From NCBI RefSeq assembly GCF_900177375.1, contig NZ_FWZU01000001.1, positions 558,001 to 622,000 on the forward strand: a DNA stretch of 64,000 nt. Reading direction: 5' to 3'. The stretch's first letter is position 1. Each line of letters opens with the position of its first letter. Below are positions 1 to 64,000 of this stretch, in pieces. The DNA comes from Desulfovibrio gilichinskyi. Lineage in GTDB: Bacteria > Desulfobacterota > Desulfovibrionia > Desulfovibrionales > Desulfovibrionaceae. Made by a program: the position numbers and the translations under genes. The notes below the pieces were generated by a model, which ran no database searches, was not told where the DNA came from, and saw only the letters and a list, made by a program, of their open reading frames with translations.

Positions 1-1
1 C

Positions 2-250
2 CCATCTGTAGTGCTGCTGCGTGGAATGAAAGACGGGGAACAGGAAGAGCATGCTGCAGCTTTAAGTAAGTCTCTATCGGCTGTCGTGGATATATTCCCT
101 GAAGATGATGTTACTGTTGACGGGCTCCGCAGTTCTCTTGAAAAATGCTTCAAAACGAATATTGATCCGTTTGCTATCTCCCTTGACGGTGCGGCGAATG
201 CGGCCAGGTATCTGGCTGAACTTGCTGGAGTTCGTGATGCTAACGGCTAG
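2..250 (+). CDS. Glycosyltransferase-like protein, C-terminal part (5' end outside window)
   Basis: The reading frame is open from the first bases of the window, so this is the last ~82 residues of a longer protein. The tail, with an acidic stretch followed by DGAANAARYLAEL, resembles the last helix of MurG/PseG-like or other GT-B glycosyltransferases. That is a family impression from a short fragment, not a motif match. Its stop codon (248-250) overlaps the start of the following methyltransferase by 14 bases, which suggests translational coupling and a shared job, perhaps surface polysaccharide modification. The catalytic part cannot be seen. Confidence 0.45.
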   Translation, partial: PSVVLLRGMKDGEQEEHAAALSKSLSAVVDIFPEDDVTVDGLRSSLEKCFKTNIDPFAISLDGAANAARYLAELAGVRDANG

Positions 251-950
251 TAACGAGCTGCGTAAAACTATCCGGAAAATCACCAAAGATTTTTCTCGTC
301 ATGAAATGTCTCAGTGGGAATTGGTTTTATCTGATCTTGACCGTGAAATGAGTATTCTTGAAGTCGGGTGCGGCCGAGGCGGGAAGACTGATTTTTTACG
401 ATCGCAAGGTTTTAAAAATATTCTTGGAGTTGAAAAGAATATTTATCAGGTTGATGAGTGTAATAAACGAGGATTAAATGTAGTTTCTTTAGAAGAGTTT
501 GATGCAGGGTATACTGATACTAAATTTGATTTTTTAGTATTATCCCACATTATTGAGCATTTTAAGTTCGAAGATTTAATCAGATTTATCGATGGATATC
601 TGAAATATTTAAAGCCGGATGGATTGATACTTATTGCAACTCCTATGGTTCATCCTCATTTCTGGCTTGATCTGGATCATGAGAAACCGTATTACCCTCA
701 AGGTATTAAAAATTTTTACAGCGGCAGTTCAGAACAGGTCGGTTTCAGTTCTGAATATGAATTGAAGTTACAGGATATCAGGTTCAGGAAAAGTCCTTTT
801 AGAGTCAAAAATGACCGGAATCTACTTCTTAAGTACAATGATATTCCGATGCTTCTGTTTAATTTGTTTTGCGCAGGTTTGTTTAAGTTTTCGTTTAATG
901 TAATCGGTTATAAGACCGGATGGGTGGGTTTGTTCAAGTTGAAATCATAG
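237..950 (+). CDS. Class I SAM-dependent methyltransferase
   Basis: A 237-residue protein with a Rossmann methyltransferase core. The glycine-rich SAM-binding motif I (LEVGCGRGGKT, about residues 41-51) is followed by an acidic strand end (LGVEKN), and FDFLVLSHIIEHF is the typical motif IV region of Methyltransf_11/23 enzymes. The ATG at 237 is preferred over the upstream in-frame start at 105 because homology begins here, a GGAG lies about 7 bases upstream, and the start overlaps the end of the preceding gene. The C-terminal ~70 residues are hydrophobic and aromatic, possibly membrane-associated. The substrate is unknown; the upstream glycosyltransferase-like gene hints at a sugar or lipid-linked sugar. 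Confidence 0.75.
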   Translation: MLTASNELRKTIRKITKDFSRHEMSQWELVLSDLDREMSILEVGCGRGGKTDFLRSQGFKNILGVEKNIYQVDECNKRGLNVVSLEEFDAGYTDTKFDFLVLSHIIEHFKFEDLIRFIDGYLKYLKPDGLILIATPMVHPHFWLDLDHEKPYYPQGIKNFYSGSSEQVGFSSEYELKLQDIRFRKSPFRVKNDRNLLLKYNDIPMLLFNLFCAGLFKFSFNVIGYKTGWVGLFKLKS

Positions 951-975
951 TTTGTATTTTTTTTATAAAAAAGAC

Positions 976-1004
976 TTGATTATGATAATCTGCTGTCATA
1001 CATT
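976..1004 (+). promoter_or_regulatory. Candidate promoter of the ilv operon
   Basis: TTGATT (976-981) and TACATT (999-1004) are separated by 17 bases, about 45 bases upstream of the leader peptide start. The match to sigma-70 consensus is moderate, and the call rests mainly on its position before the leader and attenuator. Confidence 0.35.
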
Positions 1005-1048
1005 TCCTCCAGTACTTATAAATTTAAGAAAATTTGAGAAAAACTGAA

Positions 1049-1168
1049 ATGAATTTATTTTCCCTAAATCACAATCTATCAGTCGTTGCAACCCTCACCC
1101 TAGTGGTGATGGTGGTGATTTCTGTGGTCCTAGTGACAGGCATAATCAAGCCGGAGGGAATGCTGTAA
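1049..1168 (+). CDS. ilv operon leader peptide (39 aa)
   Basis: A short ORF starting ATG at 1049 and ending TAA at 1166-1168. Its middle holds a dense run of branched-chain codons: LVVMVVISVVLVTGII within the 39 residues, plus several more Leu and Val before it. It is followed about 30 bases later by a strong intrinsic terminator and then by ilvB. This is the arrangement of the leader peptides of branched-chain amino acid operons. Ribosome stalling at Val/Leu/Ile codons when those tRNAs are uncharged would favour an antiterminator, and readthrough would follow. The leader role is inferred from composition and position. Confidence 0.85.
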   Translation: MNLFSLNHNLSVVATLTLVVMVVISVVLVTGIIKPEGML

Positions 1169-1196
1169 ATTTCAGTTTACGCACACATGTTGTTCT

Positions 1197-1232
1197 AACC
1201 CCTGCCGGCTATGCCTGCAGGGGTTTTTTTTT
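1197..1232 (+). terminator. Attenuator terminator before ilvB
   Basis: A perfect 9-base-pair stem (AACCCCTGC at 1197-1205, GCAGGGGTT at 1217-1225) is followed by a run of nine T. It sits between the Val/Leu/Ile-rich leader peptide and ilvB, so it is the attenuation terminator rather than an end-of-operon signal. Confidence 0.88.
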
Positions 1233-1259
1233 GACATTATGACAAGTGAGGGTGAGTAA

Positions 1260-2921
1260 ATGGAAATCAGTGGAGCGCAATTGCTTATCAGGCTTTTGGA
1301 GAGGCAGGGTATAGATATCATATGCGGAATACCGGGCGGGTCTAATCTGCCAATTTATGATGCACTCAGAAACAGTTCTATCAAACATATTCTGGCAAGA
1401 CATGAGCAAGGGGCGGGTTTTATGTCTCACGGTATGGCCAGAACGACAGGAAAGGCTGCTGTCTGTATGGCGACTTCAGGTCCGGGGGTTACAAACATGC
1501 TGACAGCAATAGCTGATGCGAGTCTTGATTCAATCCCGATTGTTGCCATAACGGGACAGGTTTCAAGTTCATTAATCGGTACTGATGCTTTTCAGGAAGT
1601 TGATACTTACGGTCTGACAATTCCTATTACCAAACATAATTTTCTGGTTCAATCCGCTAAAGATTTACTCCAAATTATTCCTGAAGCCTTTCGCCTTGCT
1701 GAATCCGGCCGACCTGGCCCTGTCGTCATTGATATCCCGAAAAATGTTCAGAGTGAGATTCTTGAGCTGGATGATTTTCCTGAAGCCGGAGTTAAAAGCA
1801 AACCTTCATTGTGTGATGACAATTTACTTAGTCAGGCTGTTGAAATGATCAACAATTCACGCAGACCCGTTATTTATGCAGGCGGGGGAGTTGTTGCGGC
1901 TGAAGGATCACAAAATTTAATTCGGTTTGCTCATAAAAATTCAATTCCGGTTGTTACTTCTTTGATGGGGCTTGGAGTGTATCCGCATGGTGATGCTCAT
2001 TGTCTTGGAATGCTCGGTATGCACGGAGAGCGTGCAACTAATATGATAATGAATGAAGCCGATTTGATTATAGCTCTCGGAGTGCGTTTTGATGATAGAG
2101 CTGTCGGAAAAACATGTGAATTCTGCAAACATGCCGATATCTTGCATGTAGATATCGATAAATCTGAAATTGATAAAATTAAGTCTTCCAACCTTGCAAT
2201 TGTAGGTGATGTCGGACACGCCCTTAAAGTTTTTGCCGAGCGCGTGGAATCAGCAATCCGTATGGAATGGAGTGCTCGAATTGCTTCGTTAAAGTTGATG
2301 AATCCCGAAATATTGCCGGATATGGATGATACCTTCCATCCTATGAATCTGCTGCGGGTTGTCAGCGAATCACTTTCCGAAAATTCTATTATCACAACAG
2401 ATGTAGGGCAGCATCAGATGTGGGTGGCGAAAGGATATCCATTTAGAAAACCGCGTACTTTGCTTACGTCCGGCGGACTCGGCACAATGGGATTCGGCTT
2501 ACCTACAGCAATCGGAGCGGCGTTATCCAATCCTGAAAGCCGGATTGTATGTGTCAGCGGCGATGGCTCTTTTTTAATGAATATACAGGAACTTGCAACG
2601 CTTGCTGAGCATCATCTGAATGTTAAAGTTCTGATTATGAATAACAATAGGCTTGGGCTTGTAAGGCAGCAGCAGGAACTTTTCTTCGGAGAAAGATATA
2701 TTGCCTCCACGTTTGAAAGCAGTCCTGATTTTACAGCTATTGCAAAAGGTTTCGGCGTTCCTGCTTTTGATCTTGGAGAAGCGGAGAATCCGTCACTGTT
2801 TTTACGTAAAATTCTTGGTCAGGACGGTCCGTGCGTCATAAATATTCCTATAGAGATTGAAAATAAAGTTCTTCCCATGGTTCCACCTGAATGCGCTAAT
2901 ATAGAAATGATAGGAGGCTGA
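1260..2921 (+). CDS. ilvB: Acetolactate synthase, large (catalytic) subunit
   Basis: A thiamine-diphosphate enzyme that condenses two pyruvates, or pyruvate with 2-ketobutyrate, in the first committed step of valine, leucine and isoleucine synthesis. The 553 residues show the three family domains in order: N-terminal pyrimidine-binding domain with the RHEQGA motif around residue 47, central FAD-type domain, and C-terminal pyrophosphate-binding domain with GDGSFLMNIQELAT followed by NNNRLGLVRQQQ. Length is normal. The start at 1260 follows a GAGGGTGAG ribosome binding site. It is preceded by a leader peptide/attenuator and followed after 3 bases by ilvN, so the two subunits are co-transcribed and attenuation-controlled. 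Confidence 0.95.
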   Translation: MEISGAQLLIRLLERQGIDIICGIPGGSNLPIYDALRNSSIKHILARHEQGAGFMSHGMARTTGKAAVCMATSGPGVTNMLTAIADASLDSIPIVAITGQVSSSLIGTDAFQEVDTYGLTIPITKHNFLVQSAKDLLQIIPEAFRLAESGRPGPVVIDIPKNVQSEILELDDFPEAGVKSKPSLCDDNLLSQAVEMINNSRRPVIYAGGGVVAAEGSQNLIRFAHKNSIPVVTSLMGLGVYPHGDAHCLGMLGMHGERATNMIMNEADLIIALGVRFDDRAVGKTCEFCKHADILHVDIDKSEIDKIKSSNLAIVGDVGHALKVFAERVESAIRMEWSARIASLKLMNPEILPDMDDTFHPMNLLRVVSESLSENSIITTDVGQHQMWVAKGYPFRKPRTLLTSGGLGTMGFGLPTAIGAALSNPESRIVCVSGDGSFLMNIQELATLAEHHLNVKVLIMNNNRLGLVRQQQELFFGERYIASTFESSPDFTAIAKGFGVPAFDLGEAENPSLFLRKILGQDGPCVINIPIEIENKVLPMVPPECANIEMIGG

Positions 2922-2924
2922 GAT

Positions 2925-3191
2925 ATGTGTAAATATGGTGTAGATTTACTGGTTAGGAATCATGCCGGAGTTATGAGTCAGATTACCGGGCTTTTTGCGC
3001 GGAGGAATTTTAACCTTGAGGGAATTGTCTGCGGTCCTGTAGGGAATGGAGAGGAGAGCCGCATGGTGCTGACTGTTAAAGATGACAGCAAGCTTGAACA
3101 GATAGTTTTGCAACTTGAAAAATTGTATGACGTCCTTGAAGTTAAAAGAGTAGAAGATCATCCTTTTACTAAAATATTAGAGAAACTTTGA
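2925..3191 (+). CDS. ilvN: Acetolactate synthase, small (regulatory) subunit
   Basis: An 88-residue ACT-domain protein that binds valine and restores full activity and feedback control to IlvB. The first 75 residues form the ACT fold, with the conserved NHAGVMSQITGLFARRNFN segment. At 88 residues it is the short IlvN-type subunit, not the ~160-residue IlvH type with an extra C-terminal domain. It begins 3 bases after ilvB, with AGGAGG just upstream, and is followed by a strong hairpin terminator. Confidence 0.93.
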   Translation: MCKYGVDLLVRNHAGVMSQITGLFARRNFNLEGIVCGPVGNGEESRMVLTVKDDSKLEQIVLQLEKLYDVLEVKRVEDHPFTKILEKL

Positions 3192-3202
3192 TTGTTGAAT
3201 AT

Positions 3203-3250
3203 AAAAAATCCTGTAAGTTATTGTTATAAGATAACTTACAGGATTTTTAA
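3203..3250. terminator. Bidirectional terminator between ilvN and the convergent gene
   Basis: A long near-perfect inverted repeat (AAAAATCCTGTAAGTTAT near 3204-3221 and its complement at 3231-3248) with A/T tracts on both sides. It lies between convergent genes and can serve both strands. Confidence 0.85.
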
Positions 3251-3269
3251 AAAGTTTGACTAGATTGTT

Positions 3270-3857
3270 TCAGTTTATAAAAACTTTAACGTTATCTAAA
3301 GCCCAGAACTCTGTTTTACGACCTGTCAGAGAACCTTTGAACTCAAGCTTAAGTTCCCCGTTTAAAACCATTGAATGGTCAACTGTGAATGAAAGCGGTG
3401 CAACCCAGTAGGCTCTATCTCTTTCGCCTACTTTTACAAACCCTGTGTTATTCACAGGTTTTTCGTCATCGTCATTTTCAAGAATGCATGGAAATTTGGT
3501 GAGTTTCATGATTTCAGCCCCTTCAGGGATGGTTACTGAAAAGCTGTCAGCCAGTTTTCCTTCTGAATCCCAACTTCCTACATAAAACATATCAAATTTA
3601 ACTGTAACCGCGGAGTTTTTTGGAATGTTCTGTAACGTCAGCACCGTTTGAGCCGGATATCGTTTATTGCGGTTATTAAATAGTCCAAGAACTCTGTTGC
3701 CGGCAATAATATATGTTTTTTTTGTAGACCAGTCAGATGAAATTTTCTTGTTTGAAAAATCATAAGTTTTGAATAGAGGTTCTCCTGCCGTTGCAGCTGA
3801 AGCACAAATCAGCAGGGAAAGAGCTGTAACAGATATTAATTTTAGCAGCTTATTCAT
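3270..3857 (-). CDS. Secreted protein of unknown function
   Basis: A 195-residue protein with a clear Sec signal peptide (MNKLLKLISVTALSLLICAS, cleavage probably after ATA-G near residue 24). The mature part is rich in beta-strand patterns. It has FDMFYVGSWDSEGKLADSF in the middle and ends with WALDNVKVFIN, which recalls the closing strand of jelly-roll carbohydrate-binding or laminin-G-like folds; this is only a structural guess. It starts 15 bases after the DAC-domain gene on the same strand, with GAGGAG before the ATG, so the two are probably one transcript. Function is unknown. Confidence 0.7.
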   Translation of the reverse strand: MNKLLKLISVTALSLLICASAATAGEPLFKTYDFSNKKISSDWSTKKTYIIAGNRVLGLFNNRNKRYPAQTVLTLQNIPKNSAVTVKFDMFYVGSWDSEGKLADSFSVTIPEGAEIMKLTKFPCILENDDDEKPVNNTGFVKVGERDRAYWVAPLSFTVDHSMVLNGELKLEFKGSLTGRKTEFWALDNVKVFIN

Positions 3858-3872
3858 AATGTTCTCCTCATC

Positions 3873-5303
3873 TTATTCTTCAATCCAATCTTCTAGAGTG
3901 GGCGGAGTACTTACACAGGCAAAATGCTGCGTCCAATCACAACTTGCCGTCAGTTCCGCTCCGCGTTGAATAATTGAAACCGGTTTGTCGGAAGAAACTA
4001 CAATTACAATTATATTCGGATGTTCCGCGGTAAAGCGTAGGGCAGAATTAAACCGTGCTCCTCTTCCTCTGTTTTCACCTGAAACAGCTTTCCCGTCCAG
4101 CAGGCATGCAAACCCGTAAACTTTTACATCTTTTCCGATATGTACTGCCCCGTCCAATTTTGTCAGGGACCGGGCTAAACCGCGAATTTCAGGATCTCGC
4201 AAATCAAGCGGTTCTTCGAGAGTCTGCCCGGCTATTTTTACAGGAATTTCATTAAAATCTAAAACCAGTGTGCATCCGTGGCTTTGATTAGTTGCGCTTG
4301 CTACCATTTTATTTGCAAATTGAAATAAATCGTGTCTGTCATTGGCATCAAGTGGAATTTCAAGGAGAGTCTCTTCGAGCTGGACTAAATTAGGCTTGAA
4401 ATTTGTTGATGAAAAAGTTGCATCTGCGAAACTGCACACTGATTCCGGTCCAAGTTGCAGAATCCCTCTTTCTCCTTTGAAATTAGCGGAAATAGAGGTG
4501 TTTGTAGGTATGCACGATGAGATACCGACAACACATTTCCCGTCAGATACCAGCTTTCTGCTGGAATTTTCTACAGATTGCAGAAGCTTTCTGACATGCT
4601 TATGGTTTTTTAGTGCCGGTCTTTCATTTTCCGGGAATTTTGCCAGATAATTTAATGCTTCCAGCTCTGACGGTTCAATAAAAATAAGATCCCCGCGGGC
4701 CCATGCGCCTTCTTCCTTTGTTTTGGATATCCCTAGAACTGCATCAAGAATCGGGTAAACTCTCAGTTGCGTATCCCATCCCATGATTCGATTGCGCTGA
4801 TCAACAATGTAATCTCTTACAGCATGGGTTGAATATTCGCGCAAAAGGTGGCCAGAACTATCAAGACGCAAAATGTTCTGCGCCGCATAATCCTGAGAAA
4901 GTATCATAGCCGCATATTCCATCCAACTTTGAGTCGGTCCGATTGAACACATGTTGGGATGTTGTTCTGTGAACCAGCATTGGTAAAATATACTGCTGGA
5001 GCGTGCACTGCATGTTATTAATCCGGCAAGTGTCAGATCTTTTGTTCTGATTAGCTCAATAAGCCGCGAGGTGTCGTCATGTCTGCTTCCGGCTTTCCAT
5101 TCATCTGAGTCTATGTAAACTTCTTTCAGCTTCGGTTCGTGATCTCTCAATAAATCGTGCGGGTCATAAATACGCAAAGGATCACCGGGGTTTATTGCGT
5201 ATAGTAATGCTGTCCGGCTTATCTGTGAGAAGTGTGAAAGTCCGTCACGCAATCCGTCCATTATATGGAAGATGCACAGATTAGCGAAAGAGTCTGAGCT
5301 CAT
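3873..5303 (-). CDS. DAC-domain (DisA_N-like) protein, divergent diadenylate cyclase
   Basis: A 476-residue protein whose C-terminal ~130 residues look like a diadenylate cyclase (DisA_N/DAC) domain. Motif 1 is LDGAVHIG with D384-G385-A386, followed by a strand and then GRGARFNSALRF at about 415-425, the position of the RHR motif. Here the motif reads R417-F418-N419 instead of R-H-R, so the usual ATP-contacting histidine is absent. The N-terminal ~330 residues match nothing I recognise with certainty. They may be one of the sensor domains that precede DAC domains in bacteria. No signal peptide or membrane segment is visible, so it is probably cytosolic. It may make c-di-AMP or a related nucleotide, or be an inactive sensor. 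The gene precedes a secreted protein in the same direction. Confidence 0.7.
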   Translation of the reverse strand: MSSDSFANLCIFHIMDGLRDGLSHFSQISRTALLYAINPGDPLRIYDPHDLLRDHEPKLKEVYIDSDEWKAGSRHDDTSRLIELIRTKDLTLAGLITCSARSSSIFYQCWFTEQHPNMCSIGPTQSWMEYAAMILSQDYAAQNILRLDSSGHLLREYSTHAVRDYIVDQRNRIMGWDTQLRVYPILDAVLGISKTKEEGAWARGDLIFIEPSELEALNYLAKFPENERPALKNHKHVRKLLQSVENSSRKLVSDGKCVVGISSCIPTNTSISANFKGERGILQLGPESVCSFADATFSSTNFKPNLVQLEETLLEIPLDANDRHDLFQFANKMVASATNQSHGCTLVLDFNEIPVKIAGQTLEEPLDLRDPEIRGLARSLTKLDGAVHIGKDVKVYGFACLLDGKAVSGENRGRGARFNSALRFTAEHPNIIVIVVSSDKPVSIIQRGAELTASCDWTQHFACVSTPPTLEDWIEE

Positions 5304-5361
5304 TGGATACTACCTGCAGTAATAGTTTGGATGAATTCTTCACTTATTTATTATATTAATT

Positions 5362-5390
5362 ATTAATCATTTCCAATGGTAATGATTAAT
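5362..5390. terminator. Inverted repeat at the 3' end of ygiQ
   Basis: ATTAATCATT (5362-5371) pairs with AATGATTAAT (5381-5390). The stem overlaps the ygiQ stop codon and has T-rich DNA on one side and AT-rich DNA on the other. It is a weak terminator candidate on the minus strand. Confidence 0.35.
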
Positions 5391-7260
5391 TTTTTTTAGT
5401 TTTTTTGAAAAATGGTTCTGTTTTACCTTTCCCTTTAAACTTTTTATTTCCTTTAAAATCTTTTTGTTTAGTTTTTGAATCGGTTTTTTCCGGTTTATCC
5501 TGTTTATCTTTATGGCGGATACTTCTCGGGTCACGCCCTGAGTCCGGAATGAGAATGCCATGCTGTTTCAAACGTTGGGCATCTGTCCTTGCAACAAAGA
5601 TCCGTTCCCCTTCCGGTGATGTGCCTGTGTAATACATAGCTGCGGCAACAGTCCCGGGAGTCGGGATAAAGCATTGTACCTGTTTAGGTGACCAGCCCTT
5701 TGATTTAAGCCAGTCGGCAAGCATGCGCATATCCGCATCAGTGCAGCCGGGGAATGCACTCATCAAATAAGGAATGACATATTGATCTTTGCCTGCTTTG
5801 CTAGATTCGGCCTTAAAAAGTTCAAGAAAGCTTTCGAATACAGGAAGATCCGGTTTGCGCATATGTTTCAGAACGGCTGGTGATATATGCTCGGGAGCAA
5901 CTTTTAACTGTCCTCCGACAAATTCTTTAAATATTTCACGCAAACTGGTGCGGTCTTTAAGTCCAAGATCGAACCTTACTCCGCTGGCAACACGTACATG
6001 TTTTATTCCTTCAATATTTTTAACCTGTTTCAAGAGATCAAGGTTCGCTTTTTGATCATACTTAAAATTAGGACAGACATTTGGTACAAGGCAGCTTTTA
6101 CGCTTGCAGATATCTCTTTCAAGCGAGCATTTTGCGTTCCACATATTGGCACTTGGGCCGCCTATGTCTGAGATGGAACCTCTGAAATCAACATGTGAAT
6201 TCATTTCAGCAGCTTCATTTAAAATGGACTTTTTACTGCGGGAACGAATGTGCCTTCCTTGGTGCATAGCAATAGAGCAGAAAGAACATCCTCCGCCGCA
6301 TCCGCGGTGAGATGTTATGCTGAATTCAATCATATCCGCAGCGGGGATTCTTCCCTTTCCTTCATAGGTAGGGTGGGGCAGTCTTGCAAACGGCAGTGTA
6401 TAAAGCCAATCCAGTTCAGCGGTGGTGAGGTAAGGCGACGGGGGTGTTATGACGACATGCCTGTTGTCTGTTTTTTGAATTGCCCATGACTTACCGTGGT
6501 GAACTTGTTCTTCCAGCAGAAGTGTTGCTTTCATTAACATTTGCGGATTGTCGATAATCTCTTGATGTGACGGTAGGTTTATTACTTCCGCATCCGCAGG
6601 AACATCTTCAATATTACCCATGAACGCCGTACCGTTAATATTTCGCAGTACTTTGTTTGAAGGTTCAGCTGCTTGTGAAAGTCGGTCCGCAGCTTCAAGC
6701 ATAGCCCGTTCGCCCATGCCGTAAATCAAAAGGTCAGCTTTGCTGTCCATAAGAATTGTTTTGCGGACTTTATCGGTCCAGAAATCGAAATGCGAAACCC
6801 GGCGCAGGGAAGCTTCAATTCCGCCTAAGATTACAGGCAGTCCTTTGAAAGCTTTTTTTAAAAGATTTGTATAAATTATACATGCACGGTTTGGTCTGGC
6901 TCCGGCTTTTCCACCGGGCGTGTAAGCATCATCACTTCTTTTTTTACGGAATGATGTATAGTGCGAAACCATAGAATCAAGTGCTCCGGCAGAGACTCCG
7001 GCATATAAACGCGGGCGGCCGAGGGCTTCGATCTGTTTAGTATCATTCCAGTCAGGTTGACAGATAAGCGCAACTTTATATCCATGAGCAGTCAAAACTC
7101 TGCCTAACAGCGGGATTCCGAAACTTGGATGATCTATATAGCTATCGCCTGACACGAGAAGAATATCAGGCTCATCCCATCCGAGCCTGTCCATTTCTCT
7201 TCTTGTCATGGGCAGAAAATCAGGTTGCTTTGTTTTTGAAGCGATAATTGTGTTTGTCAT
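5386..7260 (-). CDS. YgiQ family radical SAM protein
   Basis: A 624-residue protein of the YgiQ family (radical SAM with an N-terminal UPF0313 domain). The N-terminal region has the family signature (DILLVSGDSYIDHPSFG, then PVILGGIEASLRRVSHFDFW). The radical SAM cluster motif CGGGCSFC (C-x3-C-x2-C, near residue 320) is intact, followed by a four-cysteine segment (KRKSCLVPNVCPNF). The C-terminal ~45 residues are very lysine-rich and probably disordered. The reaction is not established for the family. A start at 7260 fits the family's N-terminus. It stands alone between two other minus-strand genes. Confidence 0.88.
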   Translation of the reverse strand: MTNTIIASKTKQPDFLPMTRREMDRLGWDEPDILLVSGDSYIDHPSFGIPLLGRVLTAHGYKVALICQPDWNDTKQIEALGRPRLYAGVSAGALDSMVSHYTSFRKKRSDDAYTPGGKAGARPNRACIIYTNLLKKAFKGLPVILGGIEASLRRVSHFDFWTDKVRKTILMDSKADLLIYGMGERAMLEAADRLSQAAEPSNKVLRNINGTAFMGNIEDVPADAEVINLPSHQEIIDNPQMLMKATLLLEEQVHHGKSWAIQKTDNRHVVITPPSPYLTTAELDWLYTLPFARLPHPTYEGKGRIPAADMIEFSITSHRGCGGGCSFCSIAMHQGRHIRSRSKKSILNEAAEMNSHVDFRGSISDIGGPSANMWNAKCSLERDICKRKSCLVPNVCPNFKYDQKANLDLLKQVKNIEGIKHVRVASGVRFDLGLKDRTSLREIFKEFVGGQLKVAPEHISPAVLKHMRKPDLPVFESFLELFKAESSKAGKDQYVIPYLMSAFPGCTDADMRMLADWLKSKGWSPKQVQCFIPTPGTVAAAMYYTGTSPEGERIFVARTDAQRLKQHGILIPDSGRDPRSIRHKDKQDKPEKTDSKTKQKDFKGNKKFKGKGKTEPFFKKTKKN

Positions 7261-7331
7261 CCGCTGTTCATATAGAGGAGATGTGAGGCTGGCAAGAGCA
7301 GAGCATAGTGTTGTCGGTTTATAACGCCTTT

Positions 7332-9110
7332 CTATGTTCGATCGGCAAAGGGCAGTTTAATGGTGAATTTAGTCCAAGAACCGGGTTTTGATTGTACTTC
7401 CAGAGATCCATTATGCTGGTTGACTATAATGAAATATGAGATAGAAAGGCCCAGTCCCGTACCTTTGCCAATTTCTTTTGTGGTATAAAAAGGTTCAAAA
7501 ATTCTTTTTCGATCTTGTTCGCCAATACCTGTGCCACTATCTTCTATCTCAATAATAGCTATCTCATTTTGTTGACTTATCCTGCATATAAAGCGTGGCT
7601 TATCGTCAGAATATTCTTTTCCCGACATAGATTCAGCTCCGTTCTTTAATATATTAAGAAGTACTTGCTGAATTTCATTACCTTCGCATTTGATAGCAGG
7701 TATGTTCCGGTCATAGTCTTTAATAATTTCAATTTTTTTAAAATCATATTTTTTGTTCAAATTGTAATCGTTTTCAATCAGTTCCAGAGTATTATCTAAA
7801 AGATCAATTAAACTATGCTCGGTAAAATTTGATTCACTTTTACGACTGAAATTTAAAACGTTGCTGATGATTAAAGACGCTCGATGCCCGGCGTTGATTA
7901 TACCGTCAACCATGCGTGGTATTTCGCGCCGGGTGAGGTATTCTTGTAAATTTGGCAAAGATATATTACACTTTTGAGCTGTATCACTGTTTTTTTCAAG
8001 GTCACCAAAGAGACGGTTTTTAATATTGTATGCATATCCTATAATACCGGCTAACGGGTTATTGATTTCGTGGGCCATCCCGGCCGCAAGGCCGCCAATT
8101 GACATCATCTTTTCTGATTGAATCATCATCTTTTCCAGATTTATCCGATCCGTGACATCATCAATGCGAATTACCGCTCCGCTAACTCCGTTTTCGACTA
8201 AAGGATAGATAGTGAGGTCTTCGTATTTTGTTTCGTTATTAATGATACAGGGCTTGGCACTTTCCAGTTTTTTTTGTCTAGTTGCTATGGCAAGTTTTAT
8301 TTTATCCATTTCCGAGGATAGTCGGGGAAGAACTTTTTCCAAGGGCTGCCCGACAGCCTGCTTAGATGCCAAACTTGATACCTGTTCGGCTCCCTTGTTC
8401 CATTGGGTAATTATTCCATCAAGATTAACACCGATCAGAGCAGAGGGCATTGAATCGATTATGTTGGAAAGGTAGTTTTGTAAGTTACGAAGTTCTTTTT
8501 CTGCAATCTTTCTTTGCGAAATTTCTTGTTTGTATTTCATACTGCTGGAGGCTAATTCTGATAAGAAATCAGCCAGAGCAGTGTTGTATTTTAATGTTTG
8601 TTGTACTTGTTCTCTTGTAAATCTTGGAATTTCAGCGAGAGCTTCAAGGTATTTTTCTTTGTCGAATCCTAATCTTTCTGCCTGATTAATAAAAAAGCTT
8701 ATATCTGGTTCTTCATTTATATAAAAAAATTGTCCAAGAAAAAAAGTGGCTATGTGTGTGCCCATGCAATGTACCGGTACACCTATATCCCATAGCCCAT
8801 TGCGACATTTATTAGCGAAGTATTGGCCATGTTTAATTTTATCAGTGATGGCTGTATCGCTCGCAATACATTTGGCATTTGTTTCTGGATGAACTCTATG
8901 AAAATCTGTACATATCTTTTGCCATCCGGCATCTGCGTATACTTCCCCCGTGATTGCATCTATTATTCCGGATGGCATTCCTGTCGCACTATAACTTACT
9001 TCAAGCATTTTCTGAAGTTCATCAAATTTAATTAAATCTTTGAATAACAGCTTAGGAGCCTCTTCATTTTCAGGGGTTGCATAATGATTTTTATCAATTG
9101 GTTTAGCCAT
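7332..9110 (-). CDS. Sensor histidine kinase with PocR and PAS domains
   Basis: A 592-residue cytosolic kinase. Residues about 20-165 form a PocR ligand-binding domain, with conserved cysteines (QKICTDFHRVHPETNAKC, then NKCRNGLWD and CMGTHIATFF). A PAS domain follows (about 205-320). The HisKA phosphoacceptor is in GMAHEINNPLAG around residue 345. The HATPase domain has an N box (NILKNGAESM) and G boxes (EDSGTGIG and GKGTGLGLSIS). No transmembrane helix is visible, so it senses an internal small molecule. PocR domains elsewhere are proposed to bind hydrocarbon-derived compounds. No response regulator is adjacent. A long insert lies between H box and N box (about 365-400). Confidence 0.88.
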   Translation of the reverse strand: MAKPIDKNHYATPENEEAPKLLFKDLIKFDELQKMLEVSYSATGMPSGIIDAITGEVYADAGWQKICTDFHRVHPETNAKCIASDTAITDKIKHGQYFANKCRNGLWDIGVPVHCMGTHIATFFLGQFFYINEEPDISFFINQAERLGFDKEKYLEALAEIPRFTREQVQQTLKYNTALADFLSELASSSMKYKQEISQRKIAEKELRNLQNYLSNIIDSMPSALIGVNLDGIITQWNKGAEQVSSLASKQAVGQPLEKVLPRLSSEMDKIKLAIATRQKKLESAKPCIINNETKYEDLTIYPLVENGVSGAVIRIDDVTDRINLEKMMIQSEKMMSIGGLAAGMAHEINNPLAGIIGYAYNIKNRLFGDLEKNSDTAQKCNISLPNLQEYLTRREIPRMVDGIINAGHRASLIISNVLNFSRKSESNFTEHSLIDLLDNTLELIENDYNLNKKYDFKKIEIIKDYDRNIPAIKCEGNEIQQVLLNILKNGAESMSGKEYSDDKPRFICRISQQNEIAIIEIEDSGTGIGEQDRKRIFEPFYTTKEIGKGTGLGLSISYFIIVNQHNGSLEVQSKPGSWTKFTIKLPFADRT

Positions 9111-9359
9111 AAAGGACTCTTGTAGATGACTGCTGATTTATTTAAATGTTGTTAATTTTATACGGATAGTTAAGTAATATTAAATCATGCTACAAAATTT
9201 ATGTCTAGTAATTGTGCGTCATTCAGTTGAACATATCGGCTTAGAATTAGCAGATCATCGCAGTTGACCGAAAGAAGGTCGACAGCTAAAAGGTGATTAA
9301 AATTTAGTCGGCAGTAAAAAAATGTTATATAAAATATATATGTTGCCTAAGGAGGCAAA

Positions 9360-10721
9360 ATGAATTCGCTTCCATGTGTATTAACGATAGCCGGGTCGGA
9401 TTCCGGCGGTGGTGCCGGGATTCAAGCTGACCTTAAAACAATATCCATGTTAGGCTGTTACGGAGCAAGTGCCATTACGGCCATTACTGCTCAGAATACA
9501 GTTACAGTGTCCGGTATTGAGCCTGTAACTCCGGAATTTGTCGCATTACAGATTGAAACGGTTTGTGCCGATATTAATGTTAAAGCTGCAAAGACTGGTA
9601 TGTTGTTTTCTGCTTCGATAATAAAATCTGTCGCAACGGCTTTAGCCGGCAAATCTTTTCCACTTGTTGTTGATCCTGTCTGCGTTGCAACCAGCGGTGC
9701 AAGACTTCTTAAGGAAGATGCAGTGGAAGCAATGAAGAGATTGTTTCCATTAGCTGATCTAATTACTCCTAACATACCGGAAGCAGAGCTTTTTGCGGAT
9801 ATGGAAATTAAAACCCGTGAAGACGTATTCAAAGCAATTGAAATTCTCCTTGAAACGGGACCGAAAGCCGTTTTGATTAAAGGCGGGCATTTTGATTCTG
9901 TTGCGGCAACGGATTGGCTTGGTATTAAAGGTCAAAAACCGATTCCTTTCATGCAGCAGCGGGTTAAAACTAAAAATACTCATGGCACAGGATGCACTCT
10001 TTCCGCTGCGATAGCTTCCGGTCTGGCAAAAGGGCAGAATCTTGTTACCGCAATTTTAGGAGCTCAAAAATATCTGAATCTTGCCCTCCGTGCCGGGTTT
10101 AACCTTGGTGAAGGCGGCGGGCCTCCAAATCACCTTGCACCTATGTTGATTACTGGTATGAAAGAGAGCGTTTTGTCAGATCTGCATGAATGTGGATTAC
10201 GGCTGACTAAAATGGACGGACTTTATAAGTTAATTCCAGAGAGCCGGATGAATGTTGCCGCGGCCCTTCCTTGCGCTTCTGAGATAGATGATGTCGCAGC
10301 ATTTACCGGGCGTATTGGATGCACCCGCAAGGGGGAAATTATTGTAGGCGGTTCTCCGGCTTTCGGAGCATCAGCACATATGGCAAAAGTTGTTCTTTGC
10401 GCCAGGAAACATAACCCCGAGATTAACTGTGCTGTCGGCATTAAGTATGATGATCAAATTTTAGCCGCTGTTGCAAAGTGCGGCTTCGTTGAAGCATGGT
10501 TTGATCTTGCAGATAAACCTGACAACTTGAATAGAGAGATCGGAAGTCATCTTGAATGGGGAACATGTGAGGCTCTTGCACATCATGATGATGTAACCAA
10601 AGTGGATGTTGTCTGCGATCCCGGGGATATTGGGGTTGAGCCTTTTGTAAGAATTTTAGGAAAGGATTTTCAAGACCTTGAAGAAAAACTTAAGCGTTTA
10701 ATCGGATTTTTGAAAAACTAA
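9360..10721 (+). CDS. thiDN: Fused HMP(-P) kinase and ThiN-type thiamine-phosphate synthase
   Basis: A 453-residue two-domain thiamine enzyme. Residues 1-265 are ThiD, which phosphorylates hydroxymethylpyrimidine twice. They carry AGSDSGGGAGIQADLKT at the substrate end, and KNTHGTGCTLSAAIASG with the anion hole and catalytic region. Residues about 280-450 are a ThiN domain, which replaces ThiE as thiamine-phosphate synthase in archaea and some bacteria. The ATG follows an AAGGAGG-like site. No thi-box riboswitch hallmarks are seen upstream. The 250 bases before the gene contain a small hairpin, GTTGACC (9263-9269) with GGTCGAC (9277-9283), of unknown role. Confidence 0.9.
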   Translation: MNSLPCVLTIAGSDSGGGAGIQADLKTISMLGCYGASAITAITAQNTVTVSGIEPVTPEFVALQIETVCADINVKAAKTGMLFSASIIKSVATALAGKSFPLVVDPVCVATSGARLLKEDAVEAMKRLFPLADLITPNIPEAELFADMEIKTREDVFKAIEILLETGPKAVLIKGGHFDSVAATDWLGIKGQKPIPFMQQRVKTKNTHGTGCTLSAAIASGLAKGQNLVTAILGAQKYLNLALRAGFNLGEGGGPPNHLAPMLITGMKESVLSDLHECGLRLTKMDGLYKLIPESRMNVAAALPCASEIDDVAAFTGRIGCTRKGEIIVGGSPAFGASAHMAKVVLCARKHNPEINCAVGIKYDDQILAAVAKCGFVEAWFDLADKPDNLNREIGSHLEWGTCEALAHHDDVTKVDVVCDPGDIGVEPFVRILGKDFQDLEEKLKRLIGFLKN

Positions 10722-10763
10722 GTACAAAAACGTAGGAAATGTTAACATAAAGTGTAATTTTGG

Positions 10764-10790
10764 TTGACAATGTTTAACGGTCTCTATATT
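10764..10790 (+). promoter_or_regulatory. Candidate promoter of tRNA-Leu
   Basis: A perfect TTGACA (10764-10769) and TATATT (10785-10790) lie about 80 bases before the tRNA gene. The 15-base spacing is shorter than the usual 17, so the call is moderate. Confidence 0.45.
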
Positions 10791-10871
10791 AACCATCTTC
10801 TGTCGCCGCGGTTCTAAACTCAATCTTATTGATTAAGTGTAATTACCGTGTAATAATAGACAAAACTGGTT

Positions 10872-10955
10872 GCGAGAGTGGCGGAATTGGTAGACGCACT
10901 GGATTTAGGATCCAGCGGCTAGTCCGTGAGAGTTCGAGTCTCTCCTTTCGCACCA
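10872..10955 (+). tRNA. tRNA-Leu (anticodon UAG)
   Basis: An 84-nucleotide class II tRNA with encoded CCA (10953-10955). The acceptor stem is GCGAGAG against CTTTCGC, the anticodon stem is CTGGA/TCCAG with loop TTTAGGA (anticodon TAG), and the T arm is GAGAG-TTCGAGT-CTCTC. The extra arm of leucine tRNAs is visible (CGGCTAGTCCGTG). It lies at the left edge of a stretch with phage remnants, as expected for an integration target, but no second copy of its 3' end was found. Confidence 0.97.
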
Positions 10956-10969
10956 ACCAGAATAAAAAC

Positions 10970-11017
10970 AGCTCCTTAGATAGATGTTTAGTACATCAGT
11001 CTTGGGAGCTTTTTTTA
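10970..11017 (+). terminator. Terminator after tRNA-Leu
   Basis: AGCTCC (10970-10975) pairs with GGAGCT (11005-11010) across an AT-rich loop and is followed by seven T. It lies just downstream of tRNA-Leu. Confidence 0.7.
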
Positions 11018-11134
11018 TGGGTTTTGCCCTTATTTCTCCCCCTCAAGAGTTTGTTGGTTATATTTGAAGGTGAAAAATTGTGGTTTAAGCTCGTGTTGCT
11101 ACGGTCAAATCAGGTCCTGTAGCTTGGGGCTTAA

Positions 11135-11687
11135 ATGAGTACGCTTGCGCCTCCCAATAATCTTGAGCTTGAAAGGGCTGCTCTTGGTGCTGTTTTACGT
11201 AGCAGTGGACAAAATATTGATTCGCTGCTTCCTATCTTAAAATCACCTGATCATTTTTACAGTCCAGTTCACCAGGATCTATGGCGGACTATTCTGGCCA
11301 TGCATCGTGACCAGATCCCCGTAGATATAGTAACGCTTAATGATCGGCTTATTAAAAACGGTCGATCAGATGCTTGTGGCGCAGCTTGGGCAGAATCTTA
11401 TTGAACATGCTTATTCAGGTGACGCGGATCCGGCTGAGTTCGCTGTGTCTGCTCAAGGTGTAATTGATTCTGTTCTGGAAGGGCGCATTGATGTGACCGC
11501 GCAGAAGCCGTCCGAGATCATACGTGGATATGTAAAGTATCTTGAGGATCTGGAAAAGCGGGGCGGTTATGGTATGGTTGTCAGGCCGGTTGAAATTGTT
11601 ACGGGGCTGGAGAACATCGGCAAGCTGTTCGGAGTGGGGCGCAACACTGTACGGATTTGGCAGAAGGACAAGGGCGCACCTAAGTAA
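11135..11687 (+). pseudogene. Remnant of a phage-type DnaB helicase N-domain gene, fused to an HTH segment
   Basis: The first frame (11135-11404) encodes the N-terminal DnaB domain, with LELERAALGAVLRSS and then DIVTLNDRLIKNG, but it runs into a stop after SDACGAAWAESY. The next frame (from about 11370 to 11687) picks up later DnaB N-domain sequence (LGQNLIEHAYSGDADPAEF). The break fits a deletion of a few tens of codons with a frameshift. The second frame then leaves DnaB and ends in a helix-turn-helix-like stretch (LENIGKLFGVGRNTVRIW). The ATPase domain is gone. This is decayed prophage DNA beside the tRNA gene. Its 3' end overlaps the convergent antitoxin gene by 8 bases. Confidence 0.7.
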
Positions 11688-11943
11688 TCTTAACGATATA
11701 CCCGAGTCTGACCAGCCAAGTAAAAAGTCTATCTGTTGTTGCGAGGGTAATATTTCCTCTTAATATTTTCGATAAGGTCGGCTGATCTGTGCCGCAAATC
11801 TCTGCCGCCATGGTCTGGGTGATTCCACGAACCTTGATGGCATTTTGAATTTCCATGATGATATTAGCCTTGTAGGTTAACTCTTCCGGTTGTTCTAAGC
11901 CAAGGTCTGCAAACACATTTCCTGATCCAGCTTCTATTGTCAT
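11680..11943 (-). CDS. XRE-family antitoxin (HigA-like)
   Basis: An 87-residue protein with an HTH_37/XRE DNA-binding domain. Its recognition region is ITQTMAAEICGTDQPTLSK, after an N-terminal LTYKANIIMEIQNAIK helix. It lies 24 bases downstream of a HigB/Gp49-like toxin gene on the same strand. Toxin-before-antitoxin is the order typical of HigBA systems. The protein would bind and neutralise the toxin and repress the operon. Length is normal for this family and the domain looks complete. Confidence 0.8.
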   Translation of the reverse strand: MTIEAGSGNVFADLGLEQPEELTYKANIIMEIQNAIKVRGITQTMAAEICGTDQPTLSKILRGNITLATTDRLFTWLVRLGYIVKIT

Positions 11944-11967
11944 AGTGGATACCTCTAATTATTCTGT

Positions 11968-12318
11968 TTATTCTTTATCTGCTTTCAAAGTTTCTTTGTA
12001 TCTGGCTTGAATCTTATCAATATCGGCTTTCGGGGTAGCTTTGCCGCTTTTTGATTTCATTTGAAATGACTGCAAGACATATACTCCTTTATCGAGCTTA
12101 GCCACGTACATGGTTCTAAATGTATCCGTGTCATGGTCTATGCTGATTTCAATTACACCGGAGCCGCCTTGTTTAAACGCTTTAGCGTTCTCCGGCGTTC
12201 TTCCGTCCTGAACTACATGCAGAGCGTATCCTACACATTGCCTTACTTCTACAGGTTGCCCGAGAAGATCTTTAAGGCTGGTTCCGACCCAGAACAGCTG
12301 ACGTTGATTTACACTCAT
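11968..12318 (-). CDS. HigB/Gp49-family toxin (putative mRNA interferase)
   Basis: About 116 residues of the phage-derived Gp49-like/HigB family. The characteristic segments are present: FWVGTSLKDLL near the start, GYALHVVQDG, then VYVLQSFQMKSKSGKATPK, which corresponds to the family's YVLHxFxKKSxxGxxTP. Such toxins cleave mRNA on ribosomes. The frame stays open upstream to 12441, but family homology begins just after the ATG at 12318, so that start is chosen. An ATG at 12330 is the alternative, and neither has a good Shine-Dalgarno. The XRE antitoxin gene follows after 24 bases. The pair sits among phage debris, so horizontal origin is likely. Confidence 0.75.
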   Translation of the reverse strand: MSVNQRQLFWVGTSLKDLLGQPVEVRQCVGYALHVVQDGRTPENAKAFKQGGSGVIEISIDHDTDTFRTMYVAKLDKGVYVLQSFQMKSKSGKATPKADIDKIQARYKETLKADKE

Positions 12319-12453
12319 GGGTTTAATCATGGTAAATTTGCCATAACGGCAAGATGTTTTTGTGCGAAGACGCATGTGCTTTGGGAGTGGAGTAAGGAGA
12401 ATACTTGGGTTGGGGATTATCATGTTTGTTAATTTAACCAATCTTGATTTTAG

Positions 12454-12600
12454 TGTGGTCGTTTTGTGACTATAACTCGTAACGATGGAACATTCCTTGG
12501 AGCACCCAAGGATGAAATAATGTTGCGCCCGGGAGACATGCTGGTTGTCTATGGAAAACTCCCGAATTGAGAAATTGGATGAGCGGCGGCGCAGAACCGC
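12454..12600 (+). pseudogene. C-terminal fragment of a TrkA-C (RCK_C) domain transporter or channel protein
   Basis: The frame after the stop at 12451-12453 reads FVTITRNDGTFLGAPKDEI and then LRPGDMLVVYGK, the closing half of a TrkA-C domain (strands ending in GD-x-L-x-VYG). It stops at 12568-12570. The +1 frame continues with RIEKLDERRRRTAEKHYR, a charged tail like that of TrkA-C proteins, so there is also a frameshift. There is no start and no N-terminal domain. The fragment lies head to head with the toxin gene and runs into the convergent permease gene. Confidence 0.6.
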
Positions 12601-12609
12601 AGAAAAACA

Positions 12610-13812
12610 TTACAGAGGAAGAAATACTCCTACAACAAGCCAGCCATAGGCAGCCAGGGAAACCCCCAGGAGGATTCGGTCACCTATTGTAGCAGATCCA
12701 TGTGACATTTCGGCGTGCCCGGCCAGTCGCTTCCAGCCCCAGAAAACGACTGAAAGCGTGATGAACGCCAGATTCAGTGCCAGAGTTAAGTCAACGGCAA
12801 AAAAGGTCCGGTCCGAAATCATACGCGCGGGAGCACCGCCCGGCAACAGGTCGAAGGCGGCAAAACCATAGTGCAGTATCACCGAGGTGGAAACGAGCAC
12901 GAAAAGCAGTACTGCCATCAAGTACATGGCCATCTTCCAGCCATAATAGCGAGCCTGTATACGGAGTATTGGAAAAACTACTAAATCGCTGAAGATGAAG
13001 GCCATGACTCCAGCAAAACTGACGCCATTGTTGAACAGCACCGCTGCCAGGGGGATATTGCCCATGGAGCCTATGAAGGTAAAAAAAGCGGCAATCGGCC
13101 CGACCACTGCTTGGGCCAGTACCTGCCAGAAGGCCGGATCGGCTACGTCCGAACTGATGAAAAGCACCTGAAAGAACGCCCTCGGCACAAAGGCGGAAAT
13201 AATACCGGCCACGGTAAAACCGATGGTCACGTCCTTCCAGACCATATCCCACTCCATGACATAACGGTGGGCGACCCGATGCCATCCTTCGCTGGAGGTT
13301 ATGAGCTTGCGCCAGTCCTGCTCTTCGTCCTCTTCCTCGTCCCCAGTCTGCTCCCGGGCATGTTCACGAGCCTGACTCTCAAGTCCCTTTGGAAGAGTGA
13401 GTCGCACCACAATCCACATGATAAGTATAAGAAGGATACCTCCGATATATTCTCCAGCCACGAACTGCCAAGACAGAAAAACACCAATGATGATTCCGAG
13501 CTCCACGACAAGATTGGTGGAGGCCAGCATGAACGCCAACGCGGGCACCAACCCTGCTCCTTTGACAAAAAGCGAACGGGTGGTGGAAAGGGCTGCAAAA
13601 CTGCATGAGCTGGAGATAAAACCAAAAAAAGTCCCCAGCGTTACGCTGCCTACTGAGGTTTCTCCCATACCCTGTTTCATCCTCTTGCGGGTCATGAACA
13701 CCTGGATCATGCTACTGACCAGATAACCAAGTCCAAAAGCCCAGAATGCCATCCAGAACAGACCCAGGGATGTCACAGCCGCTTCATGCCACAATGTAAA
13801 AAAAATCTTCAT
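12610..13812 (-). CDS. Permease of the COG0701 (ArsP/UPF0718) family
   Basis: A 400-residue polytopic membrane protein with about eight to nine hydrophobic segments in two halves, separated by a very acidic cytosolic loop (residues about 155-180, QTGDEEEDEEQDW). The first half has the family's FGFISSSCSFAALSTTRSL and the second has FIGSMGNIPLAAVLFNNGVSF, the repeated signature of COG0701 permeases, which export organoarsenicals or other metal compounds where known. The S-S-C-S-F cysteine is conserved. The ribosome site is AAAGGAGAG. Its base composition is visibly richer in G+C than its neighbours, a sign of transfer. The next gene upstream encodes a ZraP-like metal-resistance protein on the same strand. 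Confidence 0.85.
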   Translation of the reverse strand: MKIFFTLWHEAAVTSLGLFWMAFWAFGLGYLVSSMIQVFMTRKRMKQGMGETSVGSVTLGTFFGFISSSCSFAALSTTRSLFVKGAGLVPALAFMLASTNLVVELGIIIGVFLSWQFVAGEYIGGILLILIMWIVVRLTLPKGLESQAREHAREQTGDEEEDEEQDWRKLITSSEGWHRVAHRYVMEWDMVWKDVTIGFTVAGIISAFVPRAFFQVLFISSDVADPAFWQVLAQAVVGPIAAFFTFIGSMGNIPLAAVLFNNGVSFAGVMAFIFSDLVVFPILRIQARYYGWKMAMYLMAVLLFVLVSTSVILHYGFAAFDLLPGGAPARMISDRTFFAVDLTLALNLAFITLSVVFWGWKRLAGHAEMSHGSATIGDRILLGVSLAAYGWLVVGVFLPL

Positions 13813-13888
13813 GTCTCTCCTTTTGCAACGGACACGTATTAAAGTCTTAAGTATGAAGATAACACAAAATTAGTGCTCATAACAAAAT

Positions 13889-13918
13889 CCGCCCCCTCCG
13901 TTAAATATGGAGAGGGCG
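13889..13918 (-). terminator. Hairpin after the ZraP-like gene
   Basis: GCCCCCTCC (13891-13899) pairs with GGAGAGGGC (13909-13917) with one mismatch. On the minus strand it follows the ZraP-like gene and is trailed by a weak T-rich stretch. Confidence 0.5.
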
Positions 13919-13947
13919 CAGATGCAAGAAAAACATTTTCAATTATA

Positions 13948-14451
13948 TTACTGCATCATACCGCGATTTCCGTATCCTTGTTGAGCGCCGCGTGGAGAAT
14001 ATCGGCCGCCGTCCATCATCATGTCCATCATATCCATCATTCCGCCATGCATCATGCCCATGCCGTAGTAGGATATTCCTTTTTCGCGCATGTCAGCCTG
14101 CATTTCCACTTGAAGCTCATAACACTGAGCTATTAGAGCTCCAACTTCCTTGGCGAGAGCTGTTGTCTGCTTTCTGTTGATTTTATCCTGAGCAAGAATT
14201 CCATTCAGCTGCACTCGCTTTGCCCACATTGCGTCTTTGAGCTTTGCGAAGGAAGGTTGATACTTACTGGTAATTTCCTGAAAGGTCTTCTCCTGCTCGG
14301 GCGTCGGTTGGTAGTTATTCCACATGCTGTTAGATCTCATTCCTCCACCATATCCCATTCCCCCACCTGATCCCATCATCTGCCCAAAGGCAGCTGAAGA
14401 GAAAAGGAGCATAAACATCATACACGAAAACAGAGTGATTTTTTTTGTCAT
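13948..14451 (-). CDS. ZraP/Spy-like periplasmic metal-resistance protein
   Basis: A 167-residue protein with a signal peptide (cleavage near AAFG-Q, residue 23), a Gly/Met-rich N-terminus (QMMGSGGGMGYGGGM), a helical core (about 48-125), and a Met/His/Asp-rich tail (GMGMMHGGMMDMMDMMMDGG). The core starts PTPEQEKTFQEITSKYQPSF, as in ZraP and CpxP/Spy-type proteins with heavy-metal resistance domains. The Met/His clusters suggest copper, zinc or another soft metal. It probably acts as a periplasmic metal-binding chaperone. It lies 135 bases upstream of the COG0701 permease on the same strand, and the two may form a metal-response unit. Confidence 0.8.
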   Translation of the reverse strand: MTKKITLFSCMMFMLLFSSAAFGQMMGSGGGMGYGGGMRSNSMWNNYQPTPEQEKTFQEITSKYQPSFAKLKDAMWAKRVQLNGILAQDKINRKQTTALAKEVGALIAQCYELQVEMQADMREKGISYYGMGMMHGGMMDMMDMMMDGGRYSPRGAQQGYGNRGMMQ

Positions 14452-14618
14452 TGCTAACCCTCCTATAGGTTGTATCTATTTCTAGGCTAACATTGTGCTG
14501 TTTATATTACTACCGTTAATATTTTTTTCATGCTGTTCGAGAAGAAAGTACTGTTGTTAACAACCACCATTTTCTGGCTTTATTTGTTCAGGTGCTTCAA
14601 CATACCTTTATTCCCTAG

Positions 14619-14738
14619 CGTGCTCCGGCAGCTCCTGTGAAGTCGCTAAAAGAGATTAAAGCCGCACAACTAAGATCAGATAATGCTAAAAAAGCAGCGC
14701 AGGCCAGATGGGGAAAGGTTAAGGGAGTAGGGAAGTAG
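14619..14738 (+). pseudogene. Short remnant: C-terminal tail of an unknown protein
   Basis: Within a ~360-base gap, one frame reads PVKSLKEIKAAQLRSDNAKK and then AAQARWGKVKGVGK before a stop at 14736-14738. An upstream stop (14616-14618) leaves no room for a full gene. The Lys/Ala-rich ending resembles tails of small phage or mobile-element proteins, but no family can be named. The rest of the gap (14451-14618) shows nothing. Confidence 0.3.
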
Positions 14739-14770
14739 GAATTGTTAATGGTTTGGAATATGAAAATAGT

Positions 14771-14797
14771 AAACCCCGCGCGAGCGGGGTGCTTTTG
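14771..14797. terminator. Hairpin terminator downstream of the small secreted protein gene
   Basis: CCCCGC (14774-14779) pairs with GCGGGG (14784-14789) around a GCGA tetraloop. T/A-rich sequence lies on both sides, so it may work for either strand. Confidence 0.6.
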
Positions 14798-14812
14798 TTA
14801 TGTTCAGGTATA

Positions 14813-15271
14813 TTAAAATGGCATTCCGTTGTTTACGGGGATACTGAAGCCCCTCGAGGGAGTCTTTTGTGCCCAATCTGCCCATGATACTAACCCTACA
14901 GCATCGTTATCACCGTCTTTGTTTTTCCACTCTATTATAGCATATCCTGTGAAGACTGTATTCAAAGGATATCCTCTAATAATACAGCCTGCGCTTTTCC
15001 CTGCACCAATTTCTGTATCTCCGGCTTGTAAGTTCTCATATTCAACGTTTCCTGCGTAGATTGTTGCGTCTTTATTGTAGATAGATATTTTTACAATAAG
15101 ATCGTGGTCGGTAAAGTTTGAAATTCTTATATGTGAAGATTGGTAGTTTGTTCCGCCGTTATCAAATGCATACCAGTAGGGAACGATTGCCTTACCACTA
15201 CCCGCAAAAGCAAATGATTGAGCCGCAATCAGCATAAAGCATGAAGTCAGTAAGATTTTAAAAACTTTCAT
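14813..15271 (-). CDS. Small secreted protein, paralogue of the 19.9-kb gene
   Basis: A 152-residue protein with a signal peptide ending AFAGSGKAI (cleavage near residue 23). It shares its signal peptide, the opening GSGKAI-P-W, the segment HDLIVKISIY, the segment IIEWKNKDGDND and the last residues NNGMPF with the protein at 19895-20314. The middle differs between the two. The pattern suggests a small beta-sandwich, secreted or exposed, with a variable surface. A good ribosome site (AAAGGAG) precedes the ATG. The family is unknown to me. Confidence 0.75.
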   Translation of the reverse strand: MKVFKILLTSCFMLIAAQSFAFAGSGKAIVPYWYAFDNGGTNYQSSHIRISNFTDHDLIVKISIYNKDATIYAGNVEYENLQAGDTEIGAGKSAGCIIRGYPLNTVFTGYAIIEWKNKDGDNDAVGLVSWADWAQKTPSRGFSIPVNNGMPF

Positions 15272-15457
15272 CGTAAAATCTCCTTTAAAATAAAATGTTT
15301 ACAATATTATAAGACGCATGATTCGTCGTTATATTGTATCTAAATGATTTTCAATAAGATTTTAGATTTAGGGGAGGAGGGGCGTATAAGGTGAACCTTA
15401 GTTGGTCTTGAGAAAATTTTCTGTATAAGATAGGTCAGCCCAATAAAAGGGGTTATT

Positions 15458-16339
15458 ATGAAAAAAATAGGTGTACTGATTTTATTGATAGTAGGGTTGA
15501 GCTTGTCGGGATGTGCGTTAAAAACTCAAGAGCAGCGTAATCGTGAAGTTATTAAAACAATGCAGCTACTTCAATCTGCAAGTGAAAATCATAGTGCCAG
15601 AAATTTTGAAGGGATGCTTGTAGATGCAAACGAAGGGTTAAAAATAGATCCTAAGCGAGTCATGTTTCTTTTGAATAAGGCTGTAGCAAATTTTCACCTT
15701 GGGAATACTGTCGGAGCCAGAAAGGATATAAATCAGGCTATAAAACTTATGGAAAGCGGGCAATGGTCCGAGGGTGAAACAAAGGTTCGTACACAGGAAG
15801 ATGCTCGGATAGAGGCAGGGGCTAGGGTGATTCTATATTCATGGCGTGGGTTGATAGATAGTAATATTATTCCGTATAATCTATTAACAAAAAGTCAAAA
15901 AAAGGCTTTCCCTATTAAAGTTTCAGATGAGTACATGTTCGCAGGGATCGACGAAAGTCCGAACCTAGAGTCTCCTGGATTGGTCGCATGTTATATTTAT
16001 GCTAATACTGATAAGGGTGACCCTCTCTCCTTTATTATAATAACTCAATCGGAATTAGACCAACGTTATTTTTATACAAAAGAAGATGTGAATAATTCTC
16101 AAAAAAAAGTTGTAGATTTTGATGTGGATTTATCCCTTCGGAACCGATGGGGGGCTATTCTTCCTGTTTTTCCAAAGGGCAAGTATGATCATAATATGCG
16201 AATAAAAATGATTTCTGCGCAAAAGTCTTTGTGTATCAGTTTCTTTTCTCCTGTCGGCAGTAAAATGGCAAAGATGAGTTTTGACGAACTTCTTCATGGC
16301 AACATCACTAAATACCCTAAAGAATTCGAAACTCCCTAG
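15458..16339 (+). CDS. Lipoprotein with a TPR-like N-terminal half
   Basis: A 293-residue lipoprotein. The signal peptide ends in the lipobox LSGC (Cys at about residue 19). Residues about 30-110 look like two to three tetratricopeptide-type helices (NFEGMLVDANEGLKIDP and LLNKAVANFHLGN), usual in protein-interaction scaffolds. The C-terminal half is beta-rich with no motif I recognise. It is a single-gene unit with a strong terminator behind it. Role unknown; probably an outer-membrane or periplasmic anchored protein. Confidence 0.7.
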   Translation: MKKIGVLILLIVGLSLSGCALKTQEQRNREVIKTMQLLQSASENHSARNFEGMLVDANEGLKIDPKRVMFLLNKAVANFHLGNTVGARKDINQAIKLMESGQWSEGETKVRTQEDARIEAGARVILYSWRGLIDSNIIPYNLLTKSQKKAFPIKVSDEYMFAGIDESPNLESPGLVACYIYANTDKGDPLSFIIITQSELDQRYFYTKEDVNNSQKKVVDFDVDLSLRNRWGAILPVFPKGKYDHNMRIKMISAQKSLCISFFSPVGSKMAKMSFDELLHGNITKYPKEFETP

Positions 16340-16397
16340 TTTTTAATTTAAGACATACGCTATAGCTGATTGTGATCATTTAAATTGTAAAGACAAA

Positions 16398-16430
16398 ATA
16401 GAATACCCCGCCTAGCGGGGTATTCTTTTG
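16398..16430. terminator. Terminator after the lipoprotein gene
   Basis: A perfect 10-base-pair stem, GAATACCCCG (16401-16410) with CGGGGTATTC (16416-16425), is followed by TTTT and preceded by A-rich sequence on the other side. Confidence 0.85.
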
Positions 16431-16573
16431 CCTGAAATTTCTCCATCCTCATACCCCTGTCAACCCCCCCTCCACTGATCTGTGACGATCTGTGGCGATC
16501 TCTCACGTCCTCACTCCAAAAACCCATGTTACTGATTTCATAAGCGTGGAAACTTTGTTTTCCTTCTATCCTC

Positions 16574-16915
16574 GTGCCGTCCGTATCCTTAACTCTGGGT
16601 ACGGACGGCAAACCGGAGTTTGCTGTGAATCAGATTATCGATCCAGAACTTAGAAAAGAAATAGCCTTGGTGGTTGCTGAAGGTGTGGCTCTTGCTATGA
16701 AGGAATACGATAAGTGTTCCTGCAATCTTTCAGCTGATGCTGCACAAGAGGTTGGTCATTTTATGGGCATGGTTCGGGATATCGGCGGCAGTAAACATTC
16801 CAATGGCATTGAAGCCATGCGGGAACATCACAAGGCTGTCGGTCTTATGCTCGAAGGTCGCCGTGCTTTCTGGTGCATGGTTTTTAAGATGGCGGGTACT
16901 GCCTTGGTCGGGTAA
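16574..16915 (+). CDS. Phage-type hypothetical protein, probably truncated
   Basis: An ORF of up to 113 residues that opens inside an inverted repeat with a GTG; GTG at 16625 is another possible start. The middle (LRKEIALVVAEGVALAMKEY and EVGHFMGMVRDIGGSKHSNG) is helical and resembles small prophage proteins. The end (FWCMVFKMAGTALVG) looks like the start of a membrane helix cut short, and an overlapping frame runs on to 16949. Both facts suggest a broken gene, perhaps a holin-type or tail-associated protein; I cannot name the family. Confidence 0.45.
   Translation: MPSVSLTLGTDGKPEFAVNQIIDPELRKEIALVVAEGVALAMKEYDKCSCNLSADAAQEVGHFMGMVRDIGGSKHSNGIEAMREHHKAVGLMLEGRRAFWCMVFKMAGTALVG
16576..16609. 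repeat. 10-bp perfect inverted repeat
   Basis: GCCGTCCGTA (16576-16585) and TACGGACGGC (16600-16609) form a GC-rich hairpin with a 14-base loop and no T tract. It lies at the 5' edge of the phage-type ORF, among phage remnants. It could be an operator, a recombination site edge or a transcript structure; the sequence does not decide. Confidence 0.55.
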
Positions 16916-17147
16916 TCACCCCGATGCAAAACTGAGAATGGCTGCATAGCTTCTACTTGAAAGAACTATTAAAAATGGGATGATTACCTATCCATTTCAT
17001 AACTGCTCCTCTCTGTCCTTTGTCTGTCCCTCAATTTGCAATCCATAATATTATTAGCGTATCGTTTGTACTCATTAAAAGAGAATATGATAAATCCATT
17101 GAGTTTAAATAAGAATAGTATCGATATGCTATGGTGGTGCTCTGTTG

Positions 17148-17744
17148 TTAGTATACAGATTCAAAGAATAGATAGGCTGCGCAGGTACAGAGCAGACTTC
17201 CCATGGAAACGTTAAAGATTCTTATTTTATTTGGTGTACTCAGTATGATTCCGACCTTGCTTCCCAAAATTGCCCACAGGGAAAGAGACAGGTAGCATAT
17301 TGCAAAATAGAGAGTTGAAAATAATATTAGAGGATCATGTGACTTTTCATCCATAAACATTGAAAGACCTGCTATGCATGCTAACCATGCTTTAGGGTTG
17401 AGCCATTGCATGATGAAACCTTGTTTAAAGTTAGGACAATTGTTGTCTTCGATAGTAAGTTCAGGTTTTGCTGTGCCTATTTTGTAGCCAATATATATGA
17501 TGAATGAAGATCCTGCTATTGACATATAATTTAAAAAAGTCGGGTAGGCTGTTACAAATTGCATAAGCCCGAGTCCAAGAGTGATCAGTAATAAAATAAA
17601 TCCTATAGTAGCACCAGATATGAACGGTAGTGTTCTTCGAAACCCGTAGCTTGCGCCGGAAGCTACGATGACCATGTTGACTGGTCCCGGGGTAATGGAC
17701 ATTGTAAGAGAGAAAATGCACATAGCGGTAATTAGTGTAAACAT
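17148..17744 (-). CDS. LysE/RhtB-family amino acid exporter
   Basis: A 198-residue inner-membrane protein with about six hydrophobic helices. The N-terminal signature of the LysE/RhtB family is present (SITPGPVNMVIVASGASYGF, residues about 16-35). The second half holds QWLNPKAWLACIAG, another conserved element. It exports an amino acid or similar metabolite. It is divergently transcribed from a LysR regulator 146 bases away, which is the classical exporter-regulator pair, with the likely operator in between. Confidence 0.88.
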   Translation of the reverse strand: MFTLITAMCIFSLTMSITPGPVNMVIVASGASYGFRRTLPFISGATIGFILLLITLGLGLMQFVTAYPTFLNYMSIAGSSFIIYIGYKIGTAKPELTIEDNNCPNFKQGFIMQWLNPKAWLACIAGLSMFMDEKSHDPLILFSTLYFAICYLSLSLWAILGSKVGIILSTPNKIRIFNVSMGSLLCTCAAYLFFESVY

Positions 17745-17807
17745 GTTGTTTCCTTTTTGATATTGTTAAATAAAGATATATTTAAACTACGAGTGAGTTT
17801 TATTTTG

Positions 17808-17832
17808 GTCCAATTAAATGATTTGATTGGAC
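17808..17832. promoter_or_regulatory. LysR-type regulator binding site (T-N11-A palindrome)
   Basis: GTCCAAT (17808-17814) and ATTGGAC (17826-17832) form a perfect 7-base inverted repeat separated by exactly 11 bases. This gives the T-N11-A core typical of LysR-type operators. It sits between the divergent LysE and LysR genes. Confidence 0.75.
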
Positions 17833-17890
17833 TCATAAACAGCATTTATTGTTTTCAGGTGATATAGATAATTTTAGTGGGGATGAACGA

Positions 17891-18775
17891 ATGGAGTTGT
17901 ATCAGCTTGTTTCATTTGTTGTAGTGGCAGAAGAGGGGAATATGACCCGTGCTGCAACTCGTTTGAATTTGAGTCAGCCAGCAGTTAGTGCTCAGGTTAA
18001 ATCTTTAGAGGAAGAGTTATGTTTTCCTCTTTTTCAAAGAACATCGAAAGGTATGAAGCTTACGCAGGAAGGGGTAATACTGAAGACAAAGGTTGATATT
18101 GTGCTGCGTGATGTTGATGATCTCAATAATGAAGTAGAAAAAATGCGAGGAAATGCCTTTAGCAAAATTACTCTTGGAGTTAACACAGATCCGGGACTTT
18201 TACGTTTGAAAGATATCTACAAAAAGTTAACGGACCAATATCCTGATATCTCCTTGACTGTGCAGGAGTCGATGAGTTGGGATGTGGTTGGAAAGTTGAA
18301 TTCAAAAAAAATTGATTTAGGCTTTTCTTATATTGTTCCGCATGATGATAGAATTGATGCGCAACTACTTGGAGAAATAGATTTAACAGTTGTTGGACCG
18401 GAAGCATGGCGGAGTCTTTTGGACGGAAAAACTGAGAAAGATCTTGCCGCGTTCCCGTGGGTATGGACAAGTGAGCATTGTCCTCTGAATATGATTCTCA
18501 CTGAATTTTTTGAAAGTATCAAAGAACAGCCTGTCAAAGCAATTGTTGTTGATCAGGAGGCAGCTATTTTGAAATTGGTTTCTGATGGTGTTGGTCTGTC
18601 TGTAATGCCCTCAAATAAAGTAAAAAACTTAGAGCACCAGTATGGGGTGTTTTCTGTTGCAAAATTGAATAAAAGACTAAAACTTTATATTCTTTGCCTT
18701 AAGCAACGGAAAATGAACCATAGCATTTCAATTTTTCTAGATGTGATTAAAGATGTATGGAGGGTGGGTGACTGA
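17891..18775 (+). CDS. LysR-family transcriptional regulator
   Basis: A 294-residue regulator. The winged HTH occupies residues 1-60 (MELYQLVSFVVVAEEGNMTR, then AATRLNLSQPAVSAQVKSLE). The effector-binding domain (about 90-290) has the periplasmic-binding-protein-like fold, with VSDGVGLSVMPS near its end. The ATG at 17891 is preferred over the in-frame start at 17849 because the HTH begins right there and a GGGGAT lies upstream. It is divergent from the LysE exporter with a T-N11-A operator in the shared promoter region, so it probably controls that gene and itself. Confidence 0.9.
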   Translation: MELYQLVSFVVVAEEGNMTRAATRLNLSQPAVSAQVKSLEEELCFPLFQRTSKGMKLTQEGVILKTKVDIVLRDVDDLNNEVEKMRGNAFSKITLGVNTDPGLLRLKDIYKKLTDQYPDISLTVQESMSWDVVGKLNSKKIDLGFSYIVPHDDRIDAQLLGEIDLTVVGPEAWRSLLDGKTEKDLAAFPWVWTSEHCPLNMILTEFFESIKEQPVKAIVVDQEAAILKLVSDGVGLSVMPSNKVKNLEHQYGVFSVAKLNKRLKLYILCLKQRKMNHSISIFLDVIKDVWRVGD

Positions 18776-18832
18776 TTAAATATATAGTGATATATTATAT
18801 GCAATCAGCAAATATTTTCCAGGAGACAGCTA

Positions 18833-19843
18833 ATGCAATACTTTTTAACCGCAATTCTTTTTTCATTTTTCAGCCTCTGTTTTGCTTTGCCCGTCTGGGC
18901 TGTGGAAGGCAATATTGAAAAATCACAACCTTCGCTAGAATGCATACCGGCTTGTCCGGATTACAGTAAAGATATCAGCTGGGCATCAAAACCCATAAAT
19001 CCACAAAAAAATGTGGATGTTTTTTATGTATATCCAACTATCTACCCCGAGACATTTCCGAAAAATATGGATGTTTTCGATAAGTCCTTACGCGCAGATG
19101 TGCAAGGTTTACTCAAAGCACAGGCGGGTGTTTTTTCCGGATCGGCCAACTTGTTCGCTCCCTACTACCGTCAGGTAACATTCGCATGCCTTGATCAGAA
19201 TCAGGATATGATGCTTAATTCGTATTTCCGCATCGGGGCTGACGACGTGCACAGGGCTTTTGATTACTACCTGAATTTTTTGAATAACGGCCGTCCATTT
19301 ATTCTGGCAGCACACAGTCAGGGATCTGTGGTTCTGCTCGATCTGATTCGAAGCCGGTTCAAAGATCCTAAACTACAGAATGCACTTGTGGCAGCCTATC
19401 TCATTGGCTATTCCGTCACGGATAAAGATTTGAAAAATTACCCTTGGATAAAGCCAGCCCAAAAGGCGGATGACACTGGAGTGGTTATCTCTTGGAACAC
19501 ACAGGAACCCGGCGCAACAGGTTCACCGGTGCTGCGTTCCGGAGCAACCTGCATCAATCCATTGACGTGGACTACTGACGAAACTCCGGCCGACAAGAGC
19601 CTCAACTTAGGGGCCGTATTCTTTGATGATTTTAATGGTACCGTTATACGGGAAGTCCCACAATATACCGGAGCACGTGTTGATAAGAAAAGCGGAGCTC
19701 TTATTACCATTCCGCCGGATAAAATGGAGATTGGACATTTCCCGAAAGGCGTTTTGCATAAGTTTGATTATGCCTTCTGGTATCGAAACATTGAGAAAAA
19801 CGTTCAGGATCGCATTAAGGCTTATTTAAAAAAACATAAGTAG
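18833..19843 (+). CDS. DUF3089 alpha/beta-hydrolase, secreted
   Basis: A 336-residue protein with a signal peptide (cleavage after WA-VEG near residue 24) and the DUF3089 fold. VDVFYVYPTIYP opens the domain, FACLDQNQD and RAFDYYLNF follow, and the nucleophile elbow is HSQGS (serine near residue 163) in PFILAAHSQGSVVLLDLI. Members are lipase- or esterase-like hydrolases of unknown substrate. A catalytic His is plausible in EIGHFPKGVLHKFDY. AGGAGACAG precedes the ATG. It stands alone, ended by a strong hairpin terminator. Confidence 0.85.
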   Translation: MQYFLTAILFSFFSLCFALPVWAVEGNIEKSQPSLECIPACPDYSKDISWASKPINPQKNVDVFYVYPTIYPETFPKNMDVFDKSLRADVQGLLKAQAGVFSGSANLFAPYYRQVTFACLDQNQDMMLNSYFRIGADDVHRAFDYYLNFLNNGRPFILAAHSQGSVVLLDLIRSRFKDPKLQNALVAAYLIGYSVTDKDLKNYPWIKPAQKADDTGVVISWNTQEPGATGSPVLRSGATCINPLTWTTDETPADKSLNLGAVFFDDFNGTVIREVPQYTGARVDKKSGALITIPPDKMEIGHFPKGVLHKFDYAFWYRNIEKNVQDRIKAYLKKHK

Positions 19844-19849
19844 ATTGTA

Positions 19850-19881
19850 CAAATACTCCGCTTATTAAGCGGAGTATTTGT
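19850..19881. terminator. Bidirectional terminator between convergent genes
   Basis: CAAATACTCCGCTT (from 19850) pairs with AAGCGGAGTATTTG (ending at 19880), with T-rich ends on both strands. It serves the DUF3089 gene and the convergent secreted-protein gene. Confidence 0.85.
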
Positions 19882-19894
19882 TTGCTAGGAATAT

Positions 19895-20314
19895 TTAGAA
19901 AGGCATACCATTGTTGATAAGAAGTTTGGGCATAGTTGATATGAGTCCTACAGTATCGTCTTCCCCATCTTTATTTTTCCACTCTATTATTCCATAACCG
20001 TTACTATCTGTCTCTGTTGATGTTGAAAAAGATGCTGTTTCGCCAGCACCTATTACTGTATTGTTGTCCTTGAAGTTGCTGTATTGAGGACCTGATGTAA
20101 CAGTCGATGAATCTTCTTTGTATAGCGTTATTTTTACAACTAAGTCATGGGTTGAAATATTAGAAATATAAATGATATCCATTGCCCCCATCTGCCCCCC
20201 CCCCCCCAATGAAAGCCAGTGAGGGATTATAGCCTTACCACTACCAGCAAAAGCAAATGATTGAGCCGCGACTAGCATAAAACAAGAAATTAATAGAATT
20301 TTTAAAACTCTCAT
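19895..20314 (-). CDS. Small secreted protein with a poly-G tract, paralogue of the 14.8-kb gene
   Basis: A 139-residue secreted protein, clearly a paralogue of the one at 14813-15271. It has a nearly identical signal peptide (residues 1-23) and the same HDLVVKITLY, IIEWKNKDGEDD and NNGMPF segments. Codons 34-38 contain a run of 13 G on the coding strand (20195-20207), giving four glycines after Leu. Gain or loss of one G would frameshift the protein soon after the signal peptide, so the length of this tract could switch expression on and off. The ribosome site is GGGAG. Confidence 0.75.
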   Translation of the reverse strand: MRVLKILLISCFMLVAAQSFAFAGSGKAIIPHWLSLGGGGQMGAMDIIYISNISTHDLVVKITLYKEDSSTVTSGPQYSNFKDNNTVIGAGETASFSTSTETDSNGYGIIEWKNKDGEDDTVGLISTMPKLLINNGMPF

Positions 20315-20573
20315 TCCAATCTCCCTAAAATTAAAAAGATTATAGTGTTATAAGAATACATGTCTTTCAATTATATTTTCTTTAAGTTGATTTCAATAGT
20401 TATTTTATATCATTATAAAAATGATCTAAAAATGGACATCGATAGATTAATCAAATGGCTTTTGAGATTTTTTTTCTGTGCTATAAAAGATTTGTGAATT
20501 TCAATTTTTCTGTATATCCGTTACAAACAATTTTAAATAGTCAATTACAAAAATCACGCTCAGTGAGGATATA

Positions 20574-21740
20574 ATGTTAGATTTTGAACGTAAAAGTGTA
20601 GTTATGGTCACTTGTCCTAAAGGTTTTTCACCTTATCTCGCGGAAGAAATTTCGAAGATGGGTTTTGAAATAAGAAATGAATTTTTTGCCGGGGTCGAAA
20701 CCAAAGCATCTCTTAACGAATGTATGCGGCTTAATCTTTGGAGTCGGTGCGGGCATCGCGTGTTGTACCAGCTTAAGAAGTTTAAGGCTGCAACTCCTGA
20801 TCAGATGTATGACGAAGTCAGAGAAATGGAATGGGAACGAATCATTTCTCCCGATGATTATTTGACTATCACATCTTCAGTTATAACTGAAACTATTAAT
20901 GATACCCGCTTTGCAAATGTGAAGGTTAAAGACGCTATTGTTGATAAGGTTCGCGAGAAATTAGGTCGTCGTCCTTCTTCAGGTCCGGATATGACCGGGA
21001 TTATTGTTTTTCTCCACTGGAGAGATGATGATTGTACAATTTATCTTGATACATCCGGCGTACCGCTTTCTAAAAGAGGATATAGAAAGCTTCCGCACAA
21101 AGCTCCACTGCAGGAAACTCTGGCTGCAACTTTAATTAAAGCTTCCGGGTGGAATGGGCGCGGTAATTTTATTTCGCCTATGTGCGGTAGCGGAACTCTC
21201 GCTATTGAGGCAGCTTTAATCGCTCTTTCAGGAGCTCCTGGATTGATTCGCGAGACATATGCTTTTATGAATCTTCCGGGGTATAATGAAGCGTACTGGG
21301 ATAATTTGTGTATTGAGGCTGAAGACAGAGAACGTAATGCGATTGACGGAAGAATTATAGCAACAGACCTTGACCCGGAAGCGGTAGAAGCTGCCCGTAA
21401 AAATGCCCGTGCCGCCGGTGTTGAACATCACATAGAGTTTGAAGTTTGTGATTTTCGTGAAACAGAAATTCCTGAAGGTAAGGGTATAATCTTTTTCAAT
21501 CCAGAATATGGCGAAAGGCTTGGAACTTCTACTCTGCTGGAAAAAATTTATACGGCTATAGGCGATTTCTTGAAGAATAAATGCCAAGGCTATAAAGGGT
21601 ATGTTTTTACCGGGAATTCAGATCTGGCAAAGTTTATAGGTCTTAAGACCTCACGAAGACTCCTTTTTTATAATGCAAAGATTGAGTGCAGGCTGCTCGA
21701 ATATGAAATCTTTGCCGGTAGTGCTAAAAGAAGATATTAA
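20574..21740 (+). CDS. RlmL/YpsC-type 23S rRNA methyltransferase (THUMP domain)
   Basis: A 388-residue RNA N2-guanine methyltransferase. The N-terminal ~165 residues form the ferredoxin-like/THUMP region (KGFSPYLAEEISKMGFE, then YLTITSSV). The Rossmann catalytic domain follows, with FISPMCGSGTLAIEAALIA as motif I and the acidic tip IIATDLDPEAVEAARKNAR. The catalytic motif is FFNPEYGERLG, with Glu where most members have NPPYGERL. It probably modifies 23S rRNA, as RlmL does at G2445. It is monocistronic with an inverted repeat behind it. Confidence 0.85.
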   Translation: MLDFERKSVVMVTCPKGFSPYLAEEISKMGFEIRNEFFAGVETKASLNECMRLNLWSRCGHRVLYQLKKFKAATPDQMYDEVREMEWERIISPDDYLTITSSVITETINDTRFANVKVKDAIVDKVREKLGRRPSSGPDMTGIIVFLHWRDDDCTIYLDTSGVPLSKRGYRKLPHKAPLQETLAATLIKASGWNGRGNFISPMCGSGTLAIEAALIALSGAPGLIRETYAFMNLPGYNEAYWDNLCIEAEDRERNAIDGRIIATDLDPEAVEAARKNARAAGVEHHIEFEVCDFRETEIPEGKGIIFFNPEYGERLGTSTLLEKIYTAIGDFLKNKCQGYKGYVFTGNSDLAKFIGLKTSRRLLFYNAKIECRLLEYEIFAGSAKRRY

Positions 21741-21757
21741 TTGGATTTTATTTTCAG

Positions 21758-21804
21758 ATATGCTACTTAGATTTTTCTATGTTTATGGGGTCTAAGTAGC
21801 ATAT
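21758..21804. terminator. 14-bp inverted repeat between methyltransferase and response regulator genes
   Basis: ATATGCTACTTAGA (21758-21771) pairs perfectly with TCTAAGTAGCATAT (21791-21804). The loop is T-rich and there is no T tract after the stem, so it may be a weak terminator or a processing or regulatory hairpin. Confidence 0.55.
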
Positions 21805-21829
21805 ATTATAATTGTTAAGAGGTGCAGTT

Positions 21830-22198
21830 ATGTCGCGGATTCTCGTAGTTGATGATGATCCTATTTCACGTCAAATTCTTCGAGCAATGCTGGAGAAAGA
21901 AGGGCACGTTGTTTCAGAAGCAGAAGATGGTGTTAAGGCGCTTAATAACTATGATAAAGGTTCAGTTGATCTTGTCATAACTGATATCTTTATGCCTGAA
22001 AAAGAAGGTGTTCAAACTGTCAGGGAACTTATTAAAGAAAATCCTGATGTTAAGATTATTGCCGTTTCCGGCGGCAGTTCATCGGCAAACTATGATTCGC
22101 TTGATTGGATAAAGATGTTCGGAGTGAAGTATACCTTCACTAAGCCTTTTAATTCAAAAGCAATTATCTCGGCTATCGATGACCTTTTATCTGAATAA
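21830..22198 (+). CDS. Single-domain response regulator (CheY-like)
   Basis: A 122-residue receiver domain with nothing attached. The acidic pocket is the DDD in RILVVDDDPISRQIL. The phosphoacceptor Asp lies in DLVITDIFMPEKEG (near residue 50), and the conserved Lys is in FTKPFNSKAI. The ATG at 21830 is chosen over the in-frame TTG at 21812 because AAGAGGTG lies just before it and the fold begins there. With no output domain it probably acts by protein contact, as in chemotaxis or phosphorelay. No kinase is adjacent. Confidence 0.88.
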   Translation: MSRILVVDDDPISRQILRAMLEKEGHVVSEAEDGVKALNNYDKGSVDLVITDIFMPEKEGVQTVRELIKENPDVKIIAVSGGSSSANYDSLDWIKMFGVKYTFTKPFNSKAIISAIDDLLSE

Positions 22199-22292
22199 AT
22201 TTGCTTTGGACGCTCCTGCTGAAGCATTCTGTTGCATATTATCAAAACCTGCCGTATTTCTTCCTGACAAATCTTAGAAGAGTAGTGTTTAA

Positions 22293-23276
22293 ATGTCAGA
22301 ACAAGAAAAAATACGTGTAAAATTGGAATTTGATGATGCAGGGTTGTCGAGTACGCTTTTTGGTGCTCAAAATTCAAATCTTGATGCAATTTCAAACCTT
22401 TCCGGTGTGCAAATCAACAGCAGGGGTAACTCTCTGCAATTGATAGCTGACAGTCATGAGCTTATTGATCCTGTCGCCAAGTCATTCAGCCAACTTTATT
22501 CAGTGCTTAAATCCGGTAAAAAGGTTTTTCCGGAAGACGTTGAAGCTGCATATAAAATTTTATGCCGTAATCCCGCTGCGGACCTTATAAAAATATTTAG
22601 AGACGAATTGTTTTCAGTCTCTCCTAAAAAAACAATTTCCCCGCGAACTCTTACGCAGCGTGCCTATTTTTCCGCCATTCGTGAAAATGATATGGTATTT
22701 TCTATTGGTCCGGCCGGAACGGGTAAGACATATCTTGCTGTTGCTATGGCTGTTTATGCTTACACACGCAAAGAAGTTAAAAAAATTATCCTGACCAGAC
22801 CAGCTGTAGAAGCAGGTGAAAAACTTGGGTTTTTACCCGGTGATCTTGTGGATAAGGTTAACCCATATATGCGTCCGCTTTACGATGCTCTTTATGATTT
22901 GCTGGATTTTGCAAAAGTTCAGGATATGATTGAAGAAAACATCATTGAAATAGCTCCCTTAGCTTTTATGCGCGGTAGAACACTTAGTAATGCATTCGTT
23001 ATTCTTGACGAAGCACAAAATACCACTCCTGAACAAATGAAGATGTTTATTACCCGTCTTGGATTTGGGTCTAAGGCCGTAATTACAGGTGATATTACTC
23101 AAATTGATCTGCCGATAAATATTGCCTCAGGTTTGAGTGTTGCGAGCAATATACTTAAGGATGTTGAAGGGATAAGCTTTGTTAAATTTGAAGACAGTGA
23201 TGTTGTAAGGCATCCTCTTGTTTCAAGAATAGTAAAGGCTTATGATTCATATGAATGCAGTGGCGGTAAAATATGA
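22293..23276 (+). CDS. phoH: PhoH-family ATPase
   Basis: A 327-residue PhoH protein. An N-terminal KH/R3H-like region (residues 1-110) precedes the ATPase domain with Walker A GPAGTGKTYLA and Walker B VILDEAQNTTPEQMKMF, followed by GSKAVITGDITQIDLP. PhoH is an ATP-dependent RNA-acting helicase-like protein. Its stop overlaps the ybeY start by 4 bases (ATGA). The phoH-ybeY pair is widespread and points to RNA quality control. Confidence 0.92.
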   Translation: MSEQEKIRVKLEFDDAGLSSTLFGAQNSNLDAISNLSGVQINSRGNSLQLIADSHELIDPVAKSFSQLYSVLKSGKKVFPEDVEAAYKILCRNPAADLIKIFRDELFSVSPKKTISPRTLTQRAYFSAIRENDMVFSIGPAGTGKTYLAVAMAVYAYTRKEVKKIILTRPAVEAGEKLGFLPGDLVDKVNPYMRPLYDALYDLLDFAKVQDMIEENIIEIAPLAFMRGRTLSNAFVILDEAQNTTPEQMKMFITRLGFGSKAVITGDITQIDLPINIASGLSVASNILKDVEGISFVKFEDSDVVRHPLVSRIVKAYDSYECSGGKI

Positions 23277-23728
23277 CGCTATCACTGACATATGAATGCA
23301 GACCTGATTCCAATTTTCCTTTGAGCAAGAGGGAAGTGATGTTTATGGCTGAACTTCTGCTCAAGTCTTTAAATATTGAAGGGTTCGACTTTGATTTAAA
23401 AATAACTGATGATTCAGCGATTGCCGAGATTAATCAGGATTTTTTAGGTTGCGTAGGTCCTACCAATGTTTTGAGTTTTCCTTTTTCTGAAACACCTGAT
23501 CTTGCCACGAACAAATATCTTGGCGAAATAGTTTTGTCTGTAGATACATTAGCACGTGAAACACGACTTTATGCTCAAGCCCCTGAAGAACATATGATCA
23601 GGCTTTTGGCTCATGCTTTACTTCATCTGGCCGGCTATGATCATGGGCCGGAAATGTACGCGCTTACAGATACTGCCGTTGAATCAGTAGCTCCTATTTT
23701 CAGACAGCGAATGGTGGGTTGGCAATGA
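23273..23728 (+). CDS. ybeY: YbeY endoribonuclease / 16S rRNA maturation factor
   Basis: A 151-residue zinc endoribonuclease. The metal site HALLHLAGYDHG (H-x3-H-x5-H, C-terminal third) is intact. GPTNVLSFPFSE is the family's second conserved block. It acts in 3' processing of 16S rRNA and in ribosome quality control. It overlaps phoH by 4 bases, so translation is coupled. A terminator stem begins inside the 3' end of the gene. Confidence 0.93.
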   Translation: MTLSLTYECRPDSNFPLSKREVMFMAELLLKSLNIEGFDFDLKITDDSAIAEINQDFLGCVGPTNVLSFPFSETPDLATNKYLGEIVLSVDTLARETRLYAQAPEEHMIRLLAHALLHLAGYDHGPEMYALTDTAVESVAPIFRQRMVGWQ

Positions 23729-23750
23729 TAGCGCGCCAGCCCGTTTTTTT
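23716..23750 (+). terminator. Terminator overlapping the end of ybeY
   Basis: GGGTTGGC (23716-23723) pairs with GCCAGCCC (23735-23742) with one G-U pair, followed by seven T (23744-23750). The 5' arm lies within the last ybeY codons. Confidence 0.75.
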
Positions 23751-23921
23751 ACAGCTAAGTGATTTATAAATACAGTTTGAACTGTTTTTGTTTATTTCGC
23801 CGATTTAATGCTATCCGCTTAAATTTCACTATAAAATATGGTTTACAATAGCAGCTTTTATGAGCAATAATTTTCAGTCATTGTTTTAAGAGCCTATTTA
23901 CATACTATTTGGAGTTTAAAA

Positions 23922-24899
23922 ATGATCAGACATTTACTTAAAATAAATGATGTTCCGCGTTCTGAACTCGGACAGATTTTACTCAGGGCAAAAGAACTTA
24001 AAGATAACAAGATCAGAAATAACTCTCTTGAAGGTAAGACTGTTATTCTGATTTTTGAAAAAGCTTCTACAAGAACCAGAGTCTCTTTTGATGTTGCGGT
24101 CGAACAGCTTGGCGGTCATTCAATTTTTATGACTCCTACTGAATCACAACTTGGAAGAAGTGAACCTCTCGAAGATACAGCTTATGTATTGTCCCGCTAT
24201 GCTGACGCTCTTGTTGTAAGAACTTTTGAGCAGCAGAAGGTTCGCACTCTTGCAGAAAACGCTTCTATCCCGGTTATTAATGCTCTGACTGACAAGTATC
24301 ATCCTTGCCAGGTCTTGAGTGATATGCTGACAATTTATGAAAGAACTCCTGATCTTGAGAATGTTCATGTTGCATGGGTCGGTGATGGCAACAACATGGC
24401 TCATTCATGGATTAATGCAGCAATATATTTCCCGATTTATCTCACATTGGCTTTCCCGAAAGGTTATGAACCTAATTCAGACGTTCTTGCCCGTGCTCTT
24501 GCTATGGGAGCAAAAATCAACATGAGCTATGATCCTATTGAAGCCGTTAAAGGGGCTCATTATGTGAATACTGATGTTTTTGCCTCTATGGGTCAGGAAA
24601 AAGAACAGGAAGAACGTATGAAATCTTTTCTGCCTTATCAGGTTAATGAAGAGCTTCTTGCTTACGCTGATCCTGATTGTAAAATTATGCATTGTCTTCC
24701 TGCCCACAGGGGGGAGGAAGTCACCGCTGATGTTCTTGACGGACCTAGATCTATTATCTTTGATCAGGCTGAAAACAGATTACATATGCAGAAAGCTATC
24801 TTGGAATGGGCTGTAAACGGCCTTGAAGTTGATCTTGAAGCCGTTGAGAAACTTCTTGGACCAGTGCAGGTTCTTCCAAATATTCATGCTGTAGAATAA
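23922..24899 (+). CDS. argF: Ornithine carbamoyltransferase
   Basis: A 325-residue enzyme that makes citrulline from ornithine and carbamoyl phosphate, step six of arginine synthesis. The carbamoyl-phosphate motif STRTR (in EKASTRTRVSFD, near residue 49), the HPCQ motif (YHPCQVLSDM) and the ornithine-side HCLPAHRGEEV are all present. Length is slightly above the ~310 norm, owing to a short C-terminal tail. argG follows after 20 bases, so the two are co-transcribed. The genes for the earlier steps are not in the window. Confidence 0.95.
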   Translation: MIRHLLKINDVPRSELGQILLRAKELKDNKIRNNSLEGKTVILIFEKASTRTRVSFDVAVEQLGGHSIFMTPTESQLGRSEPLEDTAYVLSRYADALVVRTFEQQKVRTLAENASIPVINALTDKYHPCQVLSDMLTIYERTPDLENVHVAWVGDGNNMAHSWINAAIYFPIYLTLAFPKGYEPNSDVLARALAMGAKINMSYDPIEAVKGAHYVNTDVFASMGQEKEQEERMKSFLPYQVNEELLAYADPDCKIMHCLPAHRGEEVTADVLDGPRSIIFDQAENRLHMQKAILEWAVNGLEVDLEAVEKLLGPVQVLPNIHAVE

Positions 24900-24919
24900 A
24901 AATTTAGAAGGTATAAATA

Positions 24920-26164
24920 ATGAGTAAAACAGAAAAAATTGAAAAAGTAGTATTGGCGTATTCAGGAGGTCTCGATACCTCTATTATATTAAAATGGATC
25001 AAACAGGAGTATGACTGCGAAGTTATCACTCTTACCGCTGACCTCGGACAGGGCGAAGAGCTGGACGGAATAGAGCAGAAAGCTCTTTCAACCGGAGCCA
25101 GCAAGGCTTTTATTGAAGATTTGCGTGAAGAATTTGCGCGTGATTTTATTTTTCCATGTTTCCGTGCCGGCGCAATCTACGAAGGCCGTTACCTTTTAGG
25201 TACATCCATTGCCCGTCCGCTTATCGCCAAAAGAATGGTTGAAATTGCTGAAAGAGAAGGTGCTCAGGCCGTTGCGCACGGAGCTACAGGAAAAGGTAAT
25301 GATCAGGTTCGCTTCGAACTTGGTGCAATGGGTATGAATCCTAGACTTAAGACAATTGCTCCATGGCGTGAATGGGATCTTAAATCCCGTACCGACCTCA
25401 TTAAGTTTGCTGAGGAAAATGGAATTGATATCCCGGTTTCGCGCAGCAAACCTTGGTCAATGGATGCCAATCTTCTACATGTAAGCTTTGAAGGTTCTGA
25501 GCTTGAAGATCCTTGGAATGCTCCGTCTCCTGAATCTTACAGATATTGTACTCCAATTGAAAAAGCTCCTGATGAAGCTGAAATTATTACTATAGATTTT
25601 GAATGCGGTGATCCTGTCGCCATTAACGGAGTCAGCCATTCTCCTGCGGCTTTAGTTGAAAAGCTCAACGAAATCGGCGGAAAGCATGGTATCGGACGGG
25701 TTGATATGGTTGAGAACCGTTTTGTAGGTATGAAATCCCGCGGTGTTTACGAAACACCGGGTGGAACTATTATTCATGTTGCTCATCGTGATCTTGAAGG
25801 TCTTTGCATGGACCGCGAAGTTATGCATCTTCGTGACAGCCTTATTCCTAAATATGCCGAAATGGTATATAACGGATACTGGTATGCTCCGGAGCGTATA
25901 GCTTTGCAGGCAATGATTGATAAGACTCAGGAAAAAATTACCGGAACAGTAAGAGTTAAACTCTACAAAGGTAATGTCGTTCCTGAAGGGCGTAAGTCGC
26001 CTTATTCTCTCTATCGTTCTGATCTTGCAACATTTGAAGAAGATGATGTTTATGATCAGAAAGATGCTGCAGGTTTCATCAAACTTATCGGTTTAAGATT
26101 GAAGGGTAAAACTGCAGAATCTGGAAGCAACTGGCTGAAAGACGGCGAGTCCGGTGATAAATAG
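24920..26164 (+). CDS. argG: Argininosuccinate synthase
   Basis: A 414-residue ATP-dependent ligase joining citrulline and aspartate. The N-terminal PP-loop is [15 protein letters not shown] (residues about 14-28), and the [13 protein letters not shown] block is the citrulline/aspartate site. It follows argF by 20 bases. Two hairpins stand between it and argH: the first has a good T tract, so transcription may be reduced before argH. Confidence 0.96.
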
Positions 26165-26176
26165 TTAAACAGTATC

Positions 26177-26208
26177 GCTCAGGCAGATACTTTCTGCCTG
26201 AGCTTTTT
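26177..26208 (+). terminator. Terminator after argG
   Basis: A perfect 11-base-pair stem, GCTCAGGCAGA (26177-26187) with TCTGCCTGAGC (26193-26203), is followed by five T. Confidence 0.85.
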
Positions 26209-26272
26209 AATCCTGCCGGTGTCGATTCATTTCAATTATTTGGACTGATATCTGATCCATGGCAGGATTTTT
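26209..26272 (+). terminator. Second, long-loop hairpin before argH
   Basis: AATCCTGCC (26209-26217) pairs with GGCAGGATT (26261-26269) around a 43-base loop and is followed by a T tract. It starts right at the end of the first terminator. It may be a backup terminator or a regulatory structure in the argH leader. Confidence 0.5.
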
Positions 26273-26325
26273 ATTTAAAAAATATTTTACGTTTTAGTAA
26301 ACATTGAGATAACGAGGTATTACTT

Positions 26326-27705
26326 ATGGCTGAAGCAAAATTATGGGGTGGTAGATTTGCTCAAAAAACTGCTGCATCTGTAGAAGACTACACGCAGTCT
26401 GTAAGCTTTGATAAAAACCTTTATCATGAAGATATTGCAGGTTCCAAAGCGCATGCGCAAATGCTCGCAGAGCAGGGTGTATTGACAGAGCAGGAAGCCA
26501 TGACTTTGGTCAAAGGTTTAGATACCGTTCTTGAAGAAATTGAGTCCGGCAAGTTTGAATGGAAAAAGGAGATGGAAGATCTCCACATGAATATTGAAAG
26601 CAGGCTTACTGAGATAGTAGGTGCTGTCGGCGGAAAGCTGCATACAGGGCGCAGTCGTAATGATCAGGTTGCTCTTGATTTTCGCCTGTATGTTGTCCAC
26701 AGCTTAGAAGCCTGGAAAACCGCTCTTGAAAAATTGATTTTAGTTTTCACAAAAAAAGCTGAAGCTCATACCGATGTTCTTCTTCCGGGGTACACTCATT
26801 TACAGCCTGCGCAGCCTGTCAGTCTTGCTCATCACATGCTTGCTTACGCGTGGATGTTTAAAAGAGATCATAGCCGCGTGTGTGATTGCATAAAAAGAGC
26901 GAATGTCTGCCCGCTTGGCGCGGCCGCCCTTGCAGGAACAACTTATCCTTTGAAACCGGCCAGCTCTGCTGAAAAGCTCGGGATGAATGATACATTCCGT
27001 AACAGTTTAGATGCTGTTTCGGATCGTGATTTTGTTTTGGAAGCAATTTTTACTGGTAGCCTTGTTATGACTCACCTGAGCAGGATTTGCGAAGAGCTTA
27101 TCATTTGGGCTAATCCGTGTTTCGGTTTTATAAAATTACCAGATGCTTTTTCTACCGGTTCATCCATTATGCCGCAAAAGAAAAATCCTGATGTTTGCGA
27201 GCTTATGCGTGGTAAAACTGGAAGAGTATATGGTGATTTAATGTCTCTTCTTACTACTGTGAAAGGTCTTCCACTGGCTTACAACAGAGATATGCAGGAA
27301 GATAAAGAACCTTTCTTTGATGCACATAAAACAGTCTATGCATCTGCTTCCATTATGGGTGATATGATGGAAGCAATGGGTTTTAATGCAGAAAATATGG
27401 AAAAAGCACTTAAAAAAGGTTTCTTGAATGCGACTGAACTTGCAGATTATCTTGTAGGTAAAGGCATTCCTTTCCGTGAAGCTCACCACATTACCGGATC
27501 AGCTGTTGCTTATGCTGAAAAGGCAGCAAAAGGTCTTGAGGATATGACTCTTGCGGAACTTAAGTCTTTTTCGGAAAAAATAGAAGACGACGTCTTTGAG
27601 GTTTTAGCATACGAGGCCGCAGTCAGGCGCAGAGTTTCCCCTGGTGGTACTGGACCTGAATCAGTTAGATCTCAGATTGCAGAATTAAAGAACTGGCTGA
27701 AATAA
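26326..27705 (+). CDS. argH: Argininosuccinate lyase
   Basis: A 459-residue lyase releasing arginine and fumarate. The fumarase/aspartase superfamily signature [13 protein letters not shown] (near residue 282) is exact. TGRSRNDQV and [13 protein letters not shown]-type blocks (here [14 protein letters not shown]) are present. An AACGAGG site precedes the ATG. It is separated from argG by about 160 bases with two hairpins, so it may have its own promoter. A bidirectional terminator follows. Confidence 0.96.
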
Positions 27706-27730
27706 TATTTGTACATGTTTATTACCAGCT

Positions 27731-27770
27731 GTAAAAAGCTCTATTAATGAAAGTGAATAGAGCTTTTTAC
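27731..27770. terminator. Bidirectional terminator between argH and hemerythrin
   Basis: GTAAAAAGCTCTATT (27731-27745) pairs with AATAGAGCTTTTTAC (27756-27770). It lies between convergent genes. Confidence 0.85.
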
Positions 27771-28180
27771 ATTTTCGCATCATCAATTTTTTGAGCAGCT
27801 TGGAAATCTATAACATCAGTTTCTTTAATGTGGTTGATAAGCCATTGCTCTAAAAATTCTATTATTTCAAGAGTTAGTTCTGCCTTTTCAAGCAGGCAAT
27901 CAATTTTAAATTGTTCCATTTTTTCAGTGTATTCGCGATGTTGTTCAAGGTGTTTTGGGAAACTTTCTAAATTATACTTTTCAAGCAGTCGCTCTTCTGT
28001 TTCAAAATGATAAAGACTGTATAAAAAAAGCTCATCGAGAATTAAGTCAATTTCGCCTTTATTTGCTGAAGGTATTTGCGACCGGATTCTTTCGAGTAAT
28101 TTAATGAAATTATTGTGCTGGCTGTCTACAAGTCCAAATCCGGTGCATAAAAATTTCCCATTAATACAGTTAGAAGCCAT
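27767..28180 (-). CDS. Bacteriohemerythrin
   Basis: A 137-residue four-helix protein binding a di-iron centre. Candidate ligands are present in order: His in DSQHNNFIKLL, His and Glu in HFETEERLLEKY, two His in HLEQHREY, and His and Asp in NHIKETD. It binds O2 reversibly and in strict anaerobes may buffer or sense oxygen or deliver it to oxidases. It is freestanding and not fused to a chemoreceptor. A good GAGGAG ribosome site precedes the ATG. Confidence 0.9.
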   Translation of the reverse strand: MASNCINGKFLCTGFGLVDSQHNNFIKLLERIRSQIPSANKGEIDLILDELFLYSLYHFETEERLLEKYNLESFPKHLEQHREYTEKMEQFKIDCLLEKAELTLEIIEFLEQWLINHIKETDVIDFQAAQKIDDAKM

Positions 28181-28307
28181 GAAGAATCTCCTCTTTTAAG
28201 GATATACGTGAAACAAAAAACATTTTTTATTAAATACATATTTATAAACTGACGGCAAGCGGATAATGATAAAGAGGCAGTGATATGCGGATAATGTTTG
28301 CGGTAAA

Positions 28308-28401
28308 TGGCGGAAGTGTATAGGAGTCGAACCTACCGACGAGGGTTAGCCCGTCCACTGGATTTGAAGTCCAGGCGCCACACCGGTGACGAAACACTTC
28401 C
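28308..28401 (-). tRNA. selC: Selenocysteine tRNA (anticodon UCA)
   Basis: On the minus strand, a 94-nucleotide tRNA with an 8-base-pair acceptor stem (GGAAGTGT with ACACTTCC), discriminator G and encoded CCA. The anticodon stem CTGGA/TCCAG encloses loop CTTCAAA, anticodon TCA. The variable arm is long, and the T arm is GTAGGTTCGACTCCTAT-like. These are hallmarks of tRNA-Sec. The organism therefore reads UGA as selenocysteine in some genes, presumably formate dehydrogenase or hydrogenase elsewhere. No Sec-type gene is evident in this window. Confidence 0.95.
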
Positions 28402-28594
28402 GTTAATGAAGAAAATCAGCTACCAATTTTAATAGGTAAGGGCAAGCATTAATAATCTTTCTTATTCCACTTGCCTTTTTCGTAATTAGTCTTACTAATA
28501 CTGACTGAAACTAAACTAAGAACTGATTTTGGTCCATAAGCTGACAGTCTGCATTTTGCAGAAATAAGCCGGACAAATATGAAGGAGATTAATT

Positions 28595-30631
28595 TTGAAC
28601 AGTTTTGCCAAGAATCTCTTGGTCTGGGTAACCATTATGTTGGTGATGATTGTTTTATTCAATCTTTTTAACCAACCTGCCGCGCCTCAGCTCAAAGTTT
28701 CATATACTGATTTCCTTATGAAAGTTGATCAGGGAGAAATCTTACAGGTCAAGATTCAGGGACATAAAATAAGTGGAGTTCTGGTCGGAGATAAGAGGTT
28801 TGTAACTTACAGTCCAAATGATCCAACTCTTGTTCAGAAGCTGATCAATAATAAAATTGAAGTAGTTGCTGAGCCGGAAGAAGACTCTCCGTGGTATATG
28901 ACTCTGTTTATTTCGTGGTTCCCGATGCTTCTATTAGTTGGTGTATGGATCTTTTTCATGCGTCAAATGCAAGGTGGAGGCGGCAGTGGAGGTCGTGGCG
29001 GAGCCATGTCTTTCGGTCGGTCCAAAGCTCGCATGCTTAATGAAGAAACTGCTAAGGTTACATTTCAAGATGTTGCCGGTGTTGATGAAGCTAAAGAAGA
29101 ACTCTCTGAAATAGTTCAGTTTTTGAGTGAACCTAAAAAGTTTACCCGCCTTGGCGGTCGTATTCCTAAAGGCGTACTTCTTATCGGTTCTCCCGGAACA
29201 GGTAAAACTTTACTTGCACGGGCTGTTGCCGGTGAAGCAGGCGTACCTTTCTTTTCAATTTCCGGTTCGGATTTTGTTGAAATGTTTGTCGGTGTCGGTG
29301 CTTCACGTGTTCGCGATCTTTTTGCTCAGGGTAAAAAGAATGCACCTTGTTTGATTTTTATTGATGAAATCGATGCAGTAGGGCGTCAGCGCGGAGCAGG
29401 ACTAGGCGGCGGACATGACGAACGTGAGCAGACTCTTAACCAGCTGCTTGTCGAAATGGATGGTTTTGAGTCTAACGAAGGTGTTATTCTTATTGCCGCG
29501 ACAAACAGACCTGATGTTTTAGACCCTGCGTTGCTTAGACCCGGACGATTCGACAGACAGGTTGTTGTGCCGACTCCGGATGTAAGAGGGCGTGCTCATA
29601 TCCTAAGTGTTCATACACGTAAGACTCCTCTTGCGGAAGAAGTTGACCTTGATGTTATCGCTCGCGGGACTCCCGGATTCTCCGGAGCAGATCTTGAGAA
29701 CCTTGTTAACGAGGCTGCTCTTTACGCAGCGAAGAATAATCAAGATTACGTAAATATGATCGATTTTGAAGAAGCTAAAGATAAAGTCCTTATGGGTAGA
29801 GAACGTCGCAGTCTCATCATTAATGACAAAGAAAAAGAAACTACAGCTTACCATGAAGCAGGGCATGCTCTTATTGCCAAACTTCTTGTTGATACTGATC
29901 CTGTTCATAAAGTTACGATCATTCCTCGCGGTAGAGCTCTTGGTGTAACCCAGCAGCTTCCTGTTGATGACCGTCACAATTACTCTAAGAGATATCTTGA
30001 AGATACTCTGGTTATGCTGCTCGGCGGACGAGTCGCTGAGGAATTGATTCTTAATCAGATGACAACCGGAGCAAGCAACGATATTGAACGTGCTACCAAA
30101 ATGGCGCGCAGTATGGTTTGCCAATGGGGTATGAGTGATAAACTCGGACCTATGACTTTTGGTGAAACTAATGATCAGGTCTTCTTAGGCAAGGAATTCG
30201 GTCACAGTAAGGACTTCAGTGAAGATACTTCACGCCTTATAGATTCCGAAGTAAGAAGAATTATAGATACCGCTCATGAACAGGCTAAGACGCTGCTCGG
30301 CGAAAATAAAGATTCGCTTCATAAGCTGGCAGCAGCATTGCTTGAACGTGAAACAATCTCTGGTGATGAGATTGATACACTTATTAATGGTGGAAAATTG
30401 CCTCCGCTTGAAAAAGTTACTTCGACTGCAAAACCTTCTACTGCTGCAAAGGCATATGCCTCTACTGCAAAAACAGGATACACTCCTGTTGAAGAAAAAG
30501 CAGAAGAAAATATAACTGATTCTGAAGAAGAAAAGAAAGATTTTTCTTTTGACGGGTCAATTGAAAGCGATGACTCAGAAAATAATTCCGCTGAAGTAGA
30601 CTCTTCAGAGGATAAGAAAGACTCCAAATAG
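28595..30631 (+). CDS. ftsH: ATP-dependent zinc metalloprotease FtsH
   Basis: A 678-residue membrane AAA+ protease. Two membrane helices (residues about 8-24 and 105-123) flank a periplasmic domain. The AAA domain has Walker [12 protein letters not shown], Walker [14 protein letters not shown], pore loop [20 protein letters not shown] region and [10 protein letters not shown]. The zinc site HEAGH is in the C-terminal peptidase domain. The tail (last ~70 residues) is Ser/Glu/Asp-rich. The start is TTG at 28595, with AAGGAG five bases upstream. It leads the operon with folP, cdaA, cdaR, glmM and galU. Confidence 0.96.
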
Positions 30632-30644
30632 CCGGAAGAGATAA

Positions 30645-31487
30645 ATGAACCGGACCTACACATGGACCATAGAAGGGGGCAGGGTATTAGGCCCTGCCCC
30701 TTTTTTTATTGCTGGAATTGTAAATGTCACTCCTGATTCTTTTTATGACGGAGGCAAAAACTATGACCATCAAAATGCTATTGCTAATGGACGGATGCTC
30801 GCTGCCAAAGGGGCGGATATTTTAGATGTAGGCGGAGAAAGCACTAGACCTTTTTCGGAGCCGGTTTCTGTTGAAGATGAATTAAATCGTGTTATCCCTG
30901 TAATTAAAGAGCTCGCCAGAGATTATATTGTTTCAGTGGATACTGTAAAATCGCAGGTTGCCCTTGCAGCAATCGAAGCTGGTGCGTCAATAATAAATGA
31001 TGTTTCAGCTTTTAGTTTTGATCCAGCTTTGCTTGAAATTGTAGCGGACAGAAAGCCCGGTTATGTGTTAATGCATAGTCAGGGGACCCCTGAAAAGATG
31101 CAGTTATCTCCGCAGTATGACGATGTTATGGAAGATCTTTTATCTTTTTTTAAAAAAAGTCTTGAGAAACTCCTAAAAGCTGGCTTACCAGAGCAAAACA
31201 TAGTAATTGACCCAGGCATAGGGTTTGGTAAGACTCTTGAACATAATTTTGAGATATTAAAAAATATTGATCAGCTGATGAATTTAGGTTTTCCAGTTTA
31301 CATGGGGCTTTCAAACAAGTCTTTATGGGGAAAGTTACTGGGGCTTGAATCTGATAAGCGTCAAAATGCAACTCAGGCCGCTACGGCAGTACTTGCAGCT
31401 CGCGGAGTTCCTATTCACAGGGTTCATGAAGTTGAGTTGACCTGTCAGACTTTAAAGGTTGTGAAGGCTATAACCGAGGGCCGTTAA
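30645..31487 (+). CDS. folP: Dihydropteroate synthase
   Basis: A 280-residue TIM-barrel enzyme joining p-aminobenzoate to dihydropterin pyrophosphate in folate synthesis. VTPDSFYDGGK and GADILDVGGESTRPFSEPV near the N-terminus, SIINDVSAF in the middle and IDPGIGFGKTLEHN in the second half are the family's substrate loops. It starts 13 bases after ftsH and its stop shares one base with the cdaA start (TAATG), so the genes form one operon. Confidence 0.95.
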   Translation: MNRTYTWTIEGGRVLGPAPFFIAGIVNVTPDSFYDGGKNYDHQNAIANGRMLAAKGADILDVGGESTRPFSEPVSVEDELNRVIPVIKELARDYIVSVDTVKSQVALAAIEAGASIINDVSAFSFDPALLEIVADRKPGYVLMHSQGTPEKMQLSPQYDDVMEDLLSFFKKSLEKLLKAGLPEQNIVIDPGIGFGKTLEHNFEILKNIDQLMNLGFPVYMGLSNKSLWGKLLGLESDKRQNATQAATAVLAARGVPIHRVHEVELTCQTLKVVKAITEGR

Positions 31488-32233
31488 TGTTTGGATTTTT
31501 AGGATTTCAGATCTCATGGAAGGAATTGCTTGATATAGCACTCGTTGCAGTGGTCTATTTCTATGTGATTCTTTTAGTGCGTGGAACTCGTGCTGCTGCA
31601 ATCATCTGGGGTCTTCTGGTTATATTACTCGTCTATTACATATCTGATGTTTTCGGTCTTTATACCTTAAACTGGCTGCTCACTAATTTTCTTAGCTCCA
31701 TTTTTCTTATCATTGTTATTTTATTCCAGCGAGATATTCGTAAAGGTCTGGCGCAGATGGGCGCCGGCCGTCTCTGGCATAAAAATGATTTTAAAATTGC
31801 AGTCATTGATGAGATCTGTTCAGCCATGGACTCCATGGCACGTCGTAAAATAGGCGCGTTAGTGGTAATCCAAAAGAATGTGCCTTTGGGTGATATCATT
31901 GAAAAAGGCGTCGAAATAGATTCTAAAATAACAAAACAGATTCTCATAAATATTTTTTGGCCCGATACTCCGCTCCATGACGGGGCTGTTATCATCAGCT
32001 CAAACAGGATTGTTGCCGCATCATGCATTTTGCCGCTGGCACAGGTTTCTACTCAGCAGAGTTCCATCGGCACAAGGCATAGAGCTGCTCTCGGGATAAG
32101 TGAAGAGACAGACGTTGTTGTAATCATTGTTTCCGAGGAACGAGGCACTATTTCTGTCGCAATAGGTGGTAAACTTACCACAAGTCTGGATATTGTCAGG
32201 CTTAAACGTGTACTCAAAAACACTTTGAGTTAG
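31487..32233 (+). CDS. cdaA: Membrane diadenylate cyclase CdaA (c-di-AMP synthase)
   Basis: A 248-residue protein making c-di-AMP from two ATP. Three hydrophobic helices (residues about 1-80) precede the DAC domain. Both catalytic motifs are intact: D165-G166-A167 in LHDGAVII, and R197-H198-R199 in GTRHRAALGI. Activity is expected to depend on homodimer formation and to be tuned by the YbbR protein CdaR encoded next. GlmM, also encoded here, is a known binding partner in Firmicutes. c-di-AMP usually controls potassium and osmolyte uptake and wall homeostasis. Confidence 0.95.
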   Translation: MFGFLGFQISWKELLDIALVAVVYFYVILLVRGTRAAAIIWGLLVILLVYYISDVFGLYTLNWLLTNFLSSIFLIIVILFQRDIRKGLAQMGAGRLWHKNDFKIAVIDEICSAMDSMARRKIGALVVIQKNVPLGDIIEKGVEIDSKITKQILINIFWPDTPLHDGAVIISSNRIVAASCILPLAQVSTQQSSIGTRHRAALGISEETDVVVIIVSEERGTISVAIGGKLTTSLDIVRLKRVLKNTLS

Positions 32234-32237
32234 TATT

Positions 32238-33158
32238 ATGGTAAACACGCGCTGGAAAATAGCCATTTTGGCATTATTAATGTCTATTTTGACATGGTAC
32301 TTGGTCACAGGGCGTGATCTGGTAGAAACTTGGGTCGAATTTCCGCTGGAAATAGTTAATCCTCCTCAAGGGATGATTATACGCAGCGGTATGATTTCCA
32401 AAGTTTCTGCGCGAGTCAGGGGACCAAAAGGTTTAATCCGCAATTTAGATACTAAAAAAACGGCTTATTCACTTGATACCAGCAGCTTAACTGTCGGCAT
32501 TAATCCGATTGCGATTTCTGCTGATAAACTTTCACTCGGCAGTGCGTTAGAAGTCGTAGAAGTTAACCCGTCGGTTATCAAGCTTGATGTTGATATGTAT
32601 GTTAAAAAGCAGGTTGAGGTAATCCCTACGTGGAAAGGAGAGCTTGACCGCGATTACACACTTGAAAATAAAGTGGCTGATCCTGCTGAAATCACTTTAC
32701 GCGGGCCGGCATCTATTCTTAAAAAGATCACTCAAGTGCGCACGCAGACTATAACGCTTGATTCTGATACTCCCCAGAATTGGAAGGGGGATGTTCCGCT
32801 GGAACTTCCTGATGAAGTTGACGCAACGCCCGGCACTGTATCCGTTTCTTTGGATTTTGCGGTGAGAAATGCAAAAATGTGGGTCAAGGTTCCGCTATAT
32901 ATACTTGGACCGGAAGAAGTAGAATTTACTGCCAGCCAGAATTTTGTCAGACTTTATGTGGAAGGGCCGAAACCTTTCTTCAGAAAGAGCGGCTTTCGAA
33001 ATGAAATTACTGCATCTATAGATATTAATGGAACTATTCCAGTCGGTAAAAACACTGTACCTTACGATGTAAGTGTACCATCAGGGTGCATAGTAACTAA
33101 AAAGAACCCTGAAGAAATAACTGTAACAATATCGAGACAGAATCCAAACGGTCATTAG
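32238..33158 (+). CDS. cdaR: YbbR-domain protein CdaR, regulator of CdaA
   Basis: A 306-residue protein with one N-terminal membrane anchor (residues about 8-24, [16 protein letters not shown]) and three YbbR-type beta repeats on the outer side. The repeats carry the recurring pattern V-x-V-x-G-P-x, for example [21 protein letters not shown] and [10 protein letters not shown]. YbbR proteins bind and modulate CdaA. It lies 4 bases downstream of cdaA. The beginning ([12 protein letters not shown]) is usual for the family. Confidence 0.88.
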
Positions 33159-33190
33159 TATATGATGTTGTCTGTCTTGGGAGATTTTGG

Positions 33191-34540
33191 ATGAGTAAAC
33201 GTTTATTCGGAACTGACGGCCTGAGAGGTCAGGTTAATATATTCCCTATGACTCCTGATATAGCTTTGAAACTTGGCCTTGCGTGTGGGCATTTCTTTAG
33301 AAACGGCAATCAGCGTCACAAAGTAATTATCGGTAAAGACACAAGGCTTTCAGGGTATGTTTTTGAATCAGCTTTGACGGCAGGGCTTTGTGCGATGGGT
33401 ATGGATGTTTTTCAGGTAGGGCCGATGCCTACTCCTGCAATATCTTTTCTGACCCGCAATATGCGCGCAGATTTGGGCATCGTTATATCTGCTTCCCACA
33501 ATCCGTTTATGGATAACGGTATTAAGCTTTTTGATAAACATGGTTTTAAATTACCTGATGAACTCGAAGATCAGATATCTGAAATGGTACTTTCGAGTAG
33601 TCCGCAATGGGCTTATCCGCAGTCTGAAAAAGTTGGCAGAGCTTTTAAAATTGATGATGCCAGAGGACGATATATTGTATATTTGAAATACAGTTTTCCG
33701 CAGGAGATGACTCTTAAAGGCGTTAAACTTGTTCTAGACTGCGCCAATGGTGCTACATACAGCCTCGGTCAAATGTTTGAAGAACTCGGCGCTGAAGTCG
33801 TCACTATTGGTAATAAACCTAACGGTCTTAATATTAATGATAAATGCGGATCACTTTATCCGGAAATAGTCGGGCAAAGAGTTGTAGAAGAAAGTGCCGA
33901 TATCGGACTTGCTCTTGATGGTGACGGCGATCGGTTGATTGTTGTCGATGAAAAAGGACAGATTCTGGATGGTGATCAGCTGATGGCTATGTGCGCTGCG
34001 GATCTGCTTGAACGGGGAAAGCTTCCTAAAAATATGCTCGTTGCAACTGTTATGAGCAATATGGCTCTTGAAAATTTTATGAAAGAGCATGGCGGAACGC
34101 TTCTTAGAACTCCGGTCGGTGACCGCTATGTTATGGAAGCGATGCGGCGCGAGGGAGCAATGCTCGGCGGCGAACAGTCCGGTCATCTTATTTTCAGAGA
34201 ATACAGTACAACCGGTGACGGACTACTTGCCGCGCTTCAGTTATTACGTATACTTTGCGAAAAGAACAGACCGTTATCTGAACTTTCAAGGCAATTGAAA
34301 TTATATCCGCAAGCTTTAATAAATGTACATGTTAAGCGTAAGATTCCTTTTGAAGATGTGCCTGCTGTACAAAAAGCGTTGAAAAAAGTTGAAGAAGATC
34401 TTGGAGATAAAGGGCGCGTTCTGCTCAGGTACTCTGGTACTGAGCCTGTCGCCAGAGTTATGGTTGAAGCCGAAGACAGTTCCAAAGTAGAGCTTTACAC
34501 TGCTGAACTTGCAGAAATCTTGGAAAAGCATTTACGTTAA
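33191..34540 (+). CDS. glmM: Phosphoglucosamine mutase
   Basis: A 449-residue alpha-D-phosphohexomutase turning glucosamine-6-P into glucosamine-1-P for UDP-GlcNAc, cell wall and LPS. The active serine lies in [17 protein letters not shown] (near residue 100), the Mg2+ site in [14 protein letters not shown], the sugar loop in [10 protein letters not shown], and the phosphate site in [14 protein letters not shown]. It starts 32 bases after cdaR. The cdaA-cdaR-glmM order is the same as in Gram-positive bacteria. Confidence 0.96.
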
Positions 34541-34590
34541 ATAATGATTCAGTGTGAAAGAACGCTGAATATATTCAAGGAGTCCGATCA

Positions 34591-35460
34591 ATGGTCATCA
34601 AAAAAGTTATTGTTCCGGTTGCTGGTTGGGGTACAAGATCATTGCCTGCCACTAAAAATATTCCGAAGGAAATGCTTCCTATTTTTAAAAAACCAGTAAT
34701 ACAGCATGTTGTTGAAGAAGCTATGACCAGTGGGCTTACAGATGTTGTTTTCATTACCAACCAGAATAAAAAAATTATCGAAGATCATTTTGATTATAAC
34801 TTGAATCTTGAAGATGTGCTTAAACGAGCCGGTAAAGATGATATTTTAGAAGAAGTCAGAAAAGTAGCTGAAATGGTCAATATCATTTCAGTTCGGCAGA
34901 AAAAACAGCTCGGTCTCGGCCATGCTGTTCTGTGTGCTAAAGAAGTATGCAAGAATGATCCTTTTGCCGTAATGGTCGGTGACGACCTTATGTTCGGTGG
35001 TGAACCTGGCATCAAACAGCTTATTGATGCGGCAAGAACCGAAAATATGGCTGTTGTCGGGGTCATTGAAGTTCCTGAAAACAAGGTTAATCGTTACGGA
35101 ATTATTCAGGGCGAAGAGTTTGCGCCAGGTAGGTACAGGGTGCGCAGTCTTGTTGAAAAACCAGCTATAGGTACGGCTCCTTCCAGACTGGCAATAGTCG
35201 GACGATATGTCTTGCTGCCGGAGATTTTTGACCATCTTGAAAATCTTGAACCCGGTGTCGGCGGAGAAATTCAGCTTACTGATGCTTTGCAGTGTCTTGC
35301 TCAGGATAACAAGCTTCTTGCTGTAAAACTTCGCGGGCAAAGATTTGACGCCGGTGACTGGGTTGATTATCTTACAGCCAATATTTATTTTGCTCTTCAG
35401 GATGAAGAGCTGCGTGATGACTTGGTAAAGAGATTGAGGGAGCTTTTGTCTTGTTCGTAA
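34591..35460 (+). CDS. galU: UTP-glucose-1-phosphate uridylyltransferase
   Basis: A 289-residue nucleotidyltransferase making UDP-glucose. The N-terminal AGWGTRSLPATKNIPKEMLP is the nucleotide-binding signature, and VEKPAIGTAPSRLAIVGRYV, GGEIQLTDAL and RFDAGDWVDYL are typical. It supplies sugar donors to galE and glycosyltransferases. AAGGAGT precedes the ATG. Its stop overlaps the next start (TTG at 35451) by 10 bases. Confidence 0.95.
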   Translation: MVIKKVIVPVAGWGTRSLPATKNIPKEMLPIFKKPVIQHVVEEAMTSGLTDVVFITNQNKKIIEDHFDYNLNLEDVLKRAGKDDILEEVRKVAEMVNIISVRQKKQLGLGHAVLCAKEVCKNDPFAVMVGDDLMFGGEPGIKQLIDAARTENMAVVGVIEVPENKVNRYGIIQGEEFAPGRYRVRSLVEKPAIGTAPSRLAIVGRYVLLPEIFDHLENLEPGVGGEIQLTDALQCLAQDNKLLAVKLRGQRFDAGDWVDYLTANIYFALQDEELRDDLVKRLRELLSCS

Positions 35461-36215
35461 AAAATAAATCCATTTCAATGCTTATAATGGTCCTTGCCGT
35501 AAGTCTGCTTTGGTGCAGATCGGCAAGGGCTTTTTTCCCTTCTGATATAGCTATAGATGATACATTGATCCAGAAATATGGTGCGTTAACATCTTATGAA
35601 GCTGTTATCACTTTTCCATCTGAACCAGGGACAGTGCTAACTATTACTCGCGGGGATAATCATTGGCAGCAGACTTTTACATGTAATTCTGTAACGAATG
35701 GAACTTCAACTGCAAAGTCTGTCGGGCAACATTTTAAGACCTTCGCTCAATGTCCGGTTAATGGAGATTTGCCGGTTTCGTTGCTACAGTTTTGGATTCC
35801 GGATAATCCGACAAGTGAGTGGAAAAGTCTCGGGGTCAGTAATTCTACCCGGAGCTTCGGTTTCACCGATGAGGACATGCCCTCATTTGTTTACGGCGCA
35901 GAGCAGGGCGATGATTCTTCGCCGCAAATATGGCTTGATAATGAAAATTTTGCTCCCATAAAAATTGTACTAAGTTCATCAAATGTAATTACTTTTGGAT
36001 CTTATATGAAATTTGCCGGATTTATGCTTCCTCATTCAGGAACTATAAAATCTGGTGAAGATACAGTTGAATTTAAAATTGAATGGCGCGGGATCAGACA
36101 AAAGACATCTCCGTTATTTTTTTCAGAATCTGCTATTAAAAAGGAATCAGGTTGCGTTGAACCTAATGGTTTTGTTTTCAGTATTTTGAAAAGTTGTCTC
36201 AGCCTTAAACATTAG
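35451..36215 (+). CDS. Secreted protein of unknown function
   Basis: A 254-residue protein with a signal peptide ending near SARA-FFPSD (about residue 27). The TTG start at 35451 is supported by GAGGGAG upstream; ATG at 35478 is a fallback. The mature region holds ITFPSEPGTVLTITRGD and HSGTIKSGEDTVEFKIEW, which resemble strands of outer-membrane lipoprotein-binding folds of the LolA/LolB kind. That is a loose structural guess only. Its place between galU and priA in the same direction makes it part of this transcript. No family recognised. Confidence 0.65.
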   Translation: MFVKNKSISMLIMVLAVSLLWCRSARAFFPSDIAIDDTLIQKYGALTSYEAVITFPSEPGTVLTITRGDNHWQQTFTCNSVTNGTSTAKSVGQHFKTFAQCPVNGDLPVSLLQFWIPDNPTSEWKSLGVSNSTRSFGFTDEDMPSFVYGAEQGDDSSPQIWLDNENFAPIKIVLSSSNVITFGSYMKFAGFMLPHSGTIKSGEDTVEFKIEWRGIRQKTSPLFFSESAIKKESGCVEPNGFVFSILKSCLSLKH

Positions 36216-36226
36216 TCGGAAACAAA

Positions 36227-38569
36227 ATGCCTATACTCTGGCAGGCCTGCCTCGCCAGCCCTCCTTATTCTATCTATACTTATTCAGCCCCTGCTGACCT
36301 TCCTGATCTTCAGGAAGGTCAGCGTGTGCTTGTTCCGCTCGGCAAATCAATCCGAGTTGCTTTTTTAATCGAAACTCAGCCGGAACCACCACAGAATATT
36401 GAGTTAAAATCGATAATCTGGCCTCTTGAAAAGAAGCCGCTTCTAAATGTAACGCATTTTCATTTATACAGAAATATTGCTTCCAGACAGTTGCAACCGC
36501 TTGGTAAAGTTCTGGAAAATGTTGTACCCAAGCGATTTAGAAGTGCTAAACTATCGTTTAAAATAGCTGATAAAGATTTTCCAACACGTTTGAAAGGTGT
36601 TGATCTCGCACGCATGTCGTTTAATTCAAGAATGCAACTTGTTCACATTTATAATGAAGACAGGATGAATGTTTGCTTGCCCACGGCTATTGAAAAGGAA
36701 GAATATGTAAGTTTGACGGCTGATCCTCCGTGGCCTGTTCGGCCTAATGCAGCGCGTCAGTTGCAGATTTTAGAATATATCTATGAAAACGGTCCTCGCG
36801 AAAAAGGTTTTTTGAAAATAGTGATGGGCGATTGGACGACCGGGGTTATTAATAAGTTACAGTCGGATTTACTTTTGAGAGTAGGGCCGCCTCCTGCCGA
36901 AGAATTGGACCCGTCCGAGAAATGTACGGTCAGCTCCGATGATTGGGATTTTGTTCCTACAGAGCAGCAGGAATCTGCTATAGTCGAAATAGAATCTGCA
37001 CTTGACAGTGATAAGATGGAAGTAAAACTGCTGCATGGAATTACCGGCAGCGGAAAGACTCTTGTATATATGACAGCTGCCCGTAAATGTATGGAGCAAG
37101 GCCGTTCTGCGGTAATCCTTGTGCCTGAAATAGCTCTTGCATATTCTCTGTGGAACAGTATTTGCCCACTTTTTCCAGATTCAGAAAAATATTTATATCA
37201 TGGCTATCAGACTCCGGTGCGCAAGGAAGCTATTTTCCGAGCCGTTTCATCCTCGAATAATCCTGTTTTAATAATCGGAACACGGTCTGCGCTTTTTTTG
37301 CCGATTCAAAATCCGGGTTTGTTTATTGTGGATGAAGAGCACGACGAATCATATAAACAAGAAGAACGTCTTCCTTATCAGGCTAAAGAAGTAGCGTATT
37401 TTCTAGCTCAGAAAACAAACAGTTTATTAATTTTAGGTTCCGCAACACCTGATTTAAAGACTTTTTATGCAGCACAGCAAGGAGCTTTCAGCATGATCTC
37501 TATGGAGAATCGTGTCGGGAAAAGCATGCTGCCGGAAGTGCGGATAGTTGATACAAGCAAGATAAAAAATCCTGAACAGCCATTTGCTTTTGAGACTGAG
37601 GACAGGCTGAAAGAAGTCATTGCACGAGGCGAACAGGCTGTTATTATGCTGAATCGCCGTGGTTTTTCGCCATTGATTTATTGCACTGACTGCGAAGAGC
37701 CGATTAAATGTCCGCACTGTAATGTCAGCATGACATATCATAAAGGCAGAGAACGGCTGATTTGCCATTATTGCGGAAATGCACATTCTTTTCCGCTTCC
37801 TTGTCCTATGTGCGGCGGCAGCCATTTGCTTCCGCTCGGCGGCGGCACGGAAAGACTGGAGGAGCAAGTTGCAAAGGCGTTGCCTTCTGAAACAAAAATT
37901 TTACGTATGGACAGGGACAGTACCCGCAGACAGGAAAGGCTGGAGGAGATTCTTAAAAGTTTCGCCAGAGGAGACGCTCAGGTTCTTGTTGGGACGCAAA
38001 TGTTATCAAAGGGGCATAACTTCCCCGGAGTTACCCTTGTTGTTGTCTCTGAAGGCGACTTGGGGCTCAATCTTCCTGACTACAGGTCTGCGGAGCGGAC
38101 ATTCCAGTTGTTGGTTCAGGTTTCAGGCAGGGCAGGCAGAGGAGATAAACCAGGTGAGGTTATTATTCAAACCAGAAACCCGGAAAATCCGATCTGGAGT
38201 TCTGTTACTTCCGCAGATTATAAAACTTTTTTTGAACATGAAATTGAGAAGAGACGTAAATTCAAATATCCGCCGTTTACTAAATTAGCACTGATCAGAA
38301 TCAGTTATCCTCTCAGCTGGGATGGAGATGAACTGTGTACTCCTTTTTTCAAGCAGATAAGAGAATCTGCCATGAAAATAGGGCTGATGGCTCTGGGACC
38401 TGTTCCGGCGCCGCTTTCTCAGCTTAGAGGGCGCAAACGGTTTAATTGCCTGATTAAATCTGGAGATTGGGTTAAAACCCGTGATTTATATGCTGAAATG
38501 ATGAGGAGTAATCCGGATGCAAAAAATATACGAATTACTCTCGATCTTGATCCGGTTAATATGCTTTAG
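36227..38569 (+). CDS. priA: Primosomal protein N' (replication restart helicase PriA)
   Basis: A 780-residue superfamily 2 helicase that reloads the replisome at stalled forks. It has Walker A GITGSGKTLVYM, DEEH box (IVDEEHDESYKQEE), and motif III GSATPDLKTF. A binuclear zinc site interrupts the helicase core, with the CTDCEEPIKCPHCNVSM and CHYCGNAH pairs, then CPMCGG. GTQMLSKGHNFPGVTLV and GRAGRGDKPGEV lie in the second RecA lobe. The N-terminal DNA-binding domain (about 1-110) is AT-rich in sequence but normal in length. The 3' end overlaps the convergent WecG-like gene by 4 bases. Confidence 0.94.
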   Translation: MPILWQACLASPPYSIYTYSAPADLPDLQEGQRVLVPLGKSIRVAFLIETQPEPPQNIELKSIIWPLEKKPLLNVTHFHLYRNIASRQLQPLGKVLENVVPKRFRSAKLSFKIADKDFPTRLKGVDLARMSFNSRMQLVHIYNEDRMNVCLPTAIEKEEYVSLTADPPWPVRPNAARQLQILEYIYENGPREKGFLKIVMGDWTTGVINKLQSDLLLRVGPPPAEELDPSEKCTVSSDDWDFVPTEQQESAIVEIESALDSDKMEVKLLHGITGSGKTLVYMTAARKCMEQGRSAVILVPEIALAYSLWNSICPLFPDSEKYLYHGYQTPVRKEAIFRAVSSSNNPVLIIGTRSALFLPIQNPGLFIVDEEHDESYKQEERLPYQAKEVAYFLAQKTNSLLILGSATPDLKTFYAAQQGAFSMISMENRVGKSMLPEVRIVDTSKIKNPEQPFAFETEDRLKEVIARGEQAVIMLNRRGFSPLIYCTDCEEPIKCPHCNVSMTYHKGRERLICHYCGNAHSFPLPCPMCGGSHLLPLGGGTERLEEQVAKALPSETKILRMDRDSTRRQERLEEILKSFARGDAQVLVGTQMLSKGHNFPGVTLVVVSEGDLGLNLPDYRSAERTFQLLVQVSGRAGRGDKPGEVIIQTRNPENPIWSSVTSADYKTFFEHEIEKRRKFKYPPFTKLALIRISYPLSWDGDELCTPFFKQIRESAMKIGLMALGPVPAPLSQLRGRKRFNCLIKSGDWVKTRDLYAEMMRSNPDAKNIRITLDLDPVNML

Positions 38570-39636
38570 TTCTGGTCATTAATATCTATAGTATCAATGT
38601 CCATGTTCTCAATGTCCATGTCATCAGCTATTCCGGGTATGTTATCAAAAAATGAAGCTATTCCGGATTGATGAAAAAGAGTCAGGGCTTCTGGAGAGAT
38701 TTCTCGAATAAAAAACTTTTTCCCTGCGTTTTTAAACAGGCGATGCAGATAAAATATTTCTTCTAATCCTTTAATGGAAACTGCCGTAGTGCTTGATAAA
38801 TCAAGCTCAAGATTCTTACCTGTTCTAAATACTTTTTTACCAATTCTTCTAAGATCTGAAACGACTCTGGAACTTAAAACTCCTGAAACTCTGATTACAG
38901 ATTGTTCGGATTTGTCATCATAGCTGACGGAACTTTGGATTGAATTTGCACATGATTCAGTCATGTGCCTCAGTAAACAGGTTTCTTGGCGGGCTAGAAT
39001 TAATGGTGAAATTATATTTCTGATTCTATCACTCAGTGTGGATCTTGTTTCGTCTTTCGGAGTGCAGATCAGTAAACAATTTGGAATGTTTTTATGAATT
39101 TCAGGGATATATGTTCTTAAATTGTCAGGAGATGCGGATATTAAGATAATATCAGGTTTTGAACTGACGGCACTTGAGATTATTGAATCTTTATGTTTTT
39201 CATCTAAGCAGTCTGAAATTTTAAAATTGGTAAATAAATCCCACGATAAAGGCACATACCCGTCGCGAACAAGTATATCCGTTTTTAGCGCGGTGCTGGA
39301 AACATGAAGCAGCCTAAATCCGTAATGAGCGCAAATCAGAGCAATTTGTTCAGGGAATTCAAAGTATTCTATGGGCATTTTTATTGTCTGCCCAAGTTTT
39401 TCGGCTAATCCGATTATATTTGAATCAGCAGCAATAAATATGTCTGTTTCGTTCAGCCTGTTAAGTGGATTTCGGCCGTACTCCAAAATCCACGGAAAGG
39501 AAGCTGCAAAAATAAAATGTTTTTTTCCGGACGCAGCAAGTTCGCCCACTGCAACTAAAAGTTCATGGAAGTCCAAACTGTCAAATGGGATTCCAAAAGC
39601 AATCCTGATTTGACTGGATTCAATGAAGTTATTCAT
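38566..39636 (-). CDS. WecG/TagA-like domain fused to a STAS domain
   Basis: A 356-residue protein. Residues about 10-230 resemble the WecG/TagA/CpsF glycosyltransferase fold, with DSLDFHELLVAVGEL, FIAADSNIIGLAEKLG and SKPDIILISASPDNLRTYIP, but the usual conserved DG and GG-pattern residues are weak or missing, so activity is uncertain. Residues about 245-335 form a STAS domain (SVIRVSGVLSSRVVSDLRRI, LELDLSSTTAVSIKGLEEI). STAS domains bind partners or nucleotides in anti-sigma and transport control. The tail repeats Asp/Met/Ile motifs (MDIENMDIDTIDIND). The start overlaps the Smr gene by 8 bases, so they are coupled. Confidence 0.65.
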   Translation of the reverse strand: MNNFIESSQIRIAFGIPFDSLDFHELLVAVGELAASGKKHFIFAASFPWILEYGRNPLNRLNETDIFIAADSNIIGLAEKLGQTIKMPIEYFEFPEQIALICAHYGFRLLHVSSTALKTDILVRDGYVPLSWDLFTNFKISDCLDEKHKDSIISSAVSSKPDIILISASPDNLRTYIPEIHKNIPNCLLICTPKDETRSTLSDRIRNIISPLILARQETCLLRHMTESCANSIQSSVSYDDKSEQSVIRVSGVLSSRVVSDLRRIGKKVFRTGKNLELDLSSTTAVSIKGLEEIFYLHRLFKNAGKKFFIREISPEALTLFHQSGIASFFDNIPGIADDMDIENMDIDTIDINDQN

Positions 39637-40387
39637 CCCAATTGATTCCTTTATCCCACTTTACCTTTCCTTTAATCTTTTTTTGCCTGCGCAACAGAAT
39701 GTAGATAGCTCCGGAACCTCCGTCTTTAGGTTGCGCCGTGCAAAAAGCTAAAACAACTCTCCGGAAAGGGTCACGCGTAAGCCAGTCGTAAATTTCTCTC
39801 TTTAAAATGGGGAAACCGCCTGGAGAATTTTTGCCCTTACCGGTAACTGCAAGCAAACACCTGTGGTCTTGGAGAAATGATTCTCTGATGAAAAACATGA
39901 GGTTATCGAAAGCCTGTTCGGCCGTCATGCCATGAAGATCTATGTGAGCCTCATAGCTGTATGCACCTGATTTCAGTTTTTGATATATTTTTGAATCAAT
40001 TCCGCAAACATGTCCGAACATGAATTCATCTGAATATTCCAGATCAAAATCAATATTTCCTGAAATCAGATTGCTTAAATGTTCATTGTCTGTATCTTCA
40101 GAGCAGGGGACAGGTACTTCAGGCTTAACACGTTTAACTTTAACAGTTGAGTTGTCCATTTTTTTAACACCTGCCATGGCATTCAAAAAGGCCATCTCTT
40201 CTTCAATAGGAGCATCTTCCTGCGAATTGTTATCTTCCAGTTTAACCTGTTCTTTTTTTTTATTTAATGATTCAAGAACTTTCTGAACAGATTTTGGCAT
40301 TTTGGGGTCAGTTTTTATATTTTTATTGTTATCTTTAAACTTCATAGACTTTAAGTCTGTAAACGATTTCATTCTTTTATCAGCCAT
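39629..40387 (-). CDS. Smr-domain protein
   Basis: A 252-residue protein with a long charged N-terminal part (residues about 1-140, Lys/Asp-rich, likely disordered) and a C-terminal Smr domain. The domain has HIDLHGMTAEQAFDNL, the TGKGKNSPGG loop (the TGxG motif) and the closing GSGAIYILLRR. Freestanding Smr proteins act as nicking or RNA endonucleases in DNA or RNA quality control. The ATG at 40387 has AGGAG in front; the longer frame to 40426 lacks such support. It overlaps the WecG/STAS gene. Confidence 0.85.
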   Translation of the reverse strand: MADKRMKSFTDLKSMKFKDNNKNIKTDPKMPKSVQKVLESLNKKKEQVKLEDNNSQEDAPIEEEMAFLNAMAGVKKMDNSTVKVKRVKPEVPVPCSEDTDNEHLSNLISGNIDFDLEYSDEFMFGHVCGIDSKIYQKLKSGAYSYEAHIDLHGMTAEQAFDNLMFFIRESFLQDHRCLLAVTGKGKNSPGGFPILKREIYDWLTRDPFRRVVLAFCTAQPKDGGSGAIYILLRRQKKIKGKVKWDKGINWDE

Positions 40388-40737
40388 ATTGTTTCTCCTG
40401 AAAAATAGAAGATGTAAACTAGTCATAATTTAAGCTTAAGTAAATCAATCTATGTCTAAAATATAAGTTTTTGTTAGTTGTCTGCTTGACATTTTCATTC
40501 TCGTGTACATTTTTTGTAAGCTACGAATCAAATCTGGAAACTTTTTAATTATGTTTTACATCTTTCCAGTGTGATAAATATTCCTTTTAAATATAATTTT
40601 CCAGTTTATTCTTATTGTGAAAAAAATGCTTTTTAATTCTGGACTTGAAAAGTTTAATTTATTAGCTCTTGAAAGCGTTTTTAATTTAACTAAATGATAA
40701 TGCTTTTGACATATCGCTTGTAAAGTGAGGGAACTCA

Positions 40738-41499
40738 ATGCTTAAGATAGAAGACTTGCACGTCAAGATTGGCGACAAGACGGTCATCAACGGCCTGGAC
40801 TTACATATAAAAGAAGGGGAAACCTTTATTCTTTTTGGACCTAACGGATCTGGTAAGACCTCTTTATTAATGACTCTTATGGGTTTTAGTAATTATAAAG
40901 TAACTTCCGGTAAAATTATTTTTAAGGGCAAAGATATTACATACGCCCCTATTTATGAACGCGCCCGCCTTGGAGTCGGCATGTCTTTCCAGCGTCCGCC
41001 TACCATTCACGGTCTTAAAACCAGACATTTAGTTAAAATGTGTGGAAACGGTTCGAATGTTGATGTTGAAATGCTTGCCGAAAAAGTGAATATGCAGACT
41101 TTTCTTGATCGTGATATCAACGCCGGTTTTTCCGGTGGTGAAATTAAAAGATCAGAGCTGCTTCAACTGATGGCTCAGAACCCTGATATGCTTCTTTTCG
41201 ATGAACCTGAATCCGGTGTCGATCTTGAAAACATGCACCTTATCGGTAAAATGGTCCGCACCCTCCTTGACGGCGAAATACAGCCTGCTGTGGATCTCAG
41301 CATGAAAGAACAGAAAGCAAGAAGTCCTAGATCATGTGGACTTATCATCACGCATACAGGGCATATTCTCGACTATATTAACGCTGACCGTGGACAGGTC
41401 CTTTACAACGGGCACCTCTGCTGTGAAGCCAGACCTCGCGACATTCTGGAACATATTCGTCAATATGGTTATCAAGAATGCGTTAAATGCTTGAAGTAG
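40738..41499 (+). CDS. sufC: SufC-type ABC ATPase of the minimal SUF (SmsC) system
   Basis: A 253-residue ABC ATPase for Fe-S cluster assembly. Walker A is GPNGSGKTSLL, the Q loop lies around FQRPPT, the signature is FSGGEIKRSELLQL, and Walker B is LLFDEPESGVD. An insertion after the D loop (about residues 183-200, SMKEQKARSPRSCG) differs from E. coli SufC and fits the SmsC form found in anaerobes. It binds the SufB-type scaffold encoded 25 bases later. No sufS, sufE, sufA or sufU is adjacent, so sulfur comes from another source. Confidence 0.9.
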   Translation: MLKIEDLHVKIGDKTVINGLDLHIKEGETFILFGPNGSGKTSLLMTLMGFSNYKVTSGKIIFKGKDITYAPIYERARLGVGMSFQRPPTIHGLKTRHLVKMCGNGSNVDVEMLAEKVNMQTFLDRDINAGFSGGEIKRSELLQLMAQNPDMLLFDEPESGVDLENMHLIGKMVRTLLDGEIQPAVDLSMKEQKARSPRSCGLIITHTGHILDYINADRGQVLYNGHLCCEARPRDILEHIRQYGYQECVKCLK

Positions 41500-41524
41500 A
41501 AGCATAAACTCCACGGAGAAAATT

Positions 41525-42685
41525 ATGAAAAAAGTTGATCTCAATTTATATAAATTTAGTGGCCTTGAGCATGCTGCTGTAGCTGATCTTTCAACTTTAA
41601 ATGCGGAAGATAAAGAACAGTTGCTTATGGCCGGTGTCGATGTTGATTCAGCAGAAACCAGCGGAACTTTTTTGCAGGTTGACCATTCCAACGTTCATTG
41701 CGGTTCTACCGACAAAGACGTTGAAGTTATGGACATCAAAAAAGCACTGGAGAAATATGACGGCCTTCCTGAATATTATTTCAAGCTGATTGATAAAGAT
41801 AAAGATGAATTTACAAAATCAGCTGCTGAGAATCTTCATGGCGGTTACTTTGTACGCACTAAAAAGGGCGCAAAAGTTAAAGCTCCTGTTCAGTCGTGTC
41901 TGTTTCTTAAAGCAGAGCAGTCAGGCCAGAATATTCACAACATAATTATTGTCGAAGAAGATTCAGAGCTTCAAATTATTACCGGTTGCGCCGCCGCACA
42001 TAGTACCTCTATGGGGGCACATTTCGGTATCACTGAAATTTACGTTAAGAAGAACGCTAAGATTACTTTTACAATGGTTCATAACTGGGGTGAAAATGTA
42101 GTAGTTCGCCCTAGAACTGTAGGCGTAGTTGAAGAAGGCGGAGTTCTTCTTAACAACTATGTTCTGCTTAAAAAAGTTAAAGACCTGCAATCCTACCCTA
42201 CTATTTACCTCAACGGTGAAGGGGCTGTTGCCCGTTTCAACTCTGTTTTGGTTGCCCCTGAAGGTTCGCATATCGATTCCGGAACCCGTATTATTCAGAA
42301 TGCTCCGAACACAAGAGGCGAGATTATTTCCCGCACCATAACTACCGGTGGTAAAATTATTGCCCGTGGTCATATTCAGGGAAACTGTGCTCCGGCACGC
42401 GGGCATCTTGAGTGTCAGGGCTTACTTCTAGGCGGCGGGATTATCCACGCTGTTCCAGAGCTTGAAGCGACTGTAGAAGGCGTTGAGCTCTCACATGAAG
42501 CTGCTGTAGGTAAAATTGCTCAAGAAGAGATTGAGTACTTGATGGCGCGCGGAATGGATGAGGACGAAGCGACTTCTACAATTGTTCGCGGATTCCTGAA
42601 CGTTGATGATATGAAATTGCCTAAAAAGCTTCAGATTGAAATAGATAAGCAGATTGCAGAGCTTGATTCGAACAACGCTATGTAA
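41525..42685 (+). CDS. SufB/D-type Fe-S scaffold protein of the minimal SUF (SmsB) system
   Basis: A 386-residue protein with the SufBD right-handed beta helix. NLHGGYFVRTKKGAKVKAPV opens the core, and IITGCAAAHSTSMGAHFG carries a candidate Cys. A later block reads NCAPARGHLECQGLLL, and a C-terminal motif VELSHEAAVGKIAQEEIEYL contains the conserved His. It is shorter than classical SufB (~490), as expected for the single SufB-like scaffold of two-gene systems. It forms a complex with SufC. A strong terminator follows. Confidence 0.88.
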   Translation: MKKVDLNLYKFSGLEHAAVADLSTLNAEDKEQLLMAGVDVDSAETSGTFLQVDHSNVHCGSTDKDVEVMDIKKALEKYDGLPEYYFKLIDKDKDEFTKSAAENLHGGYFVRTKKGAKVKAPVQSCLFLKAEQSGQNIHNIIIVEEDSELQIITGCAAAHSTSMGAHFGITEIYVKKNAKITFTMVHNWGENVVVRPRTVGVVEEGGVLLNNYVLLKKVKDLQSYPTIYLNGEGAVARFNSVLVAPEGSHIDSGTRIIQNAPNTRGEIISRTITTGGKIIARGHIQGNCAPARGHLECQGLLLGGGIIHAVPELEATVEGVELSHEAAVGKIAQEEIEYLMARGMDEDEATSTIVRGFLNVDDMKLPKKLQIEIDKQIAELDSNNAM

Positions 42686-42709
42686 TTTTTAGAGTTAAAC
42701 AGTTTTATC

Positions 42710-42742
42710 AAAGTGCCTTTCCATATGGAAGGGCACTTTTTT
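42710..42742 (+). terminator. Terminator after the suf genes
   Basis: AAAGTGCC and its complement GGCACTTT close an extended palindrome around CCATATGG, followed by a T tract. Confidence 0.85.
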
Positions 42743-42873
42743 TATTGGGTCTTATCAAAGCTTAATGTCTGATAACAGCTGTAATGGACAAGATTACAAC
42801 TTTTCCATATAAGCAATCTTTCATTGTTATAACAGCTTATAATTATTGATAAGTAAAATTTTTAGGAATTAAG

Positions 42874-43323
42874 ATGCCAGGATACAGAGTACATATTAGC
42901 GGATCTATCGTTGCCGGATTGCTGGTCCTTTTACTGCTGGTTAATATCGGAATGTATATTGTCGAACCGCAGCAGGTGGCTGTCCTGACAGTGCTGTGTG
43001 TGCTTGGTGCACTTTTCCCCGATATTGATACGGATTCAAAAGGTAAACGGGTTTTCTATTCAGGGATGTTGCTGCTTTCGCTTGCACTTATCTACTTCAA
43101 AGAATTCCAGTGGGCAGCATATCTTGGAATTTTAGCAATGCTTCCGGGGATAAGTGCGCATCGCGGATGGACGCACACTTGGTGGGCAATGTTGTTAGTT
43201 CCAATGCCTATGCTGGTGCTGCCATACTATATTTACGGGCAACCGTTTCCGACTTTACTGCCTTATTATGTGGCTTTTGTGACTGGTTATTTTTCGCATT
43301 TACTGCTTGATCGAGAGTTATAA
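42874..43323 (+). CDS. Membrane-bound metal-dependent hydrolase (YdjM/DUF457 type)
   Basis: A 149-residue inner-membrane protein with four to five hydrophobic helices. Metal-binding signatures are the N-terminal His (RVHISGSIVAG), LGALFPDIDTDSKGK, HRGWTHTWWA (near residue 92) and the C-terminal HLLLDREL. YdjM-like proteins are associated with the SOS response in E. coli, but a function in this organism is unproved. It stands alone between the suf genes and a convergent glycosyltransferase gene. Confidence 0.8.
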   Translation: MPGYRVHISGSIVAGLLVLLLLVNIGMYIVEPQQVAVLTVLCVLGALFPDIDTDSKGKRVFYSGMLLLSLALIYFKEFQWAAYLGILAMLPGISAHRGWTHTWWAMLLVPMPMLVLPYYIYGQPFPTLLPYYVAFVTGYFSHLLLDREL

Positions 43324-43340
43324 TTAAATTTTTCACAGTA

Positions 43341-44432
43341 TTATTCTTCAATCAGATCAATTAATTTTCCTAAAACAAGCGGCGTATTGAATTTGTTTAA
43401 GACTCTTTCTCTACCAGCTTTACCCATTTGATTGCGTAATTCTTTATTTAAAATGAGTTTTTCAAGAGCTTCAGCCAGCTGTAATGAATTTTCAGACGGC
43501 ACTAAAATTCCAGTTATTTCGTTTTTAACTACTTCCGGATTTGAACTTATTTCAAATCCGACAACGGGTTTTTCAAGGGTCATTGCTTCAACAAGAGCAT
43601 AACCGAATCCCTCCCATAGCGATGGCAGGCAGAAAATATCCTGTGACATGTAAAATGATTTCATATCCTTAACAAAGCCTATAAAATCGACCACATCAGT
43701 TACGCCATGCTTTGCTGAATATTCTTTCAGTTCCTCTTCCATTTCGCCTTTTCCGGCGATCAGTATACGGAAATTAAGACCTTTCTTTTTTAAAATTTCG
43801 GCTGCTTCAATCAGGTGTTTTTGTCCTTTTTGAGCTGTCAGTCTTGCCGCATTTCCGATAATTATTTCATCTCCGGATTTAGAGTAAAGTGGGTCACTTG
43901 ATTGCTTATCAAATTCAGCAACGTCAAACCCGTTATGAATTAATCTGATTTTTGATTCGTCAATAAGGTTCTTGTTGGCGGCAAGTACCGTGCGTTTGGT
44001 TTCAAGAGAATTTACTATTAAACGGTCAACAACCTTTGAGTATATAATTCTGTTGAGGAAACTGTTTTTAACCGGAACAGCAATGCCGCGACGATAGATA
44101 ACCTTGGAAACTCCGGCACACTTGGCAGCAAAACCGCCGCTTTTAATGTCTGACGGCAGGGCGGTAATGACCGTTTTGATGTCATTTTGCTGAAAAAAAT
44201 ATTTAAGACGCCGCATTATGGCTGGATTTAAAAACGAAAGATTGCCGATTGATTCACTGTGAAGAGTTATTCCAGGCTCGTTTTCCAATCGTTTCTTTAG
44301 TTCTGAGTCGTGATTCGTGACCACAAAAACTCGGTATCCTTTATCACGCAGGAGCAGGGAAAAATGATGATTCCATTTTTCCCCGCCGCCCCACGCTTTA
44401 TTACTATTAAAAAAACAAACGTTTTGATTCAC
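43341..44432 (-). CDS. Glycosyltransferase family 4
   Basis: A 363-residue GT-B enzyme of the GT4 family. The N-terminal part begins NSNKAWGGGEKWNHHFS. The donor-binding half has IIGNAARLTAQKGQKHLIEA and the EX7E motif region CLPSLWEGFGYALVEAMTLEKPVV. It transfers a sugar to a polysaccharide or LPS acceptor. It begins with GTG that shares one base with the sucCD stop (TAGTG), so its translation follows that gene. Linkage to a metabolic gene is probably coincidental. Confidence 0.88.
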   Translation of the reverse strand: MNQNVCFFNSNKAWGGGEKWNHHFSLLLRDKGYRVFVVTNHDSELKKRLENEPGITLHSESIGNLSFLNPAIMRRLKYFFQQNDIKTVITALPSDIKSGGFAAKCAGVSKVIYRRGIAVPVKNSFLNRIIYSKVVDRLIVNSLETKRTVLAANKNLIDESKIRLIHNGFDVAEFDKQSSDPLYSKSGDEIIIGNAARLTAQKGQKHLIEAAEILKKKGLNFRILIAGKGEMEEELKEYSAKHGVTDVVDFIGFVKDMKSFYMSQDIFCLPSLWEGFGYALVEAMTLEKPVVGFEISSNPEVVKNEITGILVPSENSLQLAEALEKLILNKELRNQMGKAGRERVLNKFNTPLVLGKLIDLIEE

Positions 44433-46522
44433 TATAATTTAATTCCGAGAGCGTCCGCTGTGAGCTGTGGGATAGATTCAAGACTTGGGCAGACGGTGAA
44501 GCCTGCGGAACGCATTTTTTCGAGTTTGCCTTGAACTCCGGTTCCTTCCTGCAAAATAGCACCTGCATGGCCGAGACGTTTTCCGGGAGGTGCTGTCTGC
44601 CCAGCAATAAAGGAAAGCACGGGTTTGTCAAATCCTGTTTTAATTACATAGTCAGCAAGATCCTGCTCCGCGGTTCCGCCGATTTCGCCTAGAACCATTA
44701 CAGCCTTGGTTTCATCGTGGTTACGCAGCATTTCAAACATATCCGCAAAAGTGGTCCCGATATATGAATCACCGCCGATTCCTACACTGAGCGATTGTCC
44801 GATACCTACCTGATTTAAGCGGTCTGCAACTTCATATGTAAGGGTTCCGCTTCGGGACAGGACAGCTACAGGTCCGGGTGAAAATGGAGTTGTCGGCAAT
44901 ATCCCTATTTTGGTTTGTCCGGGAACGATCAGTCCGGGAGTGTTGGGACCGACTACTCGAGTTTTCCCGCCCTTAATCTGTTCAAGTACGTTCAGCATGG
45001 AGCTTTGGACAATGCCTTCCGTAATGCACACAACCCACGGTATTTCGCATGACGCAGCTTCCAGAATTGCATCCGCAGCCAGCTTGGGAGGTACAAAAAT
45101 AATGCTTGCACCTATTTCGTGATGCAGCTGAGCCTCTTTAATACTGTTGTAAACAGGCACTCCTAAAACTTCCTGACCGCCTTTAAACGGTGTTACTCCG
45201 GCAACAATGTTGCTGCCGTATTCGAGCATAAGGCGTGTATGAAGGCGTCCTTCATGTCCTGTTATGCCTTGTACCAGTATAGGAGTGTCTTTATTTATTT
45301 CAAAGAAGCTGGAGGATTTGTATCCAACGTCTTTAATTGTCACTTCAGGCATTGCCGAAATGGGAGGTGCAAATGTAATTTTTTGGGCATTTGTAGGTTT
45401 TAGCGATCTAAGTGTTTCGATAGCTTCATGCATGTTGCGAGCGCGGTGCAGTTTGTCACTGTTGATATCTTTAAGTATTTTAAGACCTTTTTCCGCGCTG
45501 TTCCCGGACATACGTACTACAATCGGTTTTTCCGGCTCCTTTCCACCAAGGGCGGCAACTAGAGCCTTGGCAACAAGTTCACAGGAAAGTATTCCGCCGA
45601 ACAGGTTTATAAAAATAGCTCCAACCTGTTTGTCATTAAAAAGCAGATCTAAGGCTGTTTCAATACGTTTCTGATCCGCAGCCCCGCCAAGGTCAAGGAA
45701 GTTGGCGGCAGGCAGGTCTGAGAAGTTGAGAGCGTCCATTGAAGCCATCGCCAGACCTGCTCCGTTGGCAATAAGTCCGACCCATCCTTTCAGTGAAACA
45801 AAACTCATTCCGGCGTCACGCGCCATATTTTCTTCGCGGGTTGAATGTTCCGGCTGGTAAAAACGTTCAAAAGCAGGGTTGATATCAACAATGTTATCAT
45901 CCATTTCAATTTTACCATCAAGGGCGAGTAGTTTACCGTATCCTGTTAATGCCAGCGGATTGATCTCTGCTAGCAATAGTCCGTAATCAATCATTGTTTT
46001 ATATAAATTTGTAACTATTAAGCTGAAATCGGCAAACAGTTCTCTGGCAATCCCGATGTGAAAGAATGCGGCCCTGATCTGGTTGGGATGTAATCCTCCG
46101 GGTAAGCCTATTTCTTGGACCAGAAGATTTTCGGGTCCCATGTTTTCTATTTCAACACCGCCTTCACGTCCGACAGTCATCATAACTTTGCGGCGTTGTC
46201 TTGAAAGGGTGAGCGAAAGGTAAAATTCCTGCCGAATATCAATTGCAGGCTCTGCTCTGAGAAAAGGAACTTTGTTACCTTTAATTTCCATAGATAGAAT
46301 CTGACGCGCAATTGTTTCATATTCTTCTTTGGATTCAATTTTTTTAATCCCGCCGGCTTTTCCACGCCCTCCCACCGGGACTTGTGCTTTTAAAATCCAA
46401 GGCAGAGGAAAGTATGGTTCTAAATCAGGTAAATCTTTTGTGGTTATTTTAACTCCTGTTGGAACAGGAATTCCGGCGGCCTCTTTTAGCAGTGTCTTGC
46501 TGAGATGTTCATTAAGCAGCAT
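44432..46522 (-). CDS. Fused succinyl-CoA synthetase (beta-alpha, SucC-SucD)
   Basis: A 696-residue single-chain acyl-CoA synthetase. The N-terminal ~385 residues are SucC-like ATP-grasp (KEAAGIPVPTGVK, KAQVPVGGRGKAGGI, EINPLALTGYGKLLALDGK, NFLDLGGAADQKRIETALD). The C-terminal ~290 residues are the SucD-like CoA-binding subunit (VQGITGHEGRLHTRLMLEYG, VVGPNTPGLIVPG, SRSGTLTYEV). The phosphorylated His lies in GKRLGHAGAI. Family members make succinyl-CoA or another acyl-CoA, with ATP or GTP. Fusion in this order (beta then alpha) is unusual. An AGGAGG-type site precedes the ATG. Confidence 0.87.
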   Translation of the reverse strand: MLLNEHLSKTLLKEAAGIPVPTGVKITTKDLPDLEPYFPLPWILKAQVPVGGRGKAGGIKKIESKEEYETIARQILSMEIKGNKVPFLRAEPAIDIRQEFYLSLTLSRQRRKVMMTVGREGGVEIENMGPENLLVQEIGLPGGLHPNQIRAAFFHIGIARELFADFSLIVTNLYKTMIDYGLLLAEINPLALTGYGKLLALDGKIEMDDNIVDINPAFERFYQPEHSTREENMARDAGMSFVSLKGWVGLIANGAGLAMASMDALNFSDLPAANFLDLGGAADQKRIETALDLLFNDKQVGAIFINLFGGILSCELVAKALVAALGGKEPEKPIVVRMSGNSAEKGLKILKDINSDKLHRARNMHEAIETLRSLKPTNAQKITFAPPISAMPEVTIKDVGYKSSSFFEINKDTPILVQGITGHEGRLHTRLMLEYGSNIVAGVTPFKGGQEVLGVPVYNSIKEAQLHHEIGASIIFVPPKLAADAILEAASCEIPWVVCITEGIVQSSMLNVLEQIKGGKTRVVGPNTPGLIVPGQTKIGILPTTPFSPGPVAVLSRSGTLTYEVADRLNQVGIGQSLSVGIGGDSYIGTTFADMFEMLRNHDETKAVMVLGEIGGTAEQDLADYVIKTGFDKPVLSFIAGQTAPPGKRLGHAGAILQEGTGVQGKLEKMRSAGFTVCPSLESIPQLTADALGIKL

Positions 46523-46849
46523 TTACCCTCCAGCACGGCTACAGTTATAACTTTAAGAGTCAATTTAGATTACTAGTCTCGAGTCAAAGATATTAAATCA
46601 GCATAAGTCTGTTTCAGAACACTAAATTTACTAGAATATCAATATGTTTGTCAGAAAATAAGTTTCTGACGAGACTAATGATAATAGCGTATAATGCAAA
46701 TATATGGCACTCTCAAGTTCAAAAGATAAATACTATTCTGTTTTTTTCTGCCGGAAGGGTATTGATCATTATTCTAAGCAGGTTAAAGTGGAAATCAAAT
46801 AAGTAAACTGTAGCTTAATTATATTGATAAGATAATTAAGGATTAAAAA
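46523..46849. other. Intergenic stretch, no gene seen
   Basis: About 330 bases, AT-rich, with no credible ORF on either strand. It contains one small hairpin, GTCAGAAA (46650-46657) with TTTCTGAC (46663-46670). It lies between the divergent sucCD gene and the 46.8-kb gene, so promoters are expected here, but none stands out. Confidence 0.5.
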
Positions 46850-47626
46850 ATGGCAGATTTTAAAGATTTATCTAATGCTCTAGCAGATGAAGTTTTAAAT
46901 GATATTGCAGACACCTTTTTTAGTGCAAGAAAGGATATTGATGATTCTTTGGAGTATTTAGATACCTTGTCAAAGCAACTTTTAGAAAAAGTTGATGGAA
47001 TATTCAAGTCATGCGCTTTGCTTCAAAAGGTTTGTCTTGGAGAAGACGGATATAAAAAATTTTGGGAACTGGCTGAAATTAACCGGAATATTTTTAAATT
47101 TCCCAAGCAGACTGAATGTTCTCGTTTTGAGGATACGCCGACTTTTTCGCTGACAAGTAAAAGTGAGTATACTAAATGGGTTAGTCTTGCTTATCACCAG
47201 CTTGCTTCGCGCATAGAAGTCTATATGAATGGAGTTTTTACCGATGATGGATCTCATCATGGTCGTAAAATGAGGTCTGTAAATTTTATGGATTTTAATC
47301 TTTTTGCAGAAGAGGTTAACCGCAAAATTGATAAAGTTAACAACAATACCTCTCCTTCAAATGTGCTTAAATTCGCCAAGTCGCTTGATCATGAAGCTGT
47401 AGAAAAAGAAAAAATTGCAGGATGTGTAGGTCCTGAATGTGCCGTTATAGACGGTCAGATGGCTTTTAAGCCGATTAATATTGGAGGGTTTGGTTTACCG
47501 GATTTTCCAGAATTGCCAAACGATGACGCTAGTCTTTCTTTTCTTAGTGACTTTTGCGCCAAGATGTATGCAGAGAATAAAATTCAAGTGAAAGAGTTGT
47601 TAAAAGAATTGCGGGAAAGTCTTTAA
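46850..47626 (+). CDS. Hypothetical protein with helical N-terminal half
   Basis: A 258-residue cytosolic-looking protein. The N-terminal ~70 residues (VLNDIADTFFSARKDIDDSL, LDTLSKQLLEKVDGIF) look like coiled or amphipathic helices, and the middle is mixed. A Cys pair lies in IAGCVGPECAVIDG near residue 195. I do not recognise a family. It is 15 bases upstream of a secreted protein gene on the same strand, so the two are probably co-transcribed. Confidence 0.6.
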   Translation: MADFKDLSNALADEVLNDIADTFFSARKDIDDSLEYLDTLSKQLLEKVDGIFKSCALLQKVCLGEDGYKKFWELAEINRNIFKFPKQTECSRFEDTPTFSLTSKSEYTKWVSLAYHQLASRIEVYMNGVFTDDGSHHGRKMRSVNFMDFNLFAEEVNRKIDKVNNNTSPSNVLKFAKSLDHEAVEKEKIAGCVGPECAVIDGQMAFKPINIGGFGLPDFPELPNDDASLSFLSDFCAKMYAENKIQVKELLKELRESL

Positions 47627-47641
47627 TTCAGGAGCCTTCAG

Positions 47642-48136
47642 ATGAAAAAAGTGTTTGTATTATTTATTTTTGTTCTGACTGTATGGAGCTTTTCTATATC
47701 GGCTGTTGCTGCTCAGGAAATGGCTGTTCCGGATGCAGAATCAAAGCCTGCTCCCGTGAGTGATAATACGAAAGACATTAATAAAAATGACGGATTAGCT
47801 GTAGTTGTTGAACATTTTGGAGATGATGAGTTAGGCGGTACTCTTGCTTTAAAGTTAAAGGAAAACTTTAGGAAATCTGTCTTGTTCAGATTAGCTGATA
47901 AAAAACAAAAATCCGTTCGAATCAGAGTTGTTTCCCGCAGTGAGTTTAATGAAAGACCGGAAATAGGTTCAATTTATTCGGTTGTATGGACTTTTGCAGA
48001 AAGTGAGGATGTGGTTCCGTTTTACCTTGATGAGCGTATTGGAACCGTTAATGTTACAAGCGTTGATACCACTGCTGCAAAACTTATGAACATAACTGAT
48101 GAAATCACAACTCGATATAAATTTTTGTTTGAATAG
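47642..48136 (+). CDS. Secreted protein of unknown function
   Basis: A 164-residue protein with a signal peptide ending near AVAA-QEMAV (residue 24) and an acidic, proline-containing linker (about 25-50). A compact domain follows (AVVVEHFGDDELGGTLALKL, SVRIRVVSRSEFNERPEIGS). The pattern is a short beta/alpha fold, like small domains found in periplasmic regulators, but no family is recognised. AGGAGCC precedes the ATG. It follows the unknown gene at 46.8 kb and is closed by a strong terminator. Confidence 0.6.
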   Translation: MKKVFVLFIFVLTVWSFSISAVAAQEMAVPDAESKPAPVSDNTKDINKNDGLAVVVEHFGDDELGGTLALKLKENFRKSVLFRLADKKQKSVRIRVVSRSEFNERPEIGSIYSVVWTFAESEDVVPFYLDERIGTVNVTSVDTTAAKLMNITDEITTRYKFLFE

Positions 48137-48157
48137 TTTTGCTGCCATGTTGCTTTG

Positions 48158-48194
48158 AAACAGCTTTCGTTTTGAATAACGAAAGCTGTTTTTT
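48158..48194. terminator. Bidirectional terminator
   Basis: AAACAGCTTTCGTT (48158-48171) pairs with AACGAAAGCTGTTT (48178-48191), with T tracts on both sides. It lies between convergent genes. Confidence 0.85.
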
Positions 48195-48214
48195 AATATG
48201 GTAACATATTAAAT

Positions 48215-49366
48215 TTAAGATCTATTTTCTTTAATTAACTTGTGAGCACGCATCTCCCTAAGTTTCTCTCCAGATTTTTTCCCTAAATTCCTATCGTTTT
48301 CAGGTAGGGATATTTTTAATATTTCAGTTAAATCTGTCATTGCATTTGTCATTATGTCTTCATTTTTATCGGCGCGGCAAAGATTTCTCATATTTTCTAC
48401 CAAATCATTTTTGTGCAGCTCTATAAGCAAGTCTACTTTTGTTCCCGGGCGAAGTTGATTATATTTTCCAGCTTTCATATGCAGCGCAGCCGCTACTTCT
48501 CCTGCCTTTATAAACTTATTCGGAAGGAGCAACCTTGTACCAAGAGCTGATGCCAGCTTAATACCTTTTTTCTCATGTCCATGGTGCGCCGGCAACAGGT
48601 CTGACGGGGTTAAAATTTTTCCCAGATCATGACACATAGCCATCCAGCAGGTGAGTGGATTGCCGGAAGTTTTGTCCATTAATTCTGCAGTATGGCCCAG
48701 CACAGACTTATCGTGAAATTCCGGTGGTCCGGCAACGATTTTATCTGCGGTTTTGAACTCTGTGAACCAAGGTTCAAAGCAATTTGTTTCTTGAAGCGTT
48801 TTTAAAAAATTACCAGGTTTGTCGCTTTTTAAAGCTTTAAGCAGCTCAACTCCGATTCTGTCAGGAGCAATCGTTTCCAGCCAGCCTTTTGCAGAAGCTT
48901 CGCGCATTTTGTTTATCAAATCAGGGTGCGCTGTAAATTCCGGAAATCTGGCAAGAAAGGTGGCGGCGCGGAAAACCCGTAACGGGTCAACTTTAAATGT
49001 TTCTGAAAATGCCGGTCGCAGGGTTTTAGAGGCTAAATCTTCGAGTCCGTTCGGGTGAACATACAGTTCCCCCTCAGCGTCAAGAGCAAAGCTGTTTATA
49101 GTGAAGTCTCTCGCGGCAAGATCTAGATCTATAGTTTCATCAACAGTTTGTCCGGTTACTCTTGGAAAGGAAAATTCAAAACCTTTTTGAAAAAAAACTT
49201 CATATGATTTGCCAACAGGTTTCGCATATGGAAATTGTTTTTTAAACTGATCAACTGAACCGGACGCAACCAGAAAGTCAAAGTCATGCGGTTTTTTCCC
49301 GAGCAGCAGGTCGCGAACTGCTCCGCCGACCATCAAAATTGACACTGGTTTATTTTTATTTTTCAT
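48215..49366 (-). CDS. cca: CCA-adding tRNA nucleotidyltransferase with HD domain
   Basis: A 383-residue class II nucleotidyltransferase. The head has MVGGAVRDLLLGKKPHDFDFL (GG motif and DxD) and ARDFTINSFALDAEG (RRD-type region). The C-terminal HD domain contains MCHDLGKILTPSDLLPAHHG, as in the E. coli-type enzyme with phosphohydrolase activity. It repairs or adds the 3' CCA of tRNA, though both tRNAs in this window already encode CCA. The last ~40 residues are basic. It is preceded by a divergent gene and stands alone. Confidence 0.85.
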   Translation of the reverse strand: MKNKNKPVSILMVGGAVRDLLLGKKPHDFDFLVASGSVDQFKKQFPYAKPVGKSYEVFFQKGFEFSFPRVTGQTVDETIDLDLAARDFTINSFALDAEGELYVHPNGLEDLASKTLRPAFSETFKVDPLRVFRAATFLARFPEFTAHPDLINKMREASAKGWLETIAPDRIGVELLKALKSDKPGNFLKTLQETNCFEPWFTEFKTADKIVAGPPEFHDKSVLGHTAELMDKTSGNPLTCWMAMCHDLGKILTPSDLLPAHHGHEKKGIKLASALGTRLLLPNKFIKAGEVAAALHMKAGKYNQLRPGTKVDLLIELHKNDLVENMRNLCRADKNEDIMTNAMTDLTEILKISLPENDRNLGKKSGEKLREMRAHKLIKENRS

Positions 49367-49446
49367 ATTGTTACTGAATCTATTCTATGCATGATAAAAG
49401 ATTAAGAAAACTTGCCAAAATCTCAAGAGATGATATCTTATAATAA

Positions 49447-50136
49447 ATGAAAAATAAAATATTAGTACTTATATTGTTGGCGGCTGGAATAATTCTATTT
49501 TTTGCCTTTGATCTTGATAGATTTCTTACCTTGAACTATTTAAAGAACTCAAGACAGGAATTCCAAGCATTTTATGATTTGCATCCATTCAGTTCTGTCT
49601 TCGGATTTTTTTTAATTTATGTTGCTATTGTCGGTCTTAACTTGCCAGGAGCTGCGATACTGGGCCTTGCCGGAGGAGCTCTTTTCGGTTTTACCACCGG
49701 CGTGATAACCATTTCGTTTGCAAGCTCTCTCGGAGCAACAATTGCCTGTTTTTTCTCGCGATATTTATTTAGAGACTATGTGCAACGGAGGTTTGGAGAT
49801 AAGCTGGAGAAAGTCAACAACGGAATTAAGAACGAAGGTGCATTCTATTTATTCACAATGCGCCTTATTCCGGCTATTCCTTTCGTTGTTATCAATCTGG
49901 TTATGGGGCTTACTCCTATAAGGCTTCGAACTTTTTACTGGGTCTCTCAGGTAGGAATGTTACCCGGAACAATGGTTTTTGTTAATGCCGGAAAAGAGCT
50001 TGGAAAAATTACTTCTGTATCTGATATAGTTCAGCCGAGCTTAATAATTTCTTTTATGGTCTTAGGATTTTTTCCACTTTTTGTCCGTAAAGCAGTTAGT
50101 TTTGTAAGAGCAAGAAATACTGATAAAACTGCATAA
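49447..50136 (+). CDS. TVP38/TMEM64 (DedA-superfamily) membrane protein
   Basis: A 229-residue protein with about six hydrophobic segments. The family core is clear: IYVAIVGLNLPGAAILGLAG, GATIACFFSRYLFRDYV, RLIPAIPFVVINLVMGLTPI. Members act in membrane lipid handling (DedA-type) or undefined transport. It is 25 bases upstream of the first cyclic-nucleotide-binding gene in the same direction. A joint transcript is possible but a functional link is unproved. Confidence 0.85.
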   Translation: MKNKILVLILLAAGIILFFAFDLDRFLTLNYLKNSRQEFQAFYDLHPFSSVFGFFLIYVAIVGLNLPGAAILGLAGGALFGFTTGVITISFASSLGATIACFFSRYLFRDYVQRRFGDKLEKVNNGIKNEGAFYLFTMRLIPAIPFVVINLVMGLTPIRLRTFYWVSQVGMLPGTMVFVNAGKELGKITSVSDIVQPSLIISFMVLGFFPLFVRKAVSFVRARNTDKTA

Positions 50137-50161
50137 TTTGAATAAGGATTTTTATTAAATT

Positions 50162-51358
50162 ATGGCCAGATCTCCTTTAACGTCAATGACGACTAAGACA
50201 TCTCCTACGATTAAAAATTACCATAAAGGTAAGATTATTTTCCATGAAGGGCAGGAAAGTAACGTTGCTTACATGATTAAATCCGGTTCAGTTAATGTTT
50301 TCAAAAATATAGATAATAAAAAAACGGTCTTAATGACTCTTAACCGTGGTGATATTTTTGGAGAAATGTCGCTTTTAGCGCATGAAAAACGTTCTGCCAG
50401 TGCTGAAGCCGCAAGTTACTGTGAATTAGTTCCGTTGACAAAAGAGATTATGAACAGGCTGCTTGAAGCATCGCCTGTAACTGTAAGAAAAATTGTAGAA
50501 CTTCTGGCCGCGCGGGTTTTAAGGGTAGATACTGAAGCCGTTACAGTTGATGAAGGTGGGCCGTTTCTCTCTCTGGCTACTATTTTAGATCTTGCATACA
50601 AAGATTATGCGTACACTCCAAGAGACAAGAAACGTGAAATAGAAAATTATGATATGGGGCTGTCTGTAAAATCATTTACCGAAACAGTAAAAAGTTTTGC
50701 AGTCTTTTCCGCCATTGAAATAGATTCATTTCTTCAAACAATTTTTAAGCTTAGATTGATTGATATTAAGTCAAAGTCGAAATGTCATAAAATTGCTTTT
50801 ACTGAAAAATATATCAATATTCCTGATTGTAAGGAGTTTATGCCTTCTCTTAGAAGGTTGTATTCAGAAGTGAAGGAGATTGGAGCTGAAGTTGAATATC
50901 GAATGAATTTTATGACTTTCAGTGACCTTGCGGTTAGAACCGGGAGTCGACCTGAAGTTATCTACAACAAAGTGATGAAAGAAGATTTTCCAGAAAACCT
51001 GTTCTTTTTTAATAGGGCTAAAGCTTTAAAATGGAGTCAGGATAAGGAACCTGATTTTTTTAAAAAATTTAAGCGGCCCAAAAAAGCCTTGAGTGAAATT
51101 GAAAATGTTAATGATTTAATTTTTATTGATAATCCTACACTGCAACAGGCGTTGAAGTCTTTTGATTACCATAGAATCTCTATTCTATATTCTGCGGCTG
51201 ACGAGCAGAATAAAGCTAAAATTTTATATAATATTAATAAAAAACAAGCGTCTGTACTTCAGTCAGAACCTCCACCCGTTCGGAATGTCAACGATTTAGA
51301 TGTATTGGAATGTTCAGACGAAGTAATAGATCTAAGTAAAAAAATGAAAGGGTTATAG
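50162..51358 (+). CDS. cNMP-binding protein with FliG-like C-terminus (copy 1)
   Basis: A 398-residue protein. Residues about 15-125 form a cyclic-nucleotide-binding (CRP-like) domain (IIFHEGQESNVAYMIKSGSV, RGDIFGEMSLLAHEKRSASA). The middle (about 135-290) matches nothing I recognise. The C-terminal ~60 residues (about 310-370) read NDLIFIDNPTLQQALKSFDY and SILYSAADEQNKAKILYNIN, which resembles the C-terminal domain of the flagellar switch protein FliG. No DNA-binding HTH is visible, so it is not a normal CRP regulator. A paralogue follows 42 bases later. Confidence 0.7.
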   Translation: MARSPLTSMTTKTSPTIKNYHKGKIIFHEGQESNVAYMIKSGSVNVFKNIDNKKTVLMTLNRGDIFGEMSLLAHEKRSASAEAASYCELVPLTKEIMNRLLEASPVTVRKIVELLAARVLRVDTEAVTVDEGGPFLSLATILDLAYKDYAYTPRDKKREIENYDMGLSVKSFTETVKSFAVFSAIEIDSFLQTIFKLRLIDIKSKSKCHKIAFTEKYINIPDCKEFMPSLRRLYSEVKEIGAEVEYRMNFMTFSDLAVRTGSRPEVIYNKVMKEDFPENLFFFNRAKALKWSQDKEPDFFKKFKRPKKALSEIENVNDLIFIDNPTLQQALKSFDYHRISILYSAADEQNKAKILYNINKKQASVLQSEPPPVRNVNDLDVLECSDEVIDLSKKMKGL

Positions 51359-51400
51359 CTTGATGATGCCAAGAGAAATCTTTGTTTACGGAGTTGCAGA

Positions 51401-52537
51401 GTGAACTCTTTTAAACCGGAGTCAATAACGTTTTCTAAAGGTGACCTTATTTTCAGTGAAGGGGATATGGGCAGCGTTGCATATATGATCACCAAAGGAA
51501 CTGTTAATATTGTTAAGCAGATTCACGGAATTAATAATGTTCTGGCTACGCTTGGCCCCGGGGAAATATTTGGAGAAATGGCTATAATTTCGAAGAATCC
51601 CAGAGTTGCAGGGGCGGAAGCCGAAACCAGTTGTACACTTATGGTTTTAACGGCTAAGCTTATTTTAACTTTGCTTAAAAAGAGTCATCCTACAGTATTT
51701 CACCTTACACGGGTGCTGGCTGCAAGGCTTGCTACTGCTAATAAGAATATAACTGAAAACAGAAGCGGTAACATCTGGATGACCATGTGCCGGCTTCTTG
51801 ATCTCAAATACAGAATATTTACAAACTCTCCAGATCCTGACAAAGATTTTGGTGTTAATTACAAAGAATTTTGCTCTGAACTTACCACTATTATTAACAT
51901 TTCAGAGTCTGAAGTGGAAAGGATGATTACTGCCGCGTGTTCTTTCAATCTTATAAAAAAAAGCAAGATGGTAAGCAGGGTTTATCTTTCAATTATTGAT
52001 CCGGAGCATTTTTTGGAAGTTTCTGAAACTTTATCTAATGATGTTAATAGATTCGTTGGAAATAATTGTTATAGCGAATACGTGGATATTCAGGATTTTT
52101 CTGATATGTTTGATTCACTTCCGGAGCTGATCTATAAAAAAATCGGCGTTGGCGATTTCCCTGAAGATATTTGTGTTTTACACAAAGGTGCTACTGTTAA
52201 GTGGGCTGAAAAGAAAGGTGATGATTATTTTCAGGAAAACAAGAGAAAGCGCAAGTCCATTGAAGAGTTGGAGGGTGTTAACGATATTGTTTTTGTTGAC
52301 ATAGGCACTTTGAAACAGGTTTTCAGTAGACTTGGATATTATAAGCTTGGAATTCTACTCACAATTGCAGAGGAAGACGGCAGAGACAGAATCCTAGCAA
52401 CTATTTCTGAAAAAATTGCAAATGCAATTACCAAAGAATCAAAAGGGTTAGATGCGATTGATCAGAATGAAGCCGATGAAGTTGAAGAAGAATTACTTGA
52501 GATAATTAGAGAGATTAAATCTGGCAATAGGGAATAA
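51401..52537 (+). CDS. cNMP-binding protein with FliG-like C-terminus (copy 2)
   Basis: A 378-residue paralogue of the preceding gene, starting with GTG. The N-terminal domain is cNMP-type (LIFSEGDMGSVAYMITKGTV, GPGEIFGEMAIISKNPRVAG). The C-terminus is the clearest FliG-C match: VNDIVFVDIGTLKQVFSRLG, then LLTIAEEDGRDRILATISEK, then DEVEEELLEIIREIK. This follows the FliG order (D-x-x-x-L-Q-x-V-L-R, L-x-x-A-S-E-x-x-R-x-x-I-L-x-x-x-S-x-x, then E-x-x-Q-x-x-I). The middle region differs from copy 1 only in details. Binding of cAMP or c-di-nucleotide is not shown. Confidence 0.72.
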   Translation: MNSFKPESITFSKGDLIFSEGDMGSVAYMITKGTVNIVKQIHGINNVLATLGPGEIFGEMAIISKNPRVAGAEAETSCTLMVLTAKLILTLLKKSHPTVFHLTRVLAARLATANKNITENRSGNIWMTMCRLLDLKYRIFTNSPDPDKDFGVNYKEFCSELTTIINISESEVERMITAACSFNLIKKSKMVSRVYLSIIDPEHFLEVSETLSNDVNRFVGNNCYSEYVDIQDFSDMFDSLPELIYKKIGVGDFPEDICVLHKGATVKWAEKKGDDYFQENKRKRKSIEELEGVNDIVFVDIGTLKQVFSRLGYYKLGILLTIAEEDGRDRILATISEKIANAITKESKGLDAIDQNEADEVEEELLEIIREIKSGNRE

Positions 52538-52626
52538 GTTGGTATTGATCAAACCTTCTCTATAGTAAGTTAAAAACAACGGTGTCAACTCTTGCCAAAA
52601 AACCTTAGTAGATGAGATAATATACC

Positions 52627-53550
52627 ATGATTACAAGAATTACCATTGTCAGCGGCAAAGATGAAAGTAATATTCCGAAGGTAACCCCTGAGCAGCTTTT
52701 CCAGGCTCATCCTTTATGGGCTAGAGATATAGAACATTTTGGACCTTGGAATAGTGTCGAAGATGAGTGCCGAACTTATTCTACGTGGTTATCAGGAGCC
52801 AGAGCGGGCAGGCCGATAGCTATATGCGGTTCCTGCTTTTCAAGTCTTGATGTTGCGTGGCGTCTTAATTCTATGGAAGATCTGCCGGTGTGGGGAAGCG
52901 TTTTGGCTGTTGAACAGCACACTGGACGCGGCCAAATCAGGCGGGAGTGGGTTTCACCCCCCGGCAATATCTACGGGGCAATCAGGTGGCCTGGGATTGC
53001 TGCTGGATCTCCCGGGGAATTCCGGCCTGTATGGGCAAGAATTTTGCCTCTTATCGTCGGTTATCTCGCTTGTCGTGCTCTTAAAGATATAGGCGTTGAA
53101 GTTCAACTTAAATGGCCTAATGATCTTTTGAAGGACGGTAAGAAAATTGGCGGGATTCTTATTGAAGAGCGCGAATCTACAATTATGGTGGGGATAGGTC
53201 TAAATACAGCTTCTGCCCCTGAAAGAGAGCAACTCCGTCCTGATCATGCTGTTTCTGCTACATGTATTAATACTGAAGAAGTGCAGCTTGGCCCGCTTGA
53301 AACTTGGATTCATTTTGTGGATTATTTTAAAAGCCAGTTTGATTCGATTATTTCAATGCAGGAACCGGAAGATTTTCTTAAAATTTTGGCTGATCAATTA
53401 GTATGGTTCGGTGAAGAAGTTAGAATCGTGGATGGTCCTAAAGATGTTTCAGTAGGGCGTATCTGCGGTCTTTCTGCGGATGGCGGGCTGATTGTTGAGA
53501 AAGACGGAGCCCGGCATACTGTATATTCTGGAAGTGTTATGCCTCTATAG
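52627..53550 (+). CDS. birA: Biotin-[acetyl-CoA-carboxylase] ligase
   Basis: A 307-residue biotin protein ligase that attaches biotin to carboxylase carrier protein. The catalytic domain shows VEQHTGRGQIRREWVSPPG (GRG motif, near residue 100) and KWPNDLLKDGKKIGGILIEE (the biotin and substrate loop). It lacks an N-terminal HTH, so it is the ligase-only form without repressor function, though it has an extra ~75 N-terminal residues of unknown role. It lies between the cNMP genes and the PEP synthase gene. Confidence 0.9.
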   Translation: MITRITIVSGKDESNIPKVTPEQLFQAHPLWARDIEHFGPWNSVEDECRTYSTWLSGARAGRPIAICGSCFSSLDVAWRLNSMEDLPVWGSVLAVEQHTGRGQIRREWVSPPGNIYGAIRWPGIAAGSPGEFRPVWARILPLIVGYLACRALKDIGVEVQLKWPNDLLKDGKKIGGILIEERESTIMVGIGLNTASAPEREQLRPDHAVSATCINTEEVQLGPLETWIHFVDYFKSQFDSIISMQEPEDFLKILADQLVWFGEEVRIVDGPKDVSVGRICGLSADGGLIVEKDGARHTVYSGSVMPL

Positions 53551-53689
53551 TTTTTTATAATACATCTATTTTTAATTCAGTAGATTGTGTATAAAATATA
53601 ATTTAAAAATTAAACACCTTATATTAAGCGAAATTAATTAAATGACTGTTTCGCGAGCACAATGATTACTGTTGTGTAAGGAGTAAATA

Positions 53690-56600
53690 ATGGCTGGCAA
53701 AAAGGAAGAAGTTGGTACCGCTAAGAAATCAGAGACTGAATCTCCTAAAAAAAGTCAGGCAGTAAAACAGCTTGAACAAAAAATGGTTTTAGCCGGTTCT
53801 GATATTGTCAAAATTGGAGAAGATGCAGAACTTTTAGTTGGCGGTAAAAACTATAATACAGCACTGATCAGTCAAGTTGAAGGTATCAGAGCTCCGCAGT
53901 TCAGAGCTATTTCATCTTTGGCTTTTCATAAACTGCTTGATGAAACAAAGGTTCACGCAAGTCTTGTAAGAGCTGTTGTCGACAGCGAATATAATGCTGT
54001 TGATTGGAACAGTGAAAGCGTTAACAGTGATTCCGAATTTATACAGAATTTTGTCCGCTCCATTGCCTCTGTAATTAAAGAAGAAGCTAAAAAACATTCT
54101 GAAACTTTAATTCAGTTAAGAACTTTTGTTAATAACGTTGTTGAAGGTTTTGCCACCTCTCCTGAAGGTATTGATCAGCTCCGTAAACGGTCTGTTCTGG
54201 TTCAAAGTGCTATTTTGTCTGTCGACCTTCCAAAGGAAGTTGATGAAGCTGTTAAATCTGCTTATTTATCTATTTGCAAAGATGCCGGACTTGAAAATGA
54301 ACCTGTTGCTGTCAGATCTTCCGCAGCCGGTGAAGACAGTCGTAAAAAAGCCTTTGCCGGACTTCAGGATACTTATCTAAATATTATCGGTGAAGATAAC
54401 TGCGCTAAGGCTTACCATTGGGATTGTGCTTCCGCTTATAATCTCCGCAGTATGACTTACCGCCGTGAAGCAATTCTTGACGCTGTCACTCTCGCTGAAA
54501 ATACCGGAGATGCTTCTATAGCAGAAATAGCCAAAAAAGAATGGGCTATTGAAAATACTTCATTGTCAGTCTGTTTGATGCGCATGATTAATCCGGTTAT
54601 CTCCGGTACAGCGTTCAGTGCAGATACCGCAACAGGTTGCCGCGGAACTGACCGCAAAGACCTTGTTTCCATCGATGCCAGTTACGGTCTTGGTGAAGCG
54701 GTTGTCGGCGGAATGGTTACTCCTGATAAATTTTATGTTTTCCAGCGTGATGACGGCTCGGAAGTTGTTGTCCGTAATATGGGCAACAAAGACAAAAAGA
54801 TTGTTTACAGCGAAAATGGCGGAACCAAAGTTGAAAAGGTTCAACCTAATGAAATTTATCGCTGGGCTTTGTCGCTTGCTCAGGCCGAAGAAGTCGCTAA
54901 AGGCGTCCGCTCAATAAGTCAGGCTTATGGCGGCATGATCATGGATACTGAATTCTGTCTCGACGCAGCAGACAGATTATGGTTTGTGCAGGCTCGTCCT
55001 GAAACACGCTGGAACGAAGAGTTCGCAGATCATCCAAGTACAATTTTTATGCGCAGGCTGGAAGTTGATCCGAAAGCTCTTGTCTCGGCAGAAGTACTTC
55101 TCGAAGGAAACGGAGCTTCCCGCGGAGCGGGTCAGGGGACCGTTAAATATCTGCGGTCAGCTCTTGAGCTTAATAAAATTAATAAAGGTGACATCTTAGC
55201 TGCTGCCCGTACTGATCCGGATATGGTTCCGGGAATGCGTATTGCCGCAGGTATTATGGCCGATGTCGGCGGGGATACCAGTCACGCCGCAATTACTTCT
55301 CGCGAGCTTGGAATTCCGGCAATTATCGGTATTCAGCGTCTTGAAATTCTGCGGTCACTTGATGGGCAGGAAGTAACTGTCGATGGTTCCAGAGGCAAAG
55401 TTTATCGCGGGTTGCTTCCGCTGCGTGAAGTAGGTGGAACTATTGATACCGCAACGCTTCCTGCAACAAGAACAAAAGTTGGGCTTATTCTTGCTGATGT
55501 AGGACAGTCTCTTTTCCTCTCGCGCCTCAGAGAAGTTCCTGATTTTGAAGTCGGCCTGCTTAGAGCTGAATTTATGCTTGGTAATGTAGGTGTACATCCA
55601 CTTGCGCTTGAAGCATACGACAACGGAACTCTTGATAAGTTGATTCAGGATAAACTTGATGAACTTGATGCACGACTTACTCTTGTCATGAGGTCTCAGC
55701 TTGATTCCGGTCTTATTTCGCTGAACATAAAACTCAGAGAATACGTCGGAGCTCTTACCGGGCTAAGTCCTGAAATGGATGCACTTGCCAACGGTGAAAA
55801 TGCCAGAGGAACTGAAGAAGTTCTTGCTATGCACCGCAAGCTCAGAGATTTAGACAAAAAATTAGATAATTATTTGGAACATGCGGCAGAAAGCCTATAT
55901 ATTTTAAAGACTTCTGTTAAAATAGAAGAGCATGTTAAAGCCGTTTTAGGACTTCAGCAGGGCGTGGAAGAAAATGCTGATTCACGCTTTATCTACAGGC
56001 GTTTCGAATCTCCTGATGAAATATCAGACATGGTCGGTAAGGCTGTTAAAAATCCGATCGTTATTGAACTTAACGAAAAAATTAAATCTTTACGTGAAGA
56101 AGTTGCTCGCAAGATGGGCCTTAAGTCCGAAATGGACGAGGTTCAGACTTTAAGAAAGCGTATTTTTGAACTTTTACAATCTCGCGGATTGCGTTCTGGT
56201 AAAGAGAATTATATCCAGACATTATCACAGGGACTTGCTCTGTTCTCCATGGCTTTTTATGGCAAAGATATCATTTACCGGACCACAGATTTTAAAACAA
56301 ATGAGTACCATAACCTGCTTGGCGGACTCCTTTTTGAAAATCATGAAGATAACCCGATGCTTGGATATCGAGGCGTTTCCAGAGATATTCATGATTGGGA
56401 ACTTGAAGCTTTTAAACTTGCGCGAGGCGTTTTCGGTGGAAAGAATTTACACCTGATGCTTCCGTTTGTCAGAACCATTGAAGAAGCAAGAAGCATGAAA
56501 CGTTACCTTTCTCAGGTTCATCATCTTGAATCAGGTAAAGACGGCTTAAAGCTTATTTTGATGGCTGAAATACCTAGTAATGCAATTCTCAGTAAGGAAT

Positions 56601-57274
56601 TCATTAAAGAAGTTGATGGATTCTCGATCGGCTCGAATGATATGACTCAGCTTGTTTTAGGAACAGACAGAGATAATTCCAGGCTCCAGCATATCTATGA
56701 TGAAGAAGACCCCGCCGTTGTATGGGCGATTCTTTCGACCATATTCACCGGGCAGAAATTTGGTAAGAAAATCGGTTTCTGCGGTCAGGGTGTATCAAAC
56801 AGTGTTATTCTGCGCGGAGTTGTCTGCATTGCAGGTATTGTTTCAGCTTCTGTTGTGCCTGATACATATCTTCAGACAAAACTTGATATGGCGGCTGTCG
56901 AAGCTGAAAATATCAAGGTCAGTGAACTCGGTAAGTGGATTAATGCAAGACACTTTGATAATCTTGCAAACTTAATGGAAGGGAATGGTTACGGGCATAT
57001 CATTAAGAAATACAATACACCTGAAGACCTGGAAGACTGGTATGAAGGTGAAATAAGAAGACTTAATGAACAGCTTCGTGACAACATTGATACTCCGAAA
57101 GAAGATTTTTATCGTCAGGAAATGAATACATTCCGCGGAACGTTCCATAAAGCTGTGATCTATTCTGCATGGAACTGGTCACAGACTGTCGAAGACGCCA
57201 TGCACCATGCAGGTTTTGCTACTTTTGAAGAACAGGAAGCTGCTCTAAACAAGCAATATTCCAAGAAATGGTAG
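53690..57274 (+). CDS. ppsA: PEP synthase-type enzyme, long form with a large insert
   Basis: A 1194-residue protein of the PEP-utilising family; the typical PEP synthase has ~800. The N-terminal nucleotide-binding domain (about 40-440) has AVRSSAAGEDSRKKAFAGLQ and SYGLGEAVVGGMVTPDKFYV. The swivel domain carries the phospho-His (H532) in GGDTSHAAITSRELGIPAII. The PEP barrel begins with LILADVGQSLFL and LLRAEFMLGNVGVHPLALEA, is interrupted by about 210 helical residues (about 650-860), and resumes at DIIYRTTDFKTNEYHNLLGG. FSIGSNDMTQLVLGTDRDNS and GFCGQGVSNS close the site. A ~100-residue C-terminal extension follows. It probably makes PEP from pyruvate. Confidence 0.85.
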   Translation: MAGKKEEVGTAKKSETESPKKSQAVKQLEQKMVLAGSDIVKIGEDAELLVGGKNYNTALISQVEGIRAPQFRAISSLAFHKLLDETKVHASLVRAVVDSEYNAVDWNSESVNSDSEFIQNFVRSIASVIKEEAKKHSETLIQLRTFVNNVVEGFATSPEGIDQLRKRSVLVQSAILSVDLPKEVDEAVKSAYLSICKDAGLENEPVAVRSSAAGEDSRKKAFAGLQDTYLNIIGEDNCAKAYHWDCASAYNLRSMTYRREAILDAVTLAENTGDASIAEIAKKEWAIENTSLSVCLMRMINPVISGTAFSADTATGCRGTDRKDLVSIDASYGLGEAVVGGMVTPDKFYVFQRDDGSEVVVRNMGNKDKKIVYSENGGTKVEKVQPNEIYRWALSLAQAEEVAKGVRSISQAYGGMIMDTEFCLDAADRLWFVQARPETRWNEEFADHPSTIFMRRLEVDPKALVSAEVLLEGNGASRGAGQGTVKYLRSALELNKINKGDILAAARTDPDMVPGMRIAAGIMADVGGDTSHAAITSRELGIPAIIGIQRLEILRSLDGQEVTVDGSRGKVYRGLLPLREVGGTIDTATLPATRTKVGLILADVGQSLFLSRLREVPDFEVGLLRAEFMLGNVGVHPLALEAYDNGTLDKLIQDKLDELDARLTLVMRSQLDSGLISLNIKLREYVGALTGLSPEMDALANGENARGTEEVLAMHRKLRDLDKKLDNYLEHAAESLYILKTSVKIEEHVKAVLGLQQGVEENADSRFIYRRFESPDEISDMVGKAVKNPIVIELNEKIKSLREEVARKMGLKSEMDEVQTLRKRIFELLQSRGLRSGKENYIQTLSQGLALFSMAFYGKDIIYRTTDFKTNEYHNLLGGLLFENHEDNPMLGYRGVSRDIHDWELEAFKLARGVFGGKNLHLMLPFVRTIEEARSMKRYLSQVHHLESGKDGLKLILMAEIPSNAILSKEFIKEVDGFSIGSNDMTQLVLGTDRDNSRLQHIYDEEDPAVVWAILSTIFTGQKFGKKIGFCGQGVSNSVILRGVVCIAGIVSASVVPDTYLQTKLDMAAVEAENIKVSELGKWINARHFDNLANLMEGNGYGHIIKKYNTPEDLEDWYEGEIRRLNEQLRDNIDTPKEDFYRQEMNTFRGTFHKAVIYSAWNWSQTVEDAMHHAGFATFEEQEAALNKQYSKKW

Positions 57275-57293
57275 AATTGTAGTTATTAATAAT

Positions 57294-57329
57294 CATCAAG
57301 ACCAGCTTTTAAGCAAGTTGGTCTTGATG
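57294..57329 (+). terminator. Hairpin after the PEP synthase gene
   Basis: CATCAAGACC (57294-57303) pairs with GGTCTTGATG (57320-57329), extended by further pairs toward the loop. It lacks a T tract, so it may be a processing or weak termination site. Confidence 0.5.
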
Positions 57330-57413
57330 AGATTTGTGCATTCTTTGTGAGTTGCTGGAAACCTTGACAGATAAGGGCGGCAAAGGCATATTCAGACAAT
57401 ATCAGGAGCAATA

Positions 57414-57854
57414 ATGTATAAATCAAGCTGGTTTTTAAAAATAAGCCTGACTGTTATCAGTTTGTTGATGCTTATTCTTAGCGGATGTTCCATGAAGTCT
57501 GATAACTATGTCGGCAGTCAGGATTCTTATGGCTCCAGAGTTACCCGTAAGATAGGGCGTGGAATGACTAATATCATTACGGCTCCGATTGAAATTCCTA
57601 ATCAGGCTGTGAATATGGCGGCAGAAAGTGATGGTCCGGGTGAACAGTTGGCTGGATATTTCGGCGGCTTTGTAACCGGGTTTGCGTATGGAACCGGAAG
57701 AGTTGTTTCCGGCATGTATGATATTGTTACTTCACCGTTCGGTGGACCTGCTGGCCCCACAATGGATGAGGAATTTATCTCCTCTGAATTTACCGATAAA
57801 GTTGATGCCCGGGATAATAGTTTTACAGATATCACCGGCGGAGAACTGTATTGA
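57414..57854 (+). CDS. Lipoprotein resembling exosortase-associated TIGR04073 family
   Basis: A 146-residue lipoprotein with lipobox LSGC (Cys near residue 24). The body reads SRVTRKIGRGMTNIITAPIE, then IPNQAVNMAAESDGPGEQLA and GYFGGFVTGFAYGTGRVVSG, glycine-rich and amphipathic, which resembles the small proteins of the TIGR04073 group. No exosortase gene is in the window, so this is a likeness only. It is monocistronic, with a terminator after 60 bases. Confidence 0.6.
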   Translation: MYKSSWFLKISLTVISLLMLILSGCSMKSDNYVGSQDSYGSRVTRKIGRGMTNIITAPIEIPNQAVNMAAESDGPGEQLAGYFGGFVTGFAYGTGRVVSGMYDIVTSPFGGPAGPTMDEEFISSEFTDKVDARDNSFTDITGGELY

Positions 57855-57914
57855 TTTATTCATTTTTTTCATGGTTGGATCGTTATATATTGCAAAAAAA
57901 GTTATTTAAAATTT

Positions 57915-57948
57915 AACCCTCCGCAGGATTTACGCTGGAGGGTTTTTA
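57915..57948 (+). terminator. Terminator after the lipoprotein gene
   Basis: AACCCTCC (57915-57922) pairs with GGAGGGTT (57937-57944), followed by a T run. Confidence 0.85.
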
Positions 57949-57980
57949 TTTGCCATTTTTTTAAAGTAATGAGGAAGAAT

Positions 57981-58796
57981 ATGTTAAAAAGGACAGTGTT
58001 ATTTATTATCGTCTTGGTGTTCGTATCCGGTTGCGCCAGCAAACAGGTATTAAAAAGTCAGATAGCTGAAATTATAAAAGAAAATCCACAAATTATTTTA
58101 GATGCAATGCGTGAAAATAATCTGGAGTTACTGAAAATTGTTGAAAGCGGTGTTGATGCACGCAATGAACTAAACCGTAAAGCGAAATTTCAAGCTGAAA
58201 TCAATAATCCTTTTAAACCTGTTCTTTCTCCTGACAGGGCAAGTATAGGCAACCCTGACGCGCCTGTTACTATTGTAGAATATTCAGATTTTCTTTGTCC
58301 TTACTGCCAAAAAGGAGCCGAGGTTGTGCGCGACCTTGTAGCCAAAAATCCTGCTAAATACAGATTGGTGTATAAACATCTTCCACTGCACGCAGAATCT
58401 AAAAAGCTTGCAGCTGTTTTTGAGGCTATAGCTCTAATTGATAAAGATAAGGCTTTTAAATTTCATGATGCAGCATTTCAAAATCAAAAAAAATTATTTG
58501 ATGATTCTGATGGAAAAGTTCTCGGCAAAATATTGCTTGAACTGGGTATTGATTTAGGTGAATTGCAGAAGGTTTTGAAGTCTGCAAAAATTGCCGAAAA
58601 TATTGCTGCAGACCAGGCAGAAGCAAAATCATTCGGATTTGATGCAACTCCTACTTTTCTTGTAAATGGAGTTTCAATCCGCGGTTATGTACCAGAAGAT
58701 AAATTCGAAGCTATCGTTGAGCTTATTCTTGAAAAAAGTCCTAAAAAAGAAACCACTGACGGTGACATTTGTGAAGATTGCTTAAATAAAATGTAA
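57981..58796 (+). CDS. DsbA-like thiol-disulfide lipoprotein
   Basis: A 271-residue lipoprotein (lipobox VSGC). After a helical stretch (about 25-75, in the manner of BdbD/DsbA-type leaders) comes a thioredoxin-fold DsbA domain. The active-site motif CPYC is in SDFLCPYCQKGAEVVRDL, the cis-Pro in FDATPTFLVNGVSIRGYV, and the helical insertion lies between. It would oxidise or shuffle disulfides in envelope proteins. A C-terminal C-x2-C (ICEDCLNKM) is an extra cysteine pair. The ATG at 57981 has GAGGAAG just upstream; the in-frame ATG at 57969 is the alternative. Confidence 0.85.
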   Translation: MLKRTVLFIIVLVFVSGCASKQVLKSQIAEIIKENPQIILDAMRENNLELLKIVESGVDARNELNRKAKFQAEINNPFKPVLSPDRASIGNPDAPVTIVEYSDFLCPYCQKGAEVVRDLVAKNPAKYRLVYKHLPLHAESKKLAAVFEAIALIDKDKAFKFHDAAFQNQKKLFDDSDGKVLGKILLELGIDLGELQKVLKSAKIAENIAADQAEAKSFGFDATPTFLVNGVSIRGYVPEDKFEAIVELILEKSPKKETTDGDICEDCLNKM

Positions 58797-58813
58797 TTAT
58801 TTAGGGATACTAA

Positions 58814-59548
58814 ATGAGAGATATAAATAACATTGTTGACCCTCCAGAAGATCTCCATATTTGCTTCGGAGGGGGAGACTTTCGTAAAATCGGAAGTAAA
58901 ATGGTTACTTTTTGTAAAGAAAAGCTTGATCTTACTCCAAACGAAAGTGTTTTAGATATTGGATGCGGAATTGGACGGCTTGCTTTTCCATTGCTAGAAT
59001 ATCTAAGTGAAAATGGCAGGTATGAAGGTTTTGATACTTTTCCGGTAGGAGTTAAGTGGTGCTCTGAAAATATCACTCCTGAATTCCCGAATTTTAAATT
59101 CCAACTGGTTGATATTTTTAATACTACCTATAATCCATACGCTCAGACAAAAGCTTCGGAATTCATTTTCCCGTATGAGGATAATACCTTTGACCTCGTG
59201 ATGTTGAATTCTGTTTTTACGCATATGATGCCTGATGATATCATTAATTATCTATCTGAAATAGATAGAGTTTTAAAAGATACAGGCAGAGTTTTTGTAA
59301 CTTATTTTTTAATAAATAAAGAATCTTCTGAACTTATGAAATCAGGGAAAAGTGTTCATGATTTCCAGAAGTTCGGGATTTTTTATACCTCCGATCCTAA
59401 AGAACCTATGGACGCGGTAGGATATGATGAACATTTTATGTTTAACCTTTTTGAGAAGTATAACTTGAAAATTAAAGAAGTATTGTACGGGACTTGGTGC
59501 GGGCACAATGCTGGAAATCATCAGGATATTGTTCTACTTACGCGATGA
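58814..59548 (+). CDS. Class I SAM-dependent methyltransferase
   Basis: A 244-residue methyltransferase. Motif I is VLDIGCGIGRLAFPLLEYL (near residue 47), followed by YEGFDTFPVGVKWC. Motif IV-V is FDLVMLNSVFTHMMPDDIIN and EIDRVLKDTGRVFVTYFLIN. It belongs to the Methyltransf_11/25 type, with unknown substrate. Its start follows the DsbA-like gene by 17 bases, with AGGGAT upstream. The 3' end abuts the larB remnant on the other strand, which suggests that an insertion or deletion brought this gene against the lar genes. Confidence 0.82.
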   Translation: MRDINNIVDPPEDLHICFGGGDFRKIGSKMVTFCKEKLDLTPNESVLDIGCGIGRLAFPLLEYLSENGRYEGFDTFPVGVKWCSENITPEFPNFKFQLVDIFNTTYNPYAQTKASEFIFPYEDNTFDLVMLNSVFTHMMPDDIINYLSEIDRVLKDTGRVFVTYFLINKESSELMKSGKSVHDFQKFGIFYTSDPKEPMDAVGYDEHFMFNLFEKYNLKIKEVLYGTWCGHNAGNHQDIVLLTR

Positions 59549-59673
59549 TAATCGAGTTTAGCGCAGCCTAAATCTTGAAAAGATAATTGTGAAATCGTTT
59601 CCAGAATTTCAGAATCGTTTGTTTTACCGCTTTTATACAGTTGGAGAAGCTTAATCAGCTCAGTCCAGCTTAT
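59521..59673 (-). pseudogene. larB: Truncated larB remnant (N-terminal ~44 residues)
   Basis: On the minus strand, right after larC, a frame reads WTELIKLLQLYKSGKTNDS and then ILETISQLSFQDLGCAKLDY followed by HR. This matches the N-terminus of LarB (a carboxylase of the nickel-pincer cofactor path), whose members begin with ELL-x-x-x-x-G and then PFEDLGFAKLDHHR. After this the similarity stops, where the methyltransferase gene ends on the other strand. No ATG, GTG or TTG precedes it. The codon at 59671-59673 is ATA, overlapping the larC stop TAA, as if a former ATGA overlap had mutated to ATAA. Confidence 0.72.
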
Positions 59674-60887
59674 TTAGAATCCTTTATAGGCAGGAAACAT
59701 TGCCGCTTAACTTCTTCAGAAATTATGCGCGGTGAGAGTCCTGTTTGTTTTGAAATTTCTACTAAATCATCAAACTCTGGTTTTCTGCTGATTAAATGTC
59801 GGTCAAATGTAGATATCTTGATTCTTACCGGATACTTCGTTCCGTTTATTTCAACTTGATATTTATCAATTTTGCGACCTGCGATAAATCTGTTCACAAC
59901 TTGCGCACGCACTCCGATAGAGCCTGTATGCTGCATGAGTTTACGGCTCATTCTTCTTTCTTCACCGGGGAGACACAGAATTGAAACAAGCTGTGCAGGG
60001 CGGTTCTTTTTGCCTGTCGCCGAACTGATGTAGGCATCAAGAGCACCTGCATCAAGCATCTCGTTTAGAGCATGACCTAACACTTCTCCGCTTGCGTCAT
60101 CAATCAGAGTTTCAAGTAAGACGGCCTGTTCATTATTTTCGCAAGAGGAAATATTCTCAATAATTCTGATAATATTCGGGGATACTTTTAATTCTGCGTT
60201 GCCGGCTCCTTTTCCGATTTTAAGAGGTGTTGAAGTCGGGTAAACTTTTATAAAATCATCAACGATACAGGCAAGCAGCGCCACTCCTGTCGGAGTAGCC
60301 AGTTCAAACTGCTCGGTTGAAGAAGCTACAGGGATTGATCTTTTACAAAGAATTTCGAGAGTTGCAGGGGCAGGGGCGGGAAGTTCGCCATGATCCATTG
60401 AAATAATGCCGTTGCCGACAGCTACAGGAAGACAGGAAATCTTACCGCTCATATAGTCGTATTTATCGAGAAGCCAAAGAACTCCGGCTATATCAATAAC
60501 AGTATCAACCGAACCAACTTCGTGCAGGTGGTAGTGGCCTTTGTGAACTGCGGACTCAGCCTCTGACAGTGTTGATATTACTTCAAGTCCTTTATCAATC
60601 ACTTCAGGCGACATTTCCATGAAGTTTGAAATGTTTTTAAAAGCTCTTGCAAGATCTTCTGCGGATGCAAATCGTTCACCTTTAAGCCCGATTTCCATCC
60701 GTACAGCTCCTATACCCATGGATGTGGCATGTACGGCTTTAATGGAGGCGGTGCAATGAGTTAATTCACAAACGGCTTTATTGAGGAGGGGAATGCATTC
60801 CTGATCTCCTGTAAGGTCCAGCAGGGCGGATAAAAGCATGTCTCCGGCTACACCGGCCATTCGTGGATCAATTAATAGTGATTTCAT
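59670..60887 (-). CDS. larC: Nickel pincer cofactor biosynthesis protein LarC
   Basis: A 405-residue protein that inserts nickel into the pyridinium-dithiocarboxylate cofactor of lactate racemase. The N-terminus has PRMAGVAGDMLLSALLDLTG, followed by the His-rich KGHYHLHEVGSVDTVIDIAG. The middle has GNGIISMDHGELPAPAPATL and ATPTGVALLACIVDDF. The C-terminal half (LETLIDDASGEVLGHAL and beyond) is the LarC2-like domain in the same frame, so no programmed frameshift is needed. The end of the gene touches the broken larB. No larA or larE is in the window. Confidence 0.92.
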   Translation of the reverse strand: MKSLLIDPRMAGVAGDMLLSALLDLTGDQECIPLLNKAVCELTHCTASIKAVHATSMGIGAVRMEIGLKGERFASAEDLARAFKNISNFMEMSPEVIDKGLEVISTLSEAESAVHKGHYHLHEVGSVDTVIDIAGVLWLLDKYDYMSGKISCLPVAVGNGIISMDHGELPAPAPATLEILCKRSIPVASSTEQFELATPTGVALLACIVDDFIKVYPTSTPLKIGKGAGNAELKVSPNIIRIIENISSCENNEQAVLLETLIDDASGEVLGHALNEMLDAGALDAYISSATGKKNRPAQLVSILCLPGEERRMSRKLMQHTGSIGVRAQVVNRFIAGRKIDKYQVEINGTKYPVRIKISTFDRHLISRKPEFDDLVEISKQTGLSPRIISEEVKRQCFLPIKDSK

Positions 60888-60899
60888 TTTATCCTTCAG

Positions 60900-60921
60900 C
60901 TGCGGACTAGTTTATCCGCAG
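60900..60921 (-). promoter_or_regulatory. Hairpin just upstream of the larC ribosome binding site
   Basis: CTGCGGA (60900-60906) pairs with TCCGCAG (60915-60921) on the transcript between galE and larC, just ahead of the larC AAGGA site. It has no T tract, so it may shape translation or mark weak termination. Confidence 0.4.
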
Positions 60922-60929
60922 TGTTAAAG

Positions 60930-61925
60930 TTAAAAAACAGGATTTTTATGCCAACGATATGCTGTTTCAATAATTTCACGCAGATCCTTATAGCGGGGTG
61001 TCCAGTTAAGAATATTGTGTGCTTTTGAGCTGTCTGCGACAAGTCTTGGTGAGTCACCATCTCGTTTCGGTTCAAATTCATATGGAATTTTTTTGCCGAT
61101 AACATCACCGGCGGCGTTGATGACATCTAATACGCTGAACCCGTTTCCGTTTCCGAGGTTAAAAGAGTGAGCGCCGTGGGCTGTTTCCAAAAAATTTATT
61201 GCAGCAAGATGCGCTTCGCATAAATCTTGAATATGAATATAATCTCTAACACATGTTCCATCAGGAGTAGGGTAATCGTCGCCGAATATTTTAAGCTTGC
61301 GACCCTGATCAAGGCTGCTTAACAAAATATTAGGAATGAGGTGAGTTTCAGGGCGATGAGCTTCACCTATTGAACCATCAGGATGAGCACCTGCCGCATT
61401 GAAATATCTGAAGCTTACGGAGTTAAAATTATACGCAGTTGCATAATCCGCAATAATTTCTTCTACATATAGTTTGGTTTTTCCATATGGATTCAGCGGA
61501 GCAAGCGGGTGACTTTCAGTAATTAAGTCCATGACCGGTTCACCGTATACAGCCGCTGAGGATGAGAAAACAAATTTATTAACGCCATGATTACGCATGG
61601 CCTGCAAAAGGTTTAAGGTCCCTGTAACGTTGTTGTCATAGTATTGAAAAGGGTGTTTCACTGAGTCGCTGACAACAATCAGGCCGGAGAAATGAAATAC
61701 AGCGTCAAATTTTTTAGAGCCTAAAGCTTTATCCAGATCATCGGGGTTTCTTAAATCTCCCTTTATAAACTCTCCCCATTTAAGAGCTTTGGAATATCCT
61801 GTAGAAAGGTTATCAAATACAGTAACTTCATAGCCGTAACTATCAAGCATTCGCGCCATATGAGAACCGATATATCCGGCTCCGCCGCATACTAGTAGAG
61901 AAAGTTTTTTATTATCGCTATTCAT
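60930..61925 (-). CDS. galE: UDP-glucose 4-epimerase
   Basis: A 331-residue extended short-chain dehydrogenase/reductase. The NAD site is LVCGGAGYIGSHMARML (GxxGxxG, residues about 11-25). The catalytic pair is in NPYGKTKLYVEEI (YxxxK, near residue 148), and SSSAAVYGEP holds the Ser. The C-terminal part has GTCVRDYIHIQDLCEAHLAA and the substrate loop RRDGD-like KRDGDSPRLVAD. It interconverts UDP-glucose and UDP-galactose and uses the product of GalU. It is upstream of larC by 42 bases. Confidence 0.95.
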   Translation of the reverse strand: MNSDNKKLSLLVCGGAGYIGSHMARMLDSYGYEVTVFDNLSTGYSKALKWGEFIKGDLRNPDDLDKALGSKKFDAVFHFSGLIVVSDSVKHPFQYYDNNVTGTLNLLQAMRNHGVNKFVFSSSAAVYGEPVMDLITESHPLAPLNPYGKTKLYVEEIIADYATAYNFNSVSFRYFNAAGAHPDGSIGEAHRPETHLIPNILLSSLDQGRKLKIFGDDYPTPDGTCVRDYIHIQDLCEAHLAAINFLETAHGAHSFNLGNGNGFSVLDVINAAGDVIGKKIPYEFEPKRDGDSPRLVADSSKAHNILNWTPRYKDLREIIETAYRWHKNPVF

Positions 61926-62201
61926 TACGTCTCCATGAGTTCGTAATTATTAATGAATGTTATTCACATAATTAGACGTCAAAACTAACATTTTGTCGAG
62001 TTCAAGTATAGATAGCCGACTGGAAAACTATAACTGTAATTTTTTCAAATATTTTTTAATTTTATATTTATAAATAAAGGTATATTGAATAAAACATCTT
62101 AGTGAATTTTTCAGGAAATAAATAGCATCAATTGCAATGATCTTAATAGGCTATTGTGTTGATCAAAAAAATTATAATAATTTATAAAAGAGGATTCTAA
62201 C

Positions 62202-63761
62202 TTGCTAAAAAAATTAATACTATCCATTTTTTTTATGTTTATAACGTCCAGCAGTTATGCTGCTGCGATTACTACTGACAGAGTTGTTTTTTACCCTTCC
62301 AGCGCGGATATTTCAAGAGTTGTTACTGCTGAGATCACAGTCGGCACGGATGCTGAAAATTCTGATAAAATTGTGACTTTTATTCTTCCCGGGCAAGCTT
62401 TGCCCGATACATTTTCGATAGAACCACGGACAAAACAGATTGTAATTAATGATGTTTCGTGGAGTAGAGATGACTTGGTTCAATCTCCGGCGGCTAGTGA
62501 TATCGAAAAAAAAATAAACGTGCTTAATGCAAAATTAATGGCAGTAAAGGCTCAAATTCAAGCAGTTGAAGGAGGTATCCTTTTTTGGAACGAAAGAGCT
62601 AAAGTTCAACAAACCAAAGTTGGAGAAGTTGATAAAGTTGCTGATTTAGTTGTTTCAAACCTGTCAAAGCTCTATAATCAATCTGTAGAATTGAACAGTC
62701 AAAGCAGAGATATTTCGGTCATTATCACCGAATTGAAAAGAAAGCTTAACGAAGTTTCAGGACAAAGTAAAAGTCGGTGGATTATTACTGTTTCTGTAGC
62801 TGGAACAAAAAGCAAGCATGCGGATTTTAAGATAAACTATATGTTGAGTAACTGCGGTTGGCGTCCCAAATATAAACTGGATGCCTATCCTGACCAGAAT
62901 AAAGTTAAATTTTCTTTTGATGCTGAGATTTGGCAGGGTAGTGGAATGGATTTTCATAATTTTGATGTAGCCCTTGCGACAGTTAAAGAAAATTCACGTA
63001 TTTTTCCTCCTGAATTAGGACTCTGGACAATTGCTCCGAAGCATGAAGATGAACCGATGCAAAAAAAGTACGCACGTTCAATGATGGTTATGGAATCTGC
63101 TATGACAAATAGTGCTGATAAGGCTGTTGCCGATCCTGCTCCGATACAGGTTAAAAAGTCCACATATTCAATATGGGAACTCGGCACAAAAAATATTATT
63201 GCTGGGCCGGCGCGAAAGTATTCCATATTAAATGAAAACTGGAATGCCGAGTATTCATTTCTATCACGACCATCCGCTACTGCTGATGTATATGTTTCAG
63301 CGAAAATGAAACTTCAAGATGCAAAAGATTTTCCAGTAGGGCAAGCTCTGGTTTTAATGGAAGGAGCTATGATCGGGAAAATTGATTTTTCTTTTTTCGG
63401 TAAGGATAAAACTTTGTTTTTTGGAGCTGACCCCGTACTTAAGGCAGAGCGAAAAACCTTAGAAAAGTATTCAGGAGCAAAAGGTGTTTTCGGATCAAAA
63501 CAGACTTACAAGTGGAAGTATCTAATCAGTTTGATTAATCCAAGGAAAATACCTGTTTTGATAAAAGTTCAGGAGCCTGCGCCGTCTTCAGGAGATGAAA
63601 GAATAAAATTAAGTGATTCTGCTAAGCCTAAAGCAATAGTCAAGGATAATAATTTTGAATGGGATATAACTGTTCCAGCAAATCAAAAAGCTGAAATTCA
63701 GTATGATATTGATTTGAACGCACCCGAAGATATGAAAATTGATCTAGGTCTTGGCAGATAA
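62202..63761 (+). CDS. MuiA-family (DUF4139/DUF4140) secreted protein
   Basis: A 519-residue protein starting with TTG (AGAGGAT upstream) and a signal peptide (FMFITSSSYAAA, cleavage near residue 21). The N-terminal DUF4140 region (about 25-125, VVFYPSSADISRVVTAEITV) precedes a coiled coil (about 95-175, INVLNAKLMAVKAQIQAVEG). The DUF4139 domain (about 190-510) follows, with NYMLSNCGWRPKYKLDAYPD and ending TVPANQKAEIQYDIDLNAPE. The family is tied to mucoidy inhibition and envelope integrity, but its exact role is unknown. A strong terminator follows. Confidence 0.85.
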   Translation: MLKKLILSIFFMFITSSSYAAAITTDRVVFYPSSADISRVVTAEITVGTDAENSDKIVTFILPGQALPDTFSIEPRTKQIVINDVSWSRDDLVQSPAASDIEKKINVLNAKLMAVKAQIQAVEGGILFWNERAKVQQTKVGEVDKVADLVVSNLSKLYNQSVELNSQSRDISVIITELKRKLNEVSGQSKSRWIITVSVAGTKSKHADFKINYMLSNCGWRPKYKLDAYPDQNKVKFSFDAEIWQGSGMDFHNFDVALATVKENSRIFPPELGLWTIAPKHEDEPMQKKYARSMMVMESAMTNSADKAVADPAPIQVKKSTYSIWELGTKNIIAGPARKYSILNENWNAEYSFLSRPSATADVYVSAKMKLQDAKDFPVGQALVLMEGAMIGKIDFSFFGKDKTLFFGADPVLKAERKTLEKYSGAKGVFGSKQTYKWKYLISLINPRKIPVLIKVQEPAPSSGDERIKLSDSAKPKAIVKDNNFEWDITVPANQKAEIQYDIDLNAPEDMKIDLGLGR

Positions 63762-63763
63762 AT

Positions 63764-63800
63764 TAAAAAAAGCCCGTTTCAACCGAAACGGGCTTTTTTA
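63764..63800. terminator. Bidirectional terminator
   Basis: AAAAAAGCCCGTTTC pairs with GAAACGGGCTTTTTT around an AACC loop. It lies between convergent genes. Confidence 0.92.
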
Positions 63801-63820
63801 ATTCTCATATGAGTATGAAA

Positions 63821-64000
63821 TTAAAAGTTATATCCGAGGCTCAGTCCTACAACATGGCTCTGGCCGTTTTTAGTGGAAGTATCAAGAACACCTGTTCCGG
63901 CCCTTGCTTTGATATCGCGATCTTTCATCCACAAGTACATGTAAGAAACATCTACTACCAGTTTATCAAATGTCACTCCGAAACCTGTTGAAACTATCTG
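63821..64000 (-). CDS. Outer membrane transport protein (FadL/OMPP1-like), C-terminal part
   Basis: The last 59 residues of a gene whose start lies beyond the window. The reading frame, on the minus strand, ends HVVGLSLGYNF, with the terminal aromatic Phe that the BAM complex recognises in outer-membrane beta-barrels. Alternating strands DKLVVDVSYMYLWMKDRDIK and the closing strand fit the FadL/OMPP1/TodX family of hydrophobic-compound porins. The family call rests on this short end only. Confidence 0.7.
   Translation of the reverse strand, partial: QIVSTGFGVTFDKLVVDVSYMYLWMKDRDIKARAGTGVLDTSTKNGQSHVVGLSLGYNF

Follow-up and report, generated by a model that had tools for sequence, protein, structure and literature searches.

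A CRP-Derived Receptor Family with a FliG Torque Domain, a Possible Nucleotide-Gated Partner of an R90-Less Stator

Two tandem genes in the window, the 64,000-nucleotide stretch of DNA analyzed here, belonged to a protein family that joins a cyclic-nucleotide-binding domain and a CRP-type winged helix to a C-terminal FliG torque domain (FliG_C), and judging from sequence comparison, the most likely docking partner of its most widespread member is a dedicated stator ring of the MotA type that lacks the FliG-positioning arginine. The family was recognized by its domain homology, fold, operon linkage, co-occurrence with a MotA subtype, and residue patterns. We put at about even the prospect that these proteins are CRP-derived receptors whose FliG torque domain docks the dedicated stator as a nucleotide-gated clutch or adaptor, with the tandem copies as modulators. 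A differently framed reading, in which a CRP-derived receptor with a captured FliG torque domain is the nucleotide-gated partner, either a clutch or a private soluble rotor, of the R90-less stator and the tandem pair are possible antagonists, is offered more tentatively.

The window carried two paralogous open reading frames in a row, as an earlier note on this DNA had described, and all of the peptides quoted in that note were present in their translations (Table 1). The two copies were 30% identical, lay in tandem on the plus strand with a spacing of 42 nt, and each had the predicted N-terminal nucleotide domain (cNMP_binding). A birA-like gene, named by eye, followed copy 2, and the order VTT gene, copy 1, copy 2, birA was intact in 16 of the 17 genomes of the genus, the same 16 in which orthologs of both copies were found. 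The VTT gene is a conserved neighbor of the pair and at most a candidate member of the system. The tandem pair is a genus-specific duplicate located away from motAB; in the protein tree, where branches were long, copies 1 and 2 were not recovered as sisters. One genome of the genus, G009, retained the pair only as fragments with stop codons (G009:C2:300762-301231, L139), and the pair is therefore dispensable there. Elsewhere in the window (46850-48136), two adjacent ORFs of 258 and 164 aa had no convincing Pfam match; their counterparts at locus L008 showed 50% and 54% identity.

Table 1. Features of the tandem pair and its upstream neighbor, in window positions
Feature	Position	Strand	Details
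VTT-domain (DedA-type) gene	49447..50136	+	PF09335; 25 nt upstream of copy 1
Copy 1: cNMP-binding/CRP-type winged helix/FliG_C protein	50162..51358	+	398 aa, ATG start
Copy 1 cyclic-nucleotide-binding domain, residues 18-103	50213..50470	+	PF00027, E 1.9e-20
Copy 1 FliG_C domain, residues 313-395, weak alone	51098..51346	+	PF01706, 22.9 bits
Copy 2: architecture as in copy 1	51401..52537	+	378 aa, GTG start
Copy 2 cyclic-nucleotide-binding domain, residues 10-94	51428..51682	+	PF00027, E 3.5e-19
Copy 2 degenerate CRP-type winged helix, residues ~120-211	51758..52033	+	Structural match, hhalign 90.9%
Copy 2 second small helical segment, residues ~225-282	52073..52246	+	Predicted helices
Copy 2 FliG_C torque domain, residues 289-377	52265..52531	+	PF01706, E 9.6e-7
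Copy 2 torque-helix stretch with K338, K345, and E346	52412..52438	+	Alignment to FliG

The FliG torque domain is part of the flagellar C-ring. Its presence had been claimed for both copies; in the Pfam search the claim held for copy 2 (29.5 bits, cut-off 23.3), and the match of copy 1 (E 1.1e-4) fell just under the same cut-off, scoring 25.0 bits in a genome-wide search. FliG_C was matched by all 11 aligned relatives (best 1.4e-12), and a search of PDB chains with the family profile (E<=10) returned 12 sequences, of which 11 were FliG (best 5.5e-9) and the sole exception was a ribosomal protein at 0.15. By these sequence comparisons, the FliG_C homology of the family is solid and above chance. 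The full-length model of copy 2 was low in confidence (pLDDT 64.8, pTM 0.32) and poorest in the C-terminal part, which was therefore modeled alone (77.6). Foldseek, one of the checks that the earlier note had proposed, gave weak E-values for this part (best 0.011), and the case for the FliG_C fold was made by the VIA Z gap, from an alignment covering 36 chains, together with the sequence profile. Structural alignment to FliG_C gave 16-20% identity over 85-90 residues. This low identity, and the middling Z that helical folds reach by arrangement alone, would suit a generic helical interaction module that makes no stator contact, a reading taken up below with the charge positions.

The torque domain was common to FliG and the family, but the remainder of FliG was not. 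The family was without the N and middle domains: no PF14841 (FliG_M) match was found in either copy by Pfam at E<=1, and the PF14842 match in copy 2 was weak (0.024) and placed on the FliG_C region. On the NCBIfam whole-FliG model the two copies scored 15.3 and 17.3 bits (cut-off 226.7). Across the family (99 distinct sequences after removal of 9 duplicate genes), the MFxF hinge was absent, with L in its first column in 90 sequences and E in its second in 83, and K264 and R297 of FliG were not conserved; the FliG_C of the family is instead fused to a nucleotide receptor. That the torque domain is carried at all would allow these proteins to be FliG substitutes built into the C-ring, but such a role was rejected on the missing FliG_M and hinge and is very improbable, the whole-FliG scores and the complete FliG of this genome also speaking against it. 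In total, FliG_C was matched five times in this genome of 3.96 Mb and 14 contigs: in the true FliG, in both window copies, in a motA-linked paralog, and in a FliG-like protein of 368 aa at L003 (703-1809), which adjoined a glutamine-synthetase-like ORF, named by eye. The only Pfam match of the L003 protein (E<=0.001) was FliG_C at residues 13-103 (29.2 bits), and the N and M domains of FliG were absent by Pfam.

The N-terminal half of the family resembled CRP/FNR regulators. The G-E and R of the nucleotide pocket were kept, with G58 and E59 (copy 2 numbering) each present in 99 of the 99 sequences and R68 in 95, and a search of the genome gave two matches to the class III cyclase domain and one to CYTH. 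Residues 1 to ~214 of copy 2 structurally matched whole CRP-family factors, in which a cyclic-nucleotide domain and a winged helix follow in the same order: Thermus CRP (4ev0) over residues 2-211, Clr (7pza/7pzb) over 2-214, and Bd2879 (9sfa) over 7-221. The large rmsd of these matches was taken to reflect domain orientation. In hhalign, a profile of residues 112-215 matched the C-terminal part of a CRP-like set (21 of 77 candidates, chosen by length) with a probability of 90.9 and an E of 1.1e-6, for a database of one; the FliG_C part, used as a control against the same set, reached a probability of 0.9. Because copy 2 matched whole CRPs in structure and the winged helix in profile, the earlier statement that these proteins have no HTH was wrong in terms of fold. 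The family differs from CRP/FNR regulators in an acidic recognition helix and in ~165 extra residues that end in FliG_C. Within these, the segment at ~225-282, which we take to be possibly AlpA/MerR-like, had no convincing Pfam match in copy 1 or copy 2. Bd1971, a cAMP-sensing EAL enzyme of Bdellovibrio, differs from the family in that its output is an EAL phosphodiesterase, as described in an excerpt of PMC6717892.

With residues 1 to ~214 matching CRP-family factors over their whole length, among them Bd2879 and Clr in complex with DNA, and with a winged helix related by profile, the proteins might be stator-responsive transcription factors, in which the winged helix would bind DNA, FliG_C would sense or be sequestered by MotA, and the stator state or cAMP would set expression. 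The charge of the winged helix was divided on this point: its mean net value was positive in the proteins encoded next to motA, hereafter motA-type (+3.5 and +3.9), and in copy 1 orthologs (+1.0), but was -2.4 in copy 2 orthologs. Moreover, the expected recognition helix was acidic (consensus SQxEID in motA-type proteins), and in 64 motA-type proteins the winged helix was the least conserved of four segments (entropy 1.78 versus 1.34-1.55). A stator-responsive transcriptional role is unlikely on this evidence.

The link to the motor came from a third paralog in the same genome, whose stop codon overlapped the start of a motA gene followed by motB. The genome had six MotA/ExbB and seven MotB_plug matches; the linked MotA was PomA/MotA-like (3.3e-39), and the linked MotB had plug and OmpA domains in all three cases scanned. 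Among 297 genomes of the order, 66 carried the family (bits >60 and a match covering the middle and FliG_C), comprising all 17 genomes of the genus and 49 others. All 66 lay within one bacterial family, probably Desulfovibrionaceae. True FliGs appeared in the family search at E 4e-9 or worse and aligned only from about position 79 on. In a sample of 395 genomes of the phylum (E<=1e-10), seven matched, of which four were carriers from the same bacterial family; the other three matches were confined to positions 82-163 and lay in FliG-length frames.

In all but one of the 66 carrier genomes, motA was immediately preceded by the gene, as seen in 63 of 64 fetched loci and, for G237 and G297, from coordinates. 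Among 65 motA-type genes scored for spacing, including the MAGs L014 and L015, 46 overlapped motA by 4 nt and 14 by 1 nt; the remainder comprised gaps of 3, 11, and 58 nt, one split motA match, and L014, whose contig stops ~30 nt past the gene and so leaves its motA out of view. The split match (L161, genome G290) divided the linked motA in two, by mutation or assembly error. A profile of the linked MotA (E<=1e-60) found 65 of the 297 genomes, which were the 66 carriers minus G029, so that receptor and MotA subtype occurred together in 65 genomes, the receptor alone in 1, the MotA subtype alone in 0, and neither in 231 (Fisher p 2e-65, kinship ignored). The operon and the residue patterns share descent within a single bacterial family, and these counts are therefore not independent events. 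The stator linkage of the family is solid. An idea of the earlier note, that the window proteins are motor-linked sensors, gained from the FliG_C homology and from the motA linkage of their relatives, but the window copies themselves are not beside motAB.

Several loci departed from the usual arrangement. In genome G213, a second, diverged family member was encoded past the linked motB in the same orientation (L148, 6136), an extra copy outside the genus. Among the matches listed in a scan across phyla (best 80 loci), a Poribacteria MAG (L015, 7115-9917) had the receptor-motA-motB order in another phylum, with 30% identity; transfer, ancient origin, or mis-binning may account for it.

The linked MotAs constitute a distinct subtype. 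In an alignment anchored by PomA, 64 of them, from 63 genomes of the same bacterial family and L015, were compared with 40 other MotAs, 3 from this genome and 37 drawn from 16 genomes, both carriers and non-carriers of the family; 3 of 40 fetched MotA regions (L206-L208), which had no MotA match, were dropped. At the position of E. coli R90 (PomA R88), none of the 64 linked MotAs had R, the residues being S in 38, A in 23, and L, G, and T in 1 each, whereas E98 (PomA E96) was kept in 63. All 40 other MotAs kept the equivalents of both R90 and E98. In L015, the MotA carried L in place of R90 and K in place of E98. Three further MotAs from outside the family (L229-L231), additional to the 40, were canonical R-type by eye, with no family match alongside. 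In a quick tree, one branch split the linked from the other MotAs (SH-aLRT 100). An excerpt of PMC12505986 names R90/D288-D289 and E98/R281 as contact pairs, and according to an excerpt of PMC7564593 the contact of MotA R90 with FliG D289 matters more for stator positioning and that of E98 with R281 more for torque.

A stator without its FliG-positioning arginine, found in 297 genomes only together with its own FliG_C protein, could point to a private 5:2 motor, possibly non-flagellar, in which MotA'B' would turn against a soluble FliG_C protein and not against the flagellar C-ring. All but one of the 66 carriers have FliG, however, and the linked stator resembles MotAB/PomAB in having a PomA/MotA-like MotA and a MotB with plug and OmpA domains, the absence of the R90 equivalent in 64 of 64 linked MotAs being its point of difference; we therefore consider a private motor unlikely. 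By FliG_M, FliG was found in 263 of the 297 genomes and in the same 65 carriers (Fisher p 0.002, kinship ignored), and the assembly of the carrier without it was 82% complete. A Zorya defense system was also considered and was rejected, as the linked MotA had no PADLOC match at E<=0.01; in the same search the linked MotB matched ZorB models, and the receptors matched the nucleotide-domain parts of Pycsar-type models, with copy 2 matching one further model weakly (0.0048).

The charges through which FliG meets the stator were retained in part in the family. With the FliG of this genome as the ruler, K338, K345, and E346 of copy 2 corresponded to E. coli FliG R281, D288, and D289, and in E. coli numbering position 281 was basic and position 289 acidic in 96 of the 99 sequences each. 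Position 288 was acidic in 60 of 64 motA-type genes versus 4 of 32 tandem copies, namely three copy 1 orthologs and one copy 2 ortholog out of 16 each, and 15 of the copy 2 orthologs had K or R there. In motA-type genes, positions 281 and 289 ranked within the top 12 of 89 columns by conservation. Only 1 of the 99 sequences lost both charges, with V at 281 and Q at 289; it came from G029, the carrier without a linked MotA, and the three MotAs of that genome examined were R-type. A single charge was missing in four motA-linked members, with N at 281 in L109 and L169 and Q at 289 in L106 and L170, and neither charge is therefore indispensable. These four members are what a generic interaction module would lead one to expect, but the motA linkage in 65 of 66 carriers, the conservation of both positions, and the loss of both charges in the sole carrier without a linked stator all count against such a module, which is improbable. 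If the acidic residue at 289 normally pairs with R90, its retention beside an R90-less MotA means that it would need another partner, and the contact would therefore not be canonical throughout.

For the clutch or adaptor that we favor, we infer from sequence a physical binding, a ligand, an action, and a role of the tandem copies as follows. The FliG_C domain would bind the cytoplasmic face of MotA via the retained charge pair of basic 281 and E98, and cyclic-nucleotide binding would alter the exposure or oligomerization of the FliG_C domain. In this way the protein would serve as a clutch or docking adaptor under nucleotide control, setting when the auxiliary stator engages with the flagellar motor and when it disengages. 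For the tandem copies, with their altered torque-helix charge, modulation of this stator or competition for it is probable, a role suggested solely by paralogy.

PilZ motor brakes of the YcgR type are second-messenger receptors that act at the stator-rotor interface. Their likeness to the family lies in the proposed role only; no PilZ domain was found in either copy by Pfam scan at E<=1, and the nucleotide domain and FliG fold of the family are unrelated to PilZ. Among the matches listed in a search of open-licence PMC articles by title and abstract start, none described FliG_C and a cyclic-nucleotide domain within one protein, and an excerpt of PMC9389320 did not mention such a protein.

A torque domain on a receptor without ring-forming domains, paired with a stator that lacks R90, would provide a natural experiment on the pairing of stators with rotors. 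The architecture suggests that cyclic nucleotides could reach the motor directly, by a path other than that of the PilZ brakes, and the receptor and its MotA subtype would make a defined pair for binding assays, charge swaps, and cryo-EM in bacteria with multiple stators.
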